Shown here in pieces: positions 1-64,000 of a stretch of 64,000 bases of DNA. The notes under the pieces are model-generated. The model worked only from the letters and a program-made list of their open reading frames with translations, did not search any database and was not told the DNA's origin. The position numbers and the translations under genes are program-made. Position 1 is the stretch's first letter, and each line of letters starts with the position of its first letter. The DNA comes from Clostridiales bacterium (lineage in GTDB: Bacteria > Bacillota > Clostridia > Oscillospirales > Oscillospiraceae), in contig JAJQEV010000059.1 of assembly GCA_021201475.1 (NCBI GenBank), positions 10,906-74,905 of the forward strand. The letters are read 5' to 3'.

Positions 1-154
1 TCGCCGTCGCCGTCCTCCGCATGGTTTTCCTCATGGGCGGGTGGCTCCTCCGATGGATGTGTTTCCGTCTCTCCGTAGGGGCGAACATTGTTCGCCCGTT
101 CGCCGTCGCCGTCCTCCGCATGGTTTTCCTCATGGGCGGGTGGCTCCTCCGATG
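1..154. repeat. 99-bp in-frame direct repeat with embedded GGGCGAAC palindrome
   Basis: A 55-bp segment at 1-55 recurs at 100-154, giving a period of 99 bp (33 codons). Between the copies lies GGGCGAAC-ATT-GTTCGCCC at 79-97, a perfect palindrome preceded by GTAG. It resembles the short dispersed palindromes common in clostridial genomes. Both parts are read through in frame by the HTH gene. Confidence 0.8.
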
Positions 155-539
155 CTCTTTCCGCCTCCGCCTTGGCCACCTTCTTGGGCCGCCCGCGGCT
201 CTGTTTCTTGTACGGGACTTCCCGCCCTGTTTTTTTCAGCCGATACAGTGCCTTGTAGACCTCGGTTGTATTTACGCCCAGCGTTTCCGCGATCTCCGTC
301 GGCGTCAGGTCGCTCCAGTCGTCCGCCAGCAGCGCTTCCTTCAGGCTGACGTTTCTTTCTCCGGCGTTTACTTCGGTTTTCTGGCGCATCTTTTTGTACG
401 GCACTTCCTTGCCAGTTTCCTCCTTGATTTGTTTCAGCGCCCCGTATACCGTATCAACGCTGCACCCCAGCTCTTCCGCGATTTCCTTTGCGGTCATGCC
501 GCTCCAGTCGCCGCTTTGCATCTGTTCTTTTACGCTCAT
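1..539 (-). CDS. Tandem helix-turn-helix protein with acidic repeat tail (3' end outside window)
   Basis: The frame is open from an ATG at 539 to the window edge. It encodes two related modules of about 50 residues, each a predicted HTH (core MTAKEIAEELGCSVDTVY, then LTPTEIAETLGVNTTEVY) followed by a basic VPYKK block. An RGRPKK AT-hook-like motif comes next, then an acidic, Pro/His-rich tail built from a 33-residue repeat. The tail repeat is a 99-bp DNA repeat carrying a palindrome. The protein probably binds DNA; its role in the element is unknown. It is the most downstream gene visible in the leftward operon. Confidence 0.75.
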   Translation of the reverse strand, partial: MSVKEQMQSGDWSGMTAKEIAEELGCSVDTVYGALKQIKEETGKEVPYKKMRQKTEVNAGERNVSLKEALLADDWSDLTPTEIAETLGVNTTEVYKALYRLKKTGREVPYKKQSRGRPKKVAKAEAERASEEPPAHEENHAEDGDGERANNVRPYGETETHPSEEPPAHEENHAEDGDG

Positions 540-542
540 GGT

Positions 543-758
543 TTATCCCCCTTCTCCATGTCCAGCATTGTTTTTCTCCATCCTGTTTTTCAGTTTCAGG
601 CAGTATTTCCCGGTCGATTTGTCCAGCGTGGCCCCGCCTGCCCGGATCGCCGCTTTCCGCCGTTCCATCTCTCGGCGTTCCCACCCGCAGGCGGGGCAGT
701 CGTCCGGGTCGCAGACGCCCCAGGTCACGCCCGGCTTGTTTCCCAGTTCACAGGTCAT
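543..758 (-). CDS. Small zinc-ribbon-like phage protein
   Basis: 71 residues. The start was chosen at the ATG giving MTCELGNK, because AGGAGG lies about 10 bases upstream; a longer frame to 797 lacks that support and overlaps the next gene. A DDCPACGWE segment looks like half of a zinc ribbon, with a Lys/Arg-rich second half. It sits between two other small genes of the leftward operon. No specific function is recognised. Confidence 0.6.
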   Translation of the reverse strand: MTCELGNKPGVTWGVCDPDDCPACGWERREMERRKAAIRAGGATLDKSTGKYCLKLKNRMEKNNAGHGEGG

Positions 759-775
759 TCCGCTCGCCCGCCTCC

Positions 776-1126
776 TCAGATGATTTCCTTCAGCCACTCG
801 TAGCGCCGTTCGAACGGCTTCAGGTCGTCCCCAAAGACCTCCCGCAGCGTCCTGTCCATGACCTCCTGCATATAGCCTCTCTCGTCCCCGTTGTCCAGGG
901 CCGGGGTGAACTCCGTTTGCAGCGCAGACAGGGCAGCGTGAAATTTCACAATCCGCTCCCGCCCGAAGCCAAATTCCCGGTGCAGCGCGATACAGGCGCA
1001 GTCGAACACATACTGGCTGTAGGTGTCGCAGGTGGCCTGTATGTACGTTTGCCGGATGGCCCGCTGCTTTGCGGCATAGTCGCTGGCGTGGGGCTTGCTG
1101 TGGTGGGTCTGCTTTTTCTGCTTCAT
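776..1126 (-). CDS. Hypothetical phage protein
   Basis: 116 residues, soluble and mostly alpha-helical in composition, with a basic N-terminus (MKQKKQTHHSK). The start overlaps the stop of the upstream YodL-domain gene by four bases, which suggests translational coupling. I see no catalytic or metal-binding motif. Position and size match a prophage early gene of unknown role. Confidence 0.65.
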   Translation of the reverse strand: MKQKKQTHHSKPHASDYAAKQRAIRQTYIQATCDTYSQYVFDCACIALHREFGFGRERIVKFHAALSALQTEFTPALDNGDERGYMQEVMDRTLREVFGDDLKPFERRYEWLKEII

Positions 1127-1512
1127 TTTCGTGCCTCCAGCATCCGCTCCACCGACCGGTGCCGAAACCCCGTCAGCCGTTTAAACCCGTAACTGTCGCA
1201 GTAGTAATACTTGGTTGCTTTCCCGCCGGTCAGCACGGCCACAATGTCGCTGACCGACATGGAATGACCGGCGAAGTCAGGCGGTAGGTGGAGGTTGAAT
1301 TTTGCGAATAGCTTTTCCAGCGCGTACTGCTCCGCCTCTGTCTGTGTCAGGTCGTCCGCATCCCCCAGCGTCAGTTTGCCAGCGTACGCCAGTTCATATT
1401 GCTCCGGCTTCGGCTGCAATCCCTGCTCCCGCAGCCACGCAAGGCTCATGAAACGTTCCCGGGCGGTTTCATCCGTCCGTTTCAGCTGCAGGATTGCATA
1501 TTTGTCAGGCAT
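1123..1512 (-). CDS. YodL-domain protein
   Basis: 129 residues. The start MPDKYAILQLKR was chosen because it begins the recognisable domain and overlaps the upstream stop; a longer frame to 1668 only reads out of phase through the neighbour. The segments AILQLKRTDETARERFMSL, YELAYAGKL and GHSMSVSDIVAV match the YodL-like domain found in small proteins of clostridial mobile elements. The last of these is shared with antirestriction-associated and LPD-type proteins. Function is unknown in the family; a host-interaction role is only inferred. Confidence 0.75.
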   Translation of the reverse strand: MPDKYAILQLKRTDETARERFMSLAWLREQGLQPKPEQYELAYAGKLTLGDADDLTQTEAEQYALEKLFAKFNLHLPPDFAGHSMSVSDIVAVLTGGKATKYYYCDSYGFKRLTGFRHRSVERMLEARK

Positions 1513-1846
1513 TGTCTCCGCCTCCGTCCATCCTCGCCCCGCAGTTGGGGCAATAGCGATAAAATTCCGCAAACTCTTTCGGGCTGAGGTCGCAGTCGTA
1601 CACCTCCCGGCACACGCTGCACCGCACCATCTCCGCGCCGGTGTTTTCGTCCCGCATCCATTCCCCATGCTTCACCGGCGCAACGTCGGCTGCCGGTTCC
1701 GCCTCGATGCACAGGTCTTTGACGGTGCCCAGAGCGTCGTTGATGGCAATGTTCCGCGGGCAAATCTCGGTTCCGTTCGCCCAGGGGGAGCGCCCCAGCT
1801 CCTCCAGCCCCTTTTTCATGCGTTCCGCGCTGATGAACTTATCCAT
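1505..1846 (-). CDS. Phage zinc-ribbon protein
   Basis: 113 residues from MDKFISAERM. Near the C-terminus CSVC and, about 23 residues later, CPNC form a four-cysteine zinc ribbon preceded by HGEWMRDENTG. This arrangement is frequent in small prophage proteins of Clostridia. The stop overlaps the YodL-gene start, and the start overlaps the stop of the preceding gene. The role is probably protein or nucleic-acid contact; nothing more specific can be read. Confidence 0.7.
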   Translation of the reverse strand: MDKFISAERMKKGLEELGRSPWANGTEICPRNIAINDALGTVKDLCIEAEPAADVAPVKHGEWMRDENTGAEMVRCSVCREVYDCDLSPKEFAEFYRYCPNCGARMDGGGDNA

Positions 1847-2135
1847 CGTCGTTGTCCTCCTCCAGCTTGTCCTCCACCAGCCGCAGGAGCGTTCTGACGC
1901 ACTTGTGCCATTCCTTTCCCGTGCGGTCAACGCCCATTTCCTTCGCCATCTGTTTGCCGATGGATTGGAACGCCTGGAGCAGGAAGCAAAACTGTACCAC
2001 CGCCCCCAGACCGATGTTGTCCTCCACGGACACCTCCTCGGTGCCCTCCGGCATGGTCAGCGTCATCTGTACGGTGTTGTCTGTCAGAAATTTGTCTATG
2101 ATTTCGCCGAAGCTGTCCAGATTAAGTGTTGCCAT
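1839..2135 (-). CDS. Hypothetical phage protein
   Basis: 98 residues beginning MATLNLDSFGEIIDK and ending in an acidic EEDNDDG tail. No membrane segment or motif is evident. Short overlaps with both neighbours place it firmly in the leftward operon. It resembles small prophage proteins of unknown function. Confidence 0.65.
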   Translation of the reverse strand: MATLNLDSFGEIIDKFLTDNTVQMTLTMPEGTEEVSVEDNIGLGAVVQFCFLLQAFQSIGKQMAKEMGVDRTGKEWHKCVRTLLRLVEDKLEEDNDDG

Positions 2136-2334
2136 CGCTCTTGTCCTCCTTGATAATGATCACCGGCGGCTCATACCCGTCGCACTGGTACAGCGGTCGC
2201 TTTTGTCTCCGCCGCTCCCCGCAGACGAAGCAGGAGCCGTCGCCATTATATCCATACTTGCAGTTGTCCGACCCATGCCAGCGGCAGTATCGGCAGATGC
2301 ACCCGTCGCAGGGGCTGTCAATCCGCCTCGCCAT
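2122..2334 (-). CDS. Small cysteine-rich protein
   Basis: 70 residues from MARRIDSPCDGC. Eight cysteines are arranged as CDGCICRYC, then single Cys, CFVC and a final Cys, suggesting one or two structural metal sites. The longer frame to 2538 is rejected because it covers the upstream membrane gene out of phase. The role is unknown; such proteins often sit beside phage zinc-finger genes. Confidence 0.65.
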   Translation of the reverse strand: MARRIDSPCDGCICRYCRWHGSDNCKYGYNGDGSCFVCGERRRQKRPLYQCDGYEPPVIIIKEDKSDGNT

Positions 2335-2962
2335 TGCCCTGCGTCTCCTTCTGCACGCCCCGCCATTGCCAGTTGCGGGTGTGGTAATTGTTGCGGGTGT
2401 CAAAACAGTCTGCACAGGGGGGCTTGTCGTAGGGGACGCCGCTGTGGGCGCAGCAGGTGCAGTCGCCAAAGCAGTCCTTGTGCAGCTGCTCCATGACCGC
2501 CTTGACCCCCTCCAGCAGGGCGCAGCCGTCCCGGTCACAGTTGTGCTCGTAGCCGCAGCACAGGCAGCTAGGCCGGTTGGGTATGTTTTGGGCTATGCTC
2601 TCCAGCGCCCGGAGCGCCTCGTCATAAGTCATCATTTCCGCACCCCCCGCAAAGCTCAGCAGCGCGGCGATGGCCGCCGTAATCGCCCAGGGCAGCAGCG
2701 CCCAGGCGGCGGGATAATTCCCCATGAGGATGTAAATCACTCCGCACACCACGGAGATGATGCCCACGCCGCCCAAAATCAGCCCTGCCAGAATCAGAAT
2801 CTCGTTTGCAAGGCAGCGGTCGGTGGGGGTGTTGAGGCGCTTGATAGCCTCGTCAATGGCCTGTACGTCCCTGTTCCACGGGCAATCCTCCGTGTCGTCC
2901 ATATAGTCCTTGCAGTGTTCTTTCAGGTCCTCCAGCTGGCGAATCATGTCTTTCGTTTTCAT
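2318..2962 (-). CDS. Membrane protein with Cys-rich C-terminal domain
   Basis: 214 residues from MKTKDMIRQLEDL, preceded by GAAAGGGG. Residues 1-50 are charged and probably coiled coil. Two hydrophobic segments follow (about 55-80 and 88-112). The second half begins MTYDEALRALESIAQN and holds many cysteines in pairs (CLCC, CTCC, CADC). The second half alone resembles a stand-alone phage Cys-rich protein, so the gene may be a fusion of two small genes. Topology and role are unknown. Confidence 0.65.
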   Translation of the reverse strand: MKTKDMIRQLEDLKEHCKDYMDDTEDCPWNRDVQAIDEAIKRLNTPTDRCLANEILILAGLILGGVGIISVVCGVIYILMGNYPAAWALLPWAITAAIAALLSFAGGAEMMTYDEALRALESIAQNIPNRPSCLCCGYEHNCDRDGCALLEGVKAVMEQLHKDCFGDCTCCAHSGVPYDKPPCADCFDTRNNYHTRNWQWRGVQKETQGNGEAD

Positions 2963-3020
2963 TTGCAATTTACCCCTTTCAGTGTTATAATTGGGGCAGG
3001 CATAATCCTTTCTGCCCCGG

Positions 3021-3048
3021 CCCCTGAGTTGTTGCAGCAGCTCAGGGG
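3021..3048. terminator. Hairpin at the 3' end of the serine recombinase gene
   Basis: CCCCTGAG and CTCAGGGG form a perfect 8-bp stem with a 12-base loop, overlapping the recombinase stop codon. No T-run follows on the minus strand, so it may be an RNA-stability or attenuating hairpin rather than a full terminator. Confidence 0.4.
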
Positions 3049-3668
3049 TCATTTTTTGTCTCGTACCGCGCCGCCCGGTACCGGAAACTGGAGATTGGCA
3101 TCCCGCACTCCGCAGCCGCCGCCAGACCGGTGATTTTCCCGGCCATCCAGCGCCGGTAAACGTCGTCGAAATTTTCCGGCAGCGGTTTCGGCGGTCTGCC
3201 GAAACGCACCCCTCTGGCGTACGCTGCTGCTATCCCCTCGGCCTGTCGCTGTTTGATATTGACCCGCTCGTTCTCCGCCACAAAGGACAGGACACTTAGC
3301 ACCGTGTCGCAGATAAACGTTGCCATTAGGTTCCGGTCTGTCCGGGTGTCCAGTATCGGCATATCGATCACCACAATGTCCGCGCCCTTCTGCTTCGTCA
3401 CGACCCGCCACTGCTCCAGGATTTCCTCATAGTTCCGTCCCAGCCGGTCAATGCTCTTGATGTACACCACGTCCCGCTTTTTCAGCCGTTTCAGCAGGCG
3501 CTTGTACTGCGGCCGGTCAAAGTCCTTGCCTGACTGCTTGTCCAGGTAGATGTTTCTGTCCTCAACCCCGACCTCGTGCATGGCAATCATCTGCCTGTCC
3601 TCGTTCTGGTCTTTGCTGCTGACCCGGACGTAGCCGTAAACATGGATTTCGCCGCTGTCAATCTGCAT
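3042..3668 (-). CDS. Serine recombinase (resolvase/invertase family)
   Basis: 208 residues. The N-terminal catalytic domain begins GYVRVSSKDQNEDRQ, with the nucleophilic serine at about residue 17 and the family Arg and Asp around IKSIDRLGRNYEEIL. It ends AENERVNIKQRQAEGI, the linker helix, followed by GRPPK and a short C-terminal HTH region. Size matches small resolvases and invertases, not large serine integrases. It probably resolves or inverts DNA of the element; no inversion cassette is visible nearby. The stop lies in a hairpin, and the start overlaps the upstream HTH gene. Confidence 0.9.
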   Translation of the reverse strand: MQIDSGEIHVYGYVRVSSKDQNEDRQMIAMHEVGVEDRNIYLDKQSGKDFDRPQYKRLLKRLKKRDVVYIKSIDRLGRNYEEILEQWRVVTKQKGADIVVIDMPILDTRTDRNLMATFICDTVLSVLSFVAENERVNIKQRQAEGIAAAYARGVRFGRPPKPLPENFDDVYRRWMAGKITGLAAAAECGMPISSFRYRAARYETKNDP

Positions 3669-3996
3669 GGCCCGTCCTCTGCCGCTCCGCCACCCGCTCC
3701 GCCGCCAGAACGATTTCGTCCTGTTCGTCGTAGGTCAGCTCCGACCCCAGCAGATTGCTCAGGGCGCTCTTGCTGATGCCCATGACCGCCGCCACGGCGT
3801 TCTGTGTGACGTGCAGCTCATCCAGCGCCTGCCGTACCCAGATGTTCCGCTTTGTCTTTTTCACATAGTGCGGCTTATCTGACCCCACCGGCTGCTCGGA
3901 TACCACCTTGTCGGCGGGGGCCATCTGCACCGTATCCGTTATCCCGTCCTGGTACCGCACGGTGCAGTACCGTTTCGCCGGATGGATGTAAATCAC
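3658..3996 (-). CDS. HTH DNA-binding protein, N-terminus probably frameshifted
   Basis: As an uninterrupted frame it is 112 residues from a GTG with no clear ribosome site. The HTH is TQNAVAAVMGISKSALSNLLG. The same frame continues upstream in protein-like sequence (DKIQVAPVWEHGEH) without a start, while another frame begins with a GTG at 4099 that overlaps the previous stop as GTGA. Loss of one G in a run of six at 4068-4073 would join the two. The real gene is therefore probably 3658-4099 with a frameshift. It probably regulates or partners the overlapping serine recombinase gene. Confidence 0.6.
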   Translation of the reverse strand: MIYIHPAKRYCTVRYQDGITDTVQMAPADKVVSEQPVGSDKPHYVKKTKRNIWVRQALDELHVTQNAVAAVMGISKSALSNLLGSELTYDEQDEIVLAAERVAERQRTGHAD

Positions 3997-4095
3997 GGTG
4001 GCGGTTTTTGCCGCCGGGGTGGCGTTGTGTTCCCCGTGTTCCCAGACCGGGGCAACCTGAATCTTGTCCCCCCAGGTGAATGTCGTCTGCCAGCG

Positions 4096-4251
4096 TCACG
4101 GTTCTTCCTCCTCATCCGGCTTGCGCTCCAGTCCCTCGTCGGTTTCCTGCTCGATTTCGTCCCAGGCCGCGTCATAGCCGTCCTTCCGTCCCATGGCGTA
4201 CATGCCGGACATGAGGAGGATGGCGGCGGCCAGATTCAGTATCACAGTCAT
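4096..4251 (-). CDS. Small single-pass membrane protein
   Basis: 51 residues starting MTVILNLAAAILLMSGMYAM, one membrane helix, then an acidic tail rich in Glu ending DEEEEP. It is too short for most gene callers but is packed between 4258 and the GTGA overlap at 4096, which supports it. Holin-like or accessory roles are possible; nothing in the sequence decides. Confidence 0.6.
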   Translation of the reverse strand: MTVILNLAAAILLMSGMYAMGRKDGYDAAWDEIEQETDEGLERKPDEEEEP

Positions 4252-4257
4252 ATCCGC

Positions 4258-4569
4258 TTACCTCCCCGCCAGCCGCAGCATCACCACGGCCAGCGCCGCC
4301 GGGAGAACCAAATATGGCAGCATTGCCCCTGCAGTCTCCAGGTCGCCCAGGAACGCAGATACCATTCCGCCCACGGCGGAGGCGATAGCCACCGCCCCCA
4401 GCACCACCGCGCCCAGCGCCAGCATGGCCGCGCAGGCGTTCCGGTCTTCCCGGCTGTACAGGGCTTTTGCCCCGTCCTCCAGCGCCTGGATTTCGTCTGT
4501 CGCCTCGCCGTTCTCCCGCCGCATCTCGGCGGCGATTTCGGACAGGATTTTCGCTTCTTTTTCTTTCAT
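4258..4569 (-). CDS. Two-helix membrane protein
   Basis: 103 residues from MKEKEAKILSEIAAEMRRE, preceded by AAGGGGG. The first half is a charged helix. Two hydrophobic segments follow around residues 47-68 and 78-98. An in-frame ATG at 4662 with its own AAGGA would add 31 Pro/Arg-rich residues and cannot be excluded. It shares the charged-helix plus two-TM plan with the product at 2318-2962. Confidence 0.6.
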   Translation of the reverse strand: MKEKEAKILSEIAAEMRRENGEATDEIQALEDGAKALYSREDRNACAAMLALGAVVLGAVAIASAVGGMVSAFLGDLETAGAMLPYLVLPAALAVVMLRLAGR

Positions 4570-4689
4570 GGTTGGTTTTCCCCCTTGTTGTGATTGCCCG
4601 TCTCTCCGGGCTGTCTGTGGGGCCGGTGGGCGGTTCATGCGCCGCCTGGGGGCTTTGTCCATAAGGGTATCCTTTCCTTATTTTTGTTG

Positions 4690-4926
4690 GGATGCCTTTC
4701 CTCCCCGTGGGACACCGGCAGATAGGGCGGGGCCGCAGATAGCCAAAGCGGCCCCGCCATGCCGGGCAACTCTAGGCGCGTCCGGCCGCGCCGCAGGCAG
4801 GCGAAAGAGAGTGAATAAACCCTGCCCGCATGGAGCCGCCCGCCGGAGTTGCACCGGCGCGGGCGGGGTATGAGTTTCCCAACCCGGAACTGTCTGCGGC
4901 ATGGCCCCGCCTTGCGGGGCTTTTTT
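4690..4926 (+). ncRNA. Candidate structured RNA / structured intergenic region
   Basis: About 235 bases without a convincing gene but dense in GC-rich hairpins. There is an 11-bp perfect stem at 4726-4758, a GGCGCG stem near 4775-4792, and a compound stem at 4836-4864 with an AGTTGCA loop. An intrinsic terminator with six T on the plus strand closes the region. No rightward gene precedes that terminator, so a short plus-strand RNA is the simplest reading. On the minus strand 4831-4900 resembles a broken tRNA (T-arm-like hairpin, then TCCA) but has no anticodon arm. Confidence 0.35.
4904..4926 (+). terminator. Rho-independent terminator
   Basis: GCCCCGC-CTT-GCGGGGC followed by TTTTTT on the plus strand. 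It is oriented opposite to all surrounding genes. Confidence 0.7.
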
Positions 4927-5161
4927 ATTGCATGAAATCCCTCATCCTGTAGGCGATCAGGTGGTCGCCCTGTTCTTCCTCCGCGAACTGTGGCTCTCCG
5001 TGGTCGATGCAGTCCGCCGCCAGCAGATAGTAGTCCTCCTCGTACTCTGTCAGCGCGTCCCGGATCTCCTGCCAGGTGAATTTTCCCCTTTCCTTGCGCA
5101 GGTGCAGGAACCAGTTGCCCTGTTTGTCGTAGTCCGGCCAGACCTCTGTGCCCTTCTTCAT
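4925..5161 (-). CDS. Hypothetical phage protein
   Basis: 78 residues, acidic, beginning MKKGTEVWPDYDKQGNWF, with WQEIRDALTEYEEDYYLLAAD in the middle. Its start overlaps the ParB-like gene's stop by four bases (ATGA), so it is probably co-translated with it. No motif is recognised. Confidence 0.65.
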   Translation of the reverse strand: MKKGTEVWPDYDKQGNWFLHLRKERGKFTWQEIRDALTEYEEDYYLLAADCIDHGEPQFAEEEQGDHLIAYRMRDFMQ

Positions 5162-6606
5162 GCCGGTTCTCCTGTGAAAACAGCATGGCTGCCGTCCTGC
5201 ATGGCCTTCTCCTCGTCGGACAGTTCATAGCCCAGCAGTTCCTCCAGGTCGTTGTAGAGGCTGGTCAGCGTCTTGTCCTTCTTGTGCTGCCATACCCAGA
5301 TTTGCTTCGTGTTGTTCCAGTGGCGGTCATAGTAGCATTGATTCTCGTCTTCGGTGGCGGCGTAGGCCACGGCCAGCAGCTTGTACCCCCACGGGAAGCG
5401 CCTGCTCTGGTCGTCCTGTAGCATTTCCTTCAGGTCTTCGTCGGTGGTCTCGTCGTCGATTTCCAGGTGCAGCAGGTCGGCCAGCAGCTCGCCGTCCACG
5501 TCCCAGCCCCAGCTTCCGCCGATCATGGCGTTGCAGGTAAACGCACAAATCGCCGCCATATCGCTTTCCTTCACCTGGAAGTCCCGGATGAAGGCCGTCC
5601 GCAGTTCTCTGTGCCGCTGGTTGATTTCGCCCAGCTGCTTTCCCCTTTGGTCTTCTTTTTTCTGCGCTTCCTCCTGCTCCCGCTCCTGGTCGGATTGCTC
5701 CTCTGTCTCGTCTGGCTTTTCCCGGTAGATGCTTATGCCGTCCCGTTCCTCTTTGTAGTAATACCGCACGGTGCCCGCGTCCTTTGGCCGCTGGACCTTG
5801 GAATCGGCTTTCCAGTTCCAGGTGCAGTAGCTTTTGACGTAGTTCAGCCCGGGTACATCCTTTCCGTTATCCGCCCACGGCGTGACTTCCGCCAGCCGGG
5901 CTTGTGTGAACGCTTTGTTTTTCTCCGTCTCCTGGGCCTTCCGCAGCTCGTTCTGGAAGTTGGCGGTGCCGATGGTGTCCAGCACCTGGTTCTTCAGTGT
6001 TGTGTCCTTGATTTTGTCCAGCTCCATGTAGTCCTGTAGGGTGGCCCCTCTGGCCTCGCTGGCCTTGAAGCGCTCCTTGTCCAGCGCCAGCAGCTTCACC
6101 CGCCGCCGGATGGTGGAGGCGGAGAAGCCGGAGTCCGCCGCGATTTCCTCCACCGTGCTGCCCAGGTCCAGCATCATCTGGAACCCCTCCGCCTGCTCGT
6201 AGACGGTCAGGTCGGAGCGCTGCATGTTCTCTGTCAGCATGGTTTGCAGCTGTTTCTTCCGGCTCATCTGCGTCACCACGCAGGGAACCTCCGTCAGGCC
6301 CGCTTCCTTCGCCGCTGCCAGCCGCCGGTGCCCGATGATGACGGTGTAGCCGTCCGGGCTCCACTGGCTGTTGGCCGCGTCCTCCAGTGCCTGCGCCAGC
6401 GCTTCGTCCTCCTCGGTCAGGGCACGCTTCTTTGTTTTCAGCCATTCCCCGTGGGTCATGGTGTGCCCCGGTATCACCGTCAGGTTTTGCAGGACGCCGC
6501 TGGCCCGGATGCTGGCTGTCAGCTCGGTCAGGTCGCCCAGGTCTTTTCTGGGGTTGTCCTTGTGCGGATAGATTTTCTTGGTTTCGATGTAGGTCAGTTC
6601 TGCCAT
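5158..6606 (-). CDS. ParB/RepB/Spo0J-like nuclease-domain protein
   Basis: 482 residues. The start MAELTYIETKKIYPHK was chosen because AAGGAGG lies seven bases upstream; a longer frame to 6651 has no such site. The ParB N-terminal fold is shown by HKDNPRKDLGDL (about 15-26), GHRRLAAAKEAG (about 90) and the HTH STVEEIAADSGFSASTIRRR (about 150-170). A charged linker and a C-terminal domain of unknown type (CAFTCNAMIGGSWGW onward) follow. Stand-alone ParB-like proteins are common in phage and ICE early regions, where they act in replication or antirestriction more often than in partition. No parA is visible. Confidence 0.85.
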   Translation of the reverse strand: MAELTYIETKKIYPHKDNPRKDLGDLTELTASIRASGVLQNLTVIPGHTMTHGEWLKTKKRALTEEDEALAQALEDAANSQWSPDGYTVIIGHRRLAAAKEAGLTEVPCVVTQMSRKKQLQTMLTENMQRSDLTVYEQAEGFQMMLDLGSTVEEIAADSGFSASTIRRRVKLLALDKERFKASEARGATLQDYMELDKIKDTTLKNQVLDTIGTANFQNELRKAQETEKNKAFTQARLAEVTPWADNGKDVPGLNYVKSYCTWNWKADSKVQRPKDAGTVRYYYKEERDGISIYREKPDETEEQSDQEREQEEAQKKEDQRGKQLGEINQRHRELRTAFIRDFQVKESDMAAICAFTCNAMIGGSWGWDVDGELLADLLHLEIDDETTDEDLKEMLQDDQSRRFPWGYKLLAVAYAATEDENQCYYDRHWNNTKQIWVWQHKKDKTLTSLYNDLEELLGYELSDEEKAMQDGSHAVFTGEPA

Positions 6607-6647
6607 TTGGTTTTCCTCCTTGTGCTTGTGAATAGTGGTCATGTGGT

Positions 6648-6905
6648 TCACCTCCGCTTGATCGGGTCGAGGGCTGTGTAATCGCTGCCCGCCCGCATCT
6701 GCCGCCGGTCGATGGCGGCTGCCACGTCGATGGCAAGGTATCGGGGCCGCCCGCCGTCCTCCACGGTGTAGCTGTCGATGGAGGACAGGAACTTTTGGGT
6801 GGTGTGGTAGCTTTTCGCCCCGATGTACTCGCCCACCTGCTTGGCCGACAGCGTGTTTCCGTACTGGCGGCGCAGGTCGTCGGCGATTTTACTGCGGTTT
6901 GCCAT
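6648..6905 (-). CDS. Small DNA-binding-like phage protein
   Basis: 85 residues from MANRSKIADDLRRQYG, preceded by AAGGGGG. The segment TLSAKQVGEYIGAKSYHTTQKFL looks like a winged-HTH or excisionase-type fold, and RPRYLAIDVAAAIDRRQM follows. Together these resemble small prophage helix-turn-helix proteins. It lies just upstream of the ParB-like gene and just downstream of leader repeat copy A. A regulatory or excisionase role is inferred. Confidence 0.6.
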   Translation of the reverse strand: MANRSKIADDLRRQYGNTLSAKQVGEYIGAKSYHTTQKFLSSIDSYTVEDGGRPRYLAIDVAAAIDRRQMRAGSDYTALDPIKRR

Positions 6906-6920
6906 TGTTTCTTTCCCCCT

Positions 6921-6966
6921 TGGTGTTCTGTTTTCATTCCGTTCCGTCGCCGTCGCTGGCGAACAG
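6921..6966 (-). repeat. Leader repeat copy A
   Basis: On the minus strand this reads as an LFASDGDGTE-stop tail followed by AACAGAACACCA and a G-rich ribosome site that serves the gene at 6648-6905. It matches copies at 7722-7767, 8004-8041 and 8541-8588. Upstream codons in the same phase, back to about 7003, still resemble the C-terminus of the HTH protein at 8556-8771. Confidence 0.75.
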
Positions 6967-7003
6967 AATTTCCATCCCAATATCCGGGAAGAATGCGGCT
7001 TTT

Positions 7004-7171
7004 TTATTGCTTCCCCGCTTCGAGGTTGGCCTGCGCCGCCATCCCGTCCAGGAACATGGATACCATCAGCATCGCGTTCTCGAACTGCGCCTGGGGCAGG
7101 CCGCACAGCTTGTCCAGTACGTCCTTCTGCACCCGCTCCATCTGCTCCTCGTTCAGTTCATTTTTCGCCAT
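7004..7171 (-). CDS. Small phage protein
   Basis: 55 residues, MAKNELNEEQMERVQKDVLD to QANLEAGKQ, preceded by AAAGGAGG. It is short but well placed between copy A of the leader repeat and the first rightward promoter. The Met-rich middle (MLMVSMFLDGM) may be an amphipathic helix. No function is recognised. Confidence 0.55.
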   Translation of the reverse strand: MAKNELNEEQMERVQKDVLDKLCGLPQAQFENAMLMVSMFLDGMAAQANLEAGKQ

Positions 7172-7194
7172 GACCGCTCGCCTCCTTTCTGTCC

Positions 7195-7240
7195 TTGTCC
7201 GCCCCTTCCCCCGTGTGCTATAATTTCAGCAGGGAAGGGG
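7195..7240 (+). promoter_or_regulatory. Sigma-A promoter with inverted repeat around the -10 box
   Basis: TTGTCC, 18 bases, TATAAT. CCCCTTCCC (7202-7210) and GGGAAGGGG (7232-7240) are perfect inverted arms flanking the -10; the right arm doubles as the ribosome site. A near-identical copy lies at 8042-8087. Confidence 0.75.
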
Positions 7241-7249
7241 GTGAATCTT

Positions 7250-7471
7250 ATGTGGGTCTATCGTTCTCCCATCGGCAATCTGTACATTCAGCGCCAGCCG
7301 GACGGCTCCTATGGTCTGCTCTACCATGGAACCGTGTGGGAAAGCTGCTCCACGCCGGAGGCCCAGGCGGATGACGTATATCTGCACGTCACCAACTGCT
7401 GGGAGTGGGATAAATTATCCGGCAAGGTTGCGAATGTCCCCAGGGATTTGTCTGAATGGGAAATAGAGTAG
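7250..7471 (+). CDS. Hypothetical protein of a moron-like cassette
   Basis: 73 residues from MWVYRSPIGNLYIQRQ, rich in aromatic residues (YGLLYHGTVWES, NCWEWDKL), likely a small beta-rich domain. It is oriented against the surrounding operon and has its own promoter, a ribosome site GAAGGGGGTGA and a strong terminator: the layout of a phage moron expressed in the lysogen. The function is unknown. Confidence 0.7.
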   Translation: MWVYRSPIGNLYIQRQPDGSYGLLYHGTVWESCSTPEAQADDVYLHVTNCWEWDKLSGKVANVPRDLSEWEIE

Positions 7472-7481
7472 CTTCTTTCTT

Positions 7482-7522
7482 CGGCGGGGTTCCATGTGAC
7501 GGAACCCCGCCGTTCGTTTTTT
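7482..7522 (+). terminator. Rho-independent terminator of the first rightward cassette
   Basis: CGGCGGGGTTCC and GGAACCCCGCCG form a perfect 12-bp stem with a 7-base loop, followed by TTCGTTTTTTC. Confidence 0.85.
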
Positions 7523-7526
7523 CTGT

Positions 7527-7706
7527 TTACAGCCCGTTGGCCTTCTGCCTGACCCTGTTCGCTTCCACCGACGTGGCAATGTAGACCAGCCGGTCGGCCT
7601 TGTCCACGTTCTCTTTTGTCATCTCGCCGCTGGCTTTGAGAATTTCTGCCGCGTGTTTCAGCGCCAGCTCCTCAACCTCGTTCCATAGTTCCTCCTTGGT
7701 AGCCAT
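7527..7706 (-). CDS. Small phage protein
   Basis: 59 residues from MATKEELWNEVEELALK, preceded by GGGGGAGGTG from leader repeat copy B. Predicted helical, with charged heptads in the first half. No motif. The frame to 763 bases farther upstream is only repeat sequence read out of phase. Confidence 0.55.
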   Translation of the reverse strand: MATKEELWNEVEELALKHAAEILKASGEMTKENVDKADRLVYIATSVEANRVRQKANGL

Positions 7707-7721
7707 ATCTTCACCTCCCCC

Positions 7722-7767
7722 TTGGTGTTCTGTTTCATTCCGTTCCGTCGCCGCCGCTGTCAAGCAG
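7722..7767 (-). repeat. Leader repeat copy B
   Basis: On the minus strand it reads LLDSGGDGTE-stop in one frame, then AACAGAACACCAAGGGGG and the ribosome site of the gene at 7527-7706. It differs from copies A and D at a few bases, for example CTGTCAAGCAG in place of CTGGCGAACAG on the plus strand. Confidence 0.7.
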
Positions 7768-7787
7768 GCGCTTGGCCTTGCATAGTT

Positions 7788-7997
7788 TTATTGTTTCCCG
7801 GTTGCGTCCTTCACAAGGTTCCGAATCACATACGCCCTGCACTCCGCCGTTTCCTCATCAGACGGCGGAGTGTAGTTTTTACGCTGCATGAAAATCATCA
7901 GCGTTAAACTGGCAATATAGTATTTCAGCCATTGCACAGCGCATATAGCTGCCGTAGCGCCCAACAGAACGATTGCATAAATCACCGCGTTCACCAC
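7788..7997 (-). CDS. Small membrane protein
   Basis: Up to 69 residues. The N-terminal half is a membrane segment (AIVLLGATAAICAVQW) followed by a second hydrophobic stretch (ASLTLMIFM); the C-terminus is charged. The start is uncertain: GTG at 7997 or 7994 sits almost on the GGGGGAGG site, while GTG at 7985 has better spacing. It follows leader repeat copy C. Function unknown. Confidence 0.5.
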   Translation of the reverse strand: MVNAVIYAIVLLGATAAICAVQWLKYYIASLTLMIFMQRKNYTPPSDEETAECRAYVIRNLVKDATGKQ

Positions 7998-8003
7998 CTC
8001 CCC

Positions 8004-8041
8004 CTTGGTGCTTCTGTTTCATTCCATTCCGTCGCCGTCGC
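8004..8041 (-). repeat. Leader repeat copy C
   Basis: It carries the same AACGGAATGA-type core as the others, with one A for G change, plus CAGAAGCACCAAGGGGGAGG on the minus strand. It abuts the second rightward promoter, so the two repeat families meet here. Confidence 0.7.
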
Positions 8042-8087
8042 TTGTCCGCCCCTTCCCCCGTGTGCTATAATCTCAGCAGGGAAGGGG
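8042..8087 (+). promoter_or_regulatory. Second copy of the sigma-A promoter with inverted repeat
   Basis: TTGTCC at 8042-8047, 18 bases, TATAAT at 8066-8071, with the same CCCCTTCCC/GGGAAGGGG arms as at 7195-7240. Only one base between the arms differs. Confidence 0.75.
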
Positions 8088-8095
8088 GTGATATT

Positions 8096-8308
8096 ATGAA
8101 GCGTTATCACATTGACGTCCGTGCGCTTTCTTCGGAAGAAAAAGAAGCTGTGTTCCATCAGGTTGAACTTCTTTCTTTCCTCGTTGAGCGTGTGAGGGAA
8201 GATAACGTGGACGTTGCCTATATCGTGTATTGGCAGCACCCGGACGATTTCATGGAATCTTCCTCTTGTCCAAAGAATTGTCTGGTTCGTCCGCTTCAAT
8301 CTTCATAG
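8096..8308 (+). CDS. Hypothetical protein of a second moron-like cassette
   Basis: 70 residues from MKRYHIDVRALSSEEKEAVF, a small mixed fold with HPDD near the end. Its sequence is unrelated to the product at 7250-7471, although promoter and ribosome site are duplicated. Its last codons overlap the 3' end of the opposing gene at 8296-8526. Role unknown. Confidence 0.65.
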   Translation: MKRYHIDVRALSSEEKEAVFHQVELLSFLVERVREDNVDVAYIVYWQHPDDFMESSSCPKNCLVRPLQSS

Positions 8309-8526
8309 GAAATTTGTAGCAGCACCCTTGGAAATTCCGGGTCATAGTCCACTGTGACCCGGAATTTTCTGTTTTCATCCAGCACTTCCGACAGCCGTGT
8401 AAGGTATTCCATCGCTTTTTCTCTCGGCCAGTTCCCCACGCAGGGCGGCATGGTTTTTGCATCATACCCAAAGTGTCCCGCAAGCTCTTCGATGAGGGCT
8501 TCTGCTTTTTTCGTTTCCTCCGTCAC
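8296..8526 (-). CDS. Hypothetical phage protein
   Basis: 76 residues from a GTG start, MTEETKKAEALIEELAGHFGY, preceded by AAGGGGGTGAAG supplied by leader repeat copy D. It resembles small prophage proteins with a helical N-terminus and a beta-hairpin end (FRVTVDYDPEFPRVLLQISYE). It follows the Cro-like gene in the leftward operon. Confidence 0.65.
   Translation of the reverse strand: MTEETKKAEALIEELAGHFGYDAKTMPPCVGNWPREKAMEYLTRLSEVLDENRKFRVTVDYDPEFPRVLLQISYED
8331..8376 (+). terminator. Terminator of the second rightward cassette
   Basis: GAAATTCCGGGTCA pairs with TGACCCGGAATTTTC across a short loop, followed by TGTTTTC. It lies inside the 3' coding end of the opposing leftward gene. Confidence 0.6.
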
Positions 8527-8540
8527 TCTGCTTCACCCCC

Positions 8541-8588
8541 TTATTGATTCTGTTTTCATTCCGTTCCGTCGCCGTCGCTGGCGAACAG
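8541..8588 (-). repeat. Leader repeat copy D (within the Cro-like gene end)
   Basis: This copy is the true 3' end of the HTH gene (tail LFASDGDGTE) plus the ribosome site of the next gene. Copies A-C look like duplications of this junction. Confidence 0.75.
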
Positions 8589-8771
8589 GTATTCAATTCT
8601 TAGCCCAGGGAAGAAGTTGTCTCTCACCTTAAACGCTTCTCGGATGGCAAACTCTGTTTTACCATCCATCTTGTTCTTCACTGTCCGCTCGGAGCAGTTA
8701 AGAACTCGTCCAATGTCGGCAGGTGACACTCCGTAACGGGCCATCTCAGCGCAAAGATTGTGCAAATCCAT
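8556..8771 (-). CDS. Cro-like HTH repressor
   Basis: About 71 residues. The HTH runs through YGVSPADIGRVLNCSERTVKNKMDGKTEF, followed by VRDNFFPGLRIEYLFAS, the usual tail of small phage Cro/C1-type proteins. Start choice is difficult: ATG at 8780 lies in the operator, ATG at 8771 is two bases from GGAGG, and TTG at 8765 has the best spacing. It faces the XRE repressor across a symmetrical operator, so it is probably the lytic-side switch protein and first gene of the leftward operon. Confidence 0.75.
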   Translation of the reverse strand: MDLHNLCAEMARYGVSPADIGRVLNCSERTVKNKMDGKTEFAIREAFKVRDNFFPGLRIEYLFASDGDGTE

Positions 8772-8776
8772 CACCT

Positions 8777-8905
8777 CCATTCACGCAATCGCGTTTACCT
8801 TCTCTAATATAAACGCTTTTGCGTGAATTGTCAAGCCAAATTTTGCAATTTTTTTCGATATTGCGTAAATTTTTTCTTGACTTTGATTCTGGCAGCCTTT
8901 ACAAT
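8777..8905. promoter_or_regulatory. Divergent promoters and operator of the lysogeny switch
   Basis: Leftward promoter: TTGACA (8834-8829), 17 bases, TATATT (8811-8806). Rightward promoter: TTGACT (8877-8882), 17 bases, TACAAT (8900-8905). Over the leftward promoter lies a symmetrical inverted repeat: TTCACGCAA (8780-8788) and TTGCGTGAA (8819-8827) outside, GCGTTTA (8791-8797) and TAAACGC (8810-8816) inside. A third half-site, TTGCGTAAA, is at 8861-8869 next to the rightward -35. Confidence 0.8.
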
Positions 8906-8931
8906 AAAAATTGTGAAGGAGGCGTATAAAA

Positions 8932-9327
8932 ATGACAATAGAAGAACAGCTAAAGGAAGAAATCCTTTCCAAATATAAGAGTGTCCGCGCTTTTACTTCT
9001 GCCATCAATATTCCATACTCAACATTGGATTCCGTGTTTAAACGTGGAATAAGTGGTGCAGGCATTGGAACAATGTTGAAGGTGTTTGACGCCTTAGACC
9101 TTGACATTGAAAGCATCTCTGGCGGTACTTTGTTCCATAAAGATGAACACTCGTCTTCATCCGATAAAAATTATCTAGCGCCTGACGAATTAAAACTTCT
9201 GGCTGATTACCGTTCTCTGAACAGCGTGGGTCAGGAATACATACGCCAAACAATGTCTATGGCACTTTTGTCCTACGCTGTGGATGGAAAAAATAACACT
9301 GCTCCCGACCTGGAAGCAGTGCAATAA
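8932..9327 (+). CDS. XRE-family phage repressor (CI-like)
   Basis: 131 residues. The N-terminal HTH spans SVRAFTSAINIPYSTLDSVFKRG, then GIGTMLKVFDALDLDIESI. A C-terminal part (LAPDELKLLADYRSLNSVGQEYI) matches the helical tail of many clostridial phage repressors. It lacks a LexA-like peptidase domain, so induction by self-cleavage is unlikely. Ribosome site AAGGAGG. It is the first gene of the rightward lysogeny group and probably binds the three half-sites upstream. Confidence 0.85.
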   Translation: MTIEEQLKEEILSKYKSVRAFTSAINIPYSTLDSVFKRGISGAGIGTMLKVFDALDLDIESISGGTLFHKDEHSSSSDKNYLAPDELKLLADYRSLNSVGQEYIRQTMSMALLSYAVDGKNNTAPDLEAVQ

Positions 9328-9343
9328 GTGAGGTGATATAAAA

Positions 9344-10054
9344 GTGTCAGTTCAATTCTCTTTGGATGATATGCCCTTGGAGGAAGCCTCCGACCGCTCG
9401 TCGTCCGCTTCTTCCATCGGCTGTTGTTCCCGGTTCAGCGAATGCTCCGACCTCCGCCGCTGCACGAACCCCAACCCTGAGATTTCCTCCATTTGTATGT
9501 ACCGCAGGAAGCTGGAGGCCGGTCAGATTTTCTACGGGAAGAACGCCGCCTGGTATGATGAAGCCTCCTATGCCAGCCTGTGCAGGACGATGGACAGCCT
9601 GCCGGGGGTTGAAGAAGTGCTTCCGGTTCTCTGCTATTTTCGGCGCACGTTGACCCGTTCTGTCCTGCTTTATCGCTCCAAACCGCTGGAGGCCGCTGTC
9701 TCCGCTGGCCTGTTGGAGGAAATCTCCTGTGCCTCCTGTATCCAGCGGTTCCGGCTTTCCGCGCTCACGCCCGTGCTGTCGCGGGACGCGGCTGCAAACA
9801 CAGCGTATCAGGCAGCCAAGCGTTCAAAGCCCGCCAGGCAGACTGAGCAGCAGTTCCTTTCCTCCTGGCTTTTGCAGCATCGGCCCGACCTGGCCGCCGA
9901 ACTTTCCACTGAGTTCATTTGTGTTTCCCTTTACGGGGATTTGCGCAGCCTTGTTTTCCTTTGGATGGATAATCACGCCGTTGCATCTTCTGGCGATATT
10001 GTCCTCCCCGAAACCGTGGATGCCCGTTTCCTGAAAACGGCAGTAAAAAATTGA
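9344..10054 (+). CDS. Cysteine-rich hypothetical protein
   Basis: 236 residues from GTG, preceded by GAGGTGA. Residues 26-51 hold a cluster of cysteines (CCSRFSEC, then CTNPNPEISSIC) leading into MYRRKLEAGQIFYGKNA, a pattern that suggests a zinc or Fe-S site. The rest is alpha/beta with no motif I recognise. It is followed at once by a SWIM-finger gene, and such a pair beside repressor and integrase is likely expressed in the lysogen. Defence or DNA-associated functions are possible but not shown. Confidence 0.65.
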   Translation: MSVQFSLDDMPLEEASDRSSSASSIGCCSRFSECSDLRRCTNPNPEISSICMYRRKLEAGQIFYGKNAAWYDEASYASLCRTMDSLPGVEEVLPVLCYFRRTLTRSVLLYRSKPLEAAVSAGLLEEISCASCIQRFRLSALTPVLSRDAAANTAYQAAKRSKPARQTEQQFLSSWLLQHRPDLAAELSTEFICVSLYGDLRSLVFLWMDNHAVASSGDIVLPETVDARFLKTAVKN

Positions 10055-10069
10055 TGGAAGGTGATTTTT

Positions 10070-10450
10070 GTGGAGTTTGGAACTTGGGATGCCAGCGTCC
10101 ATGAATCAAAGACGCAGATGAAGTCTTTGTATCGTGCGCTGAACGAGATGAAACCGCCTGTTTCTCTGAACAGGAAGAAGCAAACCGCCGTGTTCTCCGG
10201 CAGGACTGGCGGCCTGTATCACACGTCGCTGGATTCCTGCGAATGTGCGGATTTCCAGCGGCGGCATTGCCCCTGCAAGCATATCTACCGCCTCGCGTAT
10301 GAGCTGGACTTGCTGGATGAAACCGCCCTTGTGGTCGGCTCCGACCTCTCCGATGAAGAGATTGCGCTGGTAGCCAGTTACCGCAGGCTTTCTCCCCAGC
10401 GCCGGGAGCAGGTCTGGCAGGCCGTTACATCGGAGCAACCGGATAAATAG
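10070..10450 (+). CDS. SWIM zinc-finger protein
   Basis: 126 residues. The start is GTG at 10070, because GGAAGGTGA lies just upstream; an earlier GTG at 10061 overlaps that site. The SWIM motif CECADFQRRHCPCKHIYRLA (CxC, then CxH) is complete. A short helical tail ends RREQVWQAVTSEQPDK. SWIM fingers bind DNA or protein. The protein may act together with the preceding Cys-rich product. Confidence 0.8.
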   Translation: MEFGTWDASVHESKTQMKSLYRALNEMKPPVSLNRKKQTAVFSGRTGGLYHTSLDSCECADFQRRHCPCKHIYRLAYELDLLDETALVVGSDLSDEEIALVASYRRLSPQRREQVWQAVTSEQPDK

Positions 10451-10462
10451 GGGGTGAACTTT

Positions 10463-10723
10463 ATGATTGTGACCACCTGTGAGACTATCCCCGGCAAGGA
10501 GCTGGAATACATCGGTCTTGTAGCCAGTTCCAGCTACGATGTACCCACAACCATCAGTAAAAAACAGTGCATCAAACAGCGTCAGGCAGCTATGAAGGAA
10601 CTGACGGAAGACATCACTTATTCTGCAACCGCAGTCGGTGCTGACGCCGTTGTTGGCATCCGCCCCATATCACAGGCGCCGAGCAATATAACTCTGGTTG
10701 GCACCGCTGTAAAGTTCAAATAA
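10463..10723 (+). CDS. YbjQ/UPF0145-family protein
   Basis: 86 residues from MIVTTCETIPGKELEYIG, preceded by GGGGGTGA. Those residues and the C-terminal GADAVVGIRP are the family signature. The family forms a small pentameric beta/alpha fold of unknown function and is sometimes annotated as heavy-metal binding. It is unusual between repressor and integrase and may be cargo. Confidence 0.8.
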   Translation: MIVTTCETIPGKELEYIGLVASSSYDVPTTISKKQCIKQRQAAMKELTEDITYSATAVGADAVVGIRPISQAPSNITLVGTAVKFK

Positions 10724-10759
10724 AAAACCCTCCCCCAGTGTTCCAGCACCGGGGGAGGG
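10722..10759. terminator. Strong hairpin between ybjQ-like gene and integrase
   Basis: CCCTCCCCC and GGGGGAGGG, 9-bp stem, 14-base loop. The A-run at 10722-10727 gives a T-run only on the minus strand, so it would stop leftward transcripts best. Confidence 0.6.
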
Positions 10760-10841
10760 AAGGGGTAGTGCATATTGGCAGAAAATCACTACCCTTTCAG
10801 TTTACCATACTTTCCCGTAAATTGGAAGGAGAAATTTTATC

Positions 10842-12188
10842 ATGGCGCGAAAAAGCAATAATCCAGATATGGATCGCCTGCCGACCCTTCAGGCGGATGG
10901 TCGCTGGCACCACTATTGGACACAGGACGGGCGGCAGCGCCACGTCTCCGCCACGTCTCAGGCAGAGTGCGTCATGGCCTACTATCAGAAATACAAGGAC
11001 ATCGACGCGGGTCTGGTGGACGTGAACCCCAACACGCCGGTGAAGGTGTGGGCGCAGCAGTGGTTTGAAACTTATAAAGCGGACAGGGAAATGACGGAAA
11101 AATCCCGCCGGATGTATCAGGAAAAGCTGAACGGCTATATTCTTCCCGCCATTGGCCGGTATCCGCTGCGGAGCGTCACGGAGCTGCACCTCCAGCGGAT
11201 TTTGAATGATTCCGCCGGTATGTCCGGCAGCCACCTGAAGAAGCTCCGCTGCACCATGCGGGAGCTGTTCGGGAAAGCCTACGATTTGGGGTATATCCCA
11301 CGGAACCCCGCCTCCGGGCTGGAACTGCCCGCCTGTTCGGAGCGCAAGCGCCGCAGTCTGACCCCGCAGGAGCGGGAAGCCTTCAACGCGATTTGCGCAG
11401 AAGGGAAGCACCGGGGGTGTCTGTTTTATCAGACGATGCTGCTGTGCGGCCTGCGCCCCGGAGAGTGCGCCGCGCTGCAATGGAAGCACATATCCTTTGA
11501 CCGCGCCATGCTCCACGTCGAGCAGGCAAAGGAATCCGGCTGCACGACGGTGAAAGAGCCGAAAACGGCCTCCGGCGTCCGGGATGTCCCAATCCCGCCG
11601 AAGCTGCTGCAAGCGTTGAAAGCTGTGCAGGGATTCCCGACCGCCCCTGTTTTCCCCCGCGAAAACGGGACGGCCCACACTGACGACAGTCTTCGGGCCA
11701 TGTGGACAAGCTGGAAGCGGCAGATGGATCGAACGATGGCCTTCCGCCTGGTGGAAAAGGCCCATGCAGCGCCGGACGATGACGCGGCGCTGCTGCTCCT
11801 TGCCATCGGCTCTGCCACAGCCAATCTGGGGCTGGATGTGCTGCTGTTTTCCTGCCTGGGTACCATTGGGCCTGCCGTGGCGACCCTGGCTGTCACGGGG
11901 ATAACCGGCCTCCTGATGATGTATTTAAGCGCAAAAGAACTGGGCGGCAGGATGCCTGACCTCGTTGACGCGCCCTTTTTGGTGCGTTTTGCGGCGGCGA
12001 ATGCCGCTCTGTCCGGCCTGCTCTTTGTCCTGCGCACCCGGCTGGAGCAGGCGGGGGTGCAGGATTGGCTGACGCTGCTCCTGCTCTGCGCTGCCTATGG
12101 TGTGACCATGTGCGCACTGTACGGGAGGCGGCTCCTGCAGGATTTACGGGACATCAGCGGCGTTTCACAGGGGAGGACAGCGAGATGA
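10842..12188 (+). CDS. Chimeric ORF: truncated tyrosine integrase fused to C-terminal part of a polysaccharide flippase
   Basis: 448 residues. Residues 1 to about 296 are a phage tyrosine integrase: an AP2-like N-terminus (GRWHHYWTQDGRQRHVS), a SAM-like core-binding domain, and the start of the catalytic domain with its first arginine (LLCGLRPGECAALQW). It stops near WTSWKRQMD, before the HxxR box and the nucleophilic tyrosine, so it cannot recombine DNA. From about 11,728 the frame continues as hydrophobic sequence (LGLDVLLFSCLG, VTGITGLLMMYLS) like the last helices of a Wzx flippase. The stop overlaps the capF start, as expected for wzx in that operon. It is either a deletion scar or an assembly join. 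Confidence 0.8.
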   Translation: MARKSNNPDMDRLPTLQADGRWHHYWTQDGRQRHVSATSQAECVMAYYQKYKDIDAGLVDVNPNTPVKVWAQQWFETYKADREMTEKSRRMYQEKLNGYILPAIGRYPLRSVTELHLQRILNDSAGMSGSHLKKLRCTMRELFGKAYDLGYIPRNPASGLELPACSERKRRSLTPQEREAFNAICAEGKHRGCLFYQTMLLCGLRPGECAALQWKHISFDRAMLHVEQAKESGCTTVKEPKTASGVRDVPIPPKLLQALKAVQGFPTAPVFPRENGTAHTDDSLRAMWTSWKRQMDRTMAFRLVEKAHAAPDDDAALLLLAIGSATANLGLDVLLFSCLGTIGPAVATLAVTGITGLLMMYLSAKELGGRMPDLVDAPFLVRFAAANAALSGLLFVLRTRLEQAGVQDWLTLLLLCAAYGVTMCALYGRRLLQDLRDISGVSQGRTAR

Positions 12189-13393
12189 ATCTTCTGGTGA
12201 CCGGCGCGAAGGGCTTCGTAGGGCGGAACCTGTGCGCCTCTCTGCGGAACCTTCAAACGGGCAAGGACAGGACGAGGCAGCTCAAAATCGATGAGATTTT
12301 TGAGTTTGATTTGGATACCGACCCAGCTATGCTGGACCTTTTCTGCCAGAAGGCGGACTTCGTTTTTCATTTGGCCGGAGTCAACCGGCCCAGGGATGAC
12401 GCTGACTATATGCCGGGCAATTTCGGGTTCACGTCCGTTTTGCTTGAGACGTTGAAGAAGTACGGCAACACCTGCGCGGTAATGCTGGCCTCTTCCATAC
12501 AGGCATCCCTGGTCGGGCGTTATGCAGGCTCCGCATACGGCGAATCAAAGCTGGCGGCAGAAGATCTGCTGCTTCATTATGCGGATGAGACCGGGGCCAG
12601 GGTGCTGGTTTACCGCCTTCCCAACCTGTTCGGCAAATGGTGCCGCCCCAACTACAATTCCGTGGTGGCCACCCTTTGTAGTAGCATTGCAAAGGGTTTT
12701 CCCTTTACAATCGATGACTCTGATACAGAGCTGACGCTGCTCTATATCGATGATTTGCTGGACGGCCTGCTGGACGCCCTAGAGGGGCGGGCGAAGCGCT
12801 GTGAGTACGAAGGGCTGACGGTCATTCCCATGCCGCAGGGTCGTTACTGCTACGTTCCAACGGTGCATCGGGTCACGTTGGGGGAGCTTGTGGCGCAGCT
12901 GCAAATATTTCACGCCCAGCCGCAAACCCTGATGCTGCCGGAGCTTCCGGAAGGCTCTTTTGCCGGGAAGCTGTATGCGACCTACCTGTCCTACCTGCCG
13001 AAGGAAAAGGTCGCGTTTCCGCTGAAAACGAATGTGGACCCGCGAGGCGGCTTTACCGAGCTGCTGAAAACACCCAGCGGCGGACAGTTCAGCGTGTGCG
13101 TTTCCCGCCCGGGCCGCACCAGGGGGCAGCATTGGCACCACAGCAAATGGGAGCTTTTCATCGTGGTGGCCGGTCACGGCCTGATTCGGGAACGGAACAT
13201 CTGGTCAGATGAGGTGCTGGAATTTGAGGTGTCCGGGGAGCATCTGACGGCGGTTTATATGCTGCCCGGCTATACGCACGACCTCATCAATCTCTCACAG
13301 ACGGAGAACCTGGTGACGGTGATGTGGGCCAGTGAAGTATTTGACCCTCAGAGCCCGGATACCTTTTCAGAGCCGGTGGAGGTGGAGCAATAA
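12185..13393 (+). CDS. capF: CapF, bifunctional UDP-sugar epimerase/reductase (UDP-L-FucNAc pathway)
   Basis: 402 residues. The N-terminal short-chain dehydrogenase domain has the NAD(P) motif TGAKGFVG (6-13) and SAYGESKLAAE with the catalytic Tyr and Lys. The C-terminal cupin domain carries GQHWHHSKWELF, the zinc-binding histidines of CapF. Two-domain CapF/FnlB converts the CapE product to UDP-2-acetamido-2,6-dideoxy-L-talose on the way to UDP-N-acetyl-L-fucosamine. It is directly followed by capG. CapE is not in the window; it may lie on the lost side of the flippase remnant. Confidence 0.9.
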   Translation: MNLLVTGAKGFVGRNLCASLRNLQTGKDRTRQLKIDEIFEFDLDTDPAMLDLFCQKADFVFHLAGVNRPRDDADYMPGNFGFTSVLLETLKKYGNTCAVMLASSIQASLVGRYAGSAYGESKLAAEDLLLHYADETGARVLVYRLPNLFGKWCRPNYNSVVATLCSSIAKGFPFTIDDSDTELTLLYIDDLLDGLLDALEGRAKRCEYEGLTVIPMPQGRYCYVPTVHRVTLGELVAQLQIFHAQPQTLMLPELPEGSFAGKLYATYLSYLPKEKVAFPLKTNVDPRGGFTELLKTPSGGQFSVCVSRPGRTRGQHWHHSKWELFIVVAGHGLIRERNIWSDEVLEFEVSGEHLTAVYMLPGYTHDLINLSQTENLVTVMWASEVFDPQSPDTFSEPVEVEQ

Positions 13394-14587
13394 GTGGGAT
13401 GTAAACTGGATTATACGGATGTCTCCTTCCGGCAGGACGGCAGGCTAAAGCTGCTGATTATCGTGGGGACGCGGCCTGAAATCATCCGCCTGTCGGAGGT
13501 CATCCGCAAATGCAGGCGGTACTTTGACACCCTCCTGGCCCACACCGGGCAGAACTATGACTACAATCTCAACGGTGTCTTCTTTCGAGACCTGAAACTG
13601 GACGCGCCGGAGGTCTATATGGACGCGGTGGGGGAGGACCTGGGGGCCACCATTGGCAATATCATCAGCTGCTCCTACAAACTGATGGCGCAGGTCAGAC
13701 CGGACGCCTTGCTGATTCTGGGGGACACCAATTCCTGCCTGTCGGCTATCGCAGCGAAGCGCCTGCACATTCCCATCTTCCACATGGAGGCGGGAAACCG
13801 CTGCAAGGACGAATGTCTGCCGGAGGAAACGAACCGGCGCATCGTGGACATCATCTCCGACGTGAATCTGGCCTACTCGGAACAGGCCAGGCAGCACCTG
13901 CACGAGTGCGGCCTGCCCAGGGAGCGCACCTTTGTGACCGGCTCCCCCATGGCCGAGGTGCTGCGCCGCAGTCTACCGGAAATCGAGGGCAGCGATATTC
14001 ATGCCCGCGTGGGGTTGGAAAAGGGCAGGTATATCCTGCTCTCCGCCCACCGGGAGGAGAATCTTGACACAGAGAGGAATTTCCGCTCCCTGTTTACGGC
14101 AATCAACGCCCTGGCGGAGCGCTACGACCTGCCCATTTTGTACTCCTGTCATCCCCGTGCGCGGAAACGGCTGGAGGCCAGCGGCTTTACGCTGGATCGG
14201 CGGGTAATGCCCCATGAGCCGCTGGGCTTCCATGACTATAACTGCCTGCAAATGCACGCCTTCGCCGTGGTGTCAGACAGCGGGACGCTGCCGGAGGAGG
14301 CCAGCTTCTTCGCGTCCATCGGGCGGCCCTTTCCGGCGGTCTGTATCCGCACCTCCACAGAGCGGCCCGAGGCCATGGAGCGGGGCTGCTTCGTGCTGGC
14401 AGGCATTGAGACGGCGTCACTGCTCCAGGGGGTGGAAACGGCGGTGCATCTGCACAGGGACGGCGCGTATGGAACGCCTGTGCCGGACTACCAGGCGGAA
14501 TCCGTGTCCACCAGGGTGGTGAAAATCATCCAGTCCTACACCGCCATCGTCGACCGTCTGGTCTGGCGGAAGGAGCAGCCCAGATGA
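13394..14587 (+). CDS. capG: CapG, UDP-N-acetylglucosamine 2-epimerase family
   Basis: 397 residues from a GTG immediately after the capF stop, with GGAGGTGGAG upstream. Family motifs: VGTRPEIIRLSEV, GDTNSCLSA, HMEAGNRC, LSAHREEN and SDSGTLPEEAS. WecB-like enzymes of this subgroup (CapG/FnlC) make UDP-L-FucNAc from the CapF product by C2 epimerisation. The pair with capF points to L-FucNAc in the capsule or exopolysaccharide. Confidence 0.9.
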   Translation: MGCKLDYTDVSFRQDGRLKLLIIVGTRPEIIRLSEVIRKCRRYFDTLLAHTGQNYDYNLNGVFFRDLKLDAPEVYMDAVGEDLGATIGNIISCSYKLMAQVRPDALLILGDTNSCLSAIAAKRLHIPIFHMEAGNRCKDECLPEETNRRIVDIISDVNLAYSEQARQHLHECGLPRERTFVTGSPMAEVLRRSLPEIEGSDIHARVGLEKGRYILLSAHREENLDTERNFRSLFTAINALAERYDLPILYSCHPRARKRLEASGFTLDRRVMPHEPLGFHDYNCLQMHAFAVVSDSGTLPEEASFFASIGRPFPAVCIRTSTERPEAMERGCFVLAGIETASLLQGVETAVHLHRDGAYGTPVPDYQAESVSTRVVKIIQSYTAIVDRLVWRKEQPR

Positions 14588-15363
14588 ATGCTGCACAGCC
14601 GGAGGGGAGGAGCGAAATGGAAGCAATGGATGCAGCACCGGCAAGGTGTATTACAATCAGGGACTTTTGGAGCGTCTTTGTCCGCCATTTATGGACGATC
14701 GTTCTGGCCGCGCCCCTGGCGATGGGGCTAACGTTTGCGGCTGTGCAGTTGGCCCTTCCGCCGCTGTACGCCTCAACAGCGACGCTGTACATCCTGTACC
14801 AAAATGAGGAGGACGGCGCGGTCAATACGGCCTCAGATTTCTCACTGGCGCTGAATGTGGTCAATGACTGCACCTATCTGCTCAAGAGCCACGCGGTTTT
14901 AGACGAGGTCATCGACGCATTACAGCTGACGGTAGACTATGAGGAGTTGTATGACCGCATTTCCACCGCAAACCCGGAGGACACCCGAATTTTAGAGGTG
15001 GCAGTTCAGGCGGAAACGCCAGAGCTTGCAAAGGAAATCGTGGATGTGCTGTGTGAAATTGGTCAGGATAAAATTACGGATGCTATGGGCTTTCAGCAGG
15101 TGCATTTTTTTGAAACGGGGACGCTGGACAGCGAGCCGAGCAATCGGTTCAGCGCCGTGTCCTATCTGCTGATCGGCATGATTGCCTCGGTGCTGGTCTA
15201 CTCCGCCTTCCTGATTGCGTTCCTGCTGAATGACAGGATGGACACGGCGGAGGACATTCAGCAATATCTGGGGCTGAACGTCCTGGGCGAGATACCCAAC
15301 GCAGACAGGGCGGCGCGAGCAGTCAGCGGCTTTGGCCGCAAAAGGGGGGACCAGAGGAGATGA
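14584..15363 (+). CDS. Wzz/CapA-type polysaccharide chain-length modulator
   Basis: 259 residues. Two membrane helices (about 40-62 and 193-215) flank an extracellular domain; the second is followed by the short cytosolic tail that in Gram-positives activates the partner tyrosine kinase. Two starts are possible: ATG at 14584, overlapping the capG stop, or ATG at 14617 preceded by GGGGAGGAG. It ends four bases into the kinase gene. The two together usually control polymer length and export. Confidence 0.85.
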   Translation: MNAAQPEGRSEMEAMDAAPARCITIRDFWSVFVRHLWTIVLAAPLAMGLTFAAVQLALPPLYASTATLYILYQNEEDGAVNTASDFSLALNVVNDCTYLLKSHAVLDEVIDALQLTVDYEELYDRISTANPEDTRILEVAVQAETPELAKEIVDVLCEIGQDKITDAMGFQQVHFFETGTLDSEPSNRFSAVSYLLIGMIASVLVYSAFLIAFLLNDRMDTAEDIQQYLGLNVLGEIPNADRAARAVSGFGRKRGDQRR

Positions 15364-15998
15364 ACTGTGTCACGCTGACGCTGCCGGAACGGGACAGCGC
15401 CCTTCTCCGGACGGCGTATCAGACTCTTTGTGTCAACCTGCTGTTCTCCTGTCAGGAGCGGACTGTGATTGCCGTCACAAGCTGTGAGAAGGGGGAAGGG
15501 AAGACCACCGTTTCCCTCAACATCGCAAGGTACCTGGCAGAGCTGGGGAAAACGGCGCTTGTCCTTGACGCTGACCTGAGAAGCTCTGTAATGGCGGAGA
15601 GAAATGCCGCACTGAATGCAGCAGCGGGGCTGACTGAGGTCCTGACCGGGCAGCGTTCCTTCGACGACTGCCTGTATACAACGCAGCATCAGAAGATGCT
15701 TCTCCTGTTTGCAGGAGTCTGCCCGTCCAACCCGTTGGAGCTTCTGAACGGGAGCCGGTTTCGTACGCTGCTGGATGAGCTGCGGAAGCAGTATGACTTT
15801 GTCCTGGTCGATACGCCGCCGCTGGGAGCATTCGTCGATGCGGCAGTGGTTGCCGCCCAGTGCGACGGCGCAATTTTGGTGATAGGGGACAGGTCTGCAC
15901 GACGCGAGCGGGCGCAGGCCGTTGCGGCGCAGCTGAAAAAGCGCGGCGAACTCTTTGGCGTTGTCCGGAATCATACCGGAAAAAGGCGAACAGATTGA
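15360..15998 (+). CDS. BY-kinase-like capsular ATPase lacking the tyrosine tail
   Basis: 212 residues. Walker A CEKGEGKTT (about 42-50), Walker A' LVLDADLR and Walker B FVLVDTPP are all present, as in CpsD/YwqD bacterial tyrosine kinases. The protein ends GVVRNHTGKRRTD with no tyrosines after Walker B, so the usual autophosphorylated Tyr cluster is missing. It may be inactive in phosphate relay, regulated in another way, or truncated. The overlap with the Wzz-like gene fixes its partner. Confidence 0.8.
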   Translation: MNCVTLTLPERDSALLRTAYQTLCVNLLFSCQERTVIAVTSCEKGEGKTTVSLNIARYLAELGKTALVLDADLRSSVMAERNAALNAAAGLTEVLTGQRSFDDCLYTTQHQKMLLLFAGVCPSNPLELLNGSRFRTLLDELRKQYDFVLVDTPPLGAFVDAAVVAAQCDGAILVIGDRSARRERAQAVAAQLKKRGELFGVVRNHTGKRRTD

Positions 15999-16072
15999 GC
16001 AAAGCGGAATGCAGGCGTAGGGGTGGCTGCATACGCTGCCCCTTTGGAAGATTCTGTCACCGTGCAGGCATC

Positions 16073-16101
16073 TTTACAAGTCCGCGCAAAAATGGTATGA
16101 T
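16073..16101 (+). promoter_or_regulatory. Sigma-A promoter for the CYTH gene
   Basis: TTTACA, 17 bases, TATGAT, about 50 bases ahead of the start codon, in the 155-bp gap after the capsule operon. Confidence 0.6.
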
Positions 16102-16153
16102 TGCTGTGTAAATCAGAAACACCGCAACGCCCGGCATAAGGAGGACGCTTCGA

Positions 16154-16636
16154 ATGGAAATCGAACGCAAATTTTGGATAGACCAATTCCCTGATTTGCC
16201 CTGTAAGGTACACAAAAGGACAGAACAGGGCTACCTGAGCATTACGCCCTTCGAGGTGCGCATCCGCAAAAGTGAGGACTGCGCCACAGGACAGTGCACC
16301 TATCGCCTGACCATCAAGAGCCAGGGCGACCTGGCCCGACATGAGGTGGAGACTGCGCTGGAGGCACAGCAATACGAGGAGCTGAAGAGCCTGCTGGATC
16401 GGCCCATGATCTGCAAGGATTACCGGGCCTATGCTCTGGAGGACGGATATACGCTGGAATGTTCCATTGTGGATGGAGGCGTTTTCTCCTATGCGGAGGT
16501 GGAGTTTCCCTCCGAGGAGGCGGCGGCGTCCTGGCGGCCGCTGCCCTTCCTGGGCCGGGAGACCACCTATGAAACGGGCTTTAAGATGCACAACTATTGG
16601 CTTGACCGCACAGTCCCAGGAGGGAAATCAGAGTAA
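16154..16636 (+). CDS. CYTH-domain triphosphate tunnel metalloenzyme
   Basis: 160 residues. The diagnostic EIERKF opens the protein, and alternating charged strands follow (EVRIRK, YRLTIKSQGD, RHEVETAL, YAEVEFPSEEAA). This is the beta-barrel family that includes inorganic triphosphatases, thiamine triphosphatase and class IV adenylate cyclase. Single-domain bacterial members mostly hydrolyse tripolyphosphate; substrate cannot be read here. It is co-transcribed with the downstream lipoprotein gene, with the stop abutting the next start. Confidence 0.85.
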   Translation: MEIERKFWIDQFPDLPCKVHKRTEQGYLSITPFEVRIRKSEDCATGQCTYRLTIKSQGDLARHEVETALEAQQYEELKSLLDRPMICKDYRAYALEDGYTLECSIVDGGVFSYAEVEFPSEEAAASWRPLPFLGRETTYETGFKMHNYWLDRTVPGGKSE

Positions 16637-17716
16637 ATGAAACACAGCGCGAAGGGTATTTGCGTCCTGCTGGCCCTGTTGCTGGCCATGGGGCTGACGA
16701 GCTGCGGAGAGCAAACGGAGAGTACCCGCACCATCGCAGTGGTGACGGACGGCGGCTCCTTTCAGGACAACTCGTATAATCAGGCGGTTTACGAGGGCGT
16801 TCAGGCCTGGTGTGAAGAAGAAGGCTATGAGGTTGCCTGCTATGTGCCGGAGGGCAGCACTGCGGAGGATTTGTATGACAGCATGGATCAGGCCTATGAG
16901 GACGGCATTCGGGTACTCGTGGTGGCGGGCAGCAGCTTTGAGCAGCCGGTCTATGAGATTCAATCGGAACACAGCAGCCTTCAAATCCTGTTGCTGGACG
17001 GGGAGCCCCATGATATTGACTATAATTATGAGACGGCGGAGAATGTACACTGCCTCCTCTTTCAGGAGGAACAGGCAGGATTTCTGGCCGGTTATGCCGC
17101 TGTGGCGGAGGGGTACCGCCGCCTGGGCTTTGTGGGCGGTGTGCAGCTGACCTGGGTGATTCAGTACCTGTACGGCTTCCTGCAGGGGGCGGATCAGGCG
17201 GCCTATGAGCTGCGGCTGGAGGAAGGCGATGTGACGGTGCGCTATACCTATACGGACACCTTCGATGCCAGTGACAGCCTGGAAAGTACCTGCGAAAAAT
17301 GGTACAGCAAAGGGGTGGGCGTGATTTTCTCCGCCTGCGGCGACGGCCTTGAAAACGTGCTCAGCGCAGCGGCGGCCAGCGACAAAAAGGTGATTCTCTC
17401 CGACTTCTCCCGTCAGAGCGACCAAGTCTTTACCTCCGCCGTGAAGCGGTTTGACACGGCCATTGCGCTGGCTCTGGACAGCCTGGAGAAGAACGACTGG
17501 GAGTGGGGAACCTCGGCAGCAGGCCAAACCATTACAGTCGGCCTGGCGGAGGACTGCGTGGGTTTGGATGTGACGGAAGAAGACTGGCCCTTCACGGGCA
17601 TGAGCTATGACGACTATGCGCTGCTGGTTCAGGACATCGTTGACGGCTATATCGTCATCTCTGACAGCATCAGCGAGGTACCTTCCCTGCGGGTGGTTTC
17701 GGCCAGTAAAAGCTGA
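16637..17716 (+). CDS. BMP-family substrate-binding lipoprotein
   Basis: 359 residues. The signal peptide ends in the lipobox LTSC (Cys 23). The mature part matches the Bmp/PnrA/Med fold: TIAVVTDGGSFQDNSYNQAVYEG, VLVVAGSSF, QEEQAGFLAGYAA and the hinge VIFSACGDGLENVLSAA. Family members bind nucleosides for an ABC importer or act as sensors. No permease is adjacent, so it may serve a distant transporter. Ribosome site AGGAGGG. Confidence 0.85.
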   Translation: MKHSAKGICVLLALLLAMGLTSCGEQTESTRTIAVVTDGGSFQDNSYNQAVYEGVQAWCEEEGYEVACYVPEGSTAEDLYDSMDQAYEDGIRVLVVAGSSFEQPVYEIQSEHSSLQILLLDGEPHDIDYNYETAENVHCLLFQEEQAGFLAGYAAVAEGYRRLGFVGGVQLTWVIQYLYGFLQGADQAAYELRLEEGDVTVRYTYTDTFDASDSLESTCEKWYSKGVGVIFSACGDGLENVLSAAAASDKKVILSDFSRQSDQVFTSAVKRFDTAIALALDSLEKNDWEWGTSAAGQTITVGLAEDCVGLDVTEEDWPFTGMSYDDYALLVQDIVDGYIVISDSISEVPSLRVVSASKS

Positions 17717-17734
17717 TGAGAAAATGTGAAAAGA

Positions 17735-17763
17735 GCAGCCACTTTACAGTGGCTGCCCTTTTT
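17735..17763. terminator. Bidirectional terminator
   Basis: GCAGCCACT-TTAC-AGTGGCTGC then CCTTTTT on the plus strand; A-rich sequence on the other side lets it also end the converging pot operon. Confidence 0.85.
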
Positions 17764-17785
17764 ATGCAGCAAATGAGATCCGTCG

Positions 17786-18838
17786 TCAGGACGCCTTCAG
17801 GCGCAACCACTCCGAATCGTACAAATCCAGAATGTCCTGGGGCAGATTGGTGTATACCTCTGTCAGGCTCATAACGTCCTGGGCGGGGTAGGCGATGTCG
17901 TTGTTTTTCAGCTCGTCCGACAGCAGCTCCTTGGCGGTGCTCTCCGGCGTGGAGTAGTAGATATACTCCGCATTTGCGGCGGAGGATTCCGGATCGCACA
18001 TGAAGTTGATGAAGGCCAGGGCGTTCTCCACATTGTCTGCATCCTTAGGGATGCACATGGCGTCCACATAGTAATTGGTGCCCTCCTCCGGGATGAAGAA
18101 GGACAGGTCAGGATTTTCCTCCATCATGGTGATGGCGTCCCCGGCGTAGTAGGGGCCGACAGCTGCCTCTCCGGCCTCCATTTTGTCAAAAATCTGGTCC
18201 ATCACATAGGCTTGCACAAGAGGCTTCTGCTCAATCAGCTTGTCCACAGCCTCCACGATTTCATCCTCGTTGGTGGTGTTGTAGGAGTAGCCCAGCAGTT
18301 TCAGAGCGATGCCGATAGCATCCCTGCTGTTGTCAAACATCAGGATTTCCCCGGACAAATCCTCGTCCCACAAAATGTCCCAGCTGGTGGGCTCATAGTC
18401 CACCATGGTGGTGTTGTAGACAACGCCCACGACACCCCACATATAGGGCACAGAATAGGCGTTGTCCGGGTCGTACTCCAAGTCCTTGTAGTCCTCGTCG
18501 ATATACTCATAATTGGGAATCTGGTCAAAGTCCAACTCCAGCAGCATATCCTCCTCGATCATGCGGGAGATCATATAGTCGGAGGGGATGATGACGTCGT
18601 AGCCGCCGGAGCCGTTTTTCAGGGTGGCGTACAGGGACTCATTGTCCGAATAGGTGGAATAGTTGACCTTGATGCCGGTCTCCTCTTCAAACTGATCCAG
18701 CAAATCCTCGTCGAGGTATTCACCCCAGTTGTAGACGTTGACCTCGCCGTTGCTCTCGGTGCCTGCGCTGCCGCAGGCGGTCAGCGGCAGGCACAGCGCC
18801 AGGGCCGTGCCAAAGGCAATCAGTTGCTTTTTGTTCAT
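17786..18838 (-). CDS. potD: PotD, spermidine/putrescine-binding lipoprotein
   Basis: 350 residues. Lipobox LTAC (Cys 22). The mature protein begins VNVYNWGEYLDEDLLDQFEEE, the typical polyamine-binding PotD/PotF opening, and contains YDVIIPSDYMISRM and MWGVVGVVYNT. It captures polyamines outside the cell and delivers them to PotB-PotC. It is last in the potABCD operon. Confidence 0.95.
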   Translation of the reverse strand: MNKKQLIAFGTALALCLPLTACGSAGTESNGEVNVYNWGEYLDEDLLDQFEEETGIKVNYSTYSDNESLYATLKNGSGGYDVIIPSDYMISRMIEEDMLLELDFDQIPNYEYIDEDYKDLEYDPDNAYSVPYMWGVVGVVYNTTMVDYEPTSWDILWDEDLSGEILMFDNSRDAIGIALKLLGYSYNTTNEDEIVEAVDKLIEQKPLVQAYVMDQIFDKMEAGEAAVGPYYAGDAITMMEENPDLSFFIPEEGTNYYVDAMCIPKDADNVENALAFINFMCDPESSAANAEYIYYSTPESTAKELLSDELKNNDIAYPAQDVMSLTEVYTNLPQDILDLYDSEWLRLKAS

Positions 18839-18873
18839 GGAAGTGCCCTCCTTTTGTTCTCTCTTGGTTTTCG

Positions 18874-19731
18874 TTAATTCTTCTGCCGCAGCTCGGCTTC
18901 CCGTCTGGCGGCTGCCCGCTCCTGTTGGGCAGAGCGGATGTTCACCACAGCCAGCAGGCTCAGCACAACTGCAAACATCAGTGTGGACAGCGCGTTGATT
19001 TCCGGGCTGATGCGCTTGCGGGTCATGGAATAAATCTCCATGGCCAGGGTGGAGGTGTTGGAACCTGCGGTGAAATAGGAAATCACAAAATCGTCAACGC
19101 TCATGGTAAAGGCCATGATGGCCCCATTCACCACGCCGGGCTGAATCTCCGGCAGCACCACCTTGGTAAACGCCTGCCAGGGGGTGGCCCCCAAGTCCAG
19201 GGCCGCCTCCTCAATGTTGGGGTCGCACTGCCGCAGCTTGGGCATGACCGACAGGATGACATAGGGGATGTCAAAGGTAATGTGGGCCAGCAGCAGGGTG
19301 CCGAAGCCCATTTTCAGCTCTGTGCCGGTCACGCTGCCAAGCGTACTGTTGAATACGCCGATGGCAAAGACGAACAGCAGCATCAAGCTGACGCCGGTAA
19401 TGATGTCCGCATTGGTCATAGGGATGTTGTTCACGGCCATGCAAACAGAGCGGGGACGCTTCTTCATATTGAAGAAGCCGATGGCCGCCATCGTTCCCAG
19501 CACCGTGGAAACAATCATGGCCAGGACGGAGACCTCCAGCGTCGTAATCAGGGCGCTTAGAATCCGGCTGTCCTCAAATAAATCCCGGTACCACTCCAGG
19601 GAGAAGCCCGTCCAAACCGTCCGGCTTTTCGAGGAGTTAAAGGAGAATACGATCAGCACCACAATGGGCGCGTACAGGAATACCGCCGTCAGTAGCAGGG
19701 CCAGACGGGAAACTACACCATTCTTTTTCAA
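18874..19731 (-). CDS. potC: PotC, spermidine/putrescine ABC permease
   Basis: 285 residues with six predicted membrane helices. The EAA loop is EEAALDLGATPWQAFTKVVLP, the contact for the ATPase. It overlaps the potB stop by four bases. It pairs with PotB to form the channel. Confidence 0.95.
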   Translation of the reverse strand: MKKNGVVSRLALLLTAVFLYAPIVVLIVFSFNSSKSRTVWTGFSLEWYRDLFEDSRILSALITTLEVSVLAMIVSTVLGTMAAIGFFNMKKRPRSVCMAVNNIPMTNADIITGVSLMLLFVFAIGVFNSTLGSVTGTELKMGFGTLLLAHITFDIPYVILSVMPKLRQCDPNIEEAALDLGATPWQAFTKVVLPEIQPGVVNGAIMAFTMSVDDFVISYFTAGSNTSTLAMEIYSMTRKRISPEINALSTLMFAVVLSLLAVVNIRSAQQERAAARREAELRQKN

Positions 19732-20573
19732 TAGATTGCCGTCTCCTCTCCCTCACCGAAGTGGTTCATAATTGCCATCATCACCAGGACGATTACCATC
19801 ATCACAAGGCTGATGGCGGAGCCGAGGTACGGGTTGTAGGCGCTGCCGTAGAACTGGGTCTGAATCAGGTCGCCCAGCAGCAGCGTCATGCCTCCGCCAA
19901 GCAGGGAGGAGATGGCAAAGGTGGATACGGACGGGATAAACACCATGGTAATGCCGGACAGCACCCCGGGCAGGCTCAGCGGAAAAATGACTCGGCCGAA
20001 GGTCTGGACGCCGTTGGCCCCCAAATCCTCCGCAGCCTCCACCACGCTGGGATCGATTTTTTCGATGACAGTGGTGATGGGCATAATCATAAAGGGCAGA
20101 TAGTTGTATACCATGCCCAGCACAACGGCTCCGGGGGTGTTTATCATGTGAAAATATTCTATCTCTGTGCCGAATATCCCGTTAATCAGGGTGAAGAAAC
20201 CGATATTTTGCAGGAAGGTGTTGATGATGCCTGTGTTCTCCAGCAGGCTCATCCAGGCGTAGGTTCGCAGCAGGAAGTTCATCCACATAGGCAGCATAAT
20301 CAGCACCATGGCGATGCGCCGGACGTTGGCACTTTCCCGGGAAATCCAGTAGGCCACTGGATAGCCAATCAGGAGGCAAATCAGGGTGGCGATCAGCGCC
20401 AGCCGGAAGGAGGTGAGGAACACAGGCCAATACTGGGTCATGGTTTGGAAGTTTTCCACAGAAAAGCCGCCGTCACGGGTGGTAAAGGCATAGCCCACCA
20501 CCAAAAGCAGCGGAACGATGACGAAAATCGCCATCCAAACCACATAGGGTATGGCGAGGAGCTTCTTTTTCAT
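19728..20573 (-). CDS. potB: PotB, spermidine/putrescine ABC permease
   Basis: 281 residues, six predicted helices, EAA loop EAAEDLGANGVQTFGRVIFP. The start is eleven bases after the potA stop. The order A-B-C-D and spacing are those of the classical polyamine operon. Confidence 0.95.
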   Translation of the reverse strand: MKKKLLAIPYVVWMAIFVIVPLLLVVGYAFTTRDGGFSVENFQTMTQYWPVFLTSFRLALIATLICLLIGYPVAYWISRESANVRRIAMVLIMLPMWMNFLLRTYAWMSLLENTGIINTFLQNIGFFTLINGIFGTEIEYFHMINTPGAVVLGMVYNYLPFMIMPITTVIEKIDPSVVEAAEDLGANGVQTFGRVIFPLSLPGVLSGITMVFIPSVSTFAISSLLGGGMTLLLGDLIQTQFYGSAYNPYLGSAISLVMMVIVLVMMAIMNHFGEGEETAIY

Positions 20574-20584
20574 CTGCCCTCACC

Positions 20585-21625
20585 TCAATTCTTATGCATG
20601 ACCTGGATGTTCTCCGGTTCCACGGACAGGCCCAGCCGGGTGCCTACGGCGTAGGCGTGGGTGTTCTGTACCTTCCATGCATAGCCGTCCGCCACCCGTA
20701 TCATCATCTCGTAGTAAATGCCCTTAAAGACAATGTTTTCCACCGTTCCGGAGATTTGGCCATCTGTCGGGCCGGAAATGAGCAAATCCTCAGGGCGTAC
20801 CACCACGTCCACCCGTTCCCGCCGGGCGAAGCCGCGGTCCACGCAGTCAAAGGTACGACCGCTGAAGGTGACCTTATAGTCCTCCTCCATAATAGCGTCT
20901 ACAATATTGCTCTCACCGATAAAGTTCGCCACAAAGGCGTTCTTCGGTTCGTTGTAAATGTCCAATGGGGTACCGATTTGCTGAATCCTTCCTTCGTTCA
21001 TAACAACGATGGTGTCGCTCATGGTCAGGGCCTCTTCCTGGTCATGGGTCACATAGATGAAGGTGATGCCCACCTGCTGCTGAATTTTTTTCAGCTCCGT
21101 CTGCATCTCCTTACGCAGCTTCAAATCCAGGGCACCCAGCGGTTCGTCCAGCAGAAGCACCTTGGGCCGATTGACGATAGCCCGGGCGATGGCCACCCGC
21201 TGCTGCTGTCCGCCGGACAGGGAAGTGGTACTTCGCTTTTCAAAGCCGGAAAGGTTCACCATAGACAGCGCTTCCTTCACCCGCTGGCGAACCTCCGCCT
21301 CCGGGGTCTTGGAGATGCGCAGGCCAAAGGCCACATTCTCATAGATGTTCATATGCGTGAAAAGCGCATATTTTTGAAACACCGTATTGATCTGCCTTTT
21401 ATAGGGCGGCAGGTCATTGATCCGGTTGCCGTCAAACAGGACGTCGCCGCTGGTAGGCGTCTGAAAGCCGCCAATAATGCGCAGCGTGGTAGTTTTCCCG
21501 CAGCCGGATGGACCCAAAAGAGTCAAAAATTCCGCATCGTTGATATACAAATTGATACGATCAAGCACGAGATCTTCATCAAAAACCATGGAAATCTCGT
21601 TCAGCCGAATCAGTTCCTTGGACAT
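20585..21625 (-). CDS. potA: PotA, spermidine/putrescine ABC transporter ATPase
   Basis: 346 residues. Walker [10 protein letters not shown] (38-46), signature LSGGQQQR, Walker [13 protein letters not shown], and a C-terminal TOBE domain (about 280-346). It powers polyamine import through PotBC. Ribosome site GGGGGAGG. First gene of the operon, with a good promoter upstream. Confidence 0.95.
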
Positions 21626-21691
21626 TTATCCTCCCCCTCAATGTGAGTCATTATTCACTCGCACCTCTCTCAAAGGCGCAAGACTACGTTG

Positions 21692-21720
21692 ATTATACCG
21701 TTTTGGCACCCAAAACACAA
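21692..21720 (-). promoter_or_regulatory. Promoter of potABCD with palindrome in the spacer
   Basis: On the minus strand TTGTGT, 17 bases, TATAAT. The spacer contains TTTTGG-GTG-CCAAAA, a perfect 6-bp palindrome placed where a repressor would block RNA polymerase. Confidence 0.6.
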
Positions 21721-21821
21721 TGTTCCGGTAAAATTTTTTGTTGTGACAGTTGACGATTTTCCATCATCGATTTCTTTTGAACTTTGTTAGACTTGGCAGA
21801 TAATGCTCCACAATGGCAGAA

Positions 21822-21863
21822 AAAGCGTCCCCCTTCGACGCGGAAAGGGAACGCTTTTTGCTT
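21822..21863. terminator. Terminator of serA
   Basis: AAAAAGCGT and ACGCTTTTT form an outer stem with a CCCTT/AAGGG inner stem; T-runs occur on both strands, so it can work both ways. Confidence 0.75.
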
Positions 21864-21885
21864 CATTGCCAGCGGAATGGGGTGC

Positions 21886-23049
21886 TTACAGCACCCGCAC
21901 ACGAATCACATTGGGAATCTGCATAATTTTCTCCACAACGCTGTCACCCACCTTGGTGTCCAAATCGACAATGGTGTAGGCCATGTCCTTGCGGGAGCGG
22001 TTGATCATGTTCTCGATATTCATTTGGGTGGCGGAGAATAGGTTCAGGATAGAGTTCAACATTGTGGGGACGTTTTTATGAATCACGCAGACCCGGCACC
22101 GGCCAGACCGCGGCATGGAGACCTGGGGCATATTCACCGCATTGGTGATATTGCCGTTCTCCAGATAGTCGCTGAGTTCCTGGGCGGCCATGACCGCGCA
22201 GTTGTTCTCACTCTCCGGCGTGGAAGCCGCCAGATGGGGGGTGCCGATGACGTTCTTCACGCCCACCAGCTCGTTGTCCGGGAAGTCTGTCACATAGGAG
22301 GCCACATGGCCGGACTCCAGCCCCTGAATCAGCGCTTCATTGTTCACCAGGCCACCCCGGGCCAGGTTGATAATGCGGACGCCGCCCTTCATTTTGGAGA
22401 TGGCCTCGGCATCGATGGTGTTGGCCGTCTCCTTGTTATAGGGGATATGAATGGTGATATAGTCGGAGCTGCGGAGCAGTACGTCTAAATCCGTAATATG
22501 CTTCACATGAATATCCAGCCCCAGGGCCGCGTCAACGGACAGGAACGGGTCATAGCCCAGCACGTCCATGCCCAGGGCGATGGCCATGTTTGCCACCTTT
22601 GCGCCGATGGCCCCCAGGCCGATGATGCCCAGGGATTTCCCGGCCAGTTCAGGCCCGGCAAAGGCGGATTTGCCCTTTTCCACAACTGTGGTCACGTCGA
22701 TTCCGGCGGCCACCTGATCCTTTACCCACTGGATGCCGCCCACCAGGTCACGGGAACTGAGCAGCAGGGAGGCCAGCACCTGCTCCTTGACCGCGTTGGC
22801 GTTGGCGCCGGGGGTGTTGAACACCACGATGCCCTCCTTGCAGCAGCGGTCGATGGGAATGTTATTGGTGCCCGCACCGGCCCGGGCAATGGCCAGCAGT
22901 TCCTTTGGGAAGGCCACATCGTGCAGCTTTGCGCTGCGAACGATGATGCCATCGTACTTGTCGAAGTCATCGGCGACCTGATAGCGGTTCTTGTCCAGAC
23001 GGTTCAGGCCCACCGCTGCAATTTTGTTCATGGTTTGGATGCGATACAT
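21886..23049 (-). CDS. serA: D-3-phosphoglycerate dehydrogenase
   Basis: 387 residues. The NAD motif GLGAIG is at 144-149. NLARGGLVNNEAL and GTPHLAASTPE carry the catalytic Arg, Glu/His region of D-2-hydroxyacid dehydrogenases. A C-terminal ACT domain (about 318-387) suggests serine feedback control. It oxidises 3-phosphoglycerate in the first step of serine synthesis. Length fits the short clostridial form without the intervening ASB domain. Ribosome site GAAAGGGG; single-gene unit with its own promoter and terminator. Confidence 0.92.
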   Translation of the reverse strand: MYRIQTMNKIAAVGLNRLDKNRYQVADDFDKYDGIIVRSAKLHDVAFPKELLAIARAGAGTNNIPIDRCCKEGIVVFNTPGANANAVKEQVLASLLLSSRDLVGGIQWVKDQVAAGIDVTTVVEKGKSAFAGPELAGKSLGIIGLGAIGAKVANMAIALGMDVLGYDPFLSVDAALGLDIHVKHITDLDVLLRSSDYITIHIPYNKETANTIDAEAISKMKGGVRIINLARGGLVNNEALIQGLESGHVASYVTDFPDNELVGVKNVIGTPHLAASTPESENNCAVMAAQELSDYLENGNITNAVNMPQVSMPRSGRCRVCVIHKNVPTMLNSILNLFSATQMNIENMINRSRKDMAYTIVDLDTKVGDSVVEKIMQIPNVIRVRVL

Positions 23050-23152
23050 TTTTAGGATACCCCTTTCAAAATTACGGCTTCAATCTCGCCGCGCATTTCC
23101 TGCCGGTGCCGGAACGCTTCAATCTCACGCCCCCGCTCAGTCCAGCCACTCT

Positions 23153-23181
23153 ATTATATGCCTTTTTTTTCGCTTCGGCAA
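23153..23181 (-). promoter_or_regulatory. Promoter of serA; remainder of the 430-bp gap
   Basis: Minus strand TTGCCG, 17 bases, TATAAT. The roughly 100-base leader holds GAGATTGAAGC twice. Between here and spoIIGA (23,182-23,480) I see one hairpin, CGCCCTG...CAGGGCG near 23,288, but no gene and no certain rightward promoter. Confidence 0.6.
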
Positions 23182-23480
23182 TTTGACGAAAGCACAAAAA
23201 CCGTCACGATCCGCATTAAAGGTTTGTGAAATTGCGAAAAAATCTTTGCCGTTGCTGTGGCGGATATGACGATGACCGTAAAAAGCGCCCTGGCAGTGGC
23301 TGCCATCAGGGCGTATGGGCTTACAAGTGAGATGCATAAGCGTATAGAATCGCGACCGGCGCTTGTCGGAAAAACGGCCCCCGACGCTTTTTTCCGGGGA
23401 GGCCGCTTGTGACGTTTTTTTACTTCCCGCTATGCTATGCTTGTTCCGCACAGTTGAAAAGGGGGGACAGAGATACGGCG

Positions 23481-24305
23481 GTGGTGTACTTAGACGGCGT
23501 CTTTGTCTTAAATGCTGCGCTGGACGCCCTGCTGCTGTCAGCCACCGGAAAGCTGACGGGCAGGACAGTGAAGCCCGGGCGCTTGGCGCTGGCAGCGGCC
23601 ATAGGCGGGGGGTACGCCTGCGCGGCTTTCCTGCCTGGCCTGGACGGGTTAAGCGGGGTGTCCGGTCAGGCTGGCTCCCTGGCGGTAATGCTGCTGGCCG
23701 CCTTCGGGGTGCGGCTGCTCTGGCCCGGCGGGGTACTGCTGACGCTGAGCTGCGCCCTTGGCGGCGCTGTCCTGCTGCTGGAGCGGCTGGTGGGAAGCCT
23801 GACCTATGCCAACGGGGTTCCCGGTACAGTCTGGGACGGGGAACTGCTGTTGTTGGCGGGGAGCGGCCTTTGGGCGGCGGCTTCTCTGCTGGAACGGAAG
23901 GCAAACGGCAAGAACGGTAAAAGGGTGCCGGTGCTGCTGGAGGTCAACGGGAAACGGCGGTTCTTGACGGCGCTGGTGGACAGCGGCAACGGCCTGCGGG
24001 ACCCGATCAGCGGAAAGGGGGTGCTGGTGGTGGAGTGGGATGCCCTGGCCTCCTGCCTTCCGGAGGGAATCACCCAGGCGGCTTGCGCCGCGCCTGCGGA
24101 GCATTTGGCAAAGCTGTCTGTGGTATGGCCGGAGGGGCGGCTGCGGCTGCTGCCCTGCCGCACAGTACAGCAGGCGGAGGGGTTTCTGCTGGCATTTACG
24201 GCGCAACGGGTAAAGGTGGATGGTGTGGAGCGGGGGGCGCTTCCGGTAGCCATTTCCCCTGTTCGGCTGTCAGACGGAGCCTATCAGGCGTTGGTTGGAT
24301 TGTAG
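23481..24305 (+). CDS. spoIIGA: SpoIIGA, sigma-E processing peptidase
   Basis: About 274 residues. The start was set at GTG giving [19 protein letters not shown], because family members begin with this first helix; an open frame reaches back to 23409. Several membrane helices fill the N-terminal half, and the cytosolic half contains [22 protein letters not shown], the aspartic-protease-like DSGN active site. It removes the sigma-E pro-sequence in the mother cell. sigE follows 46 bases downstream, the conserved arrangement. Confidence 0.9.
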
Positions 24306-24351
24306 GATTTTATGCAGTGTTGTAGGAACGCCATCACAGGAGGGAAAGACT

Positions 24352-25101
24352 ATGTATCAGGAATGTTATGAAGTATGGAGATGCAGTGGCAGTTGGAGTT
24401 TGCGTAACTTGTGGCAGGTGATAAAACGGGGGTGGCGCAGGCTGCTATGGCCCAACGGCATCTATTATGTGGGAGGCAGCGACCTCCTGCCGCCTTTAGA
24501 CCGACAGGAGGAGCGGCGGCTGCTGCTGGCTTTCCGCGAAGGGGATGAACAGGCCCGCGACACTTTGATTGAGCACAACCTACGGCTGGTGGTCTATCTG
24601 GCCAGACGGTTTGAGAACACCGGCATCAACCTGGATGATCTGGTATCCATCGGCACCATCGGCCTGATCAAGGCAGTGAACACCTTCGATACGGAGAAGA
24701 ACATCAAGCTGGCCACCTACGCCGCACGCTGCATTGAAAATGAAATACTGATGCACCTGCGGAAAACCTCCAACCAGCGGACGGAAATTTCCTTTGACGA
24801 ACCGCTGAATACGGACTGGGACGGCAATGAGCTGCTGCTGTCCGACATTTTGGGGACGGAGGAGGACCTGGTGGAGCGTCCTGTGCAGGCAGGGGAGGAC
24901 AGGCGGCTCCTCTACCAGGCGCTGGAGAAGCTGAATGACCGGGAAAAGCGCATCATCACCATGCGGTTCGGCCTGGACGGGCGGGACAGCCGCACCCAGA
25001 AGGAGGTGGCGGATTCCCTGGGGATTTCCCAGTCTTACATTTCACGGCTGGAAAAGCGCATCATCGGTCGGCTGAAAAAAGAATTTAGCCGCATCGGATA
25101 G
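24352..25101 (+). CDS. sigE: RNA polymerase sigma-E, mother-cell sporulation sigma factor
   Basis: 249 residues from [11 protein letters not shown], preceded by GGAGG. A hydrophobic N-terminal pro-sequence (to about residue 35) precedes region 2 ([36 protein letters not shown]) and region 4 ([20 protein letters not shown]). The pro-sequence fits activation by SpoIIGA. The usual third gene, sigG, is not next; an opposing gene follows. Confidence 0.95.
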
Positions 25102-25114
25102 CGGATGCGGCTAA
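25085..25114 (-). terminator. Leftward terminator overlapping the sigE 3' end
   Basis: TTAGCCGCATC/GATGCGGCTAA, 11-bp stem. On the minus strand it is followed by ATTCTTTTTT, which lies in the last sigE codons. Confidence 0.7.
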
Positions 25115-25130
25115 GTAACCTTTGGAGAAC

Positions 25131-25652
25131 CTATTCCGGCGGACAGCACACCTTGCAGGGCTCGTAGCCCTGTTCCTGCGCCTCCATAAGGGTAAGGGCA
25201 ATTCCACCGTCCTTGACATACCGACAGGTGGACAGGTGGTACTTGCTGCCGCTTTCTGTGACGTAGACTATGACCTCTTCCGCATCCCCGCTCTCTGCGG
25301 TCAGGGCTGAGTCAGCCTCCTCGGAGGAAACGGAGAAATCATGCTCTGAAAGCGATTCATCGGAAAGGGAAGAGGAGGCGGCGGAATCCACCGCGGCAGG
25401 CTCCGTTTCAGACCGGAAGGAGCCTGCCGCCATTACGCACACCAGGACTGCCAAGATAAACATCCACGGCTTCGCCTCCGGCAGTCTCCGATGCACCAGC
25501 GGATTGGCAGCGGCGGCCGCCAGAAGAAAAAACACCAAGGCCGCAGGTGTGCTTAGATTGCCCAGGGCAGAAAGGACAAGGAGGACGGACAGGCACCAGC
25601 AAAGCACTGTGCAGAGGGTATGCAATTTCCCGGGACGGACTGCATTCTTCAT
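25131..25652 (-). CDS. Membrane protein with C-terminal Cys/His metal-binding-like module
   Basis: 173 residues from MKNAVRPGKLHTL, preceded by GGAGG. Two or three membrane helices lie in the first 90 residues, then a Ser/Glu-rich linker. The C-terminus SKYHLSTCRYVKDGGIALTL...GYEPCKVCCPPE matches the small YHxxxC...PCxxC module found at the ends of clostridial secreted nucleases and membrane proteins. This module is probably a zinc site outside the membrane. Partner and role are unknown. Confidence 0.7.
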   Translation of the reverse strand: MKNAVRPGKLHTLCTVLCWCLSVLLVLSALGNLSTPAALVFFLLAAAAANPLVHRRLPEAKPWMFILAVLVCVMAAGSFRSETEPAAVDSAASSSLSDESLSEHDFSVSSEEADSALTAESGDAEEVIVYVTESGSKYHLSTCRYVKDGGIALTLMEAQEQGYEPCKVCCPPE

Positions 25653-25777
25653 GGGTGAACCTCCATTGAGCTGTGGGTCGGTTTTATTCGTTTTATTCAA
25701 TGATTGCCTAATAGGTATTATACTGAAAGGGAATCGCTTGTGCAAGAATTTTTTCCTGCCCTATACGGGTTTGCGCC

Positions 25778-25806
25778 TTGCTGGGGCAGCGTATTTGTGC
25801 TATATT
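25778..25806 (+). promoter_or_regulatory. Promoter of cwlD-radA
   Basis: TTGCTG, 17 bases, TATATT, 30 bases upstream of the chosen cwlD start, so the leader is very short. Confidence 0.5.
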
Positions 25807-25836
25807 GTTATTGAGATGCATAGGCTTGCTTGGGTG

Positions 25837-26553
25837 ATGGAAGTGCGGAAAGCAGTGATTTATATTCTGGCAATCTGCGGCGTGTTACTCTCGGTTTTAA
25901 GCCTGGCAACGCAGTTTGCGGCGGATGATGCGGCGGCGGTATCCGGCAGAACGGGCACGCATATTTTAGTCCTGGATGCCGGTCACGGCGGAGAGGACGG
26001 CGGAGCCGTCTCTGTCAGCGGCGTTGCGGAGAGCGGAATCAACCTGTCCATTGTGCTGAAAATCGATGCGCTGGCGGGCCTGTACGGGGTACCGGTGATT
26101 TTAACCCGCACGGAGGACGTCTCCCTGGCGGATGACGCCGCCGCAACGCTGCGGGAACGCAAGCGCAGTGACCTTTACAATCGCGTCGCCCTGGCGAATG
26201 AAACCCCCAACACCTACCTCCTCAGCATCCATCAGAACAACTATACCAGCAGTGCGGTCTCCGGGGCCCAGGTATTTTACCGGAACACGGAGGAAGGGAA
26301 GACCTGGGCCGTTCTGACCCAGTCCGCCCTTCGGAGCGCCATCGACCCGGAGAATGACCGCGTCGCGGCGCGGATCCCCGATTCTGTTTACCTGCTGAAC
26401 CACGTCACCTGTCCCGCCATTCTGGTGGAGTGCGGGTTTCTGTCCAATCCCCAGGAAGACCAGCTGTTACAGAGCGGCGCCTACCAAAGCAGCCTTGCGG
26501 CGACAATTTTTTCCGCCTATTTACAATATTTTACCGGAGAAGTTTCAATATGA
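25837..26553 (+). CDS. cwlD: N-acetylmuramoyl-L-alanine amidase, CwlD type
   Basis: 238 residues from MEVRKAVIYI; an ATG at 25816 would add seven. One N-terminal membrane anchor, then the Amidase_3 fold: LDAGHGGEDGG with the first zinc His (about 50), SIHQNNY with the second, and the catalytic Glu in VECGFLSN. Length equals that of B. subtilis CwlD, which makes muramic-delta-lactam in the spore cortex. That role is inferred; vegetative amidase activity is possible. The stop overlaps the radA start. Confidence 0.85.
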   Translation: MEVRKAVIYILAICGVLLSVLSLATQFAADDAAAVSGRTGTHILVLDAGHGGEDGGAVSVSGVAESGINLSIVLKIDALAGLYGVPVILTRTEDVSLADDAAATLRERKRSDLYNRVALANETPNTYLLSIHQNNYTSSAVSGAQVFYRNTEEGKTWAVLTQSALRSAIDPENDRVAARIPDSVYLLNHVTCPAILVECGFLSNPQEDQLLQSGAYQSSLAATIFSAYLQYFTGEVSI

Positions 26554-27905
26554 AGAATCGCATCACCTTTTACTGTACCAACTGCGGCAACGAATACCCC
26601 AAATGGCAGGGGAAGTGCACCGCCTGCGGAAGCTGGAACACCATCGTAGAGCAGCCCGCCCAGCCCAAAAAGAGCAGCCCCGCCACCGGGGCGCGGCAGT
26701 TAAAGGCGCAGCCCCAACAAATCGACGATGTAGAGCTGACGGAGGAACTGCGCTTCCGCACCGGCATGAATGAGCTTGACCGGGTTTTGGGCGGCGGGGC
26801 CGTGCAGGGAAGCCTGGTGCTGATTGGCGGAGCGCCCGGCATCGGCAAGTCCACCCTGATGCTGCAAATCTGCAACGAACTGTGTAAAGAGTACACGGTG
26901 CTGTACGTTTCCGGCGAGGAATCTGCGCGGCAAATCAAGCTGCGGGCAGCCCGGTTAAACGTTTCCGGGGAAACCCTTTACCTGTTCAGCGAGACAGATT
27001 TGGGTAATATCACGGATGCGGTGCATCAGGTGAAGCCGGACATCCTCATTGTGGACTCCATCCAGACAATCTCCTCCGATGCGTCGGACTCCATCCCAGG
27101 CAGTGTCGCCCAGGTGAAGCAGTGTACAATGGCGCTGATGGAGCTGGCAAAAGGGGAGGGGCTGACCGTCTTTGTCATCGGCCACATCAACAAGGAAGGC
27201 TCTATTGCCGGGCCAAAGGTGTTGGAGCATATGGTGGACTGCGTGCTGTCCTTTGAGGGGGAGCAGCAGCAGACCTACCGTATCCTTCGCGCTGTGAAAA
27301 ACCGCTTTGGCGCAACAAACGAAATCGGCGTCTTTGAAATGCTGGACGAAGGGCTGACCGAGGTGCCAAACCCGTCTGAGCTGCTCCTCAGCGGCAGACC
27401 GGCAGGCGCACCGGGAACCTGCGTCACCTGCGTCATGGAGGGCGCAAGGCCGGTGCTGGCGGAGGTGCAGGCCCTTGTCACCACCTCCAGCTTCGCCAAC
27501 CCACGCCGGACAAGCAACGGCGTGGAGTATGGGCGCGCCGTTATGCTCATTGCGGTGCTGGAGCGCCGGGGCGGCCTGAATATCGGGAACTGCGATTCTT
27601 ATATCAATGTAATTGGCGGGTTGAATCTGGAGGAACCGGCTGCCGATTTGGCGACGGTGCTGGCCATTGCGTCCAGTTTCCGCAACAAACCTGTGCCGGA
27701 GGATTTGGCGGCGATTGGCGAGGTCGGTTTGACCGGCGAGCTGCGCCCAGTCACCGCTCTGGCGCAGCGGCTCAGTGAGGTGCATCGGCTGGGCTTTACC
27801 AAGTGCATGATTCCAAGCCGGAACAGCGGGCGGCAGCCTGAGATTTCGGGCTTGCAGCTTATTCCGGTGAAGAATATCAGAGAGGCTATGGCAGCCCTGC
27901 TGTGA
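26550..27905 (+). CDS. radA: DNA repair protein RadA
   Basis: 451 residues. Zinc finger C9-C12-C23-C26, Walker A GGAPGIGKST (about 93-102), the RadA-specific KNRFG motif and a C-terminal Lon-like domain are all present. RadA is a branch-migration helicase in recombination. The start forms ATGA with the cwlD stop. Confidence 0.95.
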   Translation: MKNRITFYCTNCGNEYPKWQGKCTACGSWNTIVEQPAQPKKSSPATGARQLKAQPQQIDDVELTEELRFRTGMNELDRVLGGGAVQGSLVLIGGAPGIGKSTLMLQICNELCKEYTVLYVSGEESARQIKLRAARLNVSGETLYLFSETDLGNITDAVHQVKPDILIVDSIQTISSDASDSIPGSVAQVKQCTMALMELAKGEGLTVFVIGHINKEGSIAGPKVLEHMVDCVLSFEGEQQQTYRILRAVKNRFGATNEIGVFEMLDEGLTEVPNPSELLLSGRPAGAPGTCVTCVMEGARPVLAEVQALVTTSSFANPRRTSNGVEYGRAVMLIAVLERRGGLNIGNCDSYINVIGGLNLEEPAADLATVLAIASSFRNKPVPEDLAAIGEVGLTGELRPVTALAQRLSEVHRLGFTKCMIPSRNSGRQPEISGLQLIPVKNIREAMAALL

Positions 27906-27918
27906 GGATGTGTAAGTT

Positions 27919-27969
27919 CTGCGCCGCAGCGGTAAACGACAATCGTAACCGCTGCGGCGCAGGATTTTT
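27919..27969 (+). terminator. Terminator of cwlD-radA
   Basis: Perfect 15-bp stem CTGCGCCGCAGCGGT / ACCGCTGCGGCGCAG with a 14-base loop, then GATTTTTAC. Confidence 0.9.
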
Positions 27970-27990
27970 ACACAGCACACAGATTGCCCC

Positions 27991-28126
27991 TTGACGGCAG
28001 CCCAGGCGATATGATATACTAGATATATAGGGAACAGAAGGGAGGCGAAGGGAGCGCCCGGGAGCGGAGAGTCCGCTTATTTTTTGAAGTCACAAAAGTC
28101 AACAAAATAAAAATTTTGTTGACTTT
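27991..28126 (+). promoter_or_regulatory. Promoter and structured leader of the Xer-like gene
   Basis: TTGACG, 18 bases, TATACT (28015-28020). The leader then has an attenuator-like hairpin AGCGGA-GAG-TCCGCT followed by TATTTTTT (28063-28085). A perfect 14-bp inverted repeat follows, AAAGTCAACAAAAT / ATTTTGTTGACTTT around AAAA (28095-28126), just ahead of the gene. Confidence 0.65.
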
Positions 28127-28169
28127 AGGGGAGACCAAACAGCGGGGGAGACTGGGGCACTCGTACAAA

Positions 28170-29135
28170 TTGGATTATAGAGCTGAAAGCCCACAGGTGC
28201 TGCTGGACTTCCTTTCCTACCATGAAACGGTGAAGGGCCACTCACAGGGCACCGTGGATGAATATTTTTTGGATTTGCGGAACTTTTTCCGCTACCTGAA
28301 GTGCCGACGCGGCAAGGTTCCAGCCGATGCCGAGTTCGACCAGATTTCCATCAAGGATGTTGATATCGACTTTTTGCGCACGGTGACGCTGAGCGAGGTT
28401 TATGACTATCTGTCATACCTGACCCGTGAAGGACATTTGAATAATGCCTCCCGTGCCAGAAAGGTTTCCACCTTGCGCTCCTTTTTCAAGTATTTGTCCA
28501 CAAAAACCTATCTTCTGGAGGATAATCCGGTTGACGGGCTGGACACGCCAAAGGTGAAAAAGGATTTACCCCGGTATCTGACTCTGGATGAAAGCATTCA
28601 GCTCCTGGAATCGGTCAGCGGCAAGAATCAAGAGCGCGACTACTGCATTTTGACACTGTTCTTGAACTGCGGACTTCGGATTTCAGAGTTAGTTAGCCTT
28701 AACCTTGCAAACGTACAGGGCGATACCCTCCGCGTGCTGGGTAAAGGCAATAAAGTTCGGATGCTATATTTAAATGATGCCTGCAAAGTGGCGATTCATG
28801 ACTGGCTGATTGTCCGCAGTGGCATGACGCTGCTTGATGAGGACGCGCTTTTTGTGACCTCGCACAAAACGCGAATCACCCGGGCGGGCGTCCATAAGAT
28901 GGTGAAAAAGCGGCTGACCGAGGCCGGACTGGACGCCAGTCTGTACTCCTCCCACAAACTGCGCCATACGGCAGCCACCTTAATGCTGCAAAACGGCGTT
29001 GATGTGCGCACGCTGCAAGAGGTTTTGGGCCACGACCACTTGAATACGACCCAAATTTATACCCACATTGACAACGATGACTTGCGTATTGCGGCCCGGG
29101 CCAATCCTCTGGCTTCCGTACACAAGAAAAAATAG
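28170..29135 (+). CDS. XerC/D-like tyrosine recombinase
   Basis: 321 residues from a TTG giving LDYRAESPQVLLDFLSYHE, where related clostridial proteins begin; the frame is open back to another TTG at 28116. The SAM-like N-domain contains TVDEYFLDLRNFFRYL. The catalytic set is complete: Arg in NCGLRISEL, Lys in GKGNK, SHKLRHTAAT, LGHDH and Tyr in TTQIYTH. Likely a chromosome-dimer resolvase relative. It is not part of a visible mobile element; its neighbours are radA and comEC. Confidence 0.85.
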   Translation: MDYRAESPQVLLDFLSYHETVKGHSQGTVDEYFLDLRNFFRYLKCRRGKVPADAEFDQISIKDVDIDFLRTVTLSEVYDYLSYLTREGHLNNASRARKVSTLRSFFKYLSTKTYLLEDNPVDGLDTPKVKKDLPRYLTLDESIQLLESVSGKNQERDYCILTLFLNCGLRISELVSLNLANVQGDTLRVLGKGNKVRMLYLNDACKVAIHDWLIVRSGMTLLDEDALFVTSHKTRITRAGVHKMVKKRLTEAGLDASLYSSHKLRHTAATLMLQNGVDVRTLQEVLGHDHLNTTQIYTHIDNDDLRIAARANPLASVHKKK

Positions 29136-29152
29136 AAAGAGAACGGTGATTT

Positions 29153-31420
29153 ATGAGAAAGCTGGCCTGGTTTAGCGTCTTTTTTGCGATTGCTGCGCTT
29201 TTGGCAGTCTACCTGCTGCCATCACAATGGTGGATGGCTGCGGCGGTTTTAGCCCTGTTTCCCATGTTTGCTTCCCTTTCCTGCACCGGCAAGCTGCGCA
29301 CCCGCATCCTGCTGGCCTCGGTCGGCCTGGTTCTGGGCTTTGTCTGGTGCCACTGCTATCAGACGATTTTTGTCCTGCCCGCAGAGCGCACCTTTGGAGA
29401 AGGTGTTTCCTTTTCCGGCGTTGTGCAGGATACACCAACCGAAACGGAATACGGGGTTTCAGTGACGCTTTCTGTGGATTCTGCGGAGGGCGCGAACTTT
29501 CTGGCAAAGGTCTATCTGGATGCGGAGTATCAGAACCTTTCCCCCGGTGACCGCGTGACAGCCACCGGAACAATCAAAACCGCAGACATCGTGCGGAATG
29601 AAACGGTATACTATAACGCCGCGAAGGGTATCCGTGCAATCGTCTCAAGCGTAAAGAAAATTAGCGTTACAGAGAAAGGCAGCACCCCATGGTACCTCCT
29701 CCCTGCCGTCTGCGCCTCCGCCATTCAGCGGAACATTCAGGCTCTTTTTACCGGGGACGCGCTGGGCCTGATAGAAGCCCTGATGACAGGCGACCAGGAT
29801 CTGCTTTCTGACAGCTTATACACCGCGCTGCAGCGGGCTGGTGTGGCCCATATCGTCTCCGTTTCCGGCCTCCACGTTATGCTGTTTGCTCAGATTTTGT
29901 TAATGCTTCCCGGCAGCCAGCGCAGGAAGCGGCTCCTGGTCCTCCCTGTTCTGGTGTTCTTCGCCCTCCTGACCGGCTGCAAGCCCGCCATCGTCCGCGC
30001 CGTCCTGATGGAAGGGCTGCTTCTGCTGGCTCCCATTTTCGGGCGGGAAAATGACGCCCCCACTTCCCTGTCCTTTGCACTTCTGGTGTTGCTGCTGCAA
30101 AATCCGTATGCCATCGCCGGGGTCGGCCTTCAGCTGTCCTTCCTGTCGGTGCTGGGCATCGAACTGGTGCAGCCCAGACTGCATCGCGTACTGGAAAGCA
30201 AGTTGGAACCGATTCGGTACAAAAAGAGGCTGTACCGGCTGCTATACAGCATGATTGATTTGCTGAGCACCAGCTGCGGGGCCCTTTTTCTCTCGACGCC
30301 GCTATGCGCGTATTACTTTGGCAGCGTATCGCTGGTCGGCGTTGTCACCAATCTGCTGGTGCTGCCGGTGTTGGGGTTGCTGTTTGGGCTGGCGCTTCTG
30401 TGCGTGCTGTGCAGCTTTCTCTGGTGGCCCGCTGCGGAATTGTTTGCGGTTCCGTGTAAGTATATTTCCCTTTACATCTCTGGAGTCAGCCGTGCAGTCG
30501 GAGGCTTCAACTTTGCAGCTCTTTCCACGAACGTTACAGCCTACGCAGTTTGGCTTGTATTCCTTTATGTTCTGATTCTGCTTGCTGTCCGATGGAGACC
30601 TATGAGAAATTATCCGGCTTTCCCCTTCTGTGCTGGCGTGGTTTCCCTGCTCTGTGCCATAGTGATTCATCTCCAGACGACGCTGAACGCGCCGGTCACC
30701 ATTGTAGCCATAGATGTCGGACAAGGGCAATGCATTGCCGCTTTTTCCGAAGATATGGCGATTGCAATTGATTGCGGTGGAAACGAGGACAATCCCGGTG
30801 ATACGCTGGCGGATTACCTGCAGGGTCTGAACCGCAGCAGCCTGAATGCACTGATTCTGACCCACTATGACAGCGACCACACCAACGGCGTGGAGGAGCT
30901 ACTCTCCCGCATCACAGTCGAAACCCTCTACCTGCCTGAGTCAAACGAGCCACAGCAGCAGGTGATTTGTGCGCTTGCGGGAGAATATCAGTGTGAAGTT
31001 ATTTTTGTGACAGAGGATGAAACAGTATCCTTCGGCTGCGGCACCCTGAGCCTGTTTTCGCCGGTGGAACAGGAGGACGGGGACGGCAATAATGCAGGGC
31101 TTTCCATGCTCCTGTCCTATGGCGCTCTGGATTTCCTCGTCACCGGCGATATGGACATTGACACGGAGACCGCGCTGCTGGAGCGGGAACAGTTATCCGA
31201 CGTTGAATATCTAATGGTAGGACACCACGGCTCGAAATACGCTACCGGAGAGGCCCTGCTGTCGGCTCTTACGCCGGAGGTGGCCGTCATTTCCGTGGGA
31301 TATAACACCTATGGCCACCCAACGGAGGAGACCCTGGCCCGGCTTGCGGCCTGGAACTGCACCGTTTACCGCACCGACGAGGACGGAACCGTTTTACTGA
31401 AACTGGGGGAATCAGAATGA
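29153..31420 (+). CDS. comEC: ComEC/Rec2 DNA-uptake channel
   Basis: 755 residues, full length. N-terminal helices and an OB-like domain (about 80-170), the Competence membrane domain with many helices (about 220-500; VSGLHVMLF is typical), and a C-terminal metallo-beta-lactamase domain with HYDSDHTNG. It is thought to carry single-stranded DNA across the membrane. No comEA is adjacent; comFC follows with ATGA overlap. Confidence 0.93.
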   Translation: MRKLAWFSVFFAIAALLAVYLLPSQWWMAAAVLALFPMFASLSCTGKLRTRILLASVGLVLGFVWCHCYQTIFVLPAERTFGEGVSFSGVVQDTPTETEYGVSVTLSVDSAEGANFLAKVYLDAEYQNLSPGDRVTATGTIKTADIVRNETVYYNAAKGIRAIVSSVKKISVTEKGSTPWYLLPAVCASAIQRNIQALFTGDALGLIEALMTGDQDLLSDSLYTALQRAGVAHIVSVSGLHVMLFAQILLMLPGSQRRKRLLVLPVLVFFALLTGCKPAIVRAVLMEGLLLLAPIFGRENDAPTSLSFALLVLLLQNPYAIAGVGLQLSFLSVLGIELVQPRLHRVLESKLEPIRYKKRLYRLLYSMIDLLSTSCGALFLSTPLCAYYFGSVSLVGVVTNLLVLPVLGLLFGLALLCVLCSFLWWPAAELFAVPCKYISLYISGVSRAVGGFNFAALSTNVTAYAVWLVFLYVLILLAVRWRPMRNYPAFPFCAGVVSLLCAIVIHLQTTLNAPVTIVAIDVGQGQCIAAFSEDMAIAIDCGGNEDNPGDTLADYLQGLNRSSLNALILTHYDSDHTNGVEELLSRITVETLYLPESNEPQQQVICALAGEYQCEVIFVTEDETVSFGCGTLSLFSPVEQEDGDGNNAGLSMLLSYGALDFLVTGDMDIDTETALLEREQLSDVEYLMVGHHGSKYATGEALLSALTPEVAVISVGYNTYGHPTEETLARLAAWNCTVYRTDEDGTVLLKLGESE

Positions 31421-32100
31421 TACGCCTGCAAGATTGTAAAAAATTCGTCCTGGATACGCTTTATCCGCCGAAGTGCTACTTCTGTGGGGCCATCCTGGAG
31501 ACAGGAATGCTTTGCCAAGGCTGCAAGGCGAAATTGCTTGTCACAGACGAGGGTCGCCAGGTGCAATATGGGGTGCATTTTGACCGCTGCATCTCCTATT
31601 GTTTCTACACAGACCAACTCAAACCGGCCTTTCACCGTTACAAATTCAACGGGCACTATCACTACAGCCGCCTGTTTGGGCAATGGATGGCTGAAGCGCT
31701 GGAGGAGAGTGGTGCTGGCCCCTTCGACCTCTGCACCTGGGTTCCCCTGCATCGGTTCCGCCGCTGGAGTCGGGGCTACGACCAGGCCGAGCTTCTGGCA
31801 AGGGAAGTTGCCTTACACGTAAGCATCCCGCTGGTGAAGGCGCTGGACAAGACCCGCTACACTGCGGCGCAGTCCGGTACGGAGCGCGTGGCCCAGCGCT
31901 ATACCAACGTGAAGGGGGTGTATTGCCTGGCGAAAGGAAACTCCGTCAGCGGCAAGCGCATCCTCCTGATAGATGATGTTATCACCACCGGCTCTACCCT
32001 GGAGAATGCCGCTTCCGCACTGCGGGAGGGCGGCGCTGAGGAAATCGTCTGTCTCACCCTGGCCAGGAGTCTGCATCAGGCAAGCGCCAGAGCAGAATAA
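31417..32100 (+). CDS. comFC: ComFC-like phosphoribosyltransferase-fold protein
   Basis: 227 residues. N-terminal zinc site C20-C23-C33-C36 (CYFC, CQGC). The C-terminal PRPP-loop is ILLIDDVITTGSTLENAA. ComFC acts with ComFA in cytosolic handling of incoming DNA; in many Firmicutes only ComFC is retained. Overlap with comEC supports a shared competence role. Confidence 0.9.
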   Translation: MIRLQDCKKFVLDTLYPPKCYFCGAILETGMLCQGCKAKLLVTDEGRQVQYGVHFDRCISYCFYTDQLKPAFHRYKFNGHYHYSRLFGQWMAEALEESGAGPFDLCTWVPLHRFRRWSRGYDQAELLAREVALHVSIPLVKALDKTRYTAAQSGTERVAQRYTNVKGVYCLAKGNSVSGKRILLIDDVITTGSTLENAASALREGGAEEIVCLTLARSLHQASARAE

Positions 32101-32148
32101 AGCACCGCTTCCTGCCTTTCGCGGGAAACGGTGCAGCGCATGGACGGG

Positions 32149-32514
32149 TCAATCCTCCATCACATGGTCAAAGGCCAGGCTGAACAGCTTTTGGATATGC
32201 TCGTCGTCCAGGGAGTAGTAGACCACCTTCCCTTCCCGCCTGTTTTTCACAATGCGGGCCTGCTTTAGAATGCGCAGCTGATGGGAGACGGCGGATTGGG
32301 ACATATTCAGGATGCAGCTCAGGTCGCAGACGCACAGCTCCGAAATGGTCAATGCACAAATGATTCTGGCCCGGGTGGAGTCGCCAAAGACCTTGAACAG
32401 CTCTGCAACCTCGTAAATCGGGTCCTCGTCCGGCATTGCAAGGCGGACTTTCGCCACATTCTGCTCATGGATCACGTTGGTTTCGCACTGTTCTGCCAGT
32501 TCGATTTTCTTCAT
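32149..32514 (-). CDS. ArsR/CadC-family metal-responsive repressor
   Basis: 121 residues. The winged HTH LSCILNMSQSAVSHQLRILKQARIV is preceded by ELCVCDL (C61, C63). Cys 10 in EQCETNVIHE completes a CadC-like Cd/Pb/Zn thiolate site. No efflux ATPase or other target is adjacent, so it acts elsewhere or only on itself. A GCACCG/CGGTGC hairpin lies between it and comFC. Confidence 0.85.
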   Translation of the reverse strand: MKKIELAEQCETNVIHEQNVAKVRLAMPDEDPIYEVAELFKVFGDSTRARIICALTISELCVCDLSCILNMSQSAVSHQLRILKQARIVKNRREGKVVYYSLDDEHIQKLFSLAFDHVMED

Positions 32515-32535
32515 CGCGCACCTCCGTTTGGAAAA

Positions 32536-32562
32536 CCCCCGGCGGGAAACTCCCGTCGGGGG
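32536..32562 (-). terminator. Terminator of fba
   Basis: CCCCCGGCGGGA / TCCCGTCGGGGG with one G-T pair; on the minus strand followed by TTTTCC. Confidence 0.7.
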
Positions 32563-32588
32563 ATGTTAAAAGGATTGAGTTAATTGGC

Positions 32589-33557
32589 TTAAATCTTGTT
32601 GTCAGAGCCGAGTACATGGACGATCTTGTGGGCGACCATGTCCTTGACCGCCTGGCGGGCGGGCTTCAGATACTGGCGAGGATCGAAGTGATCGGGATGC
32701 TCCGCGAAGTACTTACGGATGTTGCCGGTCATGGCCAGACGGATGTCGGAGTCGATGTTGATCTTGCAGACGGCCAGCTTGGCAGCCTCACGCAGCTGAT
32801 CCTCGGGGATGCCGATGGCGTCGGGCATATTGCCGCCGTAAGTGTTGACCATCTTCACGAACTCTTGAGGCACAGAGGAGGAACCGTGCAGCACGATGGG
32901 GAAGCCAGGCAGACGCTTGATGCACTCCCGCAGCACGTCGAAGCGCAGAGGAGGAGGCACCAGGATGCCGTCCTCATTGCGGGTACACTGAGCGGGAGTG
33001 AACTTGTAAGCGCCGTGGGAGGTGCCGATAGCGATGGCCAGGGAGTCGCAGCCGGTGCGGGAAACAAACTCCTCCACCTCTTCGGGGTGGGTGTAACTCT
33101 CCTTCCCTGCTTCCACAGAAACCTCATCCTCAACGCCGGCCAGGGTGCCAAGCTCAGCCTCGACCACGACGCCATGGTCATGGGCGTACTCGACGACCTG
33201 ACGGGTCAGGGCGATATTCTCCTCAAAGGGCTTGGAGGAGGCATCGATCATGACGGAGGTGAAGCCGCCGTCGATGCAGGATTTGCACAGCTCAAAGCTG
33301 TCGCCATGGTCCAGATGCAACGCGATGGGAATCTGAGGATTCTCAATAACAGCCGCTTCCACCAGCTTGACCAGATAGGTGTGGTTTGCATAGGCACGGG
33401 CGCCCTTGGAGACCTGCAGAATAACAGGGCTGTTCAGCTCGCCCGCGGCTTCCGTGATGCCCTGAACGATTTCCATGTTGTTGACATTGAAAGCGCCGAT
33501 TGCGTAGCCGCCATCGTAAGCCTTCTTGAACATTTCGGTTGTAGTAACCAGAGGCAT
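32589..33557 (-). CDS. fba: Class II fructose-1,6-bisphosphate aldolase
   Basis: 322 residues. ALHLDHGDSFE (80-90) with the zinc His, VEAELG with the catalytic-site Glu, IGTSHGAYKF and IVLHGSSSV give the metal and phosphate-binding residues. It splits fructose-1,6-bisphosphate in glycolysis. It is transcribed away from pfp, whose product is its substrate. Ribosome site AAGGAG. Confidence 0.95.
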   Translation of the reverse strand: MPLVTTTEMFKKAYDGGYAIGAFNVNNMEIVQGITEAAGELNSPVILQVSKGARAYANHTYLVKLVEAAVIENPQIPIALHLDHGDSFELCKSCIDGGFTSVMIDASSKPFEENIALTRQVVEYAHDHGVVVEAELGTLAGVEDEVSVEAGKESYTHPEEVEEFVSRTGCDSLAIAIGTSHGAYKFTPAQCTRNEDGILVPPPLRFDVLRECIKRLPGFPIVLHGSSSVPQEFVKMVNTYGGNMPDAIGIPEDQLREAAKLAVCKINIDSDIRLAMTGNIRKYFAEHPDHFDPRQYLKPARQAVKDMVAHKIVHVLGSDNKI

Positions 33558-33590
33558 AAGAAATCAACTCCTTATAAAATTTACACAATT

Positions 33591-33619
33591 ATTTTAGCAG
33601 GAACGATTGAAAAATGCAA
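33591..33619 (-). promoter_or_regulatory. Promoter of fba
   Basis: Minus strand TTGCAT, 17 bases, TAAAAT. In the rest of the 200-bp divergent gap I see the pfp ribosome site (AGGAGG) but no unambiguous pfp promoter. Confidence 0.6.
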
Positions 33620-33759
33620 GGGGTTGTGCTATGATTTACTTGAAAATTCGGGGGAGGTACCCTGTGCTGCGCGCTTACTCATTTGTTTTGAAGGAAAAAC
33701 TGCGTAAATCTGTGCAGAATAGCGGTATGGAACTCAAATTTACTTAGGAGGAATTTTCT

Positions 33760-35007
33760 ATGAACGAATTAAAAGGCGCAATGATCGTTGGCCAGTCCGG
33801 CGGCCCATCTTCCGTTATCAACGCATCCTGCTACGGTGCAATCAAGGCTGGCCTGGACAGTGACTGCATCACGAAGGTATATGGCGCAGCCAACGGCATC
33901 GTCGGCGTCCTGACGGACAAGCTGTATATCATGGATGAGGAAGACCCGGAGGAGCTGGCTCTGATGCGCTACACCCCCTCTTCTGCCCTGGGCTCCTGCC
34001 GCTATAAAATCGCTGACCCCGATGTGGATGACACGGATTACAAGAAAATCCTGGAGATTTTCAAGAAGTATGATGTTCGCTACTTCTTCTACAACGGCGG
34101 CAACGACTCCATGGATACCTGCAACAAAATCTCCAAGTATATGAAGCGGGTAGGCTATGACTGCCGCGTCATGGGCATCCCCAAGACCATTGATAACGAC
34201 CTGTTCGGCACCGACCACTGCCCCGGCTACGCCTCCGCCGCCAAGTATATCGCCACCTCTCTGGTGGAGGTTTATCAGGACGCTCACGTCTATGACAAGG
34301 GCCAGGTCACGATTGTGGAAATCATGGGCCGTCACGCCGGCTGGCTGGCCGGAGCCGCCTCCCTGGCCAACATCACTGGCTATGGCCCCGACCTGATTTA
34401 TCTGCCCGAAGTGGACTTCAAAATGGACGAGTTCCTGGAGGACGTCAAGCGCATTTGGGACGAGAACAAGAACGTCCTGGTGGCTGTCTCTGAGGGCATT
34501 CACTATGCGGATGGTTCCTTCGTCTCCGAGGCCAAGACCTCTGCCACCGACGGCTTCGGCCATGCCCAGCTGGGCGGCCTGGCCGCACTGTTGGCCAACG
34601 TGGTGAAAGAGCAGATTCCCGGCGTCAAGGTGCGTCCCATCGAGCTGTCCCTCCTTCAGCGCTGCGGCGAGCACGTTGCCTCCCAGACCGATAACGATGA
34701 GTCCTTCCTGGCCGGTCAGACCGCTGTGAAGGAAGCCATTGCCGGTACCACCGACAAGATGGTGGGCTTCCAGTGCACCCGGGATGAGAACGGCTATAAC
34801 TGCCAGCCCGTCCTGCTGGATCTGTCCTCCGTGGCCAACTATGAGAAGAAGGTTCCCGTGGAGTGGATCAACGAGCGCGGCAACAACGTGACCGATGAGT
34901 ATATCAAGTATGCCCTGCCCTTGATTCAGGGTGAGATTCAGATGAAGAAGGAGAACAGCCTCCCCCGCTTCGTCCACCTGAAGAAGGTCGTCGCTGCCGA
35001 GCAGTAA
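33760..35007 (+). CDS. pfp: Diphosphate-dependent 6-phosphofructokinase
   Basis: 415 residues. YNGGNDSMDT and GIPKTIDND are present. The lysine in PKTIDND, where ATP enzymes have glycine, marks use of pyrophosphate. MGRHAGWLAGAASL binds fructose 6-phosphate. It catalyses the reversible step before aldolase. Ribosome site AGGAGG eight bases before ATG. Confidence 0.93.
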   Translation: MNELKGAMIVGQSGGPSSVINASCYGAIKAGLDSDCITKVYGAANGIVGVLTDKLYIMDEEDPEELALMRYTPSSALGSCRYKIADPDVDDTDYKKILEIFKKYDVRYFFYNGGNDSMDTCNKISKYMKRVGYDCRVMGIPKTIDNDLFGTDHCPGYASAAKYIATSLVEVYQDAHVYDKGQVTIVEIMGRHAGWLAGAASLANITGYGPDLIYLPEVDFKMDEFLEDVKRIWDENKNVLVAVSEGIHYADGSFVSEAKTSATDGFGHAQLGGLAALLANVVKEQIPGVKVRPIELSLLQRCGEHVASQTDNDESFLAGQTAVKEAIAGTTDKMVGFQCTRDENGYNCQPVLLDLSSVANYEKKVPVEWINERGNNVTDEYIKYALPLIQGEIQMKKENSLPRFVHLKKVVAAEQ

Positions 35008-35027
35008 TGCTATCCGTATAACATCAC

Positions 35028-35063
35028 AAAAACCGGTTCTGTTTTCGGACAGAACCGGTTTTT
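35028..35063 (+). terminator. Terminator of pfp
   Basis: AAAACCGGTTCTG / CAGAACCGGTTTTT with an 8-base loop; T-run on both strands. Confidence 0.9.
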
Positions 35064-35171
35064 GTGTGGACACCAACCGAAGATTCTGCTACACTGGGAG
35101 CAAGGAAAACAGTGGGGTTGGAAAATGAGAAATCAAACAGTTCCCGACCACAGCAGGAATACGCGAAGGTA

Positions 35172-35345
35172 ATGAGCGAACTGAACACCAACTTATCCGA
35201 TGAAGACCGGAAACAGGCCGTATTGCTCAAGCCAATAGGAAACTATATTTACACAGTGATAAACAACGGCTTCGATGATTACACCATCGTTGGAAAAACA
35301 GAAATTGATAGTTCCATTCAGGACTTCCACAGGAGGCGAAGGTAG
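35172..35345 (+). CDS. Small orphan protein
   Basis: 57 residues from MSELNTNLSDEDRKQ; an open frame extends to 35064 but without a ribosome site. IGNYIYTVINNGFDDYTIVGK suggests a small beta-rich fold, and it ends in four arginines. Its stop overlaps the next start (TAGTG). Probably accessory. Confidence 0.45.
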   Translation: MSELNTNLSDEDRKQAVLLKPIGNYIYTVINNGFDDYTIVGKTEIDSSIQDFHRRRR

Positions 35346-35563
35346 TGGCAGAGCTATCTAATACAGCGAAACAGCTGATTGTCGAACTGGAAAAGATTCG
35401 GGATGACGAGGATTTTATCCTGGGCGTTATGAGCAATGCCAAGTCAGAGGACGCCCGGGGAAAATTGCTTGATTATATTCACATGGCAAAGCGAATGGGG
35501 GACTGCGTTACCTCGGACGATATGGCAATTCTCTCACTCACTATAGGGCAGGAAAACGAATAA
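35345..35563 (+). CDS. Small helical orphan protein
   Basis: 72 residues from GTG, preceded by AGGAGG. MAELSNTAKQLIVELEKIRDDE is a charged amphipathic helix; no motif. It is coupled to the preceding small gene and lies just before a decayed phage gene, so both may belong to an old element. Confidence 0.5.
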   Translation: MAELSNTAKQLIVELEKIRDDEDFILGVMSNAKSEDARGKLLDYIHMAKRMGDCVTSDDMAILSLTIGQENE

Positions 35564-35668
35564 GCAAAAGCACGGTGTAACTGCATCATGCTTTTCTCAT
35601 GCCCAAATCCAGAAAGGAGGCTGCCCAAATGGGTCTGACACGATGTAACACCTGAAAGGGGGAACGAC

Positions 35669-35860
35669 ATGGCCGAGGTGAAAAAAGGCCGCCAGACCCC
35701 CACACAGGCCGTCACCTGCCCTATGAGGTCACTCACGGAGCGGAGGCGGTGGCGCTGTACAACGAGACGGGCCGCACCGCCCAGCAGTGGCAGGAGCTGC
35801 TGCTCTATGACATCCTGGCGGAGAATGAGGACGGGCTGTGGGTGCATACCAAACTTTTTC
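35669..35860 (+). pseudogene. Decayed phage terminase large subunit, N-terminal fragment
   Basis: It opens MAEVKKGRQTPTQAVT after AAAGGGGG. After a one-base deletion the other frame continues LPYEVTHGAEAVALYNE and RTAQQWQELLLYDILAENE to LWVHTK, the start of phage large terminases of this type. The homology then stops. The following gene is unrelated and opposite. This is a degraded phage remnant. Confidence 0.7.
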
Positions 35861-35893
35861 GTGGTTTTGGGGCAACAGCCTGCGACTGCTCTA

Positions 35894-36883
35894 TCACAAA
35901 TATTGCGCGTTCAGCCGCCGAACCTCCTCCCGCATCCGCTCCACCACGTCCTCCGGTGCGGTGAGCTTCACCCCGCTGCCCAGGCTGATGACCCAGCCTA
36001 GGAACTGCTCACTGACTGCCGCGTCTACATAAGCGGTGAAATGGCCCTCGTCCTTCCGTATCACCGGGAAGTCCTTCCCGAAGCGGTCAACCAGGACGCC
36101 GATCATACGGTTCTCGCATTCCAGGGCAACGCGGGTCTCCTCCCCGGCGTACATACCAAACAGCCGCTTTGTATAGGCCGCCGGGTCAAAGGCGGCCAGC
36201 TTTGCCTGCCCCTCCCTGGGGGCGTCCGTTACGGTGATGTTTCGCATCTTGTCCACCCGGTAGTGCTTGATGGTGTCAGAGGAGGATTCGTAGGCAATCA
36301 AATAGTAGTTCTCATCATCCCACCGCAGATGCCACGGGCTGACGCAGTACCAGGCCCCGCCCCGGCGCAGTTCCTCCTCCTTTTGGAGGTTCCACTGGAA
36401 GTAATGAAAACGGATTTGGCAATTCCGACTGATGGCCGTATGAATATCATCCACGTTATAGTAAATGCTTTCGTTCATGGTCTTGACCCGACCTGCAATC
36501 AGCACCTGGCGCTGGAGCTGCTTGCCGTCGTGGATGCTGCACAGCGTTTCCAGCTTCCGAATCAGCTCCCTGGATTTCCGCTCCGTGATGAACTTGGAGG
36601 ACTGGACAGCGTCCACCAGGAGCTTCAATTCCGGCAGTTCAAACGTTCTGGAGACCAGGTGATAGGTGTGCGCCCGCCCGCTCTGCATGGCGACGATGTC
36701 CATGCCGAACTGCCGCAAATCCTCAATGTCCTGATACAGCGTTTTCCGCTCTACACTTACGCCATACTGTTGCAGCCTGGCAATCAGTTCGCCTGCGGTC
36801 AGTCCGTGGCTCTCGTCTGTCTCCTCAAAGAAAATTTTCGCCAGATATAAAGCCTTCCGTTTTTGATTCTGTCCCTTTGCCAT
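35894..36883 (-). CDS. WYL-domain transcriptional regulator
   Basis: 329 residues from MAKGQNQKRKALYLAKIF. N-terminal winged HTH (LTAGELIARLQQYGVSVERKTLYQDI), then a WYL domain (YCVSPWHLRWDDENYYLIAYE, HYRVDKM) and a C-terminal WCX-type region. WYL regulators sense ligands or nucleic acids and often control DNA-damage or defence genes. No defence genes are adjacent. The 3' end reaches the terminase remnant. Confidence 0.85.
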   Translation of the reverse strand: MAKGQNQKRKALYLAKIFFEETDESHGLTAGELIARLQQYGVSVERKTLYQDIEDLRQFGMDIVAMQSGRAHTYHLVSRTFELPELKLLVDAVQSSKFITERKSRELIRKLETLCSIHDGKQLQRQVLIAGRVKTMNESIYYNVDDIHTAISRNCQIRFHYFQWNLQKEEELRRGGAWYCVSPWHLRWDDENYYLIAYESSSDTIKHYRVDKMRNITVTDAPREGQAKLAAFDPAAYTKRLFGMYAGEETRVALECENRMIGVLVDRFGKDFPVIRKDEGHFTAYVDAAVSEQFLGWVISLGSGVKLTAPEDVVERMREEVRRLNAQYL

Positions 36884-37095
36884 TGTAAACGCGCACTCCC
36901 CTTCTGTGTTTTTCTTATCATAGCACAGGGGGAGAGAAAATGGAAGGTTATCTGTCGTCTTGACAGATACAGTTATGGCCCAGGGCAGATTTCCGTAGGA
37001 ATTACTGAGGTTACACTTGTTTTGCCATAGCAAGACTGCTATAATAAAAGAACGGATATGATACTGGAAAACCGCATATATGGAGTTGATTTTAG

Positions 37096-37671
37096 ATGTT
37101 TTCACAGTATAATTTGCAGACCCGGCAGATGCTGACGGGCAACCTCCTGCTGGCAGCCTGTTGCGTGTTTTATCTGGCGTGGTGGTTGATAGCCTTCAAG
37201 CCGGAAGGCGCAATTAAGGGGGTGAAAAGCGGATGGCTGCTGATTCCGGCGCTTCTGCTTGGGGTGGAGGCAGTCGTTGAAATCGCCCGGGGAAGCGATG
37301 CAGACGGACAGAGAGGATTGCTCTCAAGAACTGCGATTGTAATGGGCGGCATTATCGCCTATGTTGTTCTGCTGGCGGCGTCCTCTATCATCCTGAAACG
37401 ACAGGTCACAACAGAACTGCTCCTCATCGTGGGCTGGACTGTATTGATGTTCCTGGAGATAAGTGGGCTTTTTGCCCTGGGGCAGTATTCCGGGGCCATG
37501 GCAATCGCCTTTCTTGTGATTACTGTCATTGTTGCGATTGTCAGCCTTGTTTGTTACCTGCTGTATTATAACCTGGACAGTGTGAAAGGATATATAGATG
37601 GTATGATACCGCTGCTGCTGGTCGCCGTGATGATGATTGCGGTGACGATCAGCGTGGTAAGCACAAAATGA
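37096..37671 (+). CDS. Polytopic membrane protein of unknown function
   Basis: 191 residues with about six membrane helices (for example LLLAACCVFYLAWWLIAF, LLLIVGWTVLMFLEISGLFAL). The loops are short and no motif is recognised. It is divergent from the WYL regulator by about 210 bases, so it is a plausible target. Confidence 0.7.
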   Translation: MFSQYNLQTRQMLTGNLLLAACCVFYLAWWLIAFKPEGAIKGVKSGWLLIPALLLGVEAVVEIARGSDADGQRGLLSRTAIVMGGIIAYVVLLAASSIILKRQVTTELLLIVGWTVLMFLEISGLFALGQYSGAMAIAFLVITVIVAIVSLVCYLLYYNLDSVKGYIDGMIPLLLVAVMMIAVTISVVSTK

Positions 37672-37768
37672 TGAAGCCGGACAAGGTACGGATGCATGGA
37701 GGGATTGGATGTTCAGAATTGAAATTTTGTGAGCCATCTGTTAGAATACGAGAAAAGGAGACGATACT

Positions 37769-38281
37769 ATGAAGCTATTGGTCGTTGTAGATATGCAAAA
37801 GGACTTTGTGGACGGTGCGCTGGGAACCTCGGAGGCAGTGGCCATTGTGCCCCGTGTGCAGGAAAAGGTCGTAGCCCGCCAAGCAGCAGGTTGGACTGTG
37901 GTATTCACACGTGACACCCATACGGAGCAGTACCTGGACACCCAGGAGGGCCGGAAACTGCCGGTCCCCCACTGCATCCGGGGGACGCCTGGCTGGGAGA
38001 TTATCCCAGAGCTCTCCCCTCAGGGCTGCCTGATTCTGGATAAGCCCTCCTTCGGTTCCCTGGAGCTGGCCCGTTATGCGGCCCAATTAGGGGACCTGGA
38101 GGAGATTGAACTGGTCGGCCTGTGTACGGACATCTGTGTGATTTCCAACGCGTTGCTGCTCAAGGCAGCCGTTCCGGAAGTGCTGATCCGTGTCGATGCG
38201 TCCTGCTGCGCCGGCGTTACGCCTGACAGCCACGCCAATGCCCTGCGTGCTATGGAGATGTGTCAAATCAATGTGGAATGA
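37769..38281 (+). CDS. Isochorismatase-family hydrolase, nicotinamidase-like
   Basis: 170 residues. The catalytic triad is Asp in VVDMQKDFVDG, Lys in DKPSFGS and Cys in GLCTDICVISN. It probably converts nicotinamide to nicotinate for NAD salvage; other amides are possible. Ribosome site AAAAGGAG. Confidence 0.85.
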   Translation: MKLLVVVDMQKDFVDGALGTSEAVAIVPRVQEKVVARQAAGWTVVFTRDTHTEQYLDTQEGRKLPVPHCIRGTPGWEIIPELSPQGCLILDKPSFGSLELARYAAQLGDLEEIELVGLCTDICVISNALLLKAAVPEVLIRVDASCCAGVTPDSHANALRAMEMCQINVE

Positions 38282-38313
38282 GTCGCATTCTGTTCACAGT
38301 TTATTCAGGCGCA

Positions 38314-38346
38314 CTGCCAGCTCCGTTGAGGGCTGGCAGCGCTTTT
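38314..38346 (+). terminator. Terminator after the nicotinamidase-like gene
   Basis: CTGCCAGC / GCTGGCAG with a 10-base loop, then CGCTTTTAAT. Confidence 0.75.
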
Positions 38347-38403
38347 AATCTGCTTGCAGCCCGCAGCGGTTTTGGCAGGACCGCTTCCTGTGGAATTTTA
38401 GAG

Positions 38404-38432
38404 TTGATTTCCTATTTGGGTTATAGTATAGT
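38404..38432 (+). promoter_or_regulatory. Promoter ahead of the ABC exporter operon
   Basis: TTGATT, 17 bases, TATAGT, immediately before a small basic ORF and the exporter pair. This is the only clear promoter in the 377-base gap. Confidence 0.65.
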
Positions 38433-38449
38433 GAGGTTAGTGTGAGCTA

Positions 38450-38587
38450 ATGCCTAAATCAAAAAAGATACGTCGTATCCTCTTCATAACAATTCGGACA
38501 ATCCGGCAGGCCGCGCTTAAAATGAGCTGCTTTTTCGTGGCACAAAAGTTAGGCTTTGCTAATCACAGTGCGGTCACGCTGCATTGA
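38450..38587 (+). CDS. Small basic ORF preceding the ABC exporter
   Basis: 45 residues, MPKSKKIRRILFITIRTIRQ at the start, then a hydrophobic CFFVAQKLGF stretch, ending ANHSAVTLH. It lies between a good promoter and the exporter genes, in the same direction, and ends 71 bases before them. The ribosome site is weak. It could be a regulatory leader peptide, a small membrane partner or an exported peptide, and it might not be translated. Confidence 0.35.
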   Translation: MPKSKKIRRILFITIRTIRQAALKMSCFFVAQKLGFANHSAVTLH

Positions 38588-38658
38588 CAAGGCAGGATGC
38601 TCATACCCTTTGATGCCCTGCCGCACAAGGGAACAAATTCAGAAAGGAAGTAAACAGT

Positions 38659-40392
38659 ATGATGATTGACAGACGGCTAATCGGCACGGTCAGCGAAAGC
38701 ATGAAGTACATCATAGGAAATGTGCTTTTCCAGTGGTGTTCTCTGGTGGCCAACATCGCCATGATGACAGGTATCACGGCGTTTCTGGCTGGAGTGTTCA
38801 CCGGAGAGGGCCAGACGATGCAGGCCACAGCTGTTGTTGTTCTGGCGGCGGTTGTTGTGCGCTTTGTCTGCACCATCGGCGCGTCACGGATGAGCTTTCT
38901 CTCCTCCAGGGCGGTCAAGCGGACGCTGCGGGAGCAGATTTATCAAAAGCTGCTGCGGCTGGGTGCATCCTACAACGAGGAAGTCAAAACTTCTGAAGTA
39001 GTCCAGGTGGCCGTAGAGGGCGTAGATCAACTGGAAACCTACTTCGGCGCTTATCTTCCTCAGTTTTTTTACGCCATGCTGGCTCCGCTGACGCTGTTCG
39101 TGTATCTGTGCTTTGTGAATATCCCCTCAGCCATCGTGCTGCTGGTGTGTGTGCCGCTGATTCCGGTGGCCATTGCGGCGGTGCAGACCTGGGCCAAAAA
39201 GCTGCTGAGTAAATATTGGGGGCAGTACACCGCCCTGGGCGATACCTTTCTGGAGAATCTACAGGGGCTGACCACCCTGAAAATCTACCAGGCAGATGAA
39301 TTTAAGCAGCAGGAGATGAACGAGGAAGCGGAGAAGTTTCGCCGCATCACCATGAAGGTGCTGACCATGCAGCTGAACTCCATCACCATCATGGACTTCA
39401 TCGCCTACGGTGGGGCAGCGCTGGGCATTATCATGGCCGCCACACAGTGCGCTGCGGGGCACGTCAGCCTGGCCGGGTGCCTGCTTATCATCCTGCTGAG
39501 TGCGGATTTCTTCCTTCCCATGCGCCAACTGGGCTCCTACTTCCACATTGCCATGAACGGTATGGCTGCCAGCGACAAAATCTTCCACCTGCTTGACTTG
39601 CCGGAGGAGGAACAGAAGACGACGCGTTGCCCGGCAGGCGCTTCCATCGTCTGCCGCGGGCTGCGTTTCTCCTACGAGCCGGAGCGGGAAGTGCTCCACG
39701 GCATCGACCTGGAGTTCCCACAGGGAGGCTTCCTCTCCATTGTCGGGGAATCCGGCTGCGGCAAATCCACCGTAGCAACGATCCTGATGGGTCGGAACCG
39801 GTCCTATCAGGGCAGCGTCACCATAGGCGGTGTGGAGCTGCGGGAGCTAAACGAGGCCAGTCTGATGGAAAACATCACCTATATCAGCCATCAGAGCTAC
39901 CTGTTCAGGGGCACCGTTCGGGACAATCTGCTGATGGGCCGTCCGGATGCGGATGATGAAATCCTTTGGAACGTGCTGGAACAGGTGAAGCTGGCGGATT
40001 TCCTCAGGGAGGAAAACGGCCTGGATACCTGCCTGACGGAACAGGGCGGCAATCTGTCCGGCGGCCAGCGTCAGCGGCTGGCGCTGGCCCGGGCGCTGCT
40101 CCACGACAGTCCTGTGTACCTCTTTGACGAAGCCACCTCCAACATCGATGTAGAGAGCGAGACCGACATCATGGCGCAGATTCATGCCCTGGCAAAGCGA
40201 AAGACCGTCATCCTGATTTCCCACCGTCTGGCGAACGTGACCGCGTCAGACTGCATTTATGTCATGGATAACGGTATCATCACGGAGCGGGGCACCCATG
40301 AAGTTCTTTTGCAGAAGGGCGGCCAATATGCCGCGCTGTGGCAGACGCAGCAGCGCCTGGAAAATTACGGAAAGGACGGTGCGGTGCAATGA
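38659..40392 (+). CDS. CydD-like ABC exporter subunit
   Basis: 577 residues. A six-helix transmembrane domain (about 15-310) contains GDTFLENLQGLTTLKIYQAD, typical of CydD-like half-transporters. The nucleotide-binding domain has Walker A GESGCGKST, signature LSGGQRQR and Walker B VYLFDEATSNID. It forms a heterodimer with the next gene product. CydDC exports glutathione or cysteine for cytochrome bd assembly, but no cydAB is here, so the substrate is open. Confidence 0.85.
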   Translation: MMIDRRLIGTVSESMKYIIGNVLFQWCSLVANIAMMTGITAFLAGVFTGEGQTMQATAVVVLAAVVVRFVCTIGASRMSFLSSRAVKRTLREQIYQKLLRLGASYNEEVKTSEVVQVAVEGVDQLETYFGAYLPQFFYAMLAPLTLFVYLCFVNIPSAIVLLVCVPLIPVAIAAVQTWAKKLLSKYWGQYTALGDTFLENLQGLTTLKIYQADEFKQQEMNEEAEKFRRITMKVLTMQLNSITIMDFIAYGGAALGIIMAATQCAAGHVSLAGCLLIILLSADFFLPMRQLGSYFHIAMNGMAASDKIFHLLDLPEEEQKTTRCPAGASIVCRGLRFSYEPEREVLHGIDLEFPQGGFLSIVGESGCGKSTVATILMGRNRSYQGSVTIGGVELRELNEASLMENITYISHQSYLFRGTVRDNLLMGRPDADDEILWNVLEQVKLADFLREENGLDTCLTEQGGNLSGGQRQRLALARALLHDSPVYLFDEATSNIDVESETDIMAQIHALAKRKTVILISHRLANVTASDCIYVMDNGIITERGTHEVLLQKGGQYAALWQTQQRLENYGKDGAVQ

Positions 40393-42047
40393 AACGGAGA
40401 AGTGGATTTACCGTTATGCTACGACTGGTGGGTCTGGTGAAGCCCCTGACGGGCTTCATGGTGCTGGCCATCTGCATGGGCCTGATCGGTCACCTGTGCG
40501 CCACCTTTATCACGGTGCTGGGCGGCTATGCTGTGCTGGAACTGGTGGGCGTTGAAACCCCCTTCTCCCTGATTGGAATATTTACCTGCGTGCTACTCTT
40601 CGCCCTTCTGCGGGCAGGGCTGCGCTATGGGGAGCAGGCATGCAATCACTTCATCGCCTTCAAGCTGTTGGCGTTGATTCGGGACAGGGTATTCCGGGCG
40701 CTGCGGAAGCTCTGCCCTGCCAAGCTGGAGGGGCGGGACAAGGGGGACCTAATCTCCGTCATCACCTCCGATATCGAGCTGTTGGAGGTATTTTACGCCC
40801 ATACCATCTCTCCGGCGGTCATTGCACTGCTGTTCACCATCATTCTGTGCCTGTTCATCGGCTCCTTCCACTGGGCGCTGGGGCTGCTGGCGCTGATAGC
40901 GTATCTGGTGGTTGGCATTGTCATGCCGCTGGCCACATCCAAGCTCAGCGGAGATGCGGGGCTGCGGTTCCGCACCGACTCAGGTGCGCTCTCTGGCTTC
41001 GTGCTGGACAGTATGCGTGGGCTGTCTGAGACCATTCAATACGCCCAAGGCGCAGAGCGCCTCACGGAGATGAACCGCCGCACCGACGCTCTTTCCGGTA
41101 CCGAAGAGCAGATGAAACGGAACACAGGGCTGAACAGCGCCGTAACCAATACGGTGATTCTGCTCTTCGACCTTGCCATGCTGCTGGCCGCCGCTTCCCT
41201 CTACCGGCAGGGTCAGGTGGACTTCGCCGGAGTGCTGGTTCCTGTCATCGCGCTGTTCTCCTCCTTCGGCCCTGTGGTGGCTCTGGCGGGGCTGGGCAGC
41301 ACACTGCAAAATACCTTCGCGGCCGGCAATCGGGTGCTGGATATCCTGGAGGAAACGCCGGTGACGGAGGAGATTTCCGGGCAGCCGGAGATATCCTTCC
41401 AAGGCGCGGCGGCGGAGCAGGTAACCTTTTCCTATGGGCAGGAGGTCATTTTGCAGGATGTCTCCGCCCGCTTCCCGGAGCATCAAATCATCGGCATCAC
41501 GGGCCGCAGCGGCAGTGGGAAGTCTACCCTATTAAAGCTGCTGATGCGTTTTTGGAGCGTAGACAGGGGAAAAATCTCCGTCTCCGGCACGGCGGTGGAG
41601 GCCATCAATACCGCAAACCTGCGGGATATGGAGAGCTTCGTGACCCAGGAAACCCACCTCTTCCATGACAGCATCCGTAACAATTTGCGCATTGCAAAAC
41701 TGGATGCCACAGACGTGGAAATCGTTGCAGCCTGCCAAAAGGCGTCGGTTCATGATTTCATTATGACCCTGCCCAAAGGCTACGACACGCCGGTGGGCGA
41801 ATTGGGCGATACCCTCTCCGGCGGAGAGCGGCAGCGGCTGGGGCTGGCCCGCGCCTTCCTCCACGATGCGCCTTTTGTGCTGCTGGATGAGCCAACCAGC
41901 AATCTGGACAGCCTGAACGAGGCGGTGATTCTGCGCTCCCTGCGGGAGGAGCAGACGGATAAGACGGTCGTGCTGGTTTCCCACCGCCGTTCCACCATGC
42001 GTATTGCCGATACGGTCTACTCAGTGGAGCATGGTAGGATGAGCTAG
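40389..42047 (+). CDS. CydC-like ABC exporter subunit
   Basis: 552 residues from MKRRSGFTVMLRLVGLVK, overlapping the first subunit by four bases. Six helices, then Walker A GRSGSGKST, signature LSGGERQR and Walker B FVLLDEPTSNLD. This is the second half of the heterodimer, and both ATP sites look intact. Confidence 0.85.
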   Translation: MKRRSGFTVMLRLVGLVKPLTGFMVLAICMGLIGHLCATFITVLGGYAVLELVGVETPFSLIGIFTCVLLFALLRAGLRYGEQACNHFIAFKLLALIRDRVFRALRKLCPAKLEGRDKGDLISVITSDIELLEVFYAHTISPAVIALLFTIILCLFIGSFHWALGLLALIAYLVVGIVMPLATSKLSGDAGLRFRTDSGALSGFVLDSMRGLSETIQYAQGAERLTEMNRRTDALSGTEEQMKRNTGLNSAVTNTVILLFDLAMLLAAASLYRQGQVDFAGVLVPVIALFSSFGPVVALAGLGSTLQNTFAAGNRVLDILEETPVTEEISGQPEISFQGAAAEQVTFSYGQEVILQDVSARFPEHQIIGITGRSGSGKSTLLKLLMRFWSVDRGKISVSGTAVEAINTANLRDMESFVTQETHLFHDSIRNNLRIAKLDATDVEIVAACQKASVHDFIMTLPKGYDTPVGELGDTLSGGERQRLGLARAFLHDAPFVLLDEPTSNLDSLNEAVILRSLREEQTDKTVVLVSHRRSTMRIADTVYSVEHGRMS

Positions 42048-42129
42048 GCTCGTTATCAACCAAAAAGCGCTGCTATTTCCCGATTTGCAGGTGACAGTCC
42101 GCCATTCAACGATTGGTTCAGACAGAAAC

Positions 42130-42200
42130 TCCCCCGGCGACAGGCAGAGCGTACCCCGATTGGGTACGGGAAGCAAATCTCTGCCTGCTTCGTCGGGGGA
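42130..42200. terminator. Long three-tier hairpin between convergent operons
   Basis: Outer stem of 11 bp (TCCCCCGGCGA / TCGTCGGGGGA, one G-T), middle stem of 9 bp (CAGGCAGAG / CTCTGCCTG) after a 2-base bulge, inner stem of 7 bp (CGTACCC / GGGTACG). It lacks a proper T-run, so it may end both operons or be a mobile palindrome. Confidence 0.5.
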
Positions 42201-42245
42201 ACAATGCGTCCTGATAGGAGGATTCAGACGCTTCGTTTCGGGAGG

Positions 42246-45194
42246 TTAGTTTTCAGTGGCTTGCTGCTGCGCACGATAACGCCTGCTCTTGCGCACTCGC
42301 AGAATCACACAGGCCGCGATAGCCAGCACTGCAACCACGTCAAAGGCAATCAGCGCAGTCTTCCAGATGTTTATGCTTTCATGCGCTTCGGTTACATAGA
42401 TGGAGTCGGGATTCTCCTCCGCGTACTGCTGGGCGGTATAGGCGGCCTCCAGGTACATATAGGTCACGTTTTTCGCCGCACGGCGGAGCGCCTGCTGATA
42501 GCTGTTGGAGGAAGTCTCGTACATAAAGGTGCCGTCGCTGAGCCAGCCGTCCATCCACAGGTCGCCGCCGACCCGGAGCATTTGGTCGCCGTTCATATAG
42601 ACCTGATGGTCGGCGTAGTCCGTCAACACGGCCCCCTGGAAGTTCCACTCGTCCCGGAGCACACTGGTCAGCAGCGCTTCGCTGCCGCCTGCCCAGACAG
42701 CGCCCAACCGGTTGTAGGCGGACATGATACCGGTGCAGTCGGCATCTTCCACCAGCATACGGAAGGGGCTGAGATAGGTTTCCCGCAGGGTCTGCTCCGT
42801 CATCCAGGTGTACACGCCGTCACGGGCTGCTTCCTGGTCGTAAACTACGAAGTGCTTCACGAAGGTGTAGATGCCGGTATCCTTGGCGCCCTCTACCGTC
42901 AGAGAGCCGAACACGCCGGTGAGGTAGGAGTCCTCGGAGTAATACTCGTAGTTCCGCCCGCCGAAGGCGCTGCGGTGCAGATTGACGCCGGGCGCGTACC
43001 AGCCAGTCAACCCAAACTGAACGGCCTCCGCGCCGCTGGTCAGGCCGAACTCATAGGCCAAATCTTTGTTGAAGGTCTGGGCCAGGGTGGTGGGGTTGGC
43101 AAAGCCCTTGCCTGTCGTGCCCCAGCTGAAGCTGCCAATCTGGGTGGGGCCGTCCAGCTCGTAGGTCTGGATCTTGCCGATGGAGGACAGCGCCCCGGTT
43201 TTGCTATAGGCGTGGAGCACCATGTTCTCCATCTCATCAATGGTCAGCTGATCCAGAAGATCTTCCCACTGCGCATCGTCATAGTCCGCGCCCAGGGCAT
43301 AGCCCAGCTCGCTGATGGAGCCGTCGGCGTTGGTGATGGAGAGGCCGTTGTCTGCGCCGGTGGTGATGGCCTCGTCATCCTCATCGATCCAGGCCTCCGC
43401 CATTCCTTCGGTGTACAGATTCAGCTCGGCTACGTTGTCGGTCATTGCCCGATCCTCTGCCAGCTCGGAGGGGAAGGTCCCCTTAAAGTCAGCACGGGTC
43501 AGATAGGTGATGTTGGCGTCAGAGTCGCTGCCGTCCAGGGACACGCCATCCACAGCGTCCTCACCGGTGAACAGGTTGGAGACCTCTGCGCCGGTATCCG
43601 GATCTTCAGGATACTGAATGTTCTGAGAGATGGTGCAGGTGAAGCTGTCCACCACCTCATGGGCGTTGCGGGACAGCATGAAGATGTAGTCTCCCTCATC
43701 CAGCTCGTAGCCGGTGAAGCCGTTGTTATTAGCGTCGTAGCAGTCATAGGAGGCCATGTCGTACACGTCCAGGGTCAGGGTGACCTCCTGGCTCTCGCCA
43801 GGCTGAAGCAGGTCGGTCTTGGCAAAGTCTGCCAGGTTGACCGAAGACTTCTCAATGCCGCCGGTGTAGTAGGGCGGATTGTAATACAGCTGCACCACGT
43901 CCTTGCCGGCCACATCGCCGGTGTTAGTGACCTTCACGGTGACGGAAACGGTGCCGTCCTCGCTCAGTTCGCCGGAGGCAGCGTCCACGATCTCCCACTC
44001 AAACTTGGTGTAGCTCAGGCCGTAGCCGAAGGGGTACTGCACCACGCCGTCATAGCCTTCGCCGTACTCGTTGGAAACGTCATCCCAATAGCCCTCGGTG
44101 TCGGCAGTTTCATACCACTTGTAGCCAACATAGATGTTCTCTGCGTAGTCCACATAAGCGACGCCCTCGTAGGTGGGGCTGTCTCCCACGTTGCCGTTGG
44201 TGGTGCCGTCCGCCGGATAATAGCCGTCGCCGTTGGTGTAATAGCCCAGCCCTTCAAAGCCGCTGTTGGCGTAGGTGGAGGAGGTAGTCAGGTCATATAC
44301 ATAGGTGTCTGTCAGGTGACCGGAGGGGTTAATCTCACCATACAGAGCATCGACAACGGCCTCTGTCCCGTCATCACCGGTGCAGCCCACCAGCATACAG
44401 GCATCCACGCCCTCGATGGTCTCAATCGCACCCACCGACATCTGGTTCGTGGTGTTCAGAAGGACAATGACGTTTTCATAGTGACTGCCCACATAGGTCA
44501 GCAGTTCTTCCTCCTCTGTGGAGAGATCCAGATAGGTGCGGGTATCGTCGGTGATGTAGTCGCCGCCCTTGGTGGTCTGCTTGTACTGTACCTTGGGGCA
44601 ATCGTTGCTCTCGCCGGTGTAGCGGCCAAACACCACGATAGCGGTGTCGGAATAGGCCTCCGCATTGGCCAGCAGTTCCTCGCTGTAGTAATCCGTGTCG
44701 GAGACGGAGGGCTCGTACAGGCGGCTCTGGTCGTCATAGTAGGAGTTCAGGGAGGTCCGAACGCCGTACAGCGGCCGCTCGCTGAGGAAGTCGGTGTACA
44801 TATCGGTCAGCTCGGTGTTGTACTCAATGCCGGCCGCTTCCAGTGCGCCCAGAAGATCCACTTCTGCATCACTGCTTCCGCCGGAGCCGGAACCGCCGCT
44901 GATCCACTGGGTGGAGGACCAGCCGAACACGTTGACCTTGGTGACATCGCTGCTGAGAGGCAGGGTGTCATCGTTGTTTTGCAGCAGAACCAAGCCCTCA
45001 CCCTCGATCTCCTGCGCCAGCTCGTCAGCAGCGTCGGACAAATCGCCGGTCAGGGTAGGCTGGCTGCCCAGATAGGAGTCCAACGTGTCCTGCAACGCGA
45101 AGCAGGCTGCGTTGACCCCTATGGCCACTACCAGCAGCAGGCAGATCAGCACCAGACCAATCTTACCCGGTTTTTTCACTTGCTTTTCATTCAT
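42246..45194 (-). CDS. Glycoside hydrolase family 3, circularly permuted, membrane-anchored
   Basis: 982 residues. An N-terminal membrane helix (about 12-31) and a C-terminal one (about 948-968) followed by RVRKSRR frame an extracellular enzyme. Domain order is inverted. The GH3 C-terminal domain comes first (GLVLLQNNDDTLPL, 67-80), then a fibronectin-III-like domain (about 400-540). The GH3 N-terminal barrel follows (APGVNLHRSAFGGRNYEYY near 736, nucleophile Asp in VLTDYAD near 857). Inverted GH3 enzymes are known, for example in Ruminococcus albus. Likely a beta-glycosidase; substrate unknown. Confidence 0.85.
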   Translation of the reverse strand: MNEKQVKKPGKIGLVLICLLLVVAIGVNAACFALQDTLDSYLGSQPTLTGDLSDAADELAQEIEGEGLVLLQNNDDTLPLSSDVTKVNVFGWSSTQWISGGSGSGGSSDAEVDLLGALEAAGIEYNTELTDMYTDFLSERPLYGVRTSLNSYYDDQSRLYEPSVSDTDYYSEELLANAEAYSDTAIVVFGRYTGESNDCPKVQYKQTTKGGDYITDDTRTYLDLSTEEEELLTYVGSHYENVIVLLNTTNQMSVGAIETIEGVDACMLVGCTGDDGTEAVVDALYGEINPSGHLTDTYVYDLTTSSTYANSGFEGLGYYTNGDGYYPADGTTNGNVGDSPTYEGVAYVDYAENIYVGYKWYETADTEGYWDDVSNEYGEGYDGVVQYPFGYGLSYTKFEWEIVDAASGELSEDGTVSVTVKVTNTGDVAGKDVVQLYYNPPYYTGGIEKSSVNLADFAKTDLLQPGESQEVTLTLDVYDMASYDCYDANNNGFTGYELDEGDYIFMLSRNAHEVVDSFTCTISQNIQYPEDPDTGAEVSNLFTGEDAVDGVSLDGSDSDANITYLTRADFKGTFPSELAEDRAMTDNVAELNLYTEGMAEAWIDEDDEAITTGADNGLSITNADGSISELGYALGADYDDAQWEDLLDQLTIDEMENMVLHAYSKTGALSSIGKIQTYELDGPTQIGSFSWGTTGKGFANPTTLAQTFNKDLAYEFGLTSGAEAVQFGLTGWYAPGVNLHRSAFGGRNYEYYSEDSYLTGVFGSLTVEGAKDTGIYTFVKHFVVYDQEAARDGVYTWMTEQTLRETYLSPFRMLVEDADCTGIMSAYNRLGAVWAGGSEALLTSVLRDEWNFQGAVLTDYADHQVYMNGDQMLRVGGDLWMDGWLSDGTFMYETSSNSYQQALRRAAKNVTYMYLEAAYTAQQYAEENPDSIYVTEAHESINIWKTALIAFDVVAVLAIAACVILRVRKSRRYRAQQQATEN

Positions 45195-45311
45195 GTCGCA
45201 TTTCTCCTTTTATAACTGCCCCGGAAGAAGCCGTGCCAGCCTCCTGCCTGCGCCGTCCGTCCGGGCGATGATTTCACAGGGCGAGCTTCCTCCGTCCTGT
45301 TGATGGGGTTA

Positions 45312-45719
45312 TTATAGCAATGTGGTTTGTTTTTTGTGGGAGAATTCGTAACCGGTTGTTTTCAATTCGCAGTTGGCAAAACGTCCCCGCCTGCGGTGGT
45401 TCTCAATGGCAGAGATCAGTTCCTGTTCGTCTGTGAATTTTCTCAGATAGTACATCTCAGATTTCAGGATTCCCCAGAAGCCTTCCATTGAGCCATTGTC
45501 GATGCATCTTTCCACCCTGGACATACTCTGTGTTATCTCCGCTTTCTCCAATTTCGCACGGAATAGCTTGCTGGTATACTGAAAGCCACGGTCACTATGG
45601 AACAGCGGGTTTGCGTCTGGATTCCTTTCAACCGCCTCGTCGAAGGTATCAAATACCAGCCGGTTGTTGTTACTGACACCAATTTTGTATGCCACGATTC
45701 GTCTGTCGTACAAGTCTAA
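45312..45719 (-). pseudogene. IS3-family transposase OrfB remnant
   Basis: LDLYDRRIVAYKIG, PLFHSDRGFQYTSK and GFWGILKSEMYYLRKFTDE are the rve integrase core of IS3 OrfB. The N-terminal half is cut off exactly at the end of the neighbouring IS5-type element, and the C-terminus diverges after ISAIENH. It is not functional. Confidence 0.85.
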
Positions 45720-46858
45720 GGCACCACCGCACAATGACGAGAAAAATCCCACGCCATTTGCCAAGAACGGAAAACAGCGTGGGAAGATGGGCTTCTTATC
45801 TTACAAGGGCATAACAAATCAAACCGCCAGGCAGGACCTGTCAGCCAAAATCAGATTTGCCAGCGCAAACATCATATTCAGTTTTGCGACCTGTTTTCGC
45901 AGGCCCCGGTATCGTGTCTTTCGGAAGCGAAGCTGTCCTTTTACAACGGCGAAGACGTGTTCCACTTTTGCCCGGACGGAGGATTTCTCATGTTCTCTGC
46001 GCTTCAATTGTCCCTGCGAACGGGCAGATTGTTTCCTGATTTGCGATGGGCGACGATTGATTTTGTACCGGATCCGTTTTCCCGCTTTGTTCTTTTTGAG
46101 TGCATCTTCCCGCTTTTCAGCGCCAAGGTAACCGCTGTCTCCGTAGACTTCCTCTTCCTCTCCGGTCAGCAGCTTTGGCGTCATGGTGACATCATGGATA
46201 TTGGCGGCAGTCACCTCAACGGTATGTACCAATCCGCTGTCTTTGTCTACACCCACATGAGCCTTGTATCCAAAGTGCCAGGTGTTCCCCTTCTTTACCG
46301 AATGAGCCTCCGGGTCGCGTTTCTTCTCACGATTCTTTGTAGAAGACGGAGCGGAAATGATCGTGGAATCTACGATCGTTCCTTTTTTCAAAAGCAGGCC
46401 TCTTTTCATCAGCAACTCGGTAACCTGAGCAAAGAACTTCTCCTGTAGCCGGTTCTCTACCAGAATAGTTCGAAACCGGCCCAGTGTATCGCCGCTTGGA
46501 ACCTGATTACTTGAGTCCACACCACAGAAATCCGAGAAAGCACGGCTGTCGACCACCTCGGCAACCGTGGCCTCGTCAGATAGATTGTAGAGATTTTGCA
46601 GCAGATATAGTCGCAGCATCAGTTCCAGATCATAGGGTTTATTGCCGCGCTCTCCTTTATAATAGCACGGCTGAATCATGGAAATCCATTCTCCCCAGGG
46701 AACAATACGCTCGATCTGTTCAAGAAATTCTTTCTTTTTCGTCTGCACCTGGGCCAATTCGTCATTCAGGGCAGACAGGCTGATTTGTTTATCCATAGTC
46801 ATATTATTATACCACATTCGGCGACTCATTGCACTCTTTATCTTTGTGTGATGGTGCC
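45720..46858. mobile_element. IS5-family insertion sequence
   Basis: 1,139 bp bounded by imperfect terminal inverted repeats: GGCACCACCGCACAATGA at the left, and at the right the complement GGCACCATCACACAAAGA. It contains one transposase gene. It interrupts an IS3 remnant whose other half is missing. A clear target duplication is not seen. Confidence 0.8.
45819..46802 (-). CDS. IS5-family transposase
   Basis: About 327 residues from MTMDKQISLSALNDEL; the frame stays open to 46865, beyond the likely start. DDE residues: Asp in GTIVDSTIIS, Asp in YGDSGYLGAEKRE, Glu in VRAKVEHVFAVVK. The N-terminal DUF772-like part has PCYYKGERGNKPYDLELMLR. The frame is complete, so the element may be active. 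Confidence 0.92.
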   Translation of the reverse strand: MTMDKQISLSALNDELAQVQTKKKEFLEQIERIVPWGEWISMIQPCYYKGERGNKPYDLELMLRLYLLQNLYNLSDEATVAEVVDSRAFSDFCGVDSSNQVPSGDTLGRFRTILVENRLQEKFFAQVTELLMKRGLLLKKGTIVDSTIISAPSSTKNREKKRDPEAHSVKKGNTWHFGYKAHVGVDKDSGLVHTVEVTAANIHDVTMTPKLLTGEEEEVYGDSGYLGAEKREDALKKNKAGKRIRYKINRRPSQIRKQSARSQGQLKRREHEKSSVRAKVEHVFAVVKGQLRFRKTRYRGLRKQVAKLNMMFALANLILADRSCLAV

Positions 46859-46863
46859 ATAAC

Positions 46864-46896
46864 ACAAGCCGCGAACAGGATTTGTTCGCGGCTTGT
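46864..46896. terminator. Hairpin downstream of hisB
   Basis: ACAAGCCGCGAACA / TGTTCGCGGCTTGT, perfect 14-bp stem, 5-base loop, followed by GATTTTC on the plus strand and GTGTTATGG on the minus strand. Confidence 0.6.
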
Positions 46897-46915
46897 GATT
46901 TTCAAGATGTCTGCA

Positions 46916-47506
46916 TTACAGGCTGCCCTTGGTAGAAAGCACGTCCTGTATCCTCGGGTCAATTTGGGCGGCGGCGTCCAGCGCCTTGGCAAAGGCTTTG
47001 AACATGGCCTCCATGATGTGATGGTCGTTTTCACCATAAAGGACCCTGATGTGGAGGTTCATCCCCGCCGCATAGCTGACGGCGTAAAAGAACTCCCTGG
47101 CCATCTGGGTGTCCATCCCGCCAACGCTCTGGTTGGTAAAGGCCGCATCATACACCAGGTAGGGCCGCCCGCTCAAATCCACCGCGCACAGCACCAGTGC
47201 CTCGTCCATGGGCAGGATACAGCTGCCATAGCGCTTGATGCCCTTCTTATCGCCCGCCGCTTCCCGGATGGCTGTGCCCAGGACAATACCGGTGTCCTCG
47301 ATGGAGTGATGACAGTCCACGGCGAGGTCACCATCGCAGGCCACCTTCAGGTCAAACAGGCCATGCCGGGCAAAGCCCTCCAGCATATGATTGAAAAAGC
47401 CAATCCCAGTCTCAATCCTGCTGCTCCCCGTTCCGTCCAGGTTCAGGGTCAGGCTGATTTTCGTTTCCTTCGTATTGCGCTCCACCGCTGAAATTCGCTC
47501 TGGCAT
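46916..47506 (-). CDS. hisB: Imidazoleglycerol-phosphate dehydratase
   Basis: 196 residues from MPERISAVERNTKETKI, preceded by GGGAGG. The two manganese-binding clusters CHHSIEDTG and NDHHIMEAMFKAF are intact. It catalyses the sixth step of histidine synthesis. No other his gene is nearby, so the pathway is scattered in this genome. Confidence 0.95.
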   Translation of the reverse strand: MPERISAVERNTKETKISLTLNLDGTGSSRIETGIGFFNHMLEGFARHGLFDLKVACDGDLAVDCHHSIEDTGIVLGTAIREAAGDKKGIKRYGSCILPMDEALVLCAVDLSGRPYLVYDAAFTNQSVGGMDTQMAREFFYAVSYAAGMNLHIRVLYGENDHHIMEAMFKAFAKALDAAAQIDPRIQDVLSTKGSL

Positions 47507-47564
47507 AACTGTTTCCTCCCTGCAGGGCATCCCGCCCGGTCGATGCTTTTATTATAAGGGGAAA

Positions 47565-48551
47565 TCACGGTTTTGTCAAAGGAAACGTGAAAGCCTGCTC
47601 CTGCATGATTGCGCAGGGAGGCCGCGCCCAGCGGAACAACTCCCACAGCAGGCAGACCACCGCCAAGGAAAACAATACCAGCCCGCCTATCCCGGCCTCC
47701 GGCCAAAGCGCCTTTAACAGCGGCAGAAAACAAACGTGCAGCAAATAGGGCGGCAGCGTATCCCCGCCAAGCTTTGTAAAGGGAAATCGCCTTGCAGGTA
47801 TCGATGCCAGCACCAGCGCCCCCAGGCTGACTGCAGCGGCAAAGCACAGCAGCCGCAGCAGCATCCCTTCCGCTGGTGCCATGCGATAGTACCGATACCC
47901 CTCCGCCTGGTAGAGGAAGGTATAGGGTACCTCCCGGAGGACGATGCAGGCCGGCAGAACCCCCAACAGGGAGACCGCCAGCAACCTCCACCGCATCCTC
48001 CGGCCTGGGCCGTCCCGCAATCCGACCGGGCAAAGCATCCCCAACAGCACATAAGGGAAGAATACCACCATCCGGGACAGAGACAGTTCCCGCCCCATCG
48101 GCAACAGTCCACAGCCCAGGGAAACGGCGATGCTTGCGGCCAGCAGAATCCCGCGCCAATACTGCGACCGGTTTTCCAACAGTAACGCGCAGCCTCCGCA
48201 AAGAAGCGACCACCAGCACAGGCTCAGCAGATACCACAGGTGCCAGTACGGAACAGCCAGCGTCTGGCTCTTGTCCAGCAGGGCAAACCCGCCCTGTATC
48301 AGAAGATAGAACAGCAGGGCCGTCTTTGCCTGCCGAAGGCAAGATTTCACTGTTTTCAGGTGAAGGCCGGACACAAAGGCGAACAGCGGTATATGAAAGA
48401 GGTAAATTATTCTGTAAAGCAGATTCCCCTTCATGCCAACCTGTTCCATGCTGTGGCCCAGCACCACCAGCACCAGCAGGAACAGCTTCACATTACAGAG
48501 GTAGGCTGCCCGCTTTTTAATCACCGGCCGCTTCTGTTTCTCCCGTTCCAT
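47565..48551 (-). CDS. Acyltransferase-3 family membrane protein
   Basis: 328 residues from MEREKQKRPVIKKRAAYL. About ten membrane helices; KLFLLVLVVLGHSME contains the family histidine, and FHIPLFAFVSGL follows. The start lies within the end of the anti-sigma gene. Such enzymes O-acetylate surface glycans or lipids. Linkage to an ECF system suggests envelope-stress control. Confidence 0.8.
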   Translation of the reverse strand: MEREKQKRPVIKKRAAYLCNVKLFLLVLVVLGHSMEQVGMKGNLLYRIIYLFHIPLFAFVSGLHLKTVKSCLRQAKTALLFYLLIQGGFALLDKSQTLAVPYWHLWYLLSLCWWSLLCGGCALLLENRSQYWRGILLAASIAVSLGCGLLPMGRELSLSRMVVFFPYVLLGMLCPVGLRDGPGRRMRWRLLAVSLLGVLPACIVLREVPYTFLYQAEGYRYYRMAPAEGMLLRLLCFAAAVSLGALVLASIPARRFPFTKLGGDTLPPYLLHVCFLPLLKALWPEAGIGGLVLFSLAVVCLLWELFRWARPPCAIMQEQAFTFPLTKP

Positions 48552-49800
48552 AGTACAATGCCTCCGAACATACCTCAAGATAGAGCGCCGCTGAAAACGC
48601 ATTCAGAAACAAATCAGCCTTGTTGCCCTGGGTGCGCACAGAGCCGCCCCCGAAGGTCAGCCCGCCGTCGGAAAACAAGGTGATTCCCCCGTCGCTGGCA
48701 GAGTCCCCTGTGAACCACAGGTCAAATTCCAGCTGCCACCAGTTGCCGTCCTCGCCCGAACAGGCATAGGCGTTGGAGAAGCGAAACTGGGAGATGCCGC
48801 CGTTTTCCTCCGTCCACTGCTCCATGCTGGCGGCGAACTGCTCCCTGGACGCTGCGTGCCAGGCATCATAGCCCATATCCAGGTATGGCTCCGCCTGGGC
48901 TTCAAAGGCCGCCTGTTCGTCCTCCAGGTTTTCTTTCATGGCCTCCCAAATCAGTTCCGGCATGCAGTCATAGTCGTAGATGAGGTAATCGTCGGCATCC
49001 AATTCGTCCGGCGCAGCGATGAAGCTGTCCGCATAGCCCATGTAATAGGCATTGCCCTGGCTGTCCTCCACCAGTATGCTGCTGGAATAGGAGACATCTC
49101 CATTCCATTCTTCTTCAGCTTCCTCCAAAGTGTTCAGATGGCCCTGCTCCTCCAGCGTCTCATAGGCCGCCGCGGGAATCAGGAAGGGCGAGCCTCCCGT
49201 CTGGCTGTTCTGGTAGACCGTTTCCCAAAACGCCAGCGCTTCCTCTTCTTCCAGTTCGACGGTATCTCCGGCTAAATAGTCCTCCACAAGCTCCGGTGCC
49301 AGCATCCACACCTCGCCGTCGATGGTGACGGCCTGATAATTCTCCAGTTCGTCCAGCCGCTCGCTGTCATACACCGTCAGATTCTCCCAAATCGCCTCGG
49401 TATCCAGTAGGTCATAAGCTTCCTCAAAACTGCCATCCTGCAAAAGCGAGAGGAACCGGCAGCTCTTTGCAACAGGAATCAGGTTGGTGAAGCACAGACC
49501 GTCCCCCCGCACCTGGGCCGCCGTCATCAAAATCAGCGGGATAGCCACCAGCACCGCCACCAGAGAGAGCGCCCAGCGCCGACGTACCCGCCTCATCCCC
49601 CGCCGGAAGCGGGTGGATGCTTCTCCCTCTGTTGGGAGGGGGACAGTCTCAGTGCTCTCCGCCCTCATGCGCTGATAGCACGCCTGGCACCCCTCACATT
49701 CCTGCAAGTGCTGCTCCAGCGCCGCCCGGCTCTCCTCAGAGCAAAGTCCGTCCACATACAGCGGCAGCAGATCCCGCGCAATGCCACATTCCAGCTTCAT
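48517..49800 (-). CDS. Anti-sigma factor with zinc finger and large extracellular domain
   Basis: 427 residues from MKLECGIARDLLPLYVDG. The zf-HC2 zinc finger is H31-x3-C35-x2-C38 (HLQECEGC). One membrane helix (about 80-100), then a long acidic extracellular region with EEAYDLLDTEAI, FLIPAAAYETL and a Tyr/Trp-rich end. Overlap with the ECF gene marks it as its anti-sigma. The extracellular part probably senses an envelope signal; it matches no domain I recognise. Confidence 0.8.
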   Translation of the reverse strand: MKLECGIARDLLPLYVDGLCSEESRAALEQHLQECEGCQACYQRMRAESTETVPLPTEGEASTRFRRGMRRVRRRWALSLVAVLVAIPLILMTAAQVRGDGLCFTNLIPVAKSCRFLSLLQDGSFEEAYDLLDTEAIWENLTVYDSERLDELENYQAVTIDGEVWMLAPELVEDYLAGDTVELEEEEALAFWETVYQNSQTGGSPFLIPAAAYETLEEQGHLNTLEEAEEEWNGDVSYSSSILVEDSQGNAYYMGYADSFIAAPDELDADDYLIYDYDCMPELIWEAMKENLEDEQAAFEAQAEPYLDMGYDAWHAASREQFAASMEQWTEENGGISQFRFSNAYACSGEDGNWWQLEFDLWFTGDSASDGGITLFSDGGLTFGGGSVRTQGNKADLFLNAFSAALYLEVCSEALYYGTGETEAAGD

Positions 49801-50294
49801 AATCCGTCCTCCTGTTCCAATGCGTCCAACAGTTTTTCCTTGGCGCGGTAATAGGTCACCCGCGCCCAGTTCTCTGTCTTGCCATAGAGTTGGCTGATCT
49901 CGTGAAAGTTCAACGTCCCATACACCCGCAGGGTAAACACGTCCCGGTAGGGCGGCGGCAAATGGGCCAGATGCCAGCGCAGCCGCTCCGCCTGTTCCCG
50001 CTCCGCGAGGGTGTCCGCCGGATCTCCGCCGGACGGGGCTGTCCCCTCCGGCACGTCCTGCACGCTGACCTCCCGTTTTTTGCGGCGGCACTCCTTAAAA
50101 TAGGCGTTCTTCCCGATTTGACACAGCCAGGCAAAAACGCTGCACCGCCCCTCAAACCGGTCAATGTGGAGGAACGCCTGATAGAAGGTCTCCTGGGTCA
50201 GTTCCTCCGCTATATGGCCGTCCCGGCTCAACGCCAGGAGAAAGCGATAGAGGGGCTGCTCATATTCCTCATAAAATTTGGAAAAACCTGCCAC
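49797..50294 (-). CDS. ECF sigma factor
   Basis: 165 residues. Start GTG giving VAGFSKFYEEYEQPLYRFLL, with AGGAGG nine bases upstream; an open frame reaches 50336. Region 2 is IAEELTQETFYQAFLHIDRF, region 4 LNFHEISQLYGKTENWARVTYYRAKEKL. It should direct its own operon. TGTAAC with an adjacent CCGCC-AAA-GGCGG hairpin upstream may be the -35 region. Confidence 0.88.
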   Translation of the reverse strand: MAGFSKFYEEYEQPLYRFLLALSRDGHIAEELTQETFYQAFLHIDRFEGRCSVFAWLCQIGKNAYFKECRRKKREVSVQDVPEGTAPSGGDPADTLAEREQAERLRWHLAHLPPPYRDVFTLRVYGTLNFHEISQLYGKTENWARVTYYRAKEKLLDALEQEDGL

Positions 50295-50552
50295 CTCTCT
50301 CACCCTCCTGAACGCGCCCCGTCTGTGACGAGGCACTGTTTTCCCTTTCCTGTAAATAAGAGCCGCCTTTGGCGGAATCGTTACAAATAATTTTGGAGGA
50401 ATCGTGTTCCCCTCTGCACAGGCACGCTTTCCTAAAACTATTTATCCTCAACCTGTGAATTTTCCTCGGCTACAGGTAGCTGCATTTTCCTCAGACTGTG
50501 GATTTCACGCTACCGCTATCCTGACGCTGTTATGGTGGGGTTTTGCGCTGCG

Positions 50553-50581
50553 TTGACAAATATCTTCAGCGGGAATATAAT
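50553..50581 (+). promoter_or_regulatory. Consensus promoter of addBA
   Basis: TTGACA, 17 bases, TATAAT, a perfect sigma-A promoter about 40 bases ahead of addB. Confidence 0.85.
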
Positions 50582-50620
50582 TATCACAATAATTCCTGCA
50601 TTCAGAAAGCGAGCGTCGTT

Positions 50621-53600
50621 ATGCTGAAACTACTGTTAGGCCGGGCAAAAACCGGAAAAACCACCGCGCTTCTCCGCGCCATTACGGAGAATGGCCCCCG
50701 GCGCAGGCAAATCCTCATCGTTCCGGAGCAGTACTCCCATGAGACGGAGCGGCGGCTGTGCCGCTTCGGAGGGAACCGAACGGCCCGGTACTGTGAAGTA
50801 TTGTCCTTTACACGGCTGCACAACCGGGTGCTGACCGTCACCGGAGGGCTGGCAGAGCCTGTGCTGGACGGCGGCGGGCGGCTCCTCCTGATGCATGAGG
50901 CGGTGCAGCAGTCCATTGGGAGTTTAAAGGTCTATCAGAACTACTCCAAGCGGGCCGCCTTTCTGGAAAATCTGCTGGCAACTTCCGACGAACTGAAAAG
51001 TTATTGCGTCCTCCCTGACCAGCTTTTCGAGGCGGGGGTGAACCAGGGCGGTGAATCCGGTGGACGGCTCCACGATTTGGGGCTGATTTTGACCGCCTAT
51101 GATAAGCTGGTGGCGGAGCGTGCCGCAGACCCCAGGGACAGACTGACCCGTCTGACGGAAAAGCTGACGGAAAGCGGCTATGCCAGGGGGAAGGACTTTT
51201 ACATCGACTGCTTTACCGATTTTACACCTCAGGAGAAGGCAGTGCTCTCCGCCCTGATGCGGGACGGTCACAACGTTACCGTTGCCCTGACCTGTGATAC
51301 GCTGGACGTGGCGGGGGCGTCCATCTTTGCCCCGGCCCGACGGACAGCGCTGGAACTGATTACCCTGGCGCGGGAGCAGCACGTGGACGTTTTCTACGAT
51401 ACTCTACAGGGCCGCGCAGACCAGGCCCCGGTAGAGTTGGCTTATCTGGAGCGGCATCTGTTTGACGATGCTCCACAGCCCTATGATGGATCGTGTCAAG
51501 CAATTCAGCTTTACAATCTGGAACGGACGTATGACGAGGTTGAACAGGCAGCCGGGGCTATTCGGGCGCTGGTGCGGGAGCAGGGCTACCGCTATCGGGA
51601 CATCGCAGTGACGGCACGGACGCTGGATGGCTATGACGAACTGATCGAAACCGTCTTTGCCCGGTACAACATCCCCGTGTTTCAGGGCAAACAGGTCAAC
51701 ATTCTGGAAAAGCCCATCCTGACCCTGCTGACCTCCGCCCTGGACGCCATTGATGGCTACGAGTACGACGATGTATTCCGCTACCTGAAAACCGGCCTGA
51801 CTGGCGCGACGCCGGAGCAGGTGGATGCGCTGGAGAACTATGTCCTGCAATGGGACATTCGGGGCGGCAAATGGCATCAGGTTAAGGACTGGGACTGGAA
51901 CCCGGCGGGCTACGCCCAGCCCTGGACGGAGGAAAACCGAACGCTGGTGGGCGAACTGGACGCCCTCCGCCGGGAGATTATCGCACCGCTGGAGACGCTG
52001 CGCAAGACGAAGGATGCCTCCGGTGCTTCACTATCTCGGTCTCTATACCGCTTCCTGGAGGAGATTGCCCTATCCCAGCGGCTGGAGGAGCGGGCAACGC
52101 TGCTGACCCAGCGGGGGGAACTGCGGCAGGCGGAGGAATATCGCCAGCTTTGGGACATTCTGGTGGGCGCACTGGAGCAGTGCGCTGCGCTGATGAGTGA
52201 GCAGCCCATTCGTCTGAGGCAGTTTGCAGAATTGTTCCAGCTGGTACTGAGCCAGTACAGCGTAGCAACCATTCCTGTGGCCTTGGACCGCGTCTCTGTA
52301 GGAGACATCCTGCGCACTGCCCACAAGGAGGCCAAGGTGGTCTTTCTGCTGGGGGCGGACGACGCCCATTTTCCGCTGGTGGGGCAAACTGCCGGGCTGC
52401 TGACCCAGGAGGACCGGGAACTGCTGGCTGCCTGCGGCTGCACCCTGACCCCCTCCCCAGAGCAACGGATGGACCGTGAGCTGTCCCTGGCCTACGATGC
52501 AGTATGCCTCCCCACGGAAAAGCTGATCGTCAGCTGGTGCGGCGGCGGAGAAGATGCGGTGCGCAGCGCCGGCTTTGTGGAGGATTTGCAGCGCCTGTTC
52601 CCCGACCTGAAGGTGCGCTATCAGGAGATCGGGCTAAAATGCACTGCCCCCCTCCCCGCCCTGGACTATGCAGCAGGGCAATCGGGCGGGGCCATGCTGG
52701 ACGCCATGGCTTCCGTCCCAGACTGGGGAAACCGGGTGGCCCATCTGCGCTCGGCCATGTCCGCCAGCCGGGGCAGCCTGTCCCGCCAGGCGGTGAATCG
52801 GCTCTACGGGGAGGAGGTGCGCATCTCCGCCTCCAAGATTGACAATATTCGTTCCTGTCATTTCGGCTACTTCATGGAGTACGGCCTCAGGGCGAAGGCC
52901 CGGAAGGTTGCCAGCTTCGATGCCCCCCAGGTGGGCACCTTCATCCATTATGTGCTGGAATACCTGCTGAAACAGGCGAAACCCCTGGGCGGCGTCAAGG
53001 CGCTGGAGGAGCCGCAGGTCAAGGAGCTGACAGCAGCCGCCGTACAGCAGTACATCGCCCAGGAGCTGGGCGGCCTGGAGGAGCAGAATCCACGGTTCCG
53101 ATACCTGTTTGAGCGGCTGCTGGAGAGCATTGACCTGATCGTGGACAACCTGACGGACGAGATGAAACGGTCCGAGTTCCAGCCCATCGCCTTTGAACTG
53201 GGCTTCGGGGAGGGCAAGGATCTGCCGCCGGTGCGGCTGAACGTGGACGGCATGACTCTGGTCATCTCCGGCTTTGTGGACCGGGTGGACGGCTGGGTGA
53301 AGGACGGTAAGCTCTACCTCCGGGTGGCGGACTACAAAAGCGGGCGCGAGGTATTTGACTTGACAGAGGTTTGGCACGGGCTGCAAATGCAGATGCTGCT
53401 CTATCTGTTCACCCTCCAGGAGGAGGGACATGCCTTCTTCGGGAATGAGGAAATTGTCCCCGCCGGTATCCTGTATGCTCAGGTGCATGAGGTGCTGATC
53501 TCCGGCTCACCCAACATGACGGAGGAGGACGTGCAGAAGGAGACGGACAAAGCCCTGCGCCGCAGCGGCCTGCTGCTCCAGGATGCGGACGTTCTGGACG

Positions 53601-53953
53601 CCATGGAGTACGTCCCCCTGGGGCAGTCGCCCCGGTTCCTGCCCATCCGTATCTCGAAAAAGACCGGCAGTATCTCCGGGGACAATCTGGCCTCTGCCGC
53701 ACAATGGGGGCTGCTCCACAGCCACATCCAGGAGGTGCTGCGGCAGATTGCCGGGGAACTGGCTGCCGGCAACATCAACGCCGACCCCTACCTCCACGCC
53801 GGGAGAACCCCCTGCGACTGGTGCGATTACGCAGCCGCCTGTCACTTTGAAGCCGGACAGGGCAGCGACTGCCAGCGCTACCTTTACAATGTGCGGGGGC
53901 AGAAGTTCTGGCAGGCCGCCGCCGAAGCCCAGGGAAAGGAGAAGGCCCAATGA
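50621..53953 (+). CDS. addB: AddB, ATP-dependent helicase/nuclease subunit B
   Basis: 1,110 residues from MLKLLLGRAKTGKTTALL, a Walker A-like motif. The C-terminal nuclease domain has ISGFVDRVDGW and VADYKSG. Cysteines in IRSCHFGYF and in CDWCDYAAAC build the AddB Fe-S cluster. With AddA it resects double-strand breaks for recombination. The frame is open to 50543, but those codons lie over the promoter. Confidence 0.95.
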   Translation: MLKLLLGRAKTGKTTALLRAITENGPRRRQILIVPEQYSHETERRLCRFGGNRTARYCEVLSFTRLHNRVLTVTGGLAEPVLDGGGRLLLMHEAVQQSIGSLKVYQNYSKRAAFLENLLATSDELKSYCVLPDQLFEAGVNQGGESGGRLHDLGLILTAYDKLVAERAADPRDRLTRLTEKLTESGYARGKDFYIDCFTDFTPQEKAVLSALMRDGHNVTVALTCDTLDVAGASIFAPARRTALELITLAREQHVDVFYDTLQGRADQAPVELAYLERHLFDDAPQPYDGSCQAIQLYNLERTYDEVEQAAGAIRALVREQGYRYRDIAVTARTLDGYDELIETVFARYNIPVFQGKQVNILEKPILTLLTSALDAIDGYEYDDVFRYLKTGLTGATPEQVDALENYVLQWDIRGGKWHQVKDWDWNPAGYAQPWTEENRTLVGELDALRREIIAPLETLRKTKDASGASLSRSLYRFLEEIALSQRLEERATLLTQRGELRQAEEYRQLWDILVGALEQCAALMSEQPIRLRQFAELFQLVLSQYSVATIPVALDRVSVGDILRTAHKEAKVVFLLGADDAHFPLVGQTAGLLTQEDRELLAACGCTLTPSPEQRMDRELSLAYDAVCLPTEKLIVSWCGGGEDAVRSAGFVEDLQRLFPDLKVRYQEIGLKCTAPLPALDYAAGQSGGAMLDAMASVPDWGNRVAHLRSAMSASRGSLSRQAVNRLYGEEVRISASKIDNIRSCHFGYFMEYGLRAKARKVASFDAPQVGTFIHYVLEYLLKQAKPLGGVKALEEPQVKELTAAAVQQYIAQELGGLEEQNPRFRYLFERLLESIDLIVDNLTDEMKRSEFQPIAFELGFGEGKDLPPVRLNVDGMTLVISGFVDRVDGWVKDGKLYLRVADYKSGREVFDLTEVWHGLQMQMLLYLFTLQEEGHAFFGNEEIVPAGILYAQVHEVLISGSPNMTEEDVQKETDKALRRSGLLLQDADVLDAMEYVPLGQSPRFLPIRISKKTGSISGDNLASAAQWGLLHSHIQEVLRQIAGELAAGNINADPYLHAGRTPCDWCDYAAACHFEAGQGSDCQRYLYNVRGQKFWQAAAEAQGKEKAQ

Positions 53954-56900
53954 GCGTGCATTTGACGCCAGAGCAGTCCGCCGTTGTGGAAAACCGGGGC
54001 GGAGAGTTGCTGGTCTCCGCCGCCGCCGGTTCCGGCAAGACCCGGGTGCTGGTGGAGCGGCTGTTAAAGCGGGTGAACGAGGAAGGCTGCAACCTAGATG
54101 ACTTTTTGGTGATTACCTACACCAAGGCCGCCGCCGCAGAGCTGCGGGTGAAAATCCTGGACGCTGTCAAGGAGCAACTGGCCGCCGACCCCACCAACGC
54201 CCACCTCCGCAGGCAAACCAGCCTGATTTACCAGGCGCAAATCTCCACCATTCACTCCTTCTGCACCACCCTGCTACGGGAGAGCGGCCACCTGCTGGAC
54301 ATCGACCCGGACTTCCGTGTGGCGGACGAGACGGAGGTCGCCCTCCTGCGGCTCACTGTGCTTGATCGGGTGCTGGAGGAGCGGTACGCCCATATTCAGG
54401 AGAACGGCTTCGGCACCCTGGTGGATACCTTCTCCGCCGGACGGGACGACAACAGGCTCCGGGACATCGTGCTGGACATCCATGGCCGCGTCCAGAGTCA
54501 CCCTGACCCGGAGCGCTGGCTTCGGGAACAGGAGGGTGCCTTCGATTTACGAGGTGTCAAGGATATAGGCCATACACGCTGGGGCGAGTTACTGCTCCGG
54601 GATTCCGGCGAGTTAGCGGACTACTGGCTCCGGCGGCTCAGCGCCACCCTGGACTGGATGGAGGAGGATCCCGTCACCCAGAAGAACTACGGCGACTCTA
54701 TCCGCACCACCATGGACGCCCTGGACAACTTCATCACCGCCACCGGCCACGGCTGGGACAGCGCTGCTGCCTTGGCGGACATCGACTTCCCCAGGGTGGG
54801 CACCGCCCGGAAGGGGGCCGACCCCATCATTCGGGATAAGGTCAAGGCTGTGCGGGAGAGGTGCAAGAAGGAAGTCTCCGCCCTGAAGGAGCGGTTCGCC
54901 TCCACCAGCGCAGAGCTGCTGGCAGAGATGGAGGAGACCCGCCTGGCTGTCAGCCAGCTGTTCCGGCTGGAACTGGACTTCATGGACGCATTCCAGGCGG
55001 AAAAACGCAGGCGCAAGCTGCTGGATTTCAGCGACCTGGAGCATTTTGCCGTTCAGGTGCTGGTGAATCAGGACGGGCAGCCCTCTCCCCTGGCGCAGGA
55101 ATGGCAGCGCCGCTACGTTGAGGTCATGGTGGACGAGTATCAGGACACCAACGAGGTACAGAACGCCATCTTCGACGCCATCACCGACGGTGGGCGGAAC
55201 CTGTTCCAGGTGGGGGACGTGAAGCAGTCCATCTACCGCTTCCGGCTGGCGGACCCCCGCATCTTCCTGCGGAAGTACCGCAGCTTTCAGCCCGCCCGTG
55301 GAGCAAAGGAGGGCCAGCCCCGGCGGCTGGTGCTGACGCGCAATTTCCGCTCCCGCGCCAGCGTACTCCAAGCCGTCAACTTCGTCTTTGAGCAAATTAT
55401 GACGGAGCAGTTCGGCGATGTGGACTACGGGGAGGATCAAAAGCTGGTGCCCTCCCTCCCCTATCCGGAATACGAGGGAGACCGGACAGAGCTGGATGTG
55501 CTGGATTTGGCAGATTTGGAGCAGGATGAGCACGAGGCCAAAGAGCCGAAGGATCTGCTGGAGGCCCGCTTTGTGGCAAAGCGTATCCGCCGCCTGCTGG
55601 ATGAGCCGTATCTCGTGACGGAGGGAGACGAACTGCGCCCGGTGCGTCCGGAGGACATAGCGGTGCTTCACCGCTCTCTGAACCAGGTGATGCCCTATCT
55701 GGCGCTTGCGCTGGATGAGGAGAACATCCCCTGGCAATCCTCCGGGGAGGAGGACATCTTCGCCACCACCGAGGTAACGGTGGCCCTCTCCTATCTGGAG
55801 GTGGTGAACAACCCTCATGAGGACGTGCCGCTGATTTCCGTGCTGCGCTCCCCGGTGTACGGCTTCACCGCAGACGAGCTTGCGGCGCTCCGGGCGGAGC
55901 AGCGTCAGGGCGATTTCTTCACCTGTGTACAGGCGGGTGCTGACAGAGGGGATGCGCACTGTCTCCAGTTTTTAGAGGATTTGAACGGTCTGCGGGCCGC
56001 CATGCCTGACCTGAACTGCGGAGAGCTGCTGTGGCAGATTTATGACCGCATTGGCCTTTACGGTGTGTTCGGCGCCATGAGCGGCGGACAGCGGCGGCAG
56101 GAAAATCTGCTGGCCTTTTACGACTACGCCCGTAGCTTCGAGTCCGGCGGACACCGGGGCGTGTTTCCCTTTGTCACCAGAGTGCGTCAGCTGCTGGACA
56201 GTGGGGAGAAGCGCCCAGCTGGACTGAAACGGCCCGCCACCGGCGTACAGCTGATGACCATCCACCACTCCAAGGGGCTGGAATACCCCGTGGTGCTGCT
56301 GACCGGCCTGGCAAAGCGCGTCAACCTGTCCGACCAGACCAAGCCCATGCTGTTCCACCCCACCCTGGGTATCGGGCCGAAGGCGCTGGACAGAAAGCGG
56401 AGGGTGGAGTATCCCACCATCGCCCGAAACGCGGTGAAACTCCAACTGGAGCGGGAGAACAAGAGCGAGGAGCTGCGACTGCTCTATGTCGCCATGACCC
56501 GGGCCAGGGAGAAGCTGATTCTGGTGATGACCTTTGACCAGGCGGAGAAGGAACTGGCCTCCCTCATGCCGGACGCCGGGCCCCACCCTGACCCCAGAGC
56601 GCTGTTACGTCTGGACAGCATGGGCAAGTGGCTGCTGCTGCCGGTGCTGGCCCGACATGATGCCAGGGAGCTGTGCTATGCCGCCGAACCGGACAGCCAC
56701 CTTCTGGCGGAGGACAAGTGGGACATTCGCCTGGTTTCCCTGGCGAAGGAACTGGAACGGCCCGTCCTCGCCCCGCAGGAGGAAGCGGCAGATGTAGAAG
56801 TGCCTCCTGCGCTGCCGGAGCATTTTCTGGAAAATCTGCAATGGCGCTACCCCTGGGAGACCCTTGCCAACCTCCCCAGCAAGGCCACCGCCACACAGCT

Positions 56901-57513
56901 CAAGGGCCGGATGCTGGATGAGGAGGCTGCAGAGGAAACAGCCCGTCCCCCGCGCCCCATGGAGTTTCGCAGACCGGACTTCGAGCAGGCGGCCCGTGGC
57001 CTGACCCCCGCCGAGAAGGGCACCGCCACTCACTCGGTCATGCAGCTCATCGACCTGGAGAAAGCGGCCACTGTCCCCGGTGTACAGTCGGAAGTGGAAC
57101 GGCTGGTGCAGGGAGGCTGGCTCTCCCCCGCCCAGGGCAGCGCCATCGACGCCGGGCAAATCGCTGGATTCTGGGCATCTCCCCTGGGCCAGGAAGCTGC
57201 CCATTCCGACACGCTGGAGCGGGAGTTCAAATTTTCCATCCTGACAGACGCAAGGCACTGCTACCCCGACGCACCGGAGGGGGAGGAAGTACTCCTCCAG
57301 GGCGTGATTGACTGCTGCTTCCGCACGGAAAGCGGGTACACGGTGATAGACTTCAAAACCGACCGGATACGCCCCGGCGGAGAGGCGCAACGGGCTGAGG
57401 AGTACCGCACCCAGCTGAATGTCTACACCGCCGCGCTGGAGGAAATCACCGGCGTTCCCGTTACAAGGCGGGTGCTGTGGTTCTTCCGGACAGGGGTCGG
57501 TGTGGAACTATAA
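53950..57513 (+). CDS. addA: AddA, ATP-dependent helicase/nuclease subunit A
   Basis: 1,187 residues. UvrD-type helicase motifs: AAAGSGKTRVLVE (about 24-36), VDEYQDTNEVQ, GDVKQSIYRFR, and TIHHSKGLEYPVV. The C-terminal RecB-like nuclease has GTATHSVMQ, LQGVIDCCF and VIDFKTD. It overlaps addB by four bases. Confidence 0.95.
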   Translation: MSVHLTPEQSAVVENRGGELLVSAAAGSGKTRVLVERLLKRVNEEGCNLDDFLVITYTKAAAAELRVKILDAVKEQLAADPTNAHLRRQTSLIYQAQISTIHSFCTTLLRESGHLLDIDPDFRVADETEVALLRLTVLDRVLEERYAHIQENGFGTLVDTFSAGRDDNRLRDIVLDIHGRVQSHPDPERWLREQEGAFDLRGVKDIGHTRWGELLLRDSGELADYWLRRLSATLDWMEEDPVTQKNYGDSIRTTMDALDNFITATGHGWDSAAALADIDFPRVGTARKGADPIIRDKVKAVRERCKKEVSALKERFASTSAELLAEMEETRLAVSQLFRLELDFMDAFQAEKRRRKLLDFSDLEHFAVQVLVNQDGQPSPLAQEWQRRYVEVMVDEYQDTNEVQNAIFDAITDGGRNLFQVGDVKQSIYRFRLADPRIFLRKYRSFQPARGAKEGQPRRLVLTRNFRSRASVLQAVNFVFEQIMTEQFGDVDYGEDQKLVPSLPYPEYEGDRTELDVLDLADLEQDEHEAKEPKDLLEARFVAKRIRRLLDEPYLVTEGDELRPVRPEDIAVLHRSLNQVMPYLALALDEENIPWQSSGEEDIFATTEVTVALSYLEVVNNPHEDVPLISVLRSPVYGFTADELAALRAEQRQGDFFTCVQAGADRGDAHCLQFLEDLNGLRAAMPDLNCGELLWQIYDRIGLYGVFGAMSGGQRRQENLLAFYDYARSFESGGHRGVFPFVTRVRQLLDSGEKRPAGLKRPATGVQLMTIHHSKGLEYPVVLLTGLAKRVNLSDQTKPMLFHPTLGIGPKALDRKRRVEYPTIARNAVKLQLERENKSEELRLLYVAMTRAREKLILVMTFDQAEKELASLMPDAGPHPDPRALLRLDSMGKWLLLPVLARHDARELCYAAEPDSHLLAEDKWDIRLVSLAKELERPVLAPQEEAADVEVPPALPEHFLENLQWRYPWETLANLPSKATATQLKGRMLDEEAAEETARPPRPMEFRRPDFEQAARGLTPAEKGTATHSVMQLIDLEKAATVPGVQSEVERLVQGGWLSPAQGSAIDAGQIAGFWASPLGQEAAHSDTLEREFKFSILTDARHCYPDAPEGEEVLLQGVIDCCFRTESGYTVIDFKTDRIRPGGEAQRAEEYRTQLNVYTAALEEITGVPVTRRVLWFFRTGVGVEL

Positions 57514-57532
57514 GAGTCTGTATGCCTGCAAC

Positions 57533-57563
57533 AAAACCGGACGCAACACCTGCGTCCGGTTTT
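57533..57563 (+). terminator. Terminator of addBA
   Basis: AAAACCGGACGCA / TGCGTCCGGTTTT, 13-bp stem, 5-base loop; also works for the converging gene. Confidence 0.88.
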
Positions 57564-57591
57564 GGCGTTTCAACGGTTCAGTCCGCCGTGG

Positions 57592-58443
57592 TCAGGTGTT
57601 CACCGCATGGCAGGAGCAGCCCCTTCTCAGCCGGCTCATGGGGTCGATTTCGCCGGTGGAGCTTGGAGGAAAGAAGTCTGCCGCCGGAAACTCTACCTGC
57701 TGGAACAGCTCACAGGGGTCATCTTCCTCCTGGCTGGAGACACATTCCTTGGTGGGCATACAGTAGTCATAGACCGGCACCTGGAGTTGAGCGTCCCGTT
57801 CCAGGCGCAGAATGGTGAATTGGCCCAGGGTCAGGTAGATGCGGCGCTCCACATTGTCGTCCAGCAGAATGTCCTCATCAAATGCAGCCAGAATGGCGGC
57901 GGGAACCTCGCTGAGGGAGGCGTCCACGTTGCAGCCGCAAGGGCTGGAGGCCAGCCGGTACCCATCCACCAGCTTCATCGCCAACAGTATCGGGTCCACC
58001 GCCTCAATGACTGCCGTGGGCAGGCTGTCACCGGCGGCCAGAGCGCCGTCCTCCAGCTGCGCACAGGAGCCTGTAGATGTAAAGGTTTTTGCGCCTCCTT
58101 CGCTGCCAAAGAGGACGGAACGCTTGTCAAAGAACGCCAGGCCGCAGATGGGGATAGTCTGGGTGCAGTTGACCACCGCTTCCACTGTGATTTTATAGAA
58201 GAAGCGCATATCAATAGTGTAAAATCCGCGCCCCAGCCCCACAGGCTCCACGGTCAACAGCACATACAGCAGCTCCGCCCTCCCATTCTTCAGAGAGGAC
58301 GCGGCGTTCAGCACCGGCACGCTGGGCATGGTCGGGTAAAACCGTACCCCTTCCATACAGTCCTTCGCCTGGCAGGAATCGTAAATCTTCTGCGTATGCA
58401 CGCAGGTAGCCTCGCGGATTTCCTGATAATCGAAATCGGGCAT
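57592..58443 (-). CDS. Cysteine-containing conserved protein of unknown function
   Basis: 283 residues from MPDFDYQEIREATCVHTQKI; an open frame to 58497 adds residues without a ribosome site. Cysteines recur in motifs TCVHTQKIYDSCQAKDC, VNCTQT, SPCGCN and GCSC at the C-terminus. Predominantly beta, no signal peptide, no membrane helix. The all-beta Cys-rich plan recalls spore-coat or exosporium-like proteins of Clostridia, but this is only a resemblance. Confidence 0.7.
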   Translation of the reverse strand: MPDFDYQEIREATCVHTQKIYDSCQAKDCMEGVRFYPTMPSVPVLNAASSLKNGRAELLYVLLTVEPVGLGRGFYTIDMRFFYKITVEAVVNCTQTIPICGLAFFDKRSVLFGSEGGAKTFTSTGSCAQLEDGALAAGDSLPTAVIEAVDPILLAMKLVDGYRLASSPCGCNVDASLSEVPAAILAAFDEDILLDDNVERRIYLTLGQFTILRLERDAQLQVPVYDYCMPTKECVSSQEEDDPCELFQQVEFPAADFFPPSSTGEIDPMSRLRRGCSCHAVNT

Positions 58444-58527
58444 AAAACAACCTCCTTCATAGCATAACGGTGAAAGGTCGGAAATCGGCCCTTCCATGTC
58501 ATTCTATGTCAGAGGTTGTTTTTGGTG

Positions 58528-60156
58528 TCAGCCGATGAACTGGCGTAGCAGTTGAATCAGGTTGTCGGCCCGTGTGGTGGAGATGGTGTTCAGGAACAGC
58601 ACATCCTGAATCTCCTGTTCCTCCACCAAATCCAGCAGCGTGCCGCTTTCCGTGTCGCTGTAATAGCGGAAGTCCACCACATAGACGTATTGATAACTTT
58701 CCACCAGGAAGGGGGCAAAGCAGTTGCCATAGGACTCCTTCACCAGCAGGATGGAGCTGCCGTCTGTAATGTTGGGGTTCTCAATGACGCTATAGGGGTT
58801 GTCACCCCCGATGAAGGCGGAGGCATACTTGCTGATGGCCGCCCAGTCAGAGACATCGGTGATGATGCTATAATCCGAAACCGTGCTGTCCTGCCAGTGA
58901 ATCGTGATGGCATTGGTGTCCACAGGCTCATAGGCGTAGACGGTATCCGGGTTCGCCTTCATGGCGGAGCTGTTGGTCTCCCGGTAGAAGCTGCCCAGGT
59001 AGCCGTCAAAGACGTGCTCCTCAAAGTCGTCCTCCAGGTCGGCAACGGGGCGGCCTGCGGCGGAGGCGAACTCGCAGTAGGCGTAGTAAGCGCCCAGGGC
59101 CGTCCAATGGTGGTCTGTCCGGTAATAGACGTACTCACCCTCCGCGCTGTGGGTCAGCAGAATGTCAAAGACATTTACCGTCGTCACACTATCGTTCATG
59201 CTGGAGTAGAAATAGTCAATAGCCCTGGATTGGTCGGAGGTGTTGATGCCGCTGCGGACACTCTCCGGCACGCAGATGTCCATGCTGCTGGGGACGATCA
59301 TGCTGTACACATTGGCGACGCCGTCCAGTTGCTCCGCCGCACGGTTGATGCCGCTAAGATACTCCTTCGCCCGGTCGGTGGAGAAGTTATAATACTCATA
59401 GGCGGCGTCATCGATCACCAGCAGCGCCCCCAAGGTCTCCACCTTGGCGTCCGGGTCAAGCTCCGGAATGGTAACGCTCTCCTCCTCTTCCGGCTGCGTC
59501 GCGCTGTCCGGCTGTTGCTCCGGCGCGGTCTGGCTGGAGTCCGCCGTCTGCTCCGGCTCTGCGGCGCTGGATACGTCGCTTTGCTCTGGCTCCATTGCGC
59601 TGGACACCTCGCTCTGCTCTGGCTGCACCGTGCTGGACTGCGCCTCCTCCGCAATTGCGCCGGAACTGCCATTCCCCGATGAGGAGCCGTCTGACACCGT
59701 GGGGATCTCGTCCCCCTGCTGGACGGTACCGTGGATTTGAGTGCTTTGGATGCCGAAGCCGCTCTGCATGGCGTTATTCAGCTTGGTGAACCGCTCCCGC
59801 AGCGGGAAGGTGTCAGAAAACCAGGCGCTGACATCGGTAAAAAACGCGCCGTTCAGCACCGTGGAGACGGTTGGCGTCGGAAAGGTCGCCAGGTTGCGCT
59901 GCTCCAGCTCTGAATAGATTGGCCGCAGCGGGATGCAAAAGGCCAGGAGCGTCATCACCGTCAGGAAAATCCCAGCCAGCCAAACCGTCAGGTGAGCGCC
60001 GCCCTGCCGCTTCCGCTCCATCTGCTGTTCCATTTGCCCCTTTCGGCCTCCGCCGAACAGGGCCATACAGGATTCAATCAGATCTAGCAGTCCACGGGCA
60101 AGCGCCGACAGGAGTTCAGTCCGCCTCTTATGCATAATATTCGATTCTTTTTTCAT
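58528..60156 (-). CDS. DHHW-family protein (AlgX/AlgJ-like SGNH acyltransferase)
   Basis: 542 residues. One membrane helix (about 55-78). The extracellular part opens with RNLATFPTP and contains a low-complexity linker (about 150-240) made of repeated EPEQ and Ser/Ala blocks. The active-site motif YYRTDHHWTALGAYYAY follows, with SYGNCFAPFL near the C-terminus. This family moves acetyl groups supplied by an MBOAT partner to an exported polymer. It lies 21 bases after the MBOAT gene. Confidence 0.88.
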   Translation of the reverse strand: MKKESNIMHKRRTELLSALARGLLDLIESCMALFGGGRKGQMEQQMERKRQGGAHLTVWLAGIFLTVMTLLAFCIPLRPIYSELEQRNLATFPTPTVSTVLNGAFFTDVSAWFSDTFPLRERFTKLNNAMQSGFGIQSTQIHGTVQQGDEIPTVSDGSSSGNGSSGAIAEEAQSSTVQPEQSEVSSAMEPEQSDVSSAAEPEQTADSSQTAPEQQPDSATQPEEEESVTIPELDPDAKVETLGALLVIDDAAYEYYNFSTDRAKEYLSGINRAAEQLDGVANVYSMIVPSSMDICVPESVRSGINTSDQSRAIDYFYSSMNDSVTTVNVFDILLTHSAEGEYVYYRTDHHWTALGAYYAYCEFASAAGRPVADLEDDFEEHVFDGYLGSFYRETNSSAMKANPDTVYAYEPVDTNAITIHWQDSTVSDYSIITDVSDWAAISKYASAFIGGDNPYSVIENPNITDGSSILLVKESYGNCFAPFLVESYQYVYVVDFRYYSDTESGTLLDLVEEQEIQDVLFLNTISTTRADNLIQLLRQFIG

Positions 60157-60177
60157 GCAGGCGTTGCCCTCCCCCTG

Positions 60178-61626
60178 TTAAAAGCGGAAATACAGGAACG
60201 GGTTGTAGCTGTCCCCCACAAGGCAGGCAGTGGCTACCACGGTCAGCACAACAGGAATCACCGCCAGAATCGTCTGGTAAACGGTGGTCAGCCGCAGGCT
60301 GTGCTGGCACAGCTCGGCCAGGCGCTCCCCCAGCCGCTTCACCAGCGGCGTACAGGCCAGAGCCGCAGCCAGCAGGAAGATGAAATTCGACTTTAGCATA
60401 GTCAGCGTCTCATAGCTGACAAAGCCGTTGCCGTTCAGCCCAAGCAGGCCCTTCAACTCGATACCGAGCCAGGTCAGGTTTTCACAGCGGAACAGCATCC
60501 AGCCGAAGTTGACCACCAGCAGCACATAGAGGTGGGCGGCTATCCTGGGCATCCGTTCCGGGAAGTTGGGGAACACGAACTTCTCCAGGCACAGCATGGC
60601 GAAATAGAACAGCCCCCAAAGCATATAGTTCCAGCTGGCCCCATGCCAGAAGCCGGTACACACCCAGACGGCCAGCGTATTCAGGATGATGCGGCTGCGC
60701 TTGCAGCGGCTGCCGCCCAGCGGGATGTAAAGGTAATCCCGGAAGAAGGAACTGAGGGAGATATGCCATCTGCGCCAAAACTCCGTGATGGAGGTGGACT
60801 GATAGGGGTACAGGAAGTTCTCCAGATAGTGAAAGCCCACCATCCGCCCCATGCCGATGGCCATATCCGAATAGGCGGAAAAGTCCAGGTAAATTTGCAT
60901 GGTGTAGCAGATGGAGCCAAGAAGGATGGACAGGGCAGGCCGTGTCGCCAGCGTCGCTGCGCCATTGGCCGCGTCCGTCGCCACGAGGAAGGTGTCAGCC
61001 AGGGAGCCGCAATAGTTTGCAAAGAGGGCCTTCTTCGCCAGGCCAACGGTAAAACGGCGGATACCATAGGCCAAATCCTCGCTGGAGACAGACCGTAAAG
61101 TCAGTTCCCTTTCCACCGTTTCGTAGCGGACGATGGGCCCGGCAATGCACTGGTAGAACAGGCTGACATAGAGTAGCAGCGTTGTAAATCTCCGCTGGGC
61201 CCTTGTGGTGGTGCGGTAAACATCCACCATATAGCTGAGCAGCTGGAAGGTATAAAAAGAAATGCCGATGGGCAGCGTAATTTCCAGGAGTTCGGAGGGG
61301 ACGCCAAACAGGAACTGGACGTTTTCCAGCAGAAAGGTCAGGTATTTGAAAATGCACAGCAGGGTGAGGTTGACGGCGCAGCCTATAGCCAGCATCCCCT
61401 TGCGGCCCTTCGGCGTCTGACAGCACTCGATTTGCAGGGCCACGACCCAGTCAGCAAACGTCATCCCCACCAAAAGCAGCAGATAAACCGGCCCAGCCCA
61501 GGCATAGAAAATCAGGGAAAATATCAGCAAAACCCGGTTTTTCCTGGGAATATCCGGCATCAGCCAATAAAAAAGCATATTCAATGGAAAGAACGCGAAT
61601 AAAAACAGCAGGTCAGAAAATACCAT
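60178..61626 (-). CDS. MBOAT O-acyltransferase (AlgI/DltB-like)
   Basis: 482 residues from MVFSDLLFLFAFFPLN, preceded by a G7 run. About eleven helices; FWRRWHISLSSFFRDYLYIP and the catalytic His in GFWHGASWNYMLWG are intact. It passes acetyl groups across the membrane to the DHHW partner, probably to O-acetylate an exopolysaccharide or wall glycan. The polymer is not identified; the 12-16 kb capsule genes are one candidate. Confidence 0.9.
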   Translation of the reverse strand: MVFSDLLFLFAFFPLNMLFYWLMPDIPRKNRVLLIFSLIFYAWAGPVYLLLLVGMTFADWVVALQIECCQTPKGRKGMLAIGCAVNLTLLCIFKYLTFLLENVQFLFGVPSELLEITLPIGISFYTFQLLSYMVDVYRTTTRAQRRFTTLLLYVSLFYQCIAGPIVRYETVERELTLRSVSSEDLAYGIRRFTVGLAKKALFANYCGSLADTFLVATDAANGAATLATRPALSILLGSICYTMQIYLDFSAYSDMAIGMGRMVGFHYLENFLYPYQSTSITEFWRRWHISLSSFFRDYLYIPLGGSRCKRSRIILNTLAVWVCTGFWHGASWNYMLWGLFYFAMLCLEKFVFPNFPERMPRIAAHLYVLLVVNFGWMLFRCENLTWLGIELKGLLGLNGNGFVSYETLTMLKSNFIFLLAAALACTPLVKRLGERLAELCQHSLRLTTVYQTILAVIPVVLTVVATACLVGDSYNPFLYFRF

Positions 61627-61687
61627 TCGGCCGCCCCCCCTTCTCGACACCTGCACGACATAGAACGACGATCTTCGCACAAACGAC

Positions 61688-61716
61688 ATTATAGCATTCG
61701 GCGCAAGGCAAATCAA
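61688..61716 (-). promoter_or_regulatory. Promoter of the MBOAT-DHHW operon
   Basis: Minus strand TTGATT, 17 bases, TATAAT. Upstream (61,745-61,790) is AT-rich with TTTGTTAC-type direct repeats that may be regulatory. Confidence 0.7.
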
Positions 61717-61734
61717 CTTAAGATTTGGCAACAA

Positions 61735-62180
61735 AACCTTAAGAACTTATTTACAATTTGTTACATTTTGTTACTAACAATTATTTTGCTCCTAACCCGG
61801 CAACTTTCTATTAGTTTCCGCCTAATTTAACAACTTATTCGATAACTTATTTTCCCTGCCTTTCAAGCTTATGGTAGTCTTTCACCAGACTTACGCAAAG
61901 TTGAACATATATCCGGAATACGCTCTGACACCGCGCTGTCAACCGCATAATTGGAACAAGGGTCTGTGAAAAAAGCGGTCTAAAAAGAACGGGGTCTTGC
62001 CTTTGCAAACACTGAAGCAGAAGTTCCTTCTTTCTTATGCATTCAACAGGGGAGGACATAAGGGGCAGAGGCACCCCACAATAAAACACCCCCGACAGGC
62101 TGCCACAAGTTCTGTGACAGACTGCCGGGGGTGTGATCTGTTGAGGGCGCTGCTTCGAAGGGCGCCGACCCACGCATCAG
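61735..62180. other. Gene-free AT-rich to mixed intergenic stretch
   Basis: About 450 bases without a convincing gene. The only long frame (minus, 61,847-62,173) crosses a strong hairpin (ACACCCCCGACAG...CTGCCGGGGGTGT near 62,086-62,136) and has no ribosome site. That hairpin with GTTTTATT on the minus strand may be a second terminator for the permease gene. Confidence 0.5.
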
Positions 62181-62222
62181 AAAAATATTCCGCACACCCG
62201 GAGAAAGGCCGGGTGCGCGGAA
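62181..62222 (-). terminator. Terminator of the FtsX-like permease gene
   Basis: TTCCGC-type stem with CACCCGG/CCGGGTG core; on the minus strand followed by TATTTTTC. Confidence 0.85.
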
Positions 62223-62254
62223 TAAGGGGCAGTCAGTCGGGCGGCAGTGAGGGA

Positions 62255-64000
62255 TTACTCCGTCCGCAGGGCCGTCACCGGATCCTTCTTGGCTGCCTGC
62301 CGGGAGGGAATCAACCCGCCTATCAGGGTCAGCACCATACTCAGCGCCACCAGTATGGCGGCGTTGGATACCACCAGGACGGCATTGATGTCGGTGGTCC
62401 CCGCCACTGAATGGACCACTGCGTTGATTGGAATCAGTAGCAGCTCCGCCAGGCCCACGCCCAGCAGGCCGGCGCAGAGGCCGATAATCAGTGTTTCCGC
62501 GTTGAAGATTTGGGAGATGTTCCCCTTGGAGGCGCCGATGGCGCGGAGGATACCAATCTCTCTGGTGCGCTCCAGCACGGAGATATAGGTGATGACACCA
62601 ATCATAATGGAGGAGACAATCAGGGAGATGGACACGAAGGCGATGAGTACATAGGAAATGACATCCATAATGGTGGTGACGGAGGACATTAAGGTGCCCA
62701 CGGTATCCGTGTAGGTAATCACATCGTCCTCGTTGCCCTCGGCCCGTTTCATATCATTGTAGTTGTCCAGGATCGCCAGCACCCCATCCTTGCTGTCAAA
62801 GTCCTTGGGATACAGGTCGATCTCCGAGAGGCTGTTCTCGTCCACATAGCCCAGGCTCTCCAGAGTGCTCTCATAGGAGGAGGAGCCGGAAGAGCTCAGA
62901 GATGTCATAATCTCCATCAGCTGATCGCTGTCCAGGTTAAACTCAAAGGCGTCTGCAAAGGCGTCCTCGTCGATTTCCAGGGAATCCGCCATGCTGTCCG
63001 CCAGCTCATCCATCATGTCGTTCATGGCGGTCTCTATGCTGTCGGAGAGCTGATCCATCAGTTCATCCATAACAGATTCCATGGCAGTGGAAAGGGCGTC
63101 GGTGATTTGGCTCTCCAGTTCGGCCATCTGGCTTTCCATGGCGGAAGCGATTTGCTCCTCAATTGCACCCATCTGGCTGGCCATGGCCGCAGCAATTTGG
63201 TCTTCAAGCCCTGCCATCTGGCTCGCCATTGCCTCGGTGATTGCCTCAGTAATTGCCTCAGTATAGGAGGCCATGACCGACTGGACGTAGCTCTGTACGA
63301 TGGCGGTCATCTGCTCTTCCATGCCGGACAGATCCAACATGCTCATCAGCCCCGCGGTCATAAGCGCCGTGGCCTCGTCCGAGGCCAGATATTCAGAGAA
63401 GCCGTCGCTGACGCTGGAGACGGTGGTCAGACCGTTCTCCTCGGCATAGCTTTCGTATCCGCTCGCCAGGGCAGAGGCAATCTCCTCCATCTGTGCGTCA
63501 GTGATGGTGATGTCAGCGCTCACGGTGATATGCGAATCCGCCCATTCGTCAAAGATGTCCTGGGCGTGGCCGGTAGCCAGGTAGTCAGAGACGGAGACGG
63601 ACGAGGAGCCATTCTCCACCTGATCGGCCACATAGCTCTCGTAATCTTCCAGGATGCTGGTCAGCATATCCTCCAGGCCGTCTGTGGAGATGGAGTAGTC
63701 GCCGTTCTCCTCCATGATTTCCACCAGCAGGTTGGAGAGGGTGCTCATCGCCGCATCGCTGGTCAGATAGGAGGAAAAATCTTCTGACAAATCAGAATAA
63801 GTCGACAACCCGTTTGTCTCGGCGTAGTCTGTGTAACCATTCAAAATGCTGGAGGCCAGCGCCGTCATGGACTCAGCGGAGATGTTGATGGATATCGCAC
63901 TCATCAGGCTGCTCATATCCAGGTCGCCCATATCGGATATGTCGATGCTGGACAGGTCGATGCTGCTCAGGTCCAAGCTGCTCATATCCAGGTCAAAATC
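62255..64000 (-). CDS. FtsX/MacB-like ABC permease, C-terminal part (5' end outside window)
   Basis: At least 581 residues; the frame is still open at the window edge, so the internal ATG at 63985 is not the start. A long extracellular region opens with SLDLSSID-type beta repeats, continues with helical segments, and includes a coiled-coil-like block of MASQMAGLEDQ repeats and MDELMDQL heptads. The FtsX domain follows, with ISVLERTREIGILRAIGASK, three helices and the ending GGLIPSRQAAKKDPVTALRTE. The partner ATPase is not in view. Probably exports or acts on peptides, lipids or cell-wall hydrolases. Confidence 0.85.
   Translation of the reverse strand, partial: DFDLDMSSLDLSSIDLSSIDISDMGDLDMSSLMSAISINISAESMTALASSILNGYTDYAETNGLSTYSDLSEDFSSYLTSDAAMSTLSNLLVEIMEENGDYSISTDGLEDMLTSILEDYESYVADQVENGSSSVSVSDYLATGHAQDIFDEWADSHITVSADITITDAQMEEIASALASGYESYAEENGLTTVSSVSDGFSEYLASDEATALMTAGLMSMLDLSGMEEQMTAIVQSYVQSVMASYTEAITEAITEAMASQMAGLEDQIAAAMASQMGAIEEQIASAMESQMAELESQITDALSTAMESVMDELMDQLSDSIETAMNDMMDELADSMADSLEIDEDAFADAFEFNLDSDQLMEIMTSLSSSGSSSYESTLESLGYVDENSLSEIDLYPKDFDSKDGVLAILDNYNDMKRAEGNEDDVITYTDTVGTLMSSVTTIMDVISYVLIAFVSISLIVSSIMIGVITYISVLERTREIGILRAIGASKGNISQIFNAETLIIGLCAGLLGVGLAELLLIPINAVVHSVAGTTDINAVLVVSNAAILVALSMVLTLIGGLIPSRQAAKKDPVTALRTE

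Follow-up and report, generated by a model that had tools for sequence, protein, structure and literature searches.

The stretch of DNA analyzed here (the window; 64,000 nucleotides of contig C100 of a Clostridiales draft genome) carries at 10842-12188 an open reading frame (ORF) of 448 codons, which is open throughout and whose TGA overlaps the ATG of a capF-like gene at 12185. The ORF joins, head to tail, a truncated tyrosine integrase (residues 1 to ~317) and the last ~130 residues of a Wzx flippase. The preliminary description had read the same frame from an integrase into the end of a Wzx-like flippase overlapping capF, and the open 448-codon ORF and the congener alignments confirmed that this fusion of an integrase stump and a flippase stump is real. 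Alignment against the wzx genes of three congeners and the L018 integrase placed a putative deletion junction at 11781-11795 (+ strand). The two parts meet abruptly, at a 7-8 bp identity (TGCTCCT) common to integrase and wzx. No run of N is present there; the nearest scaffold gap, 100 N at C100:10806-10905, ends exactly at the window start (window:1). Integrase homology had been described as stopping near 11,728, but the alignment to the L018 integrase carries similarity to ~11,780-11,790; the interval 11,728-11,780 matches a linker within the catalytic domain of the intact integrase, and the earlier limit was ~50 bases too far left. A search for the exact junction in viral_contigs and genome_contigs, with near-identical records left out, gave no match, and none of the other genomes searched carries the fusion ORF.

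The integrase part (10842-11783, + strand) was recognized as a truncated prophage tyrosine integrase by identity to L018, by Pfam and by alignment with 12 intact integrases. Phage_int_SAM_3, Phage_int_M and Phage_integrase domains were found at fusion residues 70-294, and the intact 428-aa integrase of a congener (L018:2503-3786) was 72% identical across residues 1-326, the similarity being clear as far as ~317. The second half of the catalytic domain is missing. Of the active tyrosine recombinase set (R...K...H/Y-xxR...H...Y), the fusion retains only Arg-I (GLRPGE, residue 203) and the beta-hairpin Lys (KEPKT, residue 238), whereas the box-II YDLRH (L018 residue 370), the MGH (394) and the nucleophile box IYSH (405) of the intact integrases are absent, in agreement with the earlier statement that integrase similarity ends before HxxR and the catalytic tyrosine. 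Because YDLRH, MGH and the Tyr nucleophile are missing, the fusion should not act as a recombinase, and we infer that the integrase is dead.

Integrase relatives from the same bacterial family were 33-44% identical. Three of the closest intact ones (L038, L039 and L042; 41-44% identity) resemble the window integrase in belonging to prophages and in the tRNA at their attachment site; unlike the fusion, they are intact with a Tyr box and adjoin a downstream 3' fragment of tRNA-Arg(CCG). No integrase relatives were found in viral_contigs. The nearest relative (72%, G010, L018:2503-3914) lies beside a 3' fragment of tRNA-Gln(CTG) next to leuS, not beside tRNA-Arg. Within this one integrase lineage, the attachment site thus appears to have switched between tRNA-Gln(CTG) in the 72% relative and tRNA-Arg in more distant relatives.

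The flippase part (11788-12188, + strand) is the 3' remnant of a wzx gene, encoding the last ~130 of 497 aa with four predicted transmembrane helices, and shows 84-89% DNA identity to the intact wzx of G006, G010 and G020. From exactly 11,788 rightward, the window is collinear with these three congeners (G006:C126, G010:C113, G020:C149) at 86-91% DNA identity. All three carry an intact 497-aa wzx, to whose 3' end the homologous stretch of the window corresponds, and at least 7 kb of DNA upstream of the 11,788 point. Their gene order is glycosyltransferase-wzx-capF-capG-wzz-wze, all intact, and upstream of wzx and the glycosyltransferase follow, on the other strand, genes for a DUF3048 lipoprotein, an LRR protein, a VWA protein and a MoxR-type ATPase. 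The related-genome comparison that the preliminary description had called for thus revealed an intact wzx locus in each of the three. Wzx proteins have about 12-14 transmembrane helices and an N-terminal Polysacc_synt domain; Polysacc_synt_3 was detected on the G010 flippase (E=3.6e-19), whereas the remnant gave no Polysacc_synt match and keeps 4 of the 12 predicted helices. With so few helices left, the fusion should not act as a flippase either, and this Wzx appears to be non-functional. Changes private to the window lineage in the wzx tail (4 nonsynonymous, 11 synonymous) were similar to those in neighboring intact genes. This lack of relaxation suggests that the deletion event was probably recent, although the counts are small and carry little statistical power.

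Downstream of the fusion, four capsule genes are intact on the + strand. These encode a capF-like UDP-2-acetamido-2,6-dideoxy-hexulose reductase (12185-13393; NCBIfam NF047837, E=1e-100, below the curated cut-off; PF14667, PF01370), a capG/wecB-like UDP-GlcNAc 2-epimerase (13394-14587; PF02350, E=9e-77; TIGR00236), a wzz chain-length determinant (14584-15363; PF02706, TIGR01006) and a wze/CapB-like tyrosine autokinase (15360-15998; TIGR01007, above the cut-off). In genome_contigs, the homologues of capF were all distant, with identities no higher than 68%. Compared with the congeners, the glycosyltransferase gene and wzx codons 1 to ~367 are gone, consistent with the earlier claim that the capsule operon lost its 5' part. 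The same claim had included capE, but this gene is intact on a different contig in 4/4 genomes, and it is the glycosyltransferase that precedes wzx in the congeners.

Upstream, the window contains the early region of a prophage. Its genes on the - strand include a serine resolvase/DNA invertase (3042-3668; phrog_125, E=1e-49) and a ParB-like protein (5158-6651; phrog_6218, E=3e-74) with relatives in 15 viral contigs. To the left of the window, C100 carries genes for Rep, a Holliday junction resolvase, a methyltransferase, a transcription regulator and a small terminase (terS1). Contig C27 of the same genome carries, from its start, a second small terminase (terS2), a GpA terminase (TerL), portal, protease, capsid and sheath genes and then tail genes running toward a tRNA-Arg, and it also holds the tape measure and lysis genes. 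In 18 viral contigs (IMG/VR), some of which are close relatives of each other, a homologue of the C100 terS1 lies beside a homologue of the C27 terS2, followed by a C27-type TerL and usually by portal, protease and capsid genes. This adjacency, that is, gene order in other phages, suggests that C100 and C27 carry the two halves of one ~57 kb prophage. There is no overlap between the ends of C27 and C100, and repetitive sequence marks the C100 end. Dispersed repeat families of 36-130 nt in 3-7 copies occur in the prophage intergenic regions (L002:1-4600; window:6900-8600), for example TGAAATTTTT..CCCGGTTT and TTCATTCCGTTCCGTCGCCGTCGCT, and may cause contig breaks. The two different small-terminase-like genes in a row (phrog_1889, L002:4607-5395; phrog_57, L030:406-1056) followed by a GpA-type large terminase mark a phage type that is conserved in the 18 viral contigs. 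No PF03354 terminase, the wrong family for this phage, was found in the genome. A terminase on contig C29 was also considered as part of the missing half and rejected; C29 holds the remnant of another phage with its own terS, and C27 fits the 18-contig gene order.

The late half of the prophage abuts the 3' end of tRNA-Arg(CCG) on C27. Similarity of C27 to the congeners stops within ~6 nt of the tRNA-Arg 3' end, and phage lysis genes lie beyond it. The genes in this direction comprise an HNH-like gene, a GH25 lysin, a diversity-generating retroelement and tail genes. The retroelement (L031:4718-12491 = C27:22117-29890) consists of a 1898-aa variable protein, a small Avd-sized ORF and a reverse transcriptase, with a TR/VR of 122 nt in which 11/12 differences fall at template adenines. 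Independently, the position of L038, L039 and L042 beside tRNA-Arg(CCG) 3' fragments indicates tRNA-Arg(CCG) as the attB of the window's prophage, so both prophage ends appear to converge on one locus. For this prophage, the tRNA-Gln site beside leuS that the 72% relative in G010 occupies was considered and rejected, since the late end is at tRNA-Arg and L038, L039 and L042 use tRNA-Arg. In the congeners, tRNA-Arg(CCG) lies upstream of the breakpoint by 8,815 bp (G006) and 8,383 bp (G010); in G020 its position falls in an assembly break. The ancestral state was thus reconstructed from three congeners, and the tRNA-Arg distance from two. In the genome carrying the fusion, a search allowing up to 3 mismatches found the tRNA-Arg core just once, which indicates that attR, the right attachment site, is gone. 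Together with the missing integrase 3' end, this upholds the earlier view that the element lost its right end and attachment site. A rearrangement has left this genome and G010/G006 with different DNA upstream of tRNA-Arg, and the locus therefore has a history of breakage. The G010 rearrangement breakpoint is ~70 bp upstream of tRNA-Arg(CCG), and G006 similarity ends at the same place; the DNA upstream of the tRNA in these two also differs from that of G014 and G016 (L033:501-17600 vs C27:34510, C100:57763-72673).

The observations comprise the fusion, intact homologues on both sides of it, the absence of the DNA expected between them and of an attR copy, and two prophage halves that lead to the same locus. 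Integration at tRNA-Arg followed by a deletion that stranded the prophage beside the capsule genes very probably accounts for them. Using its own tyrosine integrase, a temperate myovirus-like phage would have inserted into the 3' end of tRNA-Arg(CCG). In this species group the tRNA gene immediately precedes the MoxR/VWA...GT-wzx-capF-capG-wzz-wze region, and the prophage would have come to lie between the two. Later, a single deletion from within the integrase gene to within wzx, its ends probably set by the short microhomology, would have taken the last ~110 integrase codons, the right attachment site, wzx codons 1 to ~367 and ~8.4-8.8 kb of host DNA with the genes for the MoxR-type ATPase, VWA protein, LRR protein, DUF3048 lipoprotein and glycosyltransferase, ~9 kb overall. 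The reading frames would have matched by chance, making the integrase and wzx stumps one ORF. We infer a single, microhomology-mediated event after integration. The 8.4 kb upstream region of the congeners was sought in the assembly and was absent save for the tRNA, short chance-like matches aside, as was the wzx 5' half, for which the preliminary description had suggested a search. Its suggestion that a deletion trapped a prophage in a capsule locus is supported by this missing DNA and by the two prophage ends at the same locus.

The species is represented by one genome, a 129-contig draft, and the deletion account rests on sequence comparison. An assembly chimera was weighed as a rival, in which a prophage contig and a capsule contig were misjoined at 11,788 and the true genome holds an intact integrase with attR and an intact wzx. 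The number of contigs, the 100-N scaffold gap and the failure to find a second genome with the junction in viral_contigs or genome_contigs (near-identical records left out) would fit such an artifact. However, there is no N at the junction, and a common word of 7-8 bp is too short for k-mer assembly to join on. The other prophage end lies independently at the tRNA-Arg that adjoins the same capsule locus in the congeners; given a genome of 2.7 Mb, the probability that a random misjoin falls within 9 kb of the element's own attB is well below 1%. Nor does the assembly contain the pieces that a misjoin should leave over (integrase 3' end, attR, glycosyltransferase, wzx 5' half). A random contig join is thus unlikely: the joined capsule locus is the neighbor of the very site at which the prophage attaches, and no displaced piece is found elsewhere.

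Two further explanations accept the junction as real and differ from the deletion account in its origin or meaning. Temperate elements can use secondary sites, and the element ends in its integrase gene, so the junction could be an attachment site made by the integrase inside wzx. The junction, however, lies within the integrase coding region, ~330 bp before the expected stop, whereas attP of the relatives follows the stop at the tRNA fragment; the other prophage end is at tRNA-Arg rather than at the wzx 5' half, which is absent. These positions make an integrase-made junction scarcely credible. The fusion might instead have been selected, as a membrane-tethered DNA-binding regulator or for prophage control of the capsule precursor genes. 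In favor of this, one frame stays open across both parts, the flippase part has no excess of nonsynonymous change, and the same-strand lysogeny operon reads into capF with no predicted + strand terminator after int. A match in frame, however, is expected by chance in 1 of 3 joins, and the event may just be a recent one. With half of the integrase catalytic domain gone, the hybrid is likely to misfold, and no other genome searched carries the fusion. A selected function is very improbable, and the hybrid ORF of two gene stumps is probably meaningless.

Transcription across the junction concerns the genes downstream of this ORF. A sigma-70-like promoter (8877-8905, + strand; TTGACT-17-TACAAT, 10/12, a consensus match only) precedes the rightward operon that ends in the integrase, and a divergent promoter-like site is found on the - strand at 8834. 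The first gene of the operon encodes a repressor-like HTH protein (8932-9327, + strand; phrog_8522 HTH DNA binding protein). A strong hairpin at 10728-10759 has a T-run on the - strand only and is unlike a terminator for rightward transcription, and no strong + strand terminator was found between int or the junction and capF. The operon now continues into capF, and capF-capG-wzz-wze could possibly be read from this lysogeny operon. It is unlikely, on present evidence, that the four genes lost their own promoter and are transcribed with the repressor-integrase operon, with precursor synthesis following the lysogenic state. If this were true, a prophage unable to leave would be a regulator of a surface-sugar cluster.

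Structural and packaging genes are present (terS1 on C100; terS2, GpA TerL, portal, capsid, sheath, tape measure and lysis genes on C27), the excision recombinase appears inactivated and the attachment site lost, and the prophage should be unable to excise, i.e. grounded. Grounded (cryptic, defective) prophages such as DLP12, Rac and Qin of E. coli have been described (Ramisetty and Sudhakari 2019, PMC6379469), and as in these, loss of recombinase and attachment site would prevent excision. In contrast to them, the deletion here extends into a polysaccharide cluster and yields an in-frame hybrid ORF with a flippase. An excision-defective ICEBs1 delta-attR loses viability upon induction (PMC3715440). 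It is likewise an integrated element without one att site, but it is an engineered ICE and the present element a natural prophage; by analogy, induction here could carry a similar viability cost. Prophages that target tRNA genes, prophages grounded once int and att are lost, deletions that reach flanking genes and chimeric ORFs are all known, and the combination is a well-resolved new example rather than a new kind of system. A literature search found no report of this case. One deletion would both have stranded a temperate phage and damaged a surface-polysaccharide cluster. It would be a commonplace accident of genome decay that can be clearly reconstructed, and a clean natural example with the intact ancestral arrangement in three congeners. 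The case also illustrates that, even without reads, a chimeric-looking ORF in a draft genome may be distinguished from a probable misassembly by testing whether the two element ends indicate one locus. Gene-prediction pipelines would call the ORF an integrase or a flippase, and it should be neither.

For the capsule locus, the comparison suggests the loss of this Wzx and of a glycosyltransferase. Another, unrelated flippase with a polymerase-like neighbor is encoded on C121 of the same genome and might or might not substitute for the lost Wzx. The GT-wzx-capF-capG-wzz-wze order of the congeners resembles Wzx/Wzy-type capsule clusters with CapE-CapF-CapG (L-FucNAc-type precursor). Unlike in those clusters, the genes here lie in two loci and wzx is truncated, and capE is not adjacent to capF/capG but on another contig. 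In the genome carrying the fusion, capE is on C29 (L278:2826-8431), in a second polysaccharide locus with wzy-like, LicD, glycosyltransferase and initiating transferase genes. One CapE/F/G-type pathway thus appears split between this locus, with capE, wzy-like, LicD and initiating transferase genes, and the window (11788-15998), to which GT, wzx, capF, capG, wzz and wze belong. The same contig as the capE locus, C29, also carries the second phage remnant (L065:248-9785), with its own small and large terminase, portal and capsid genes.
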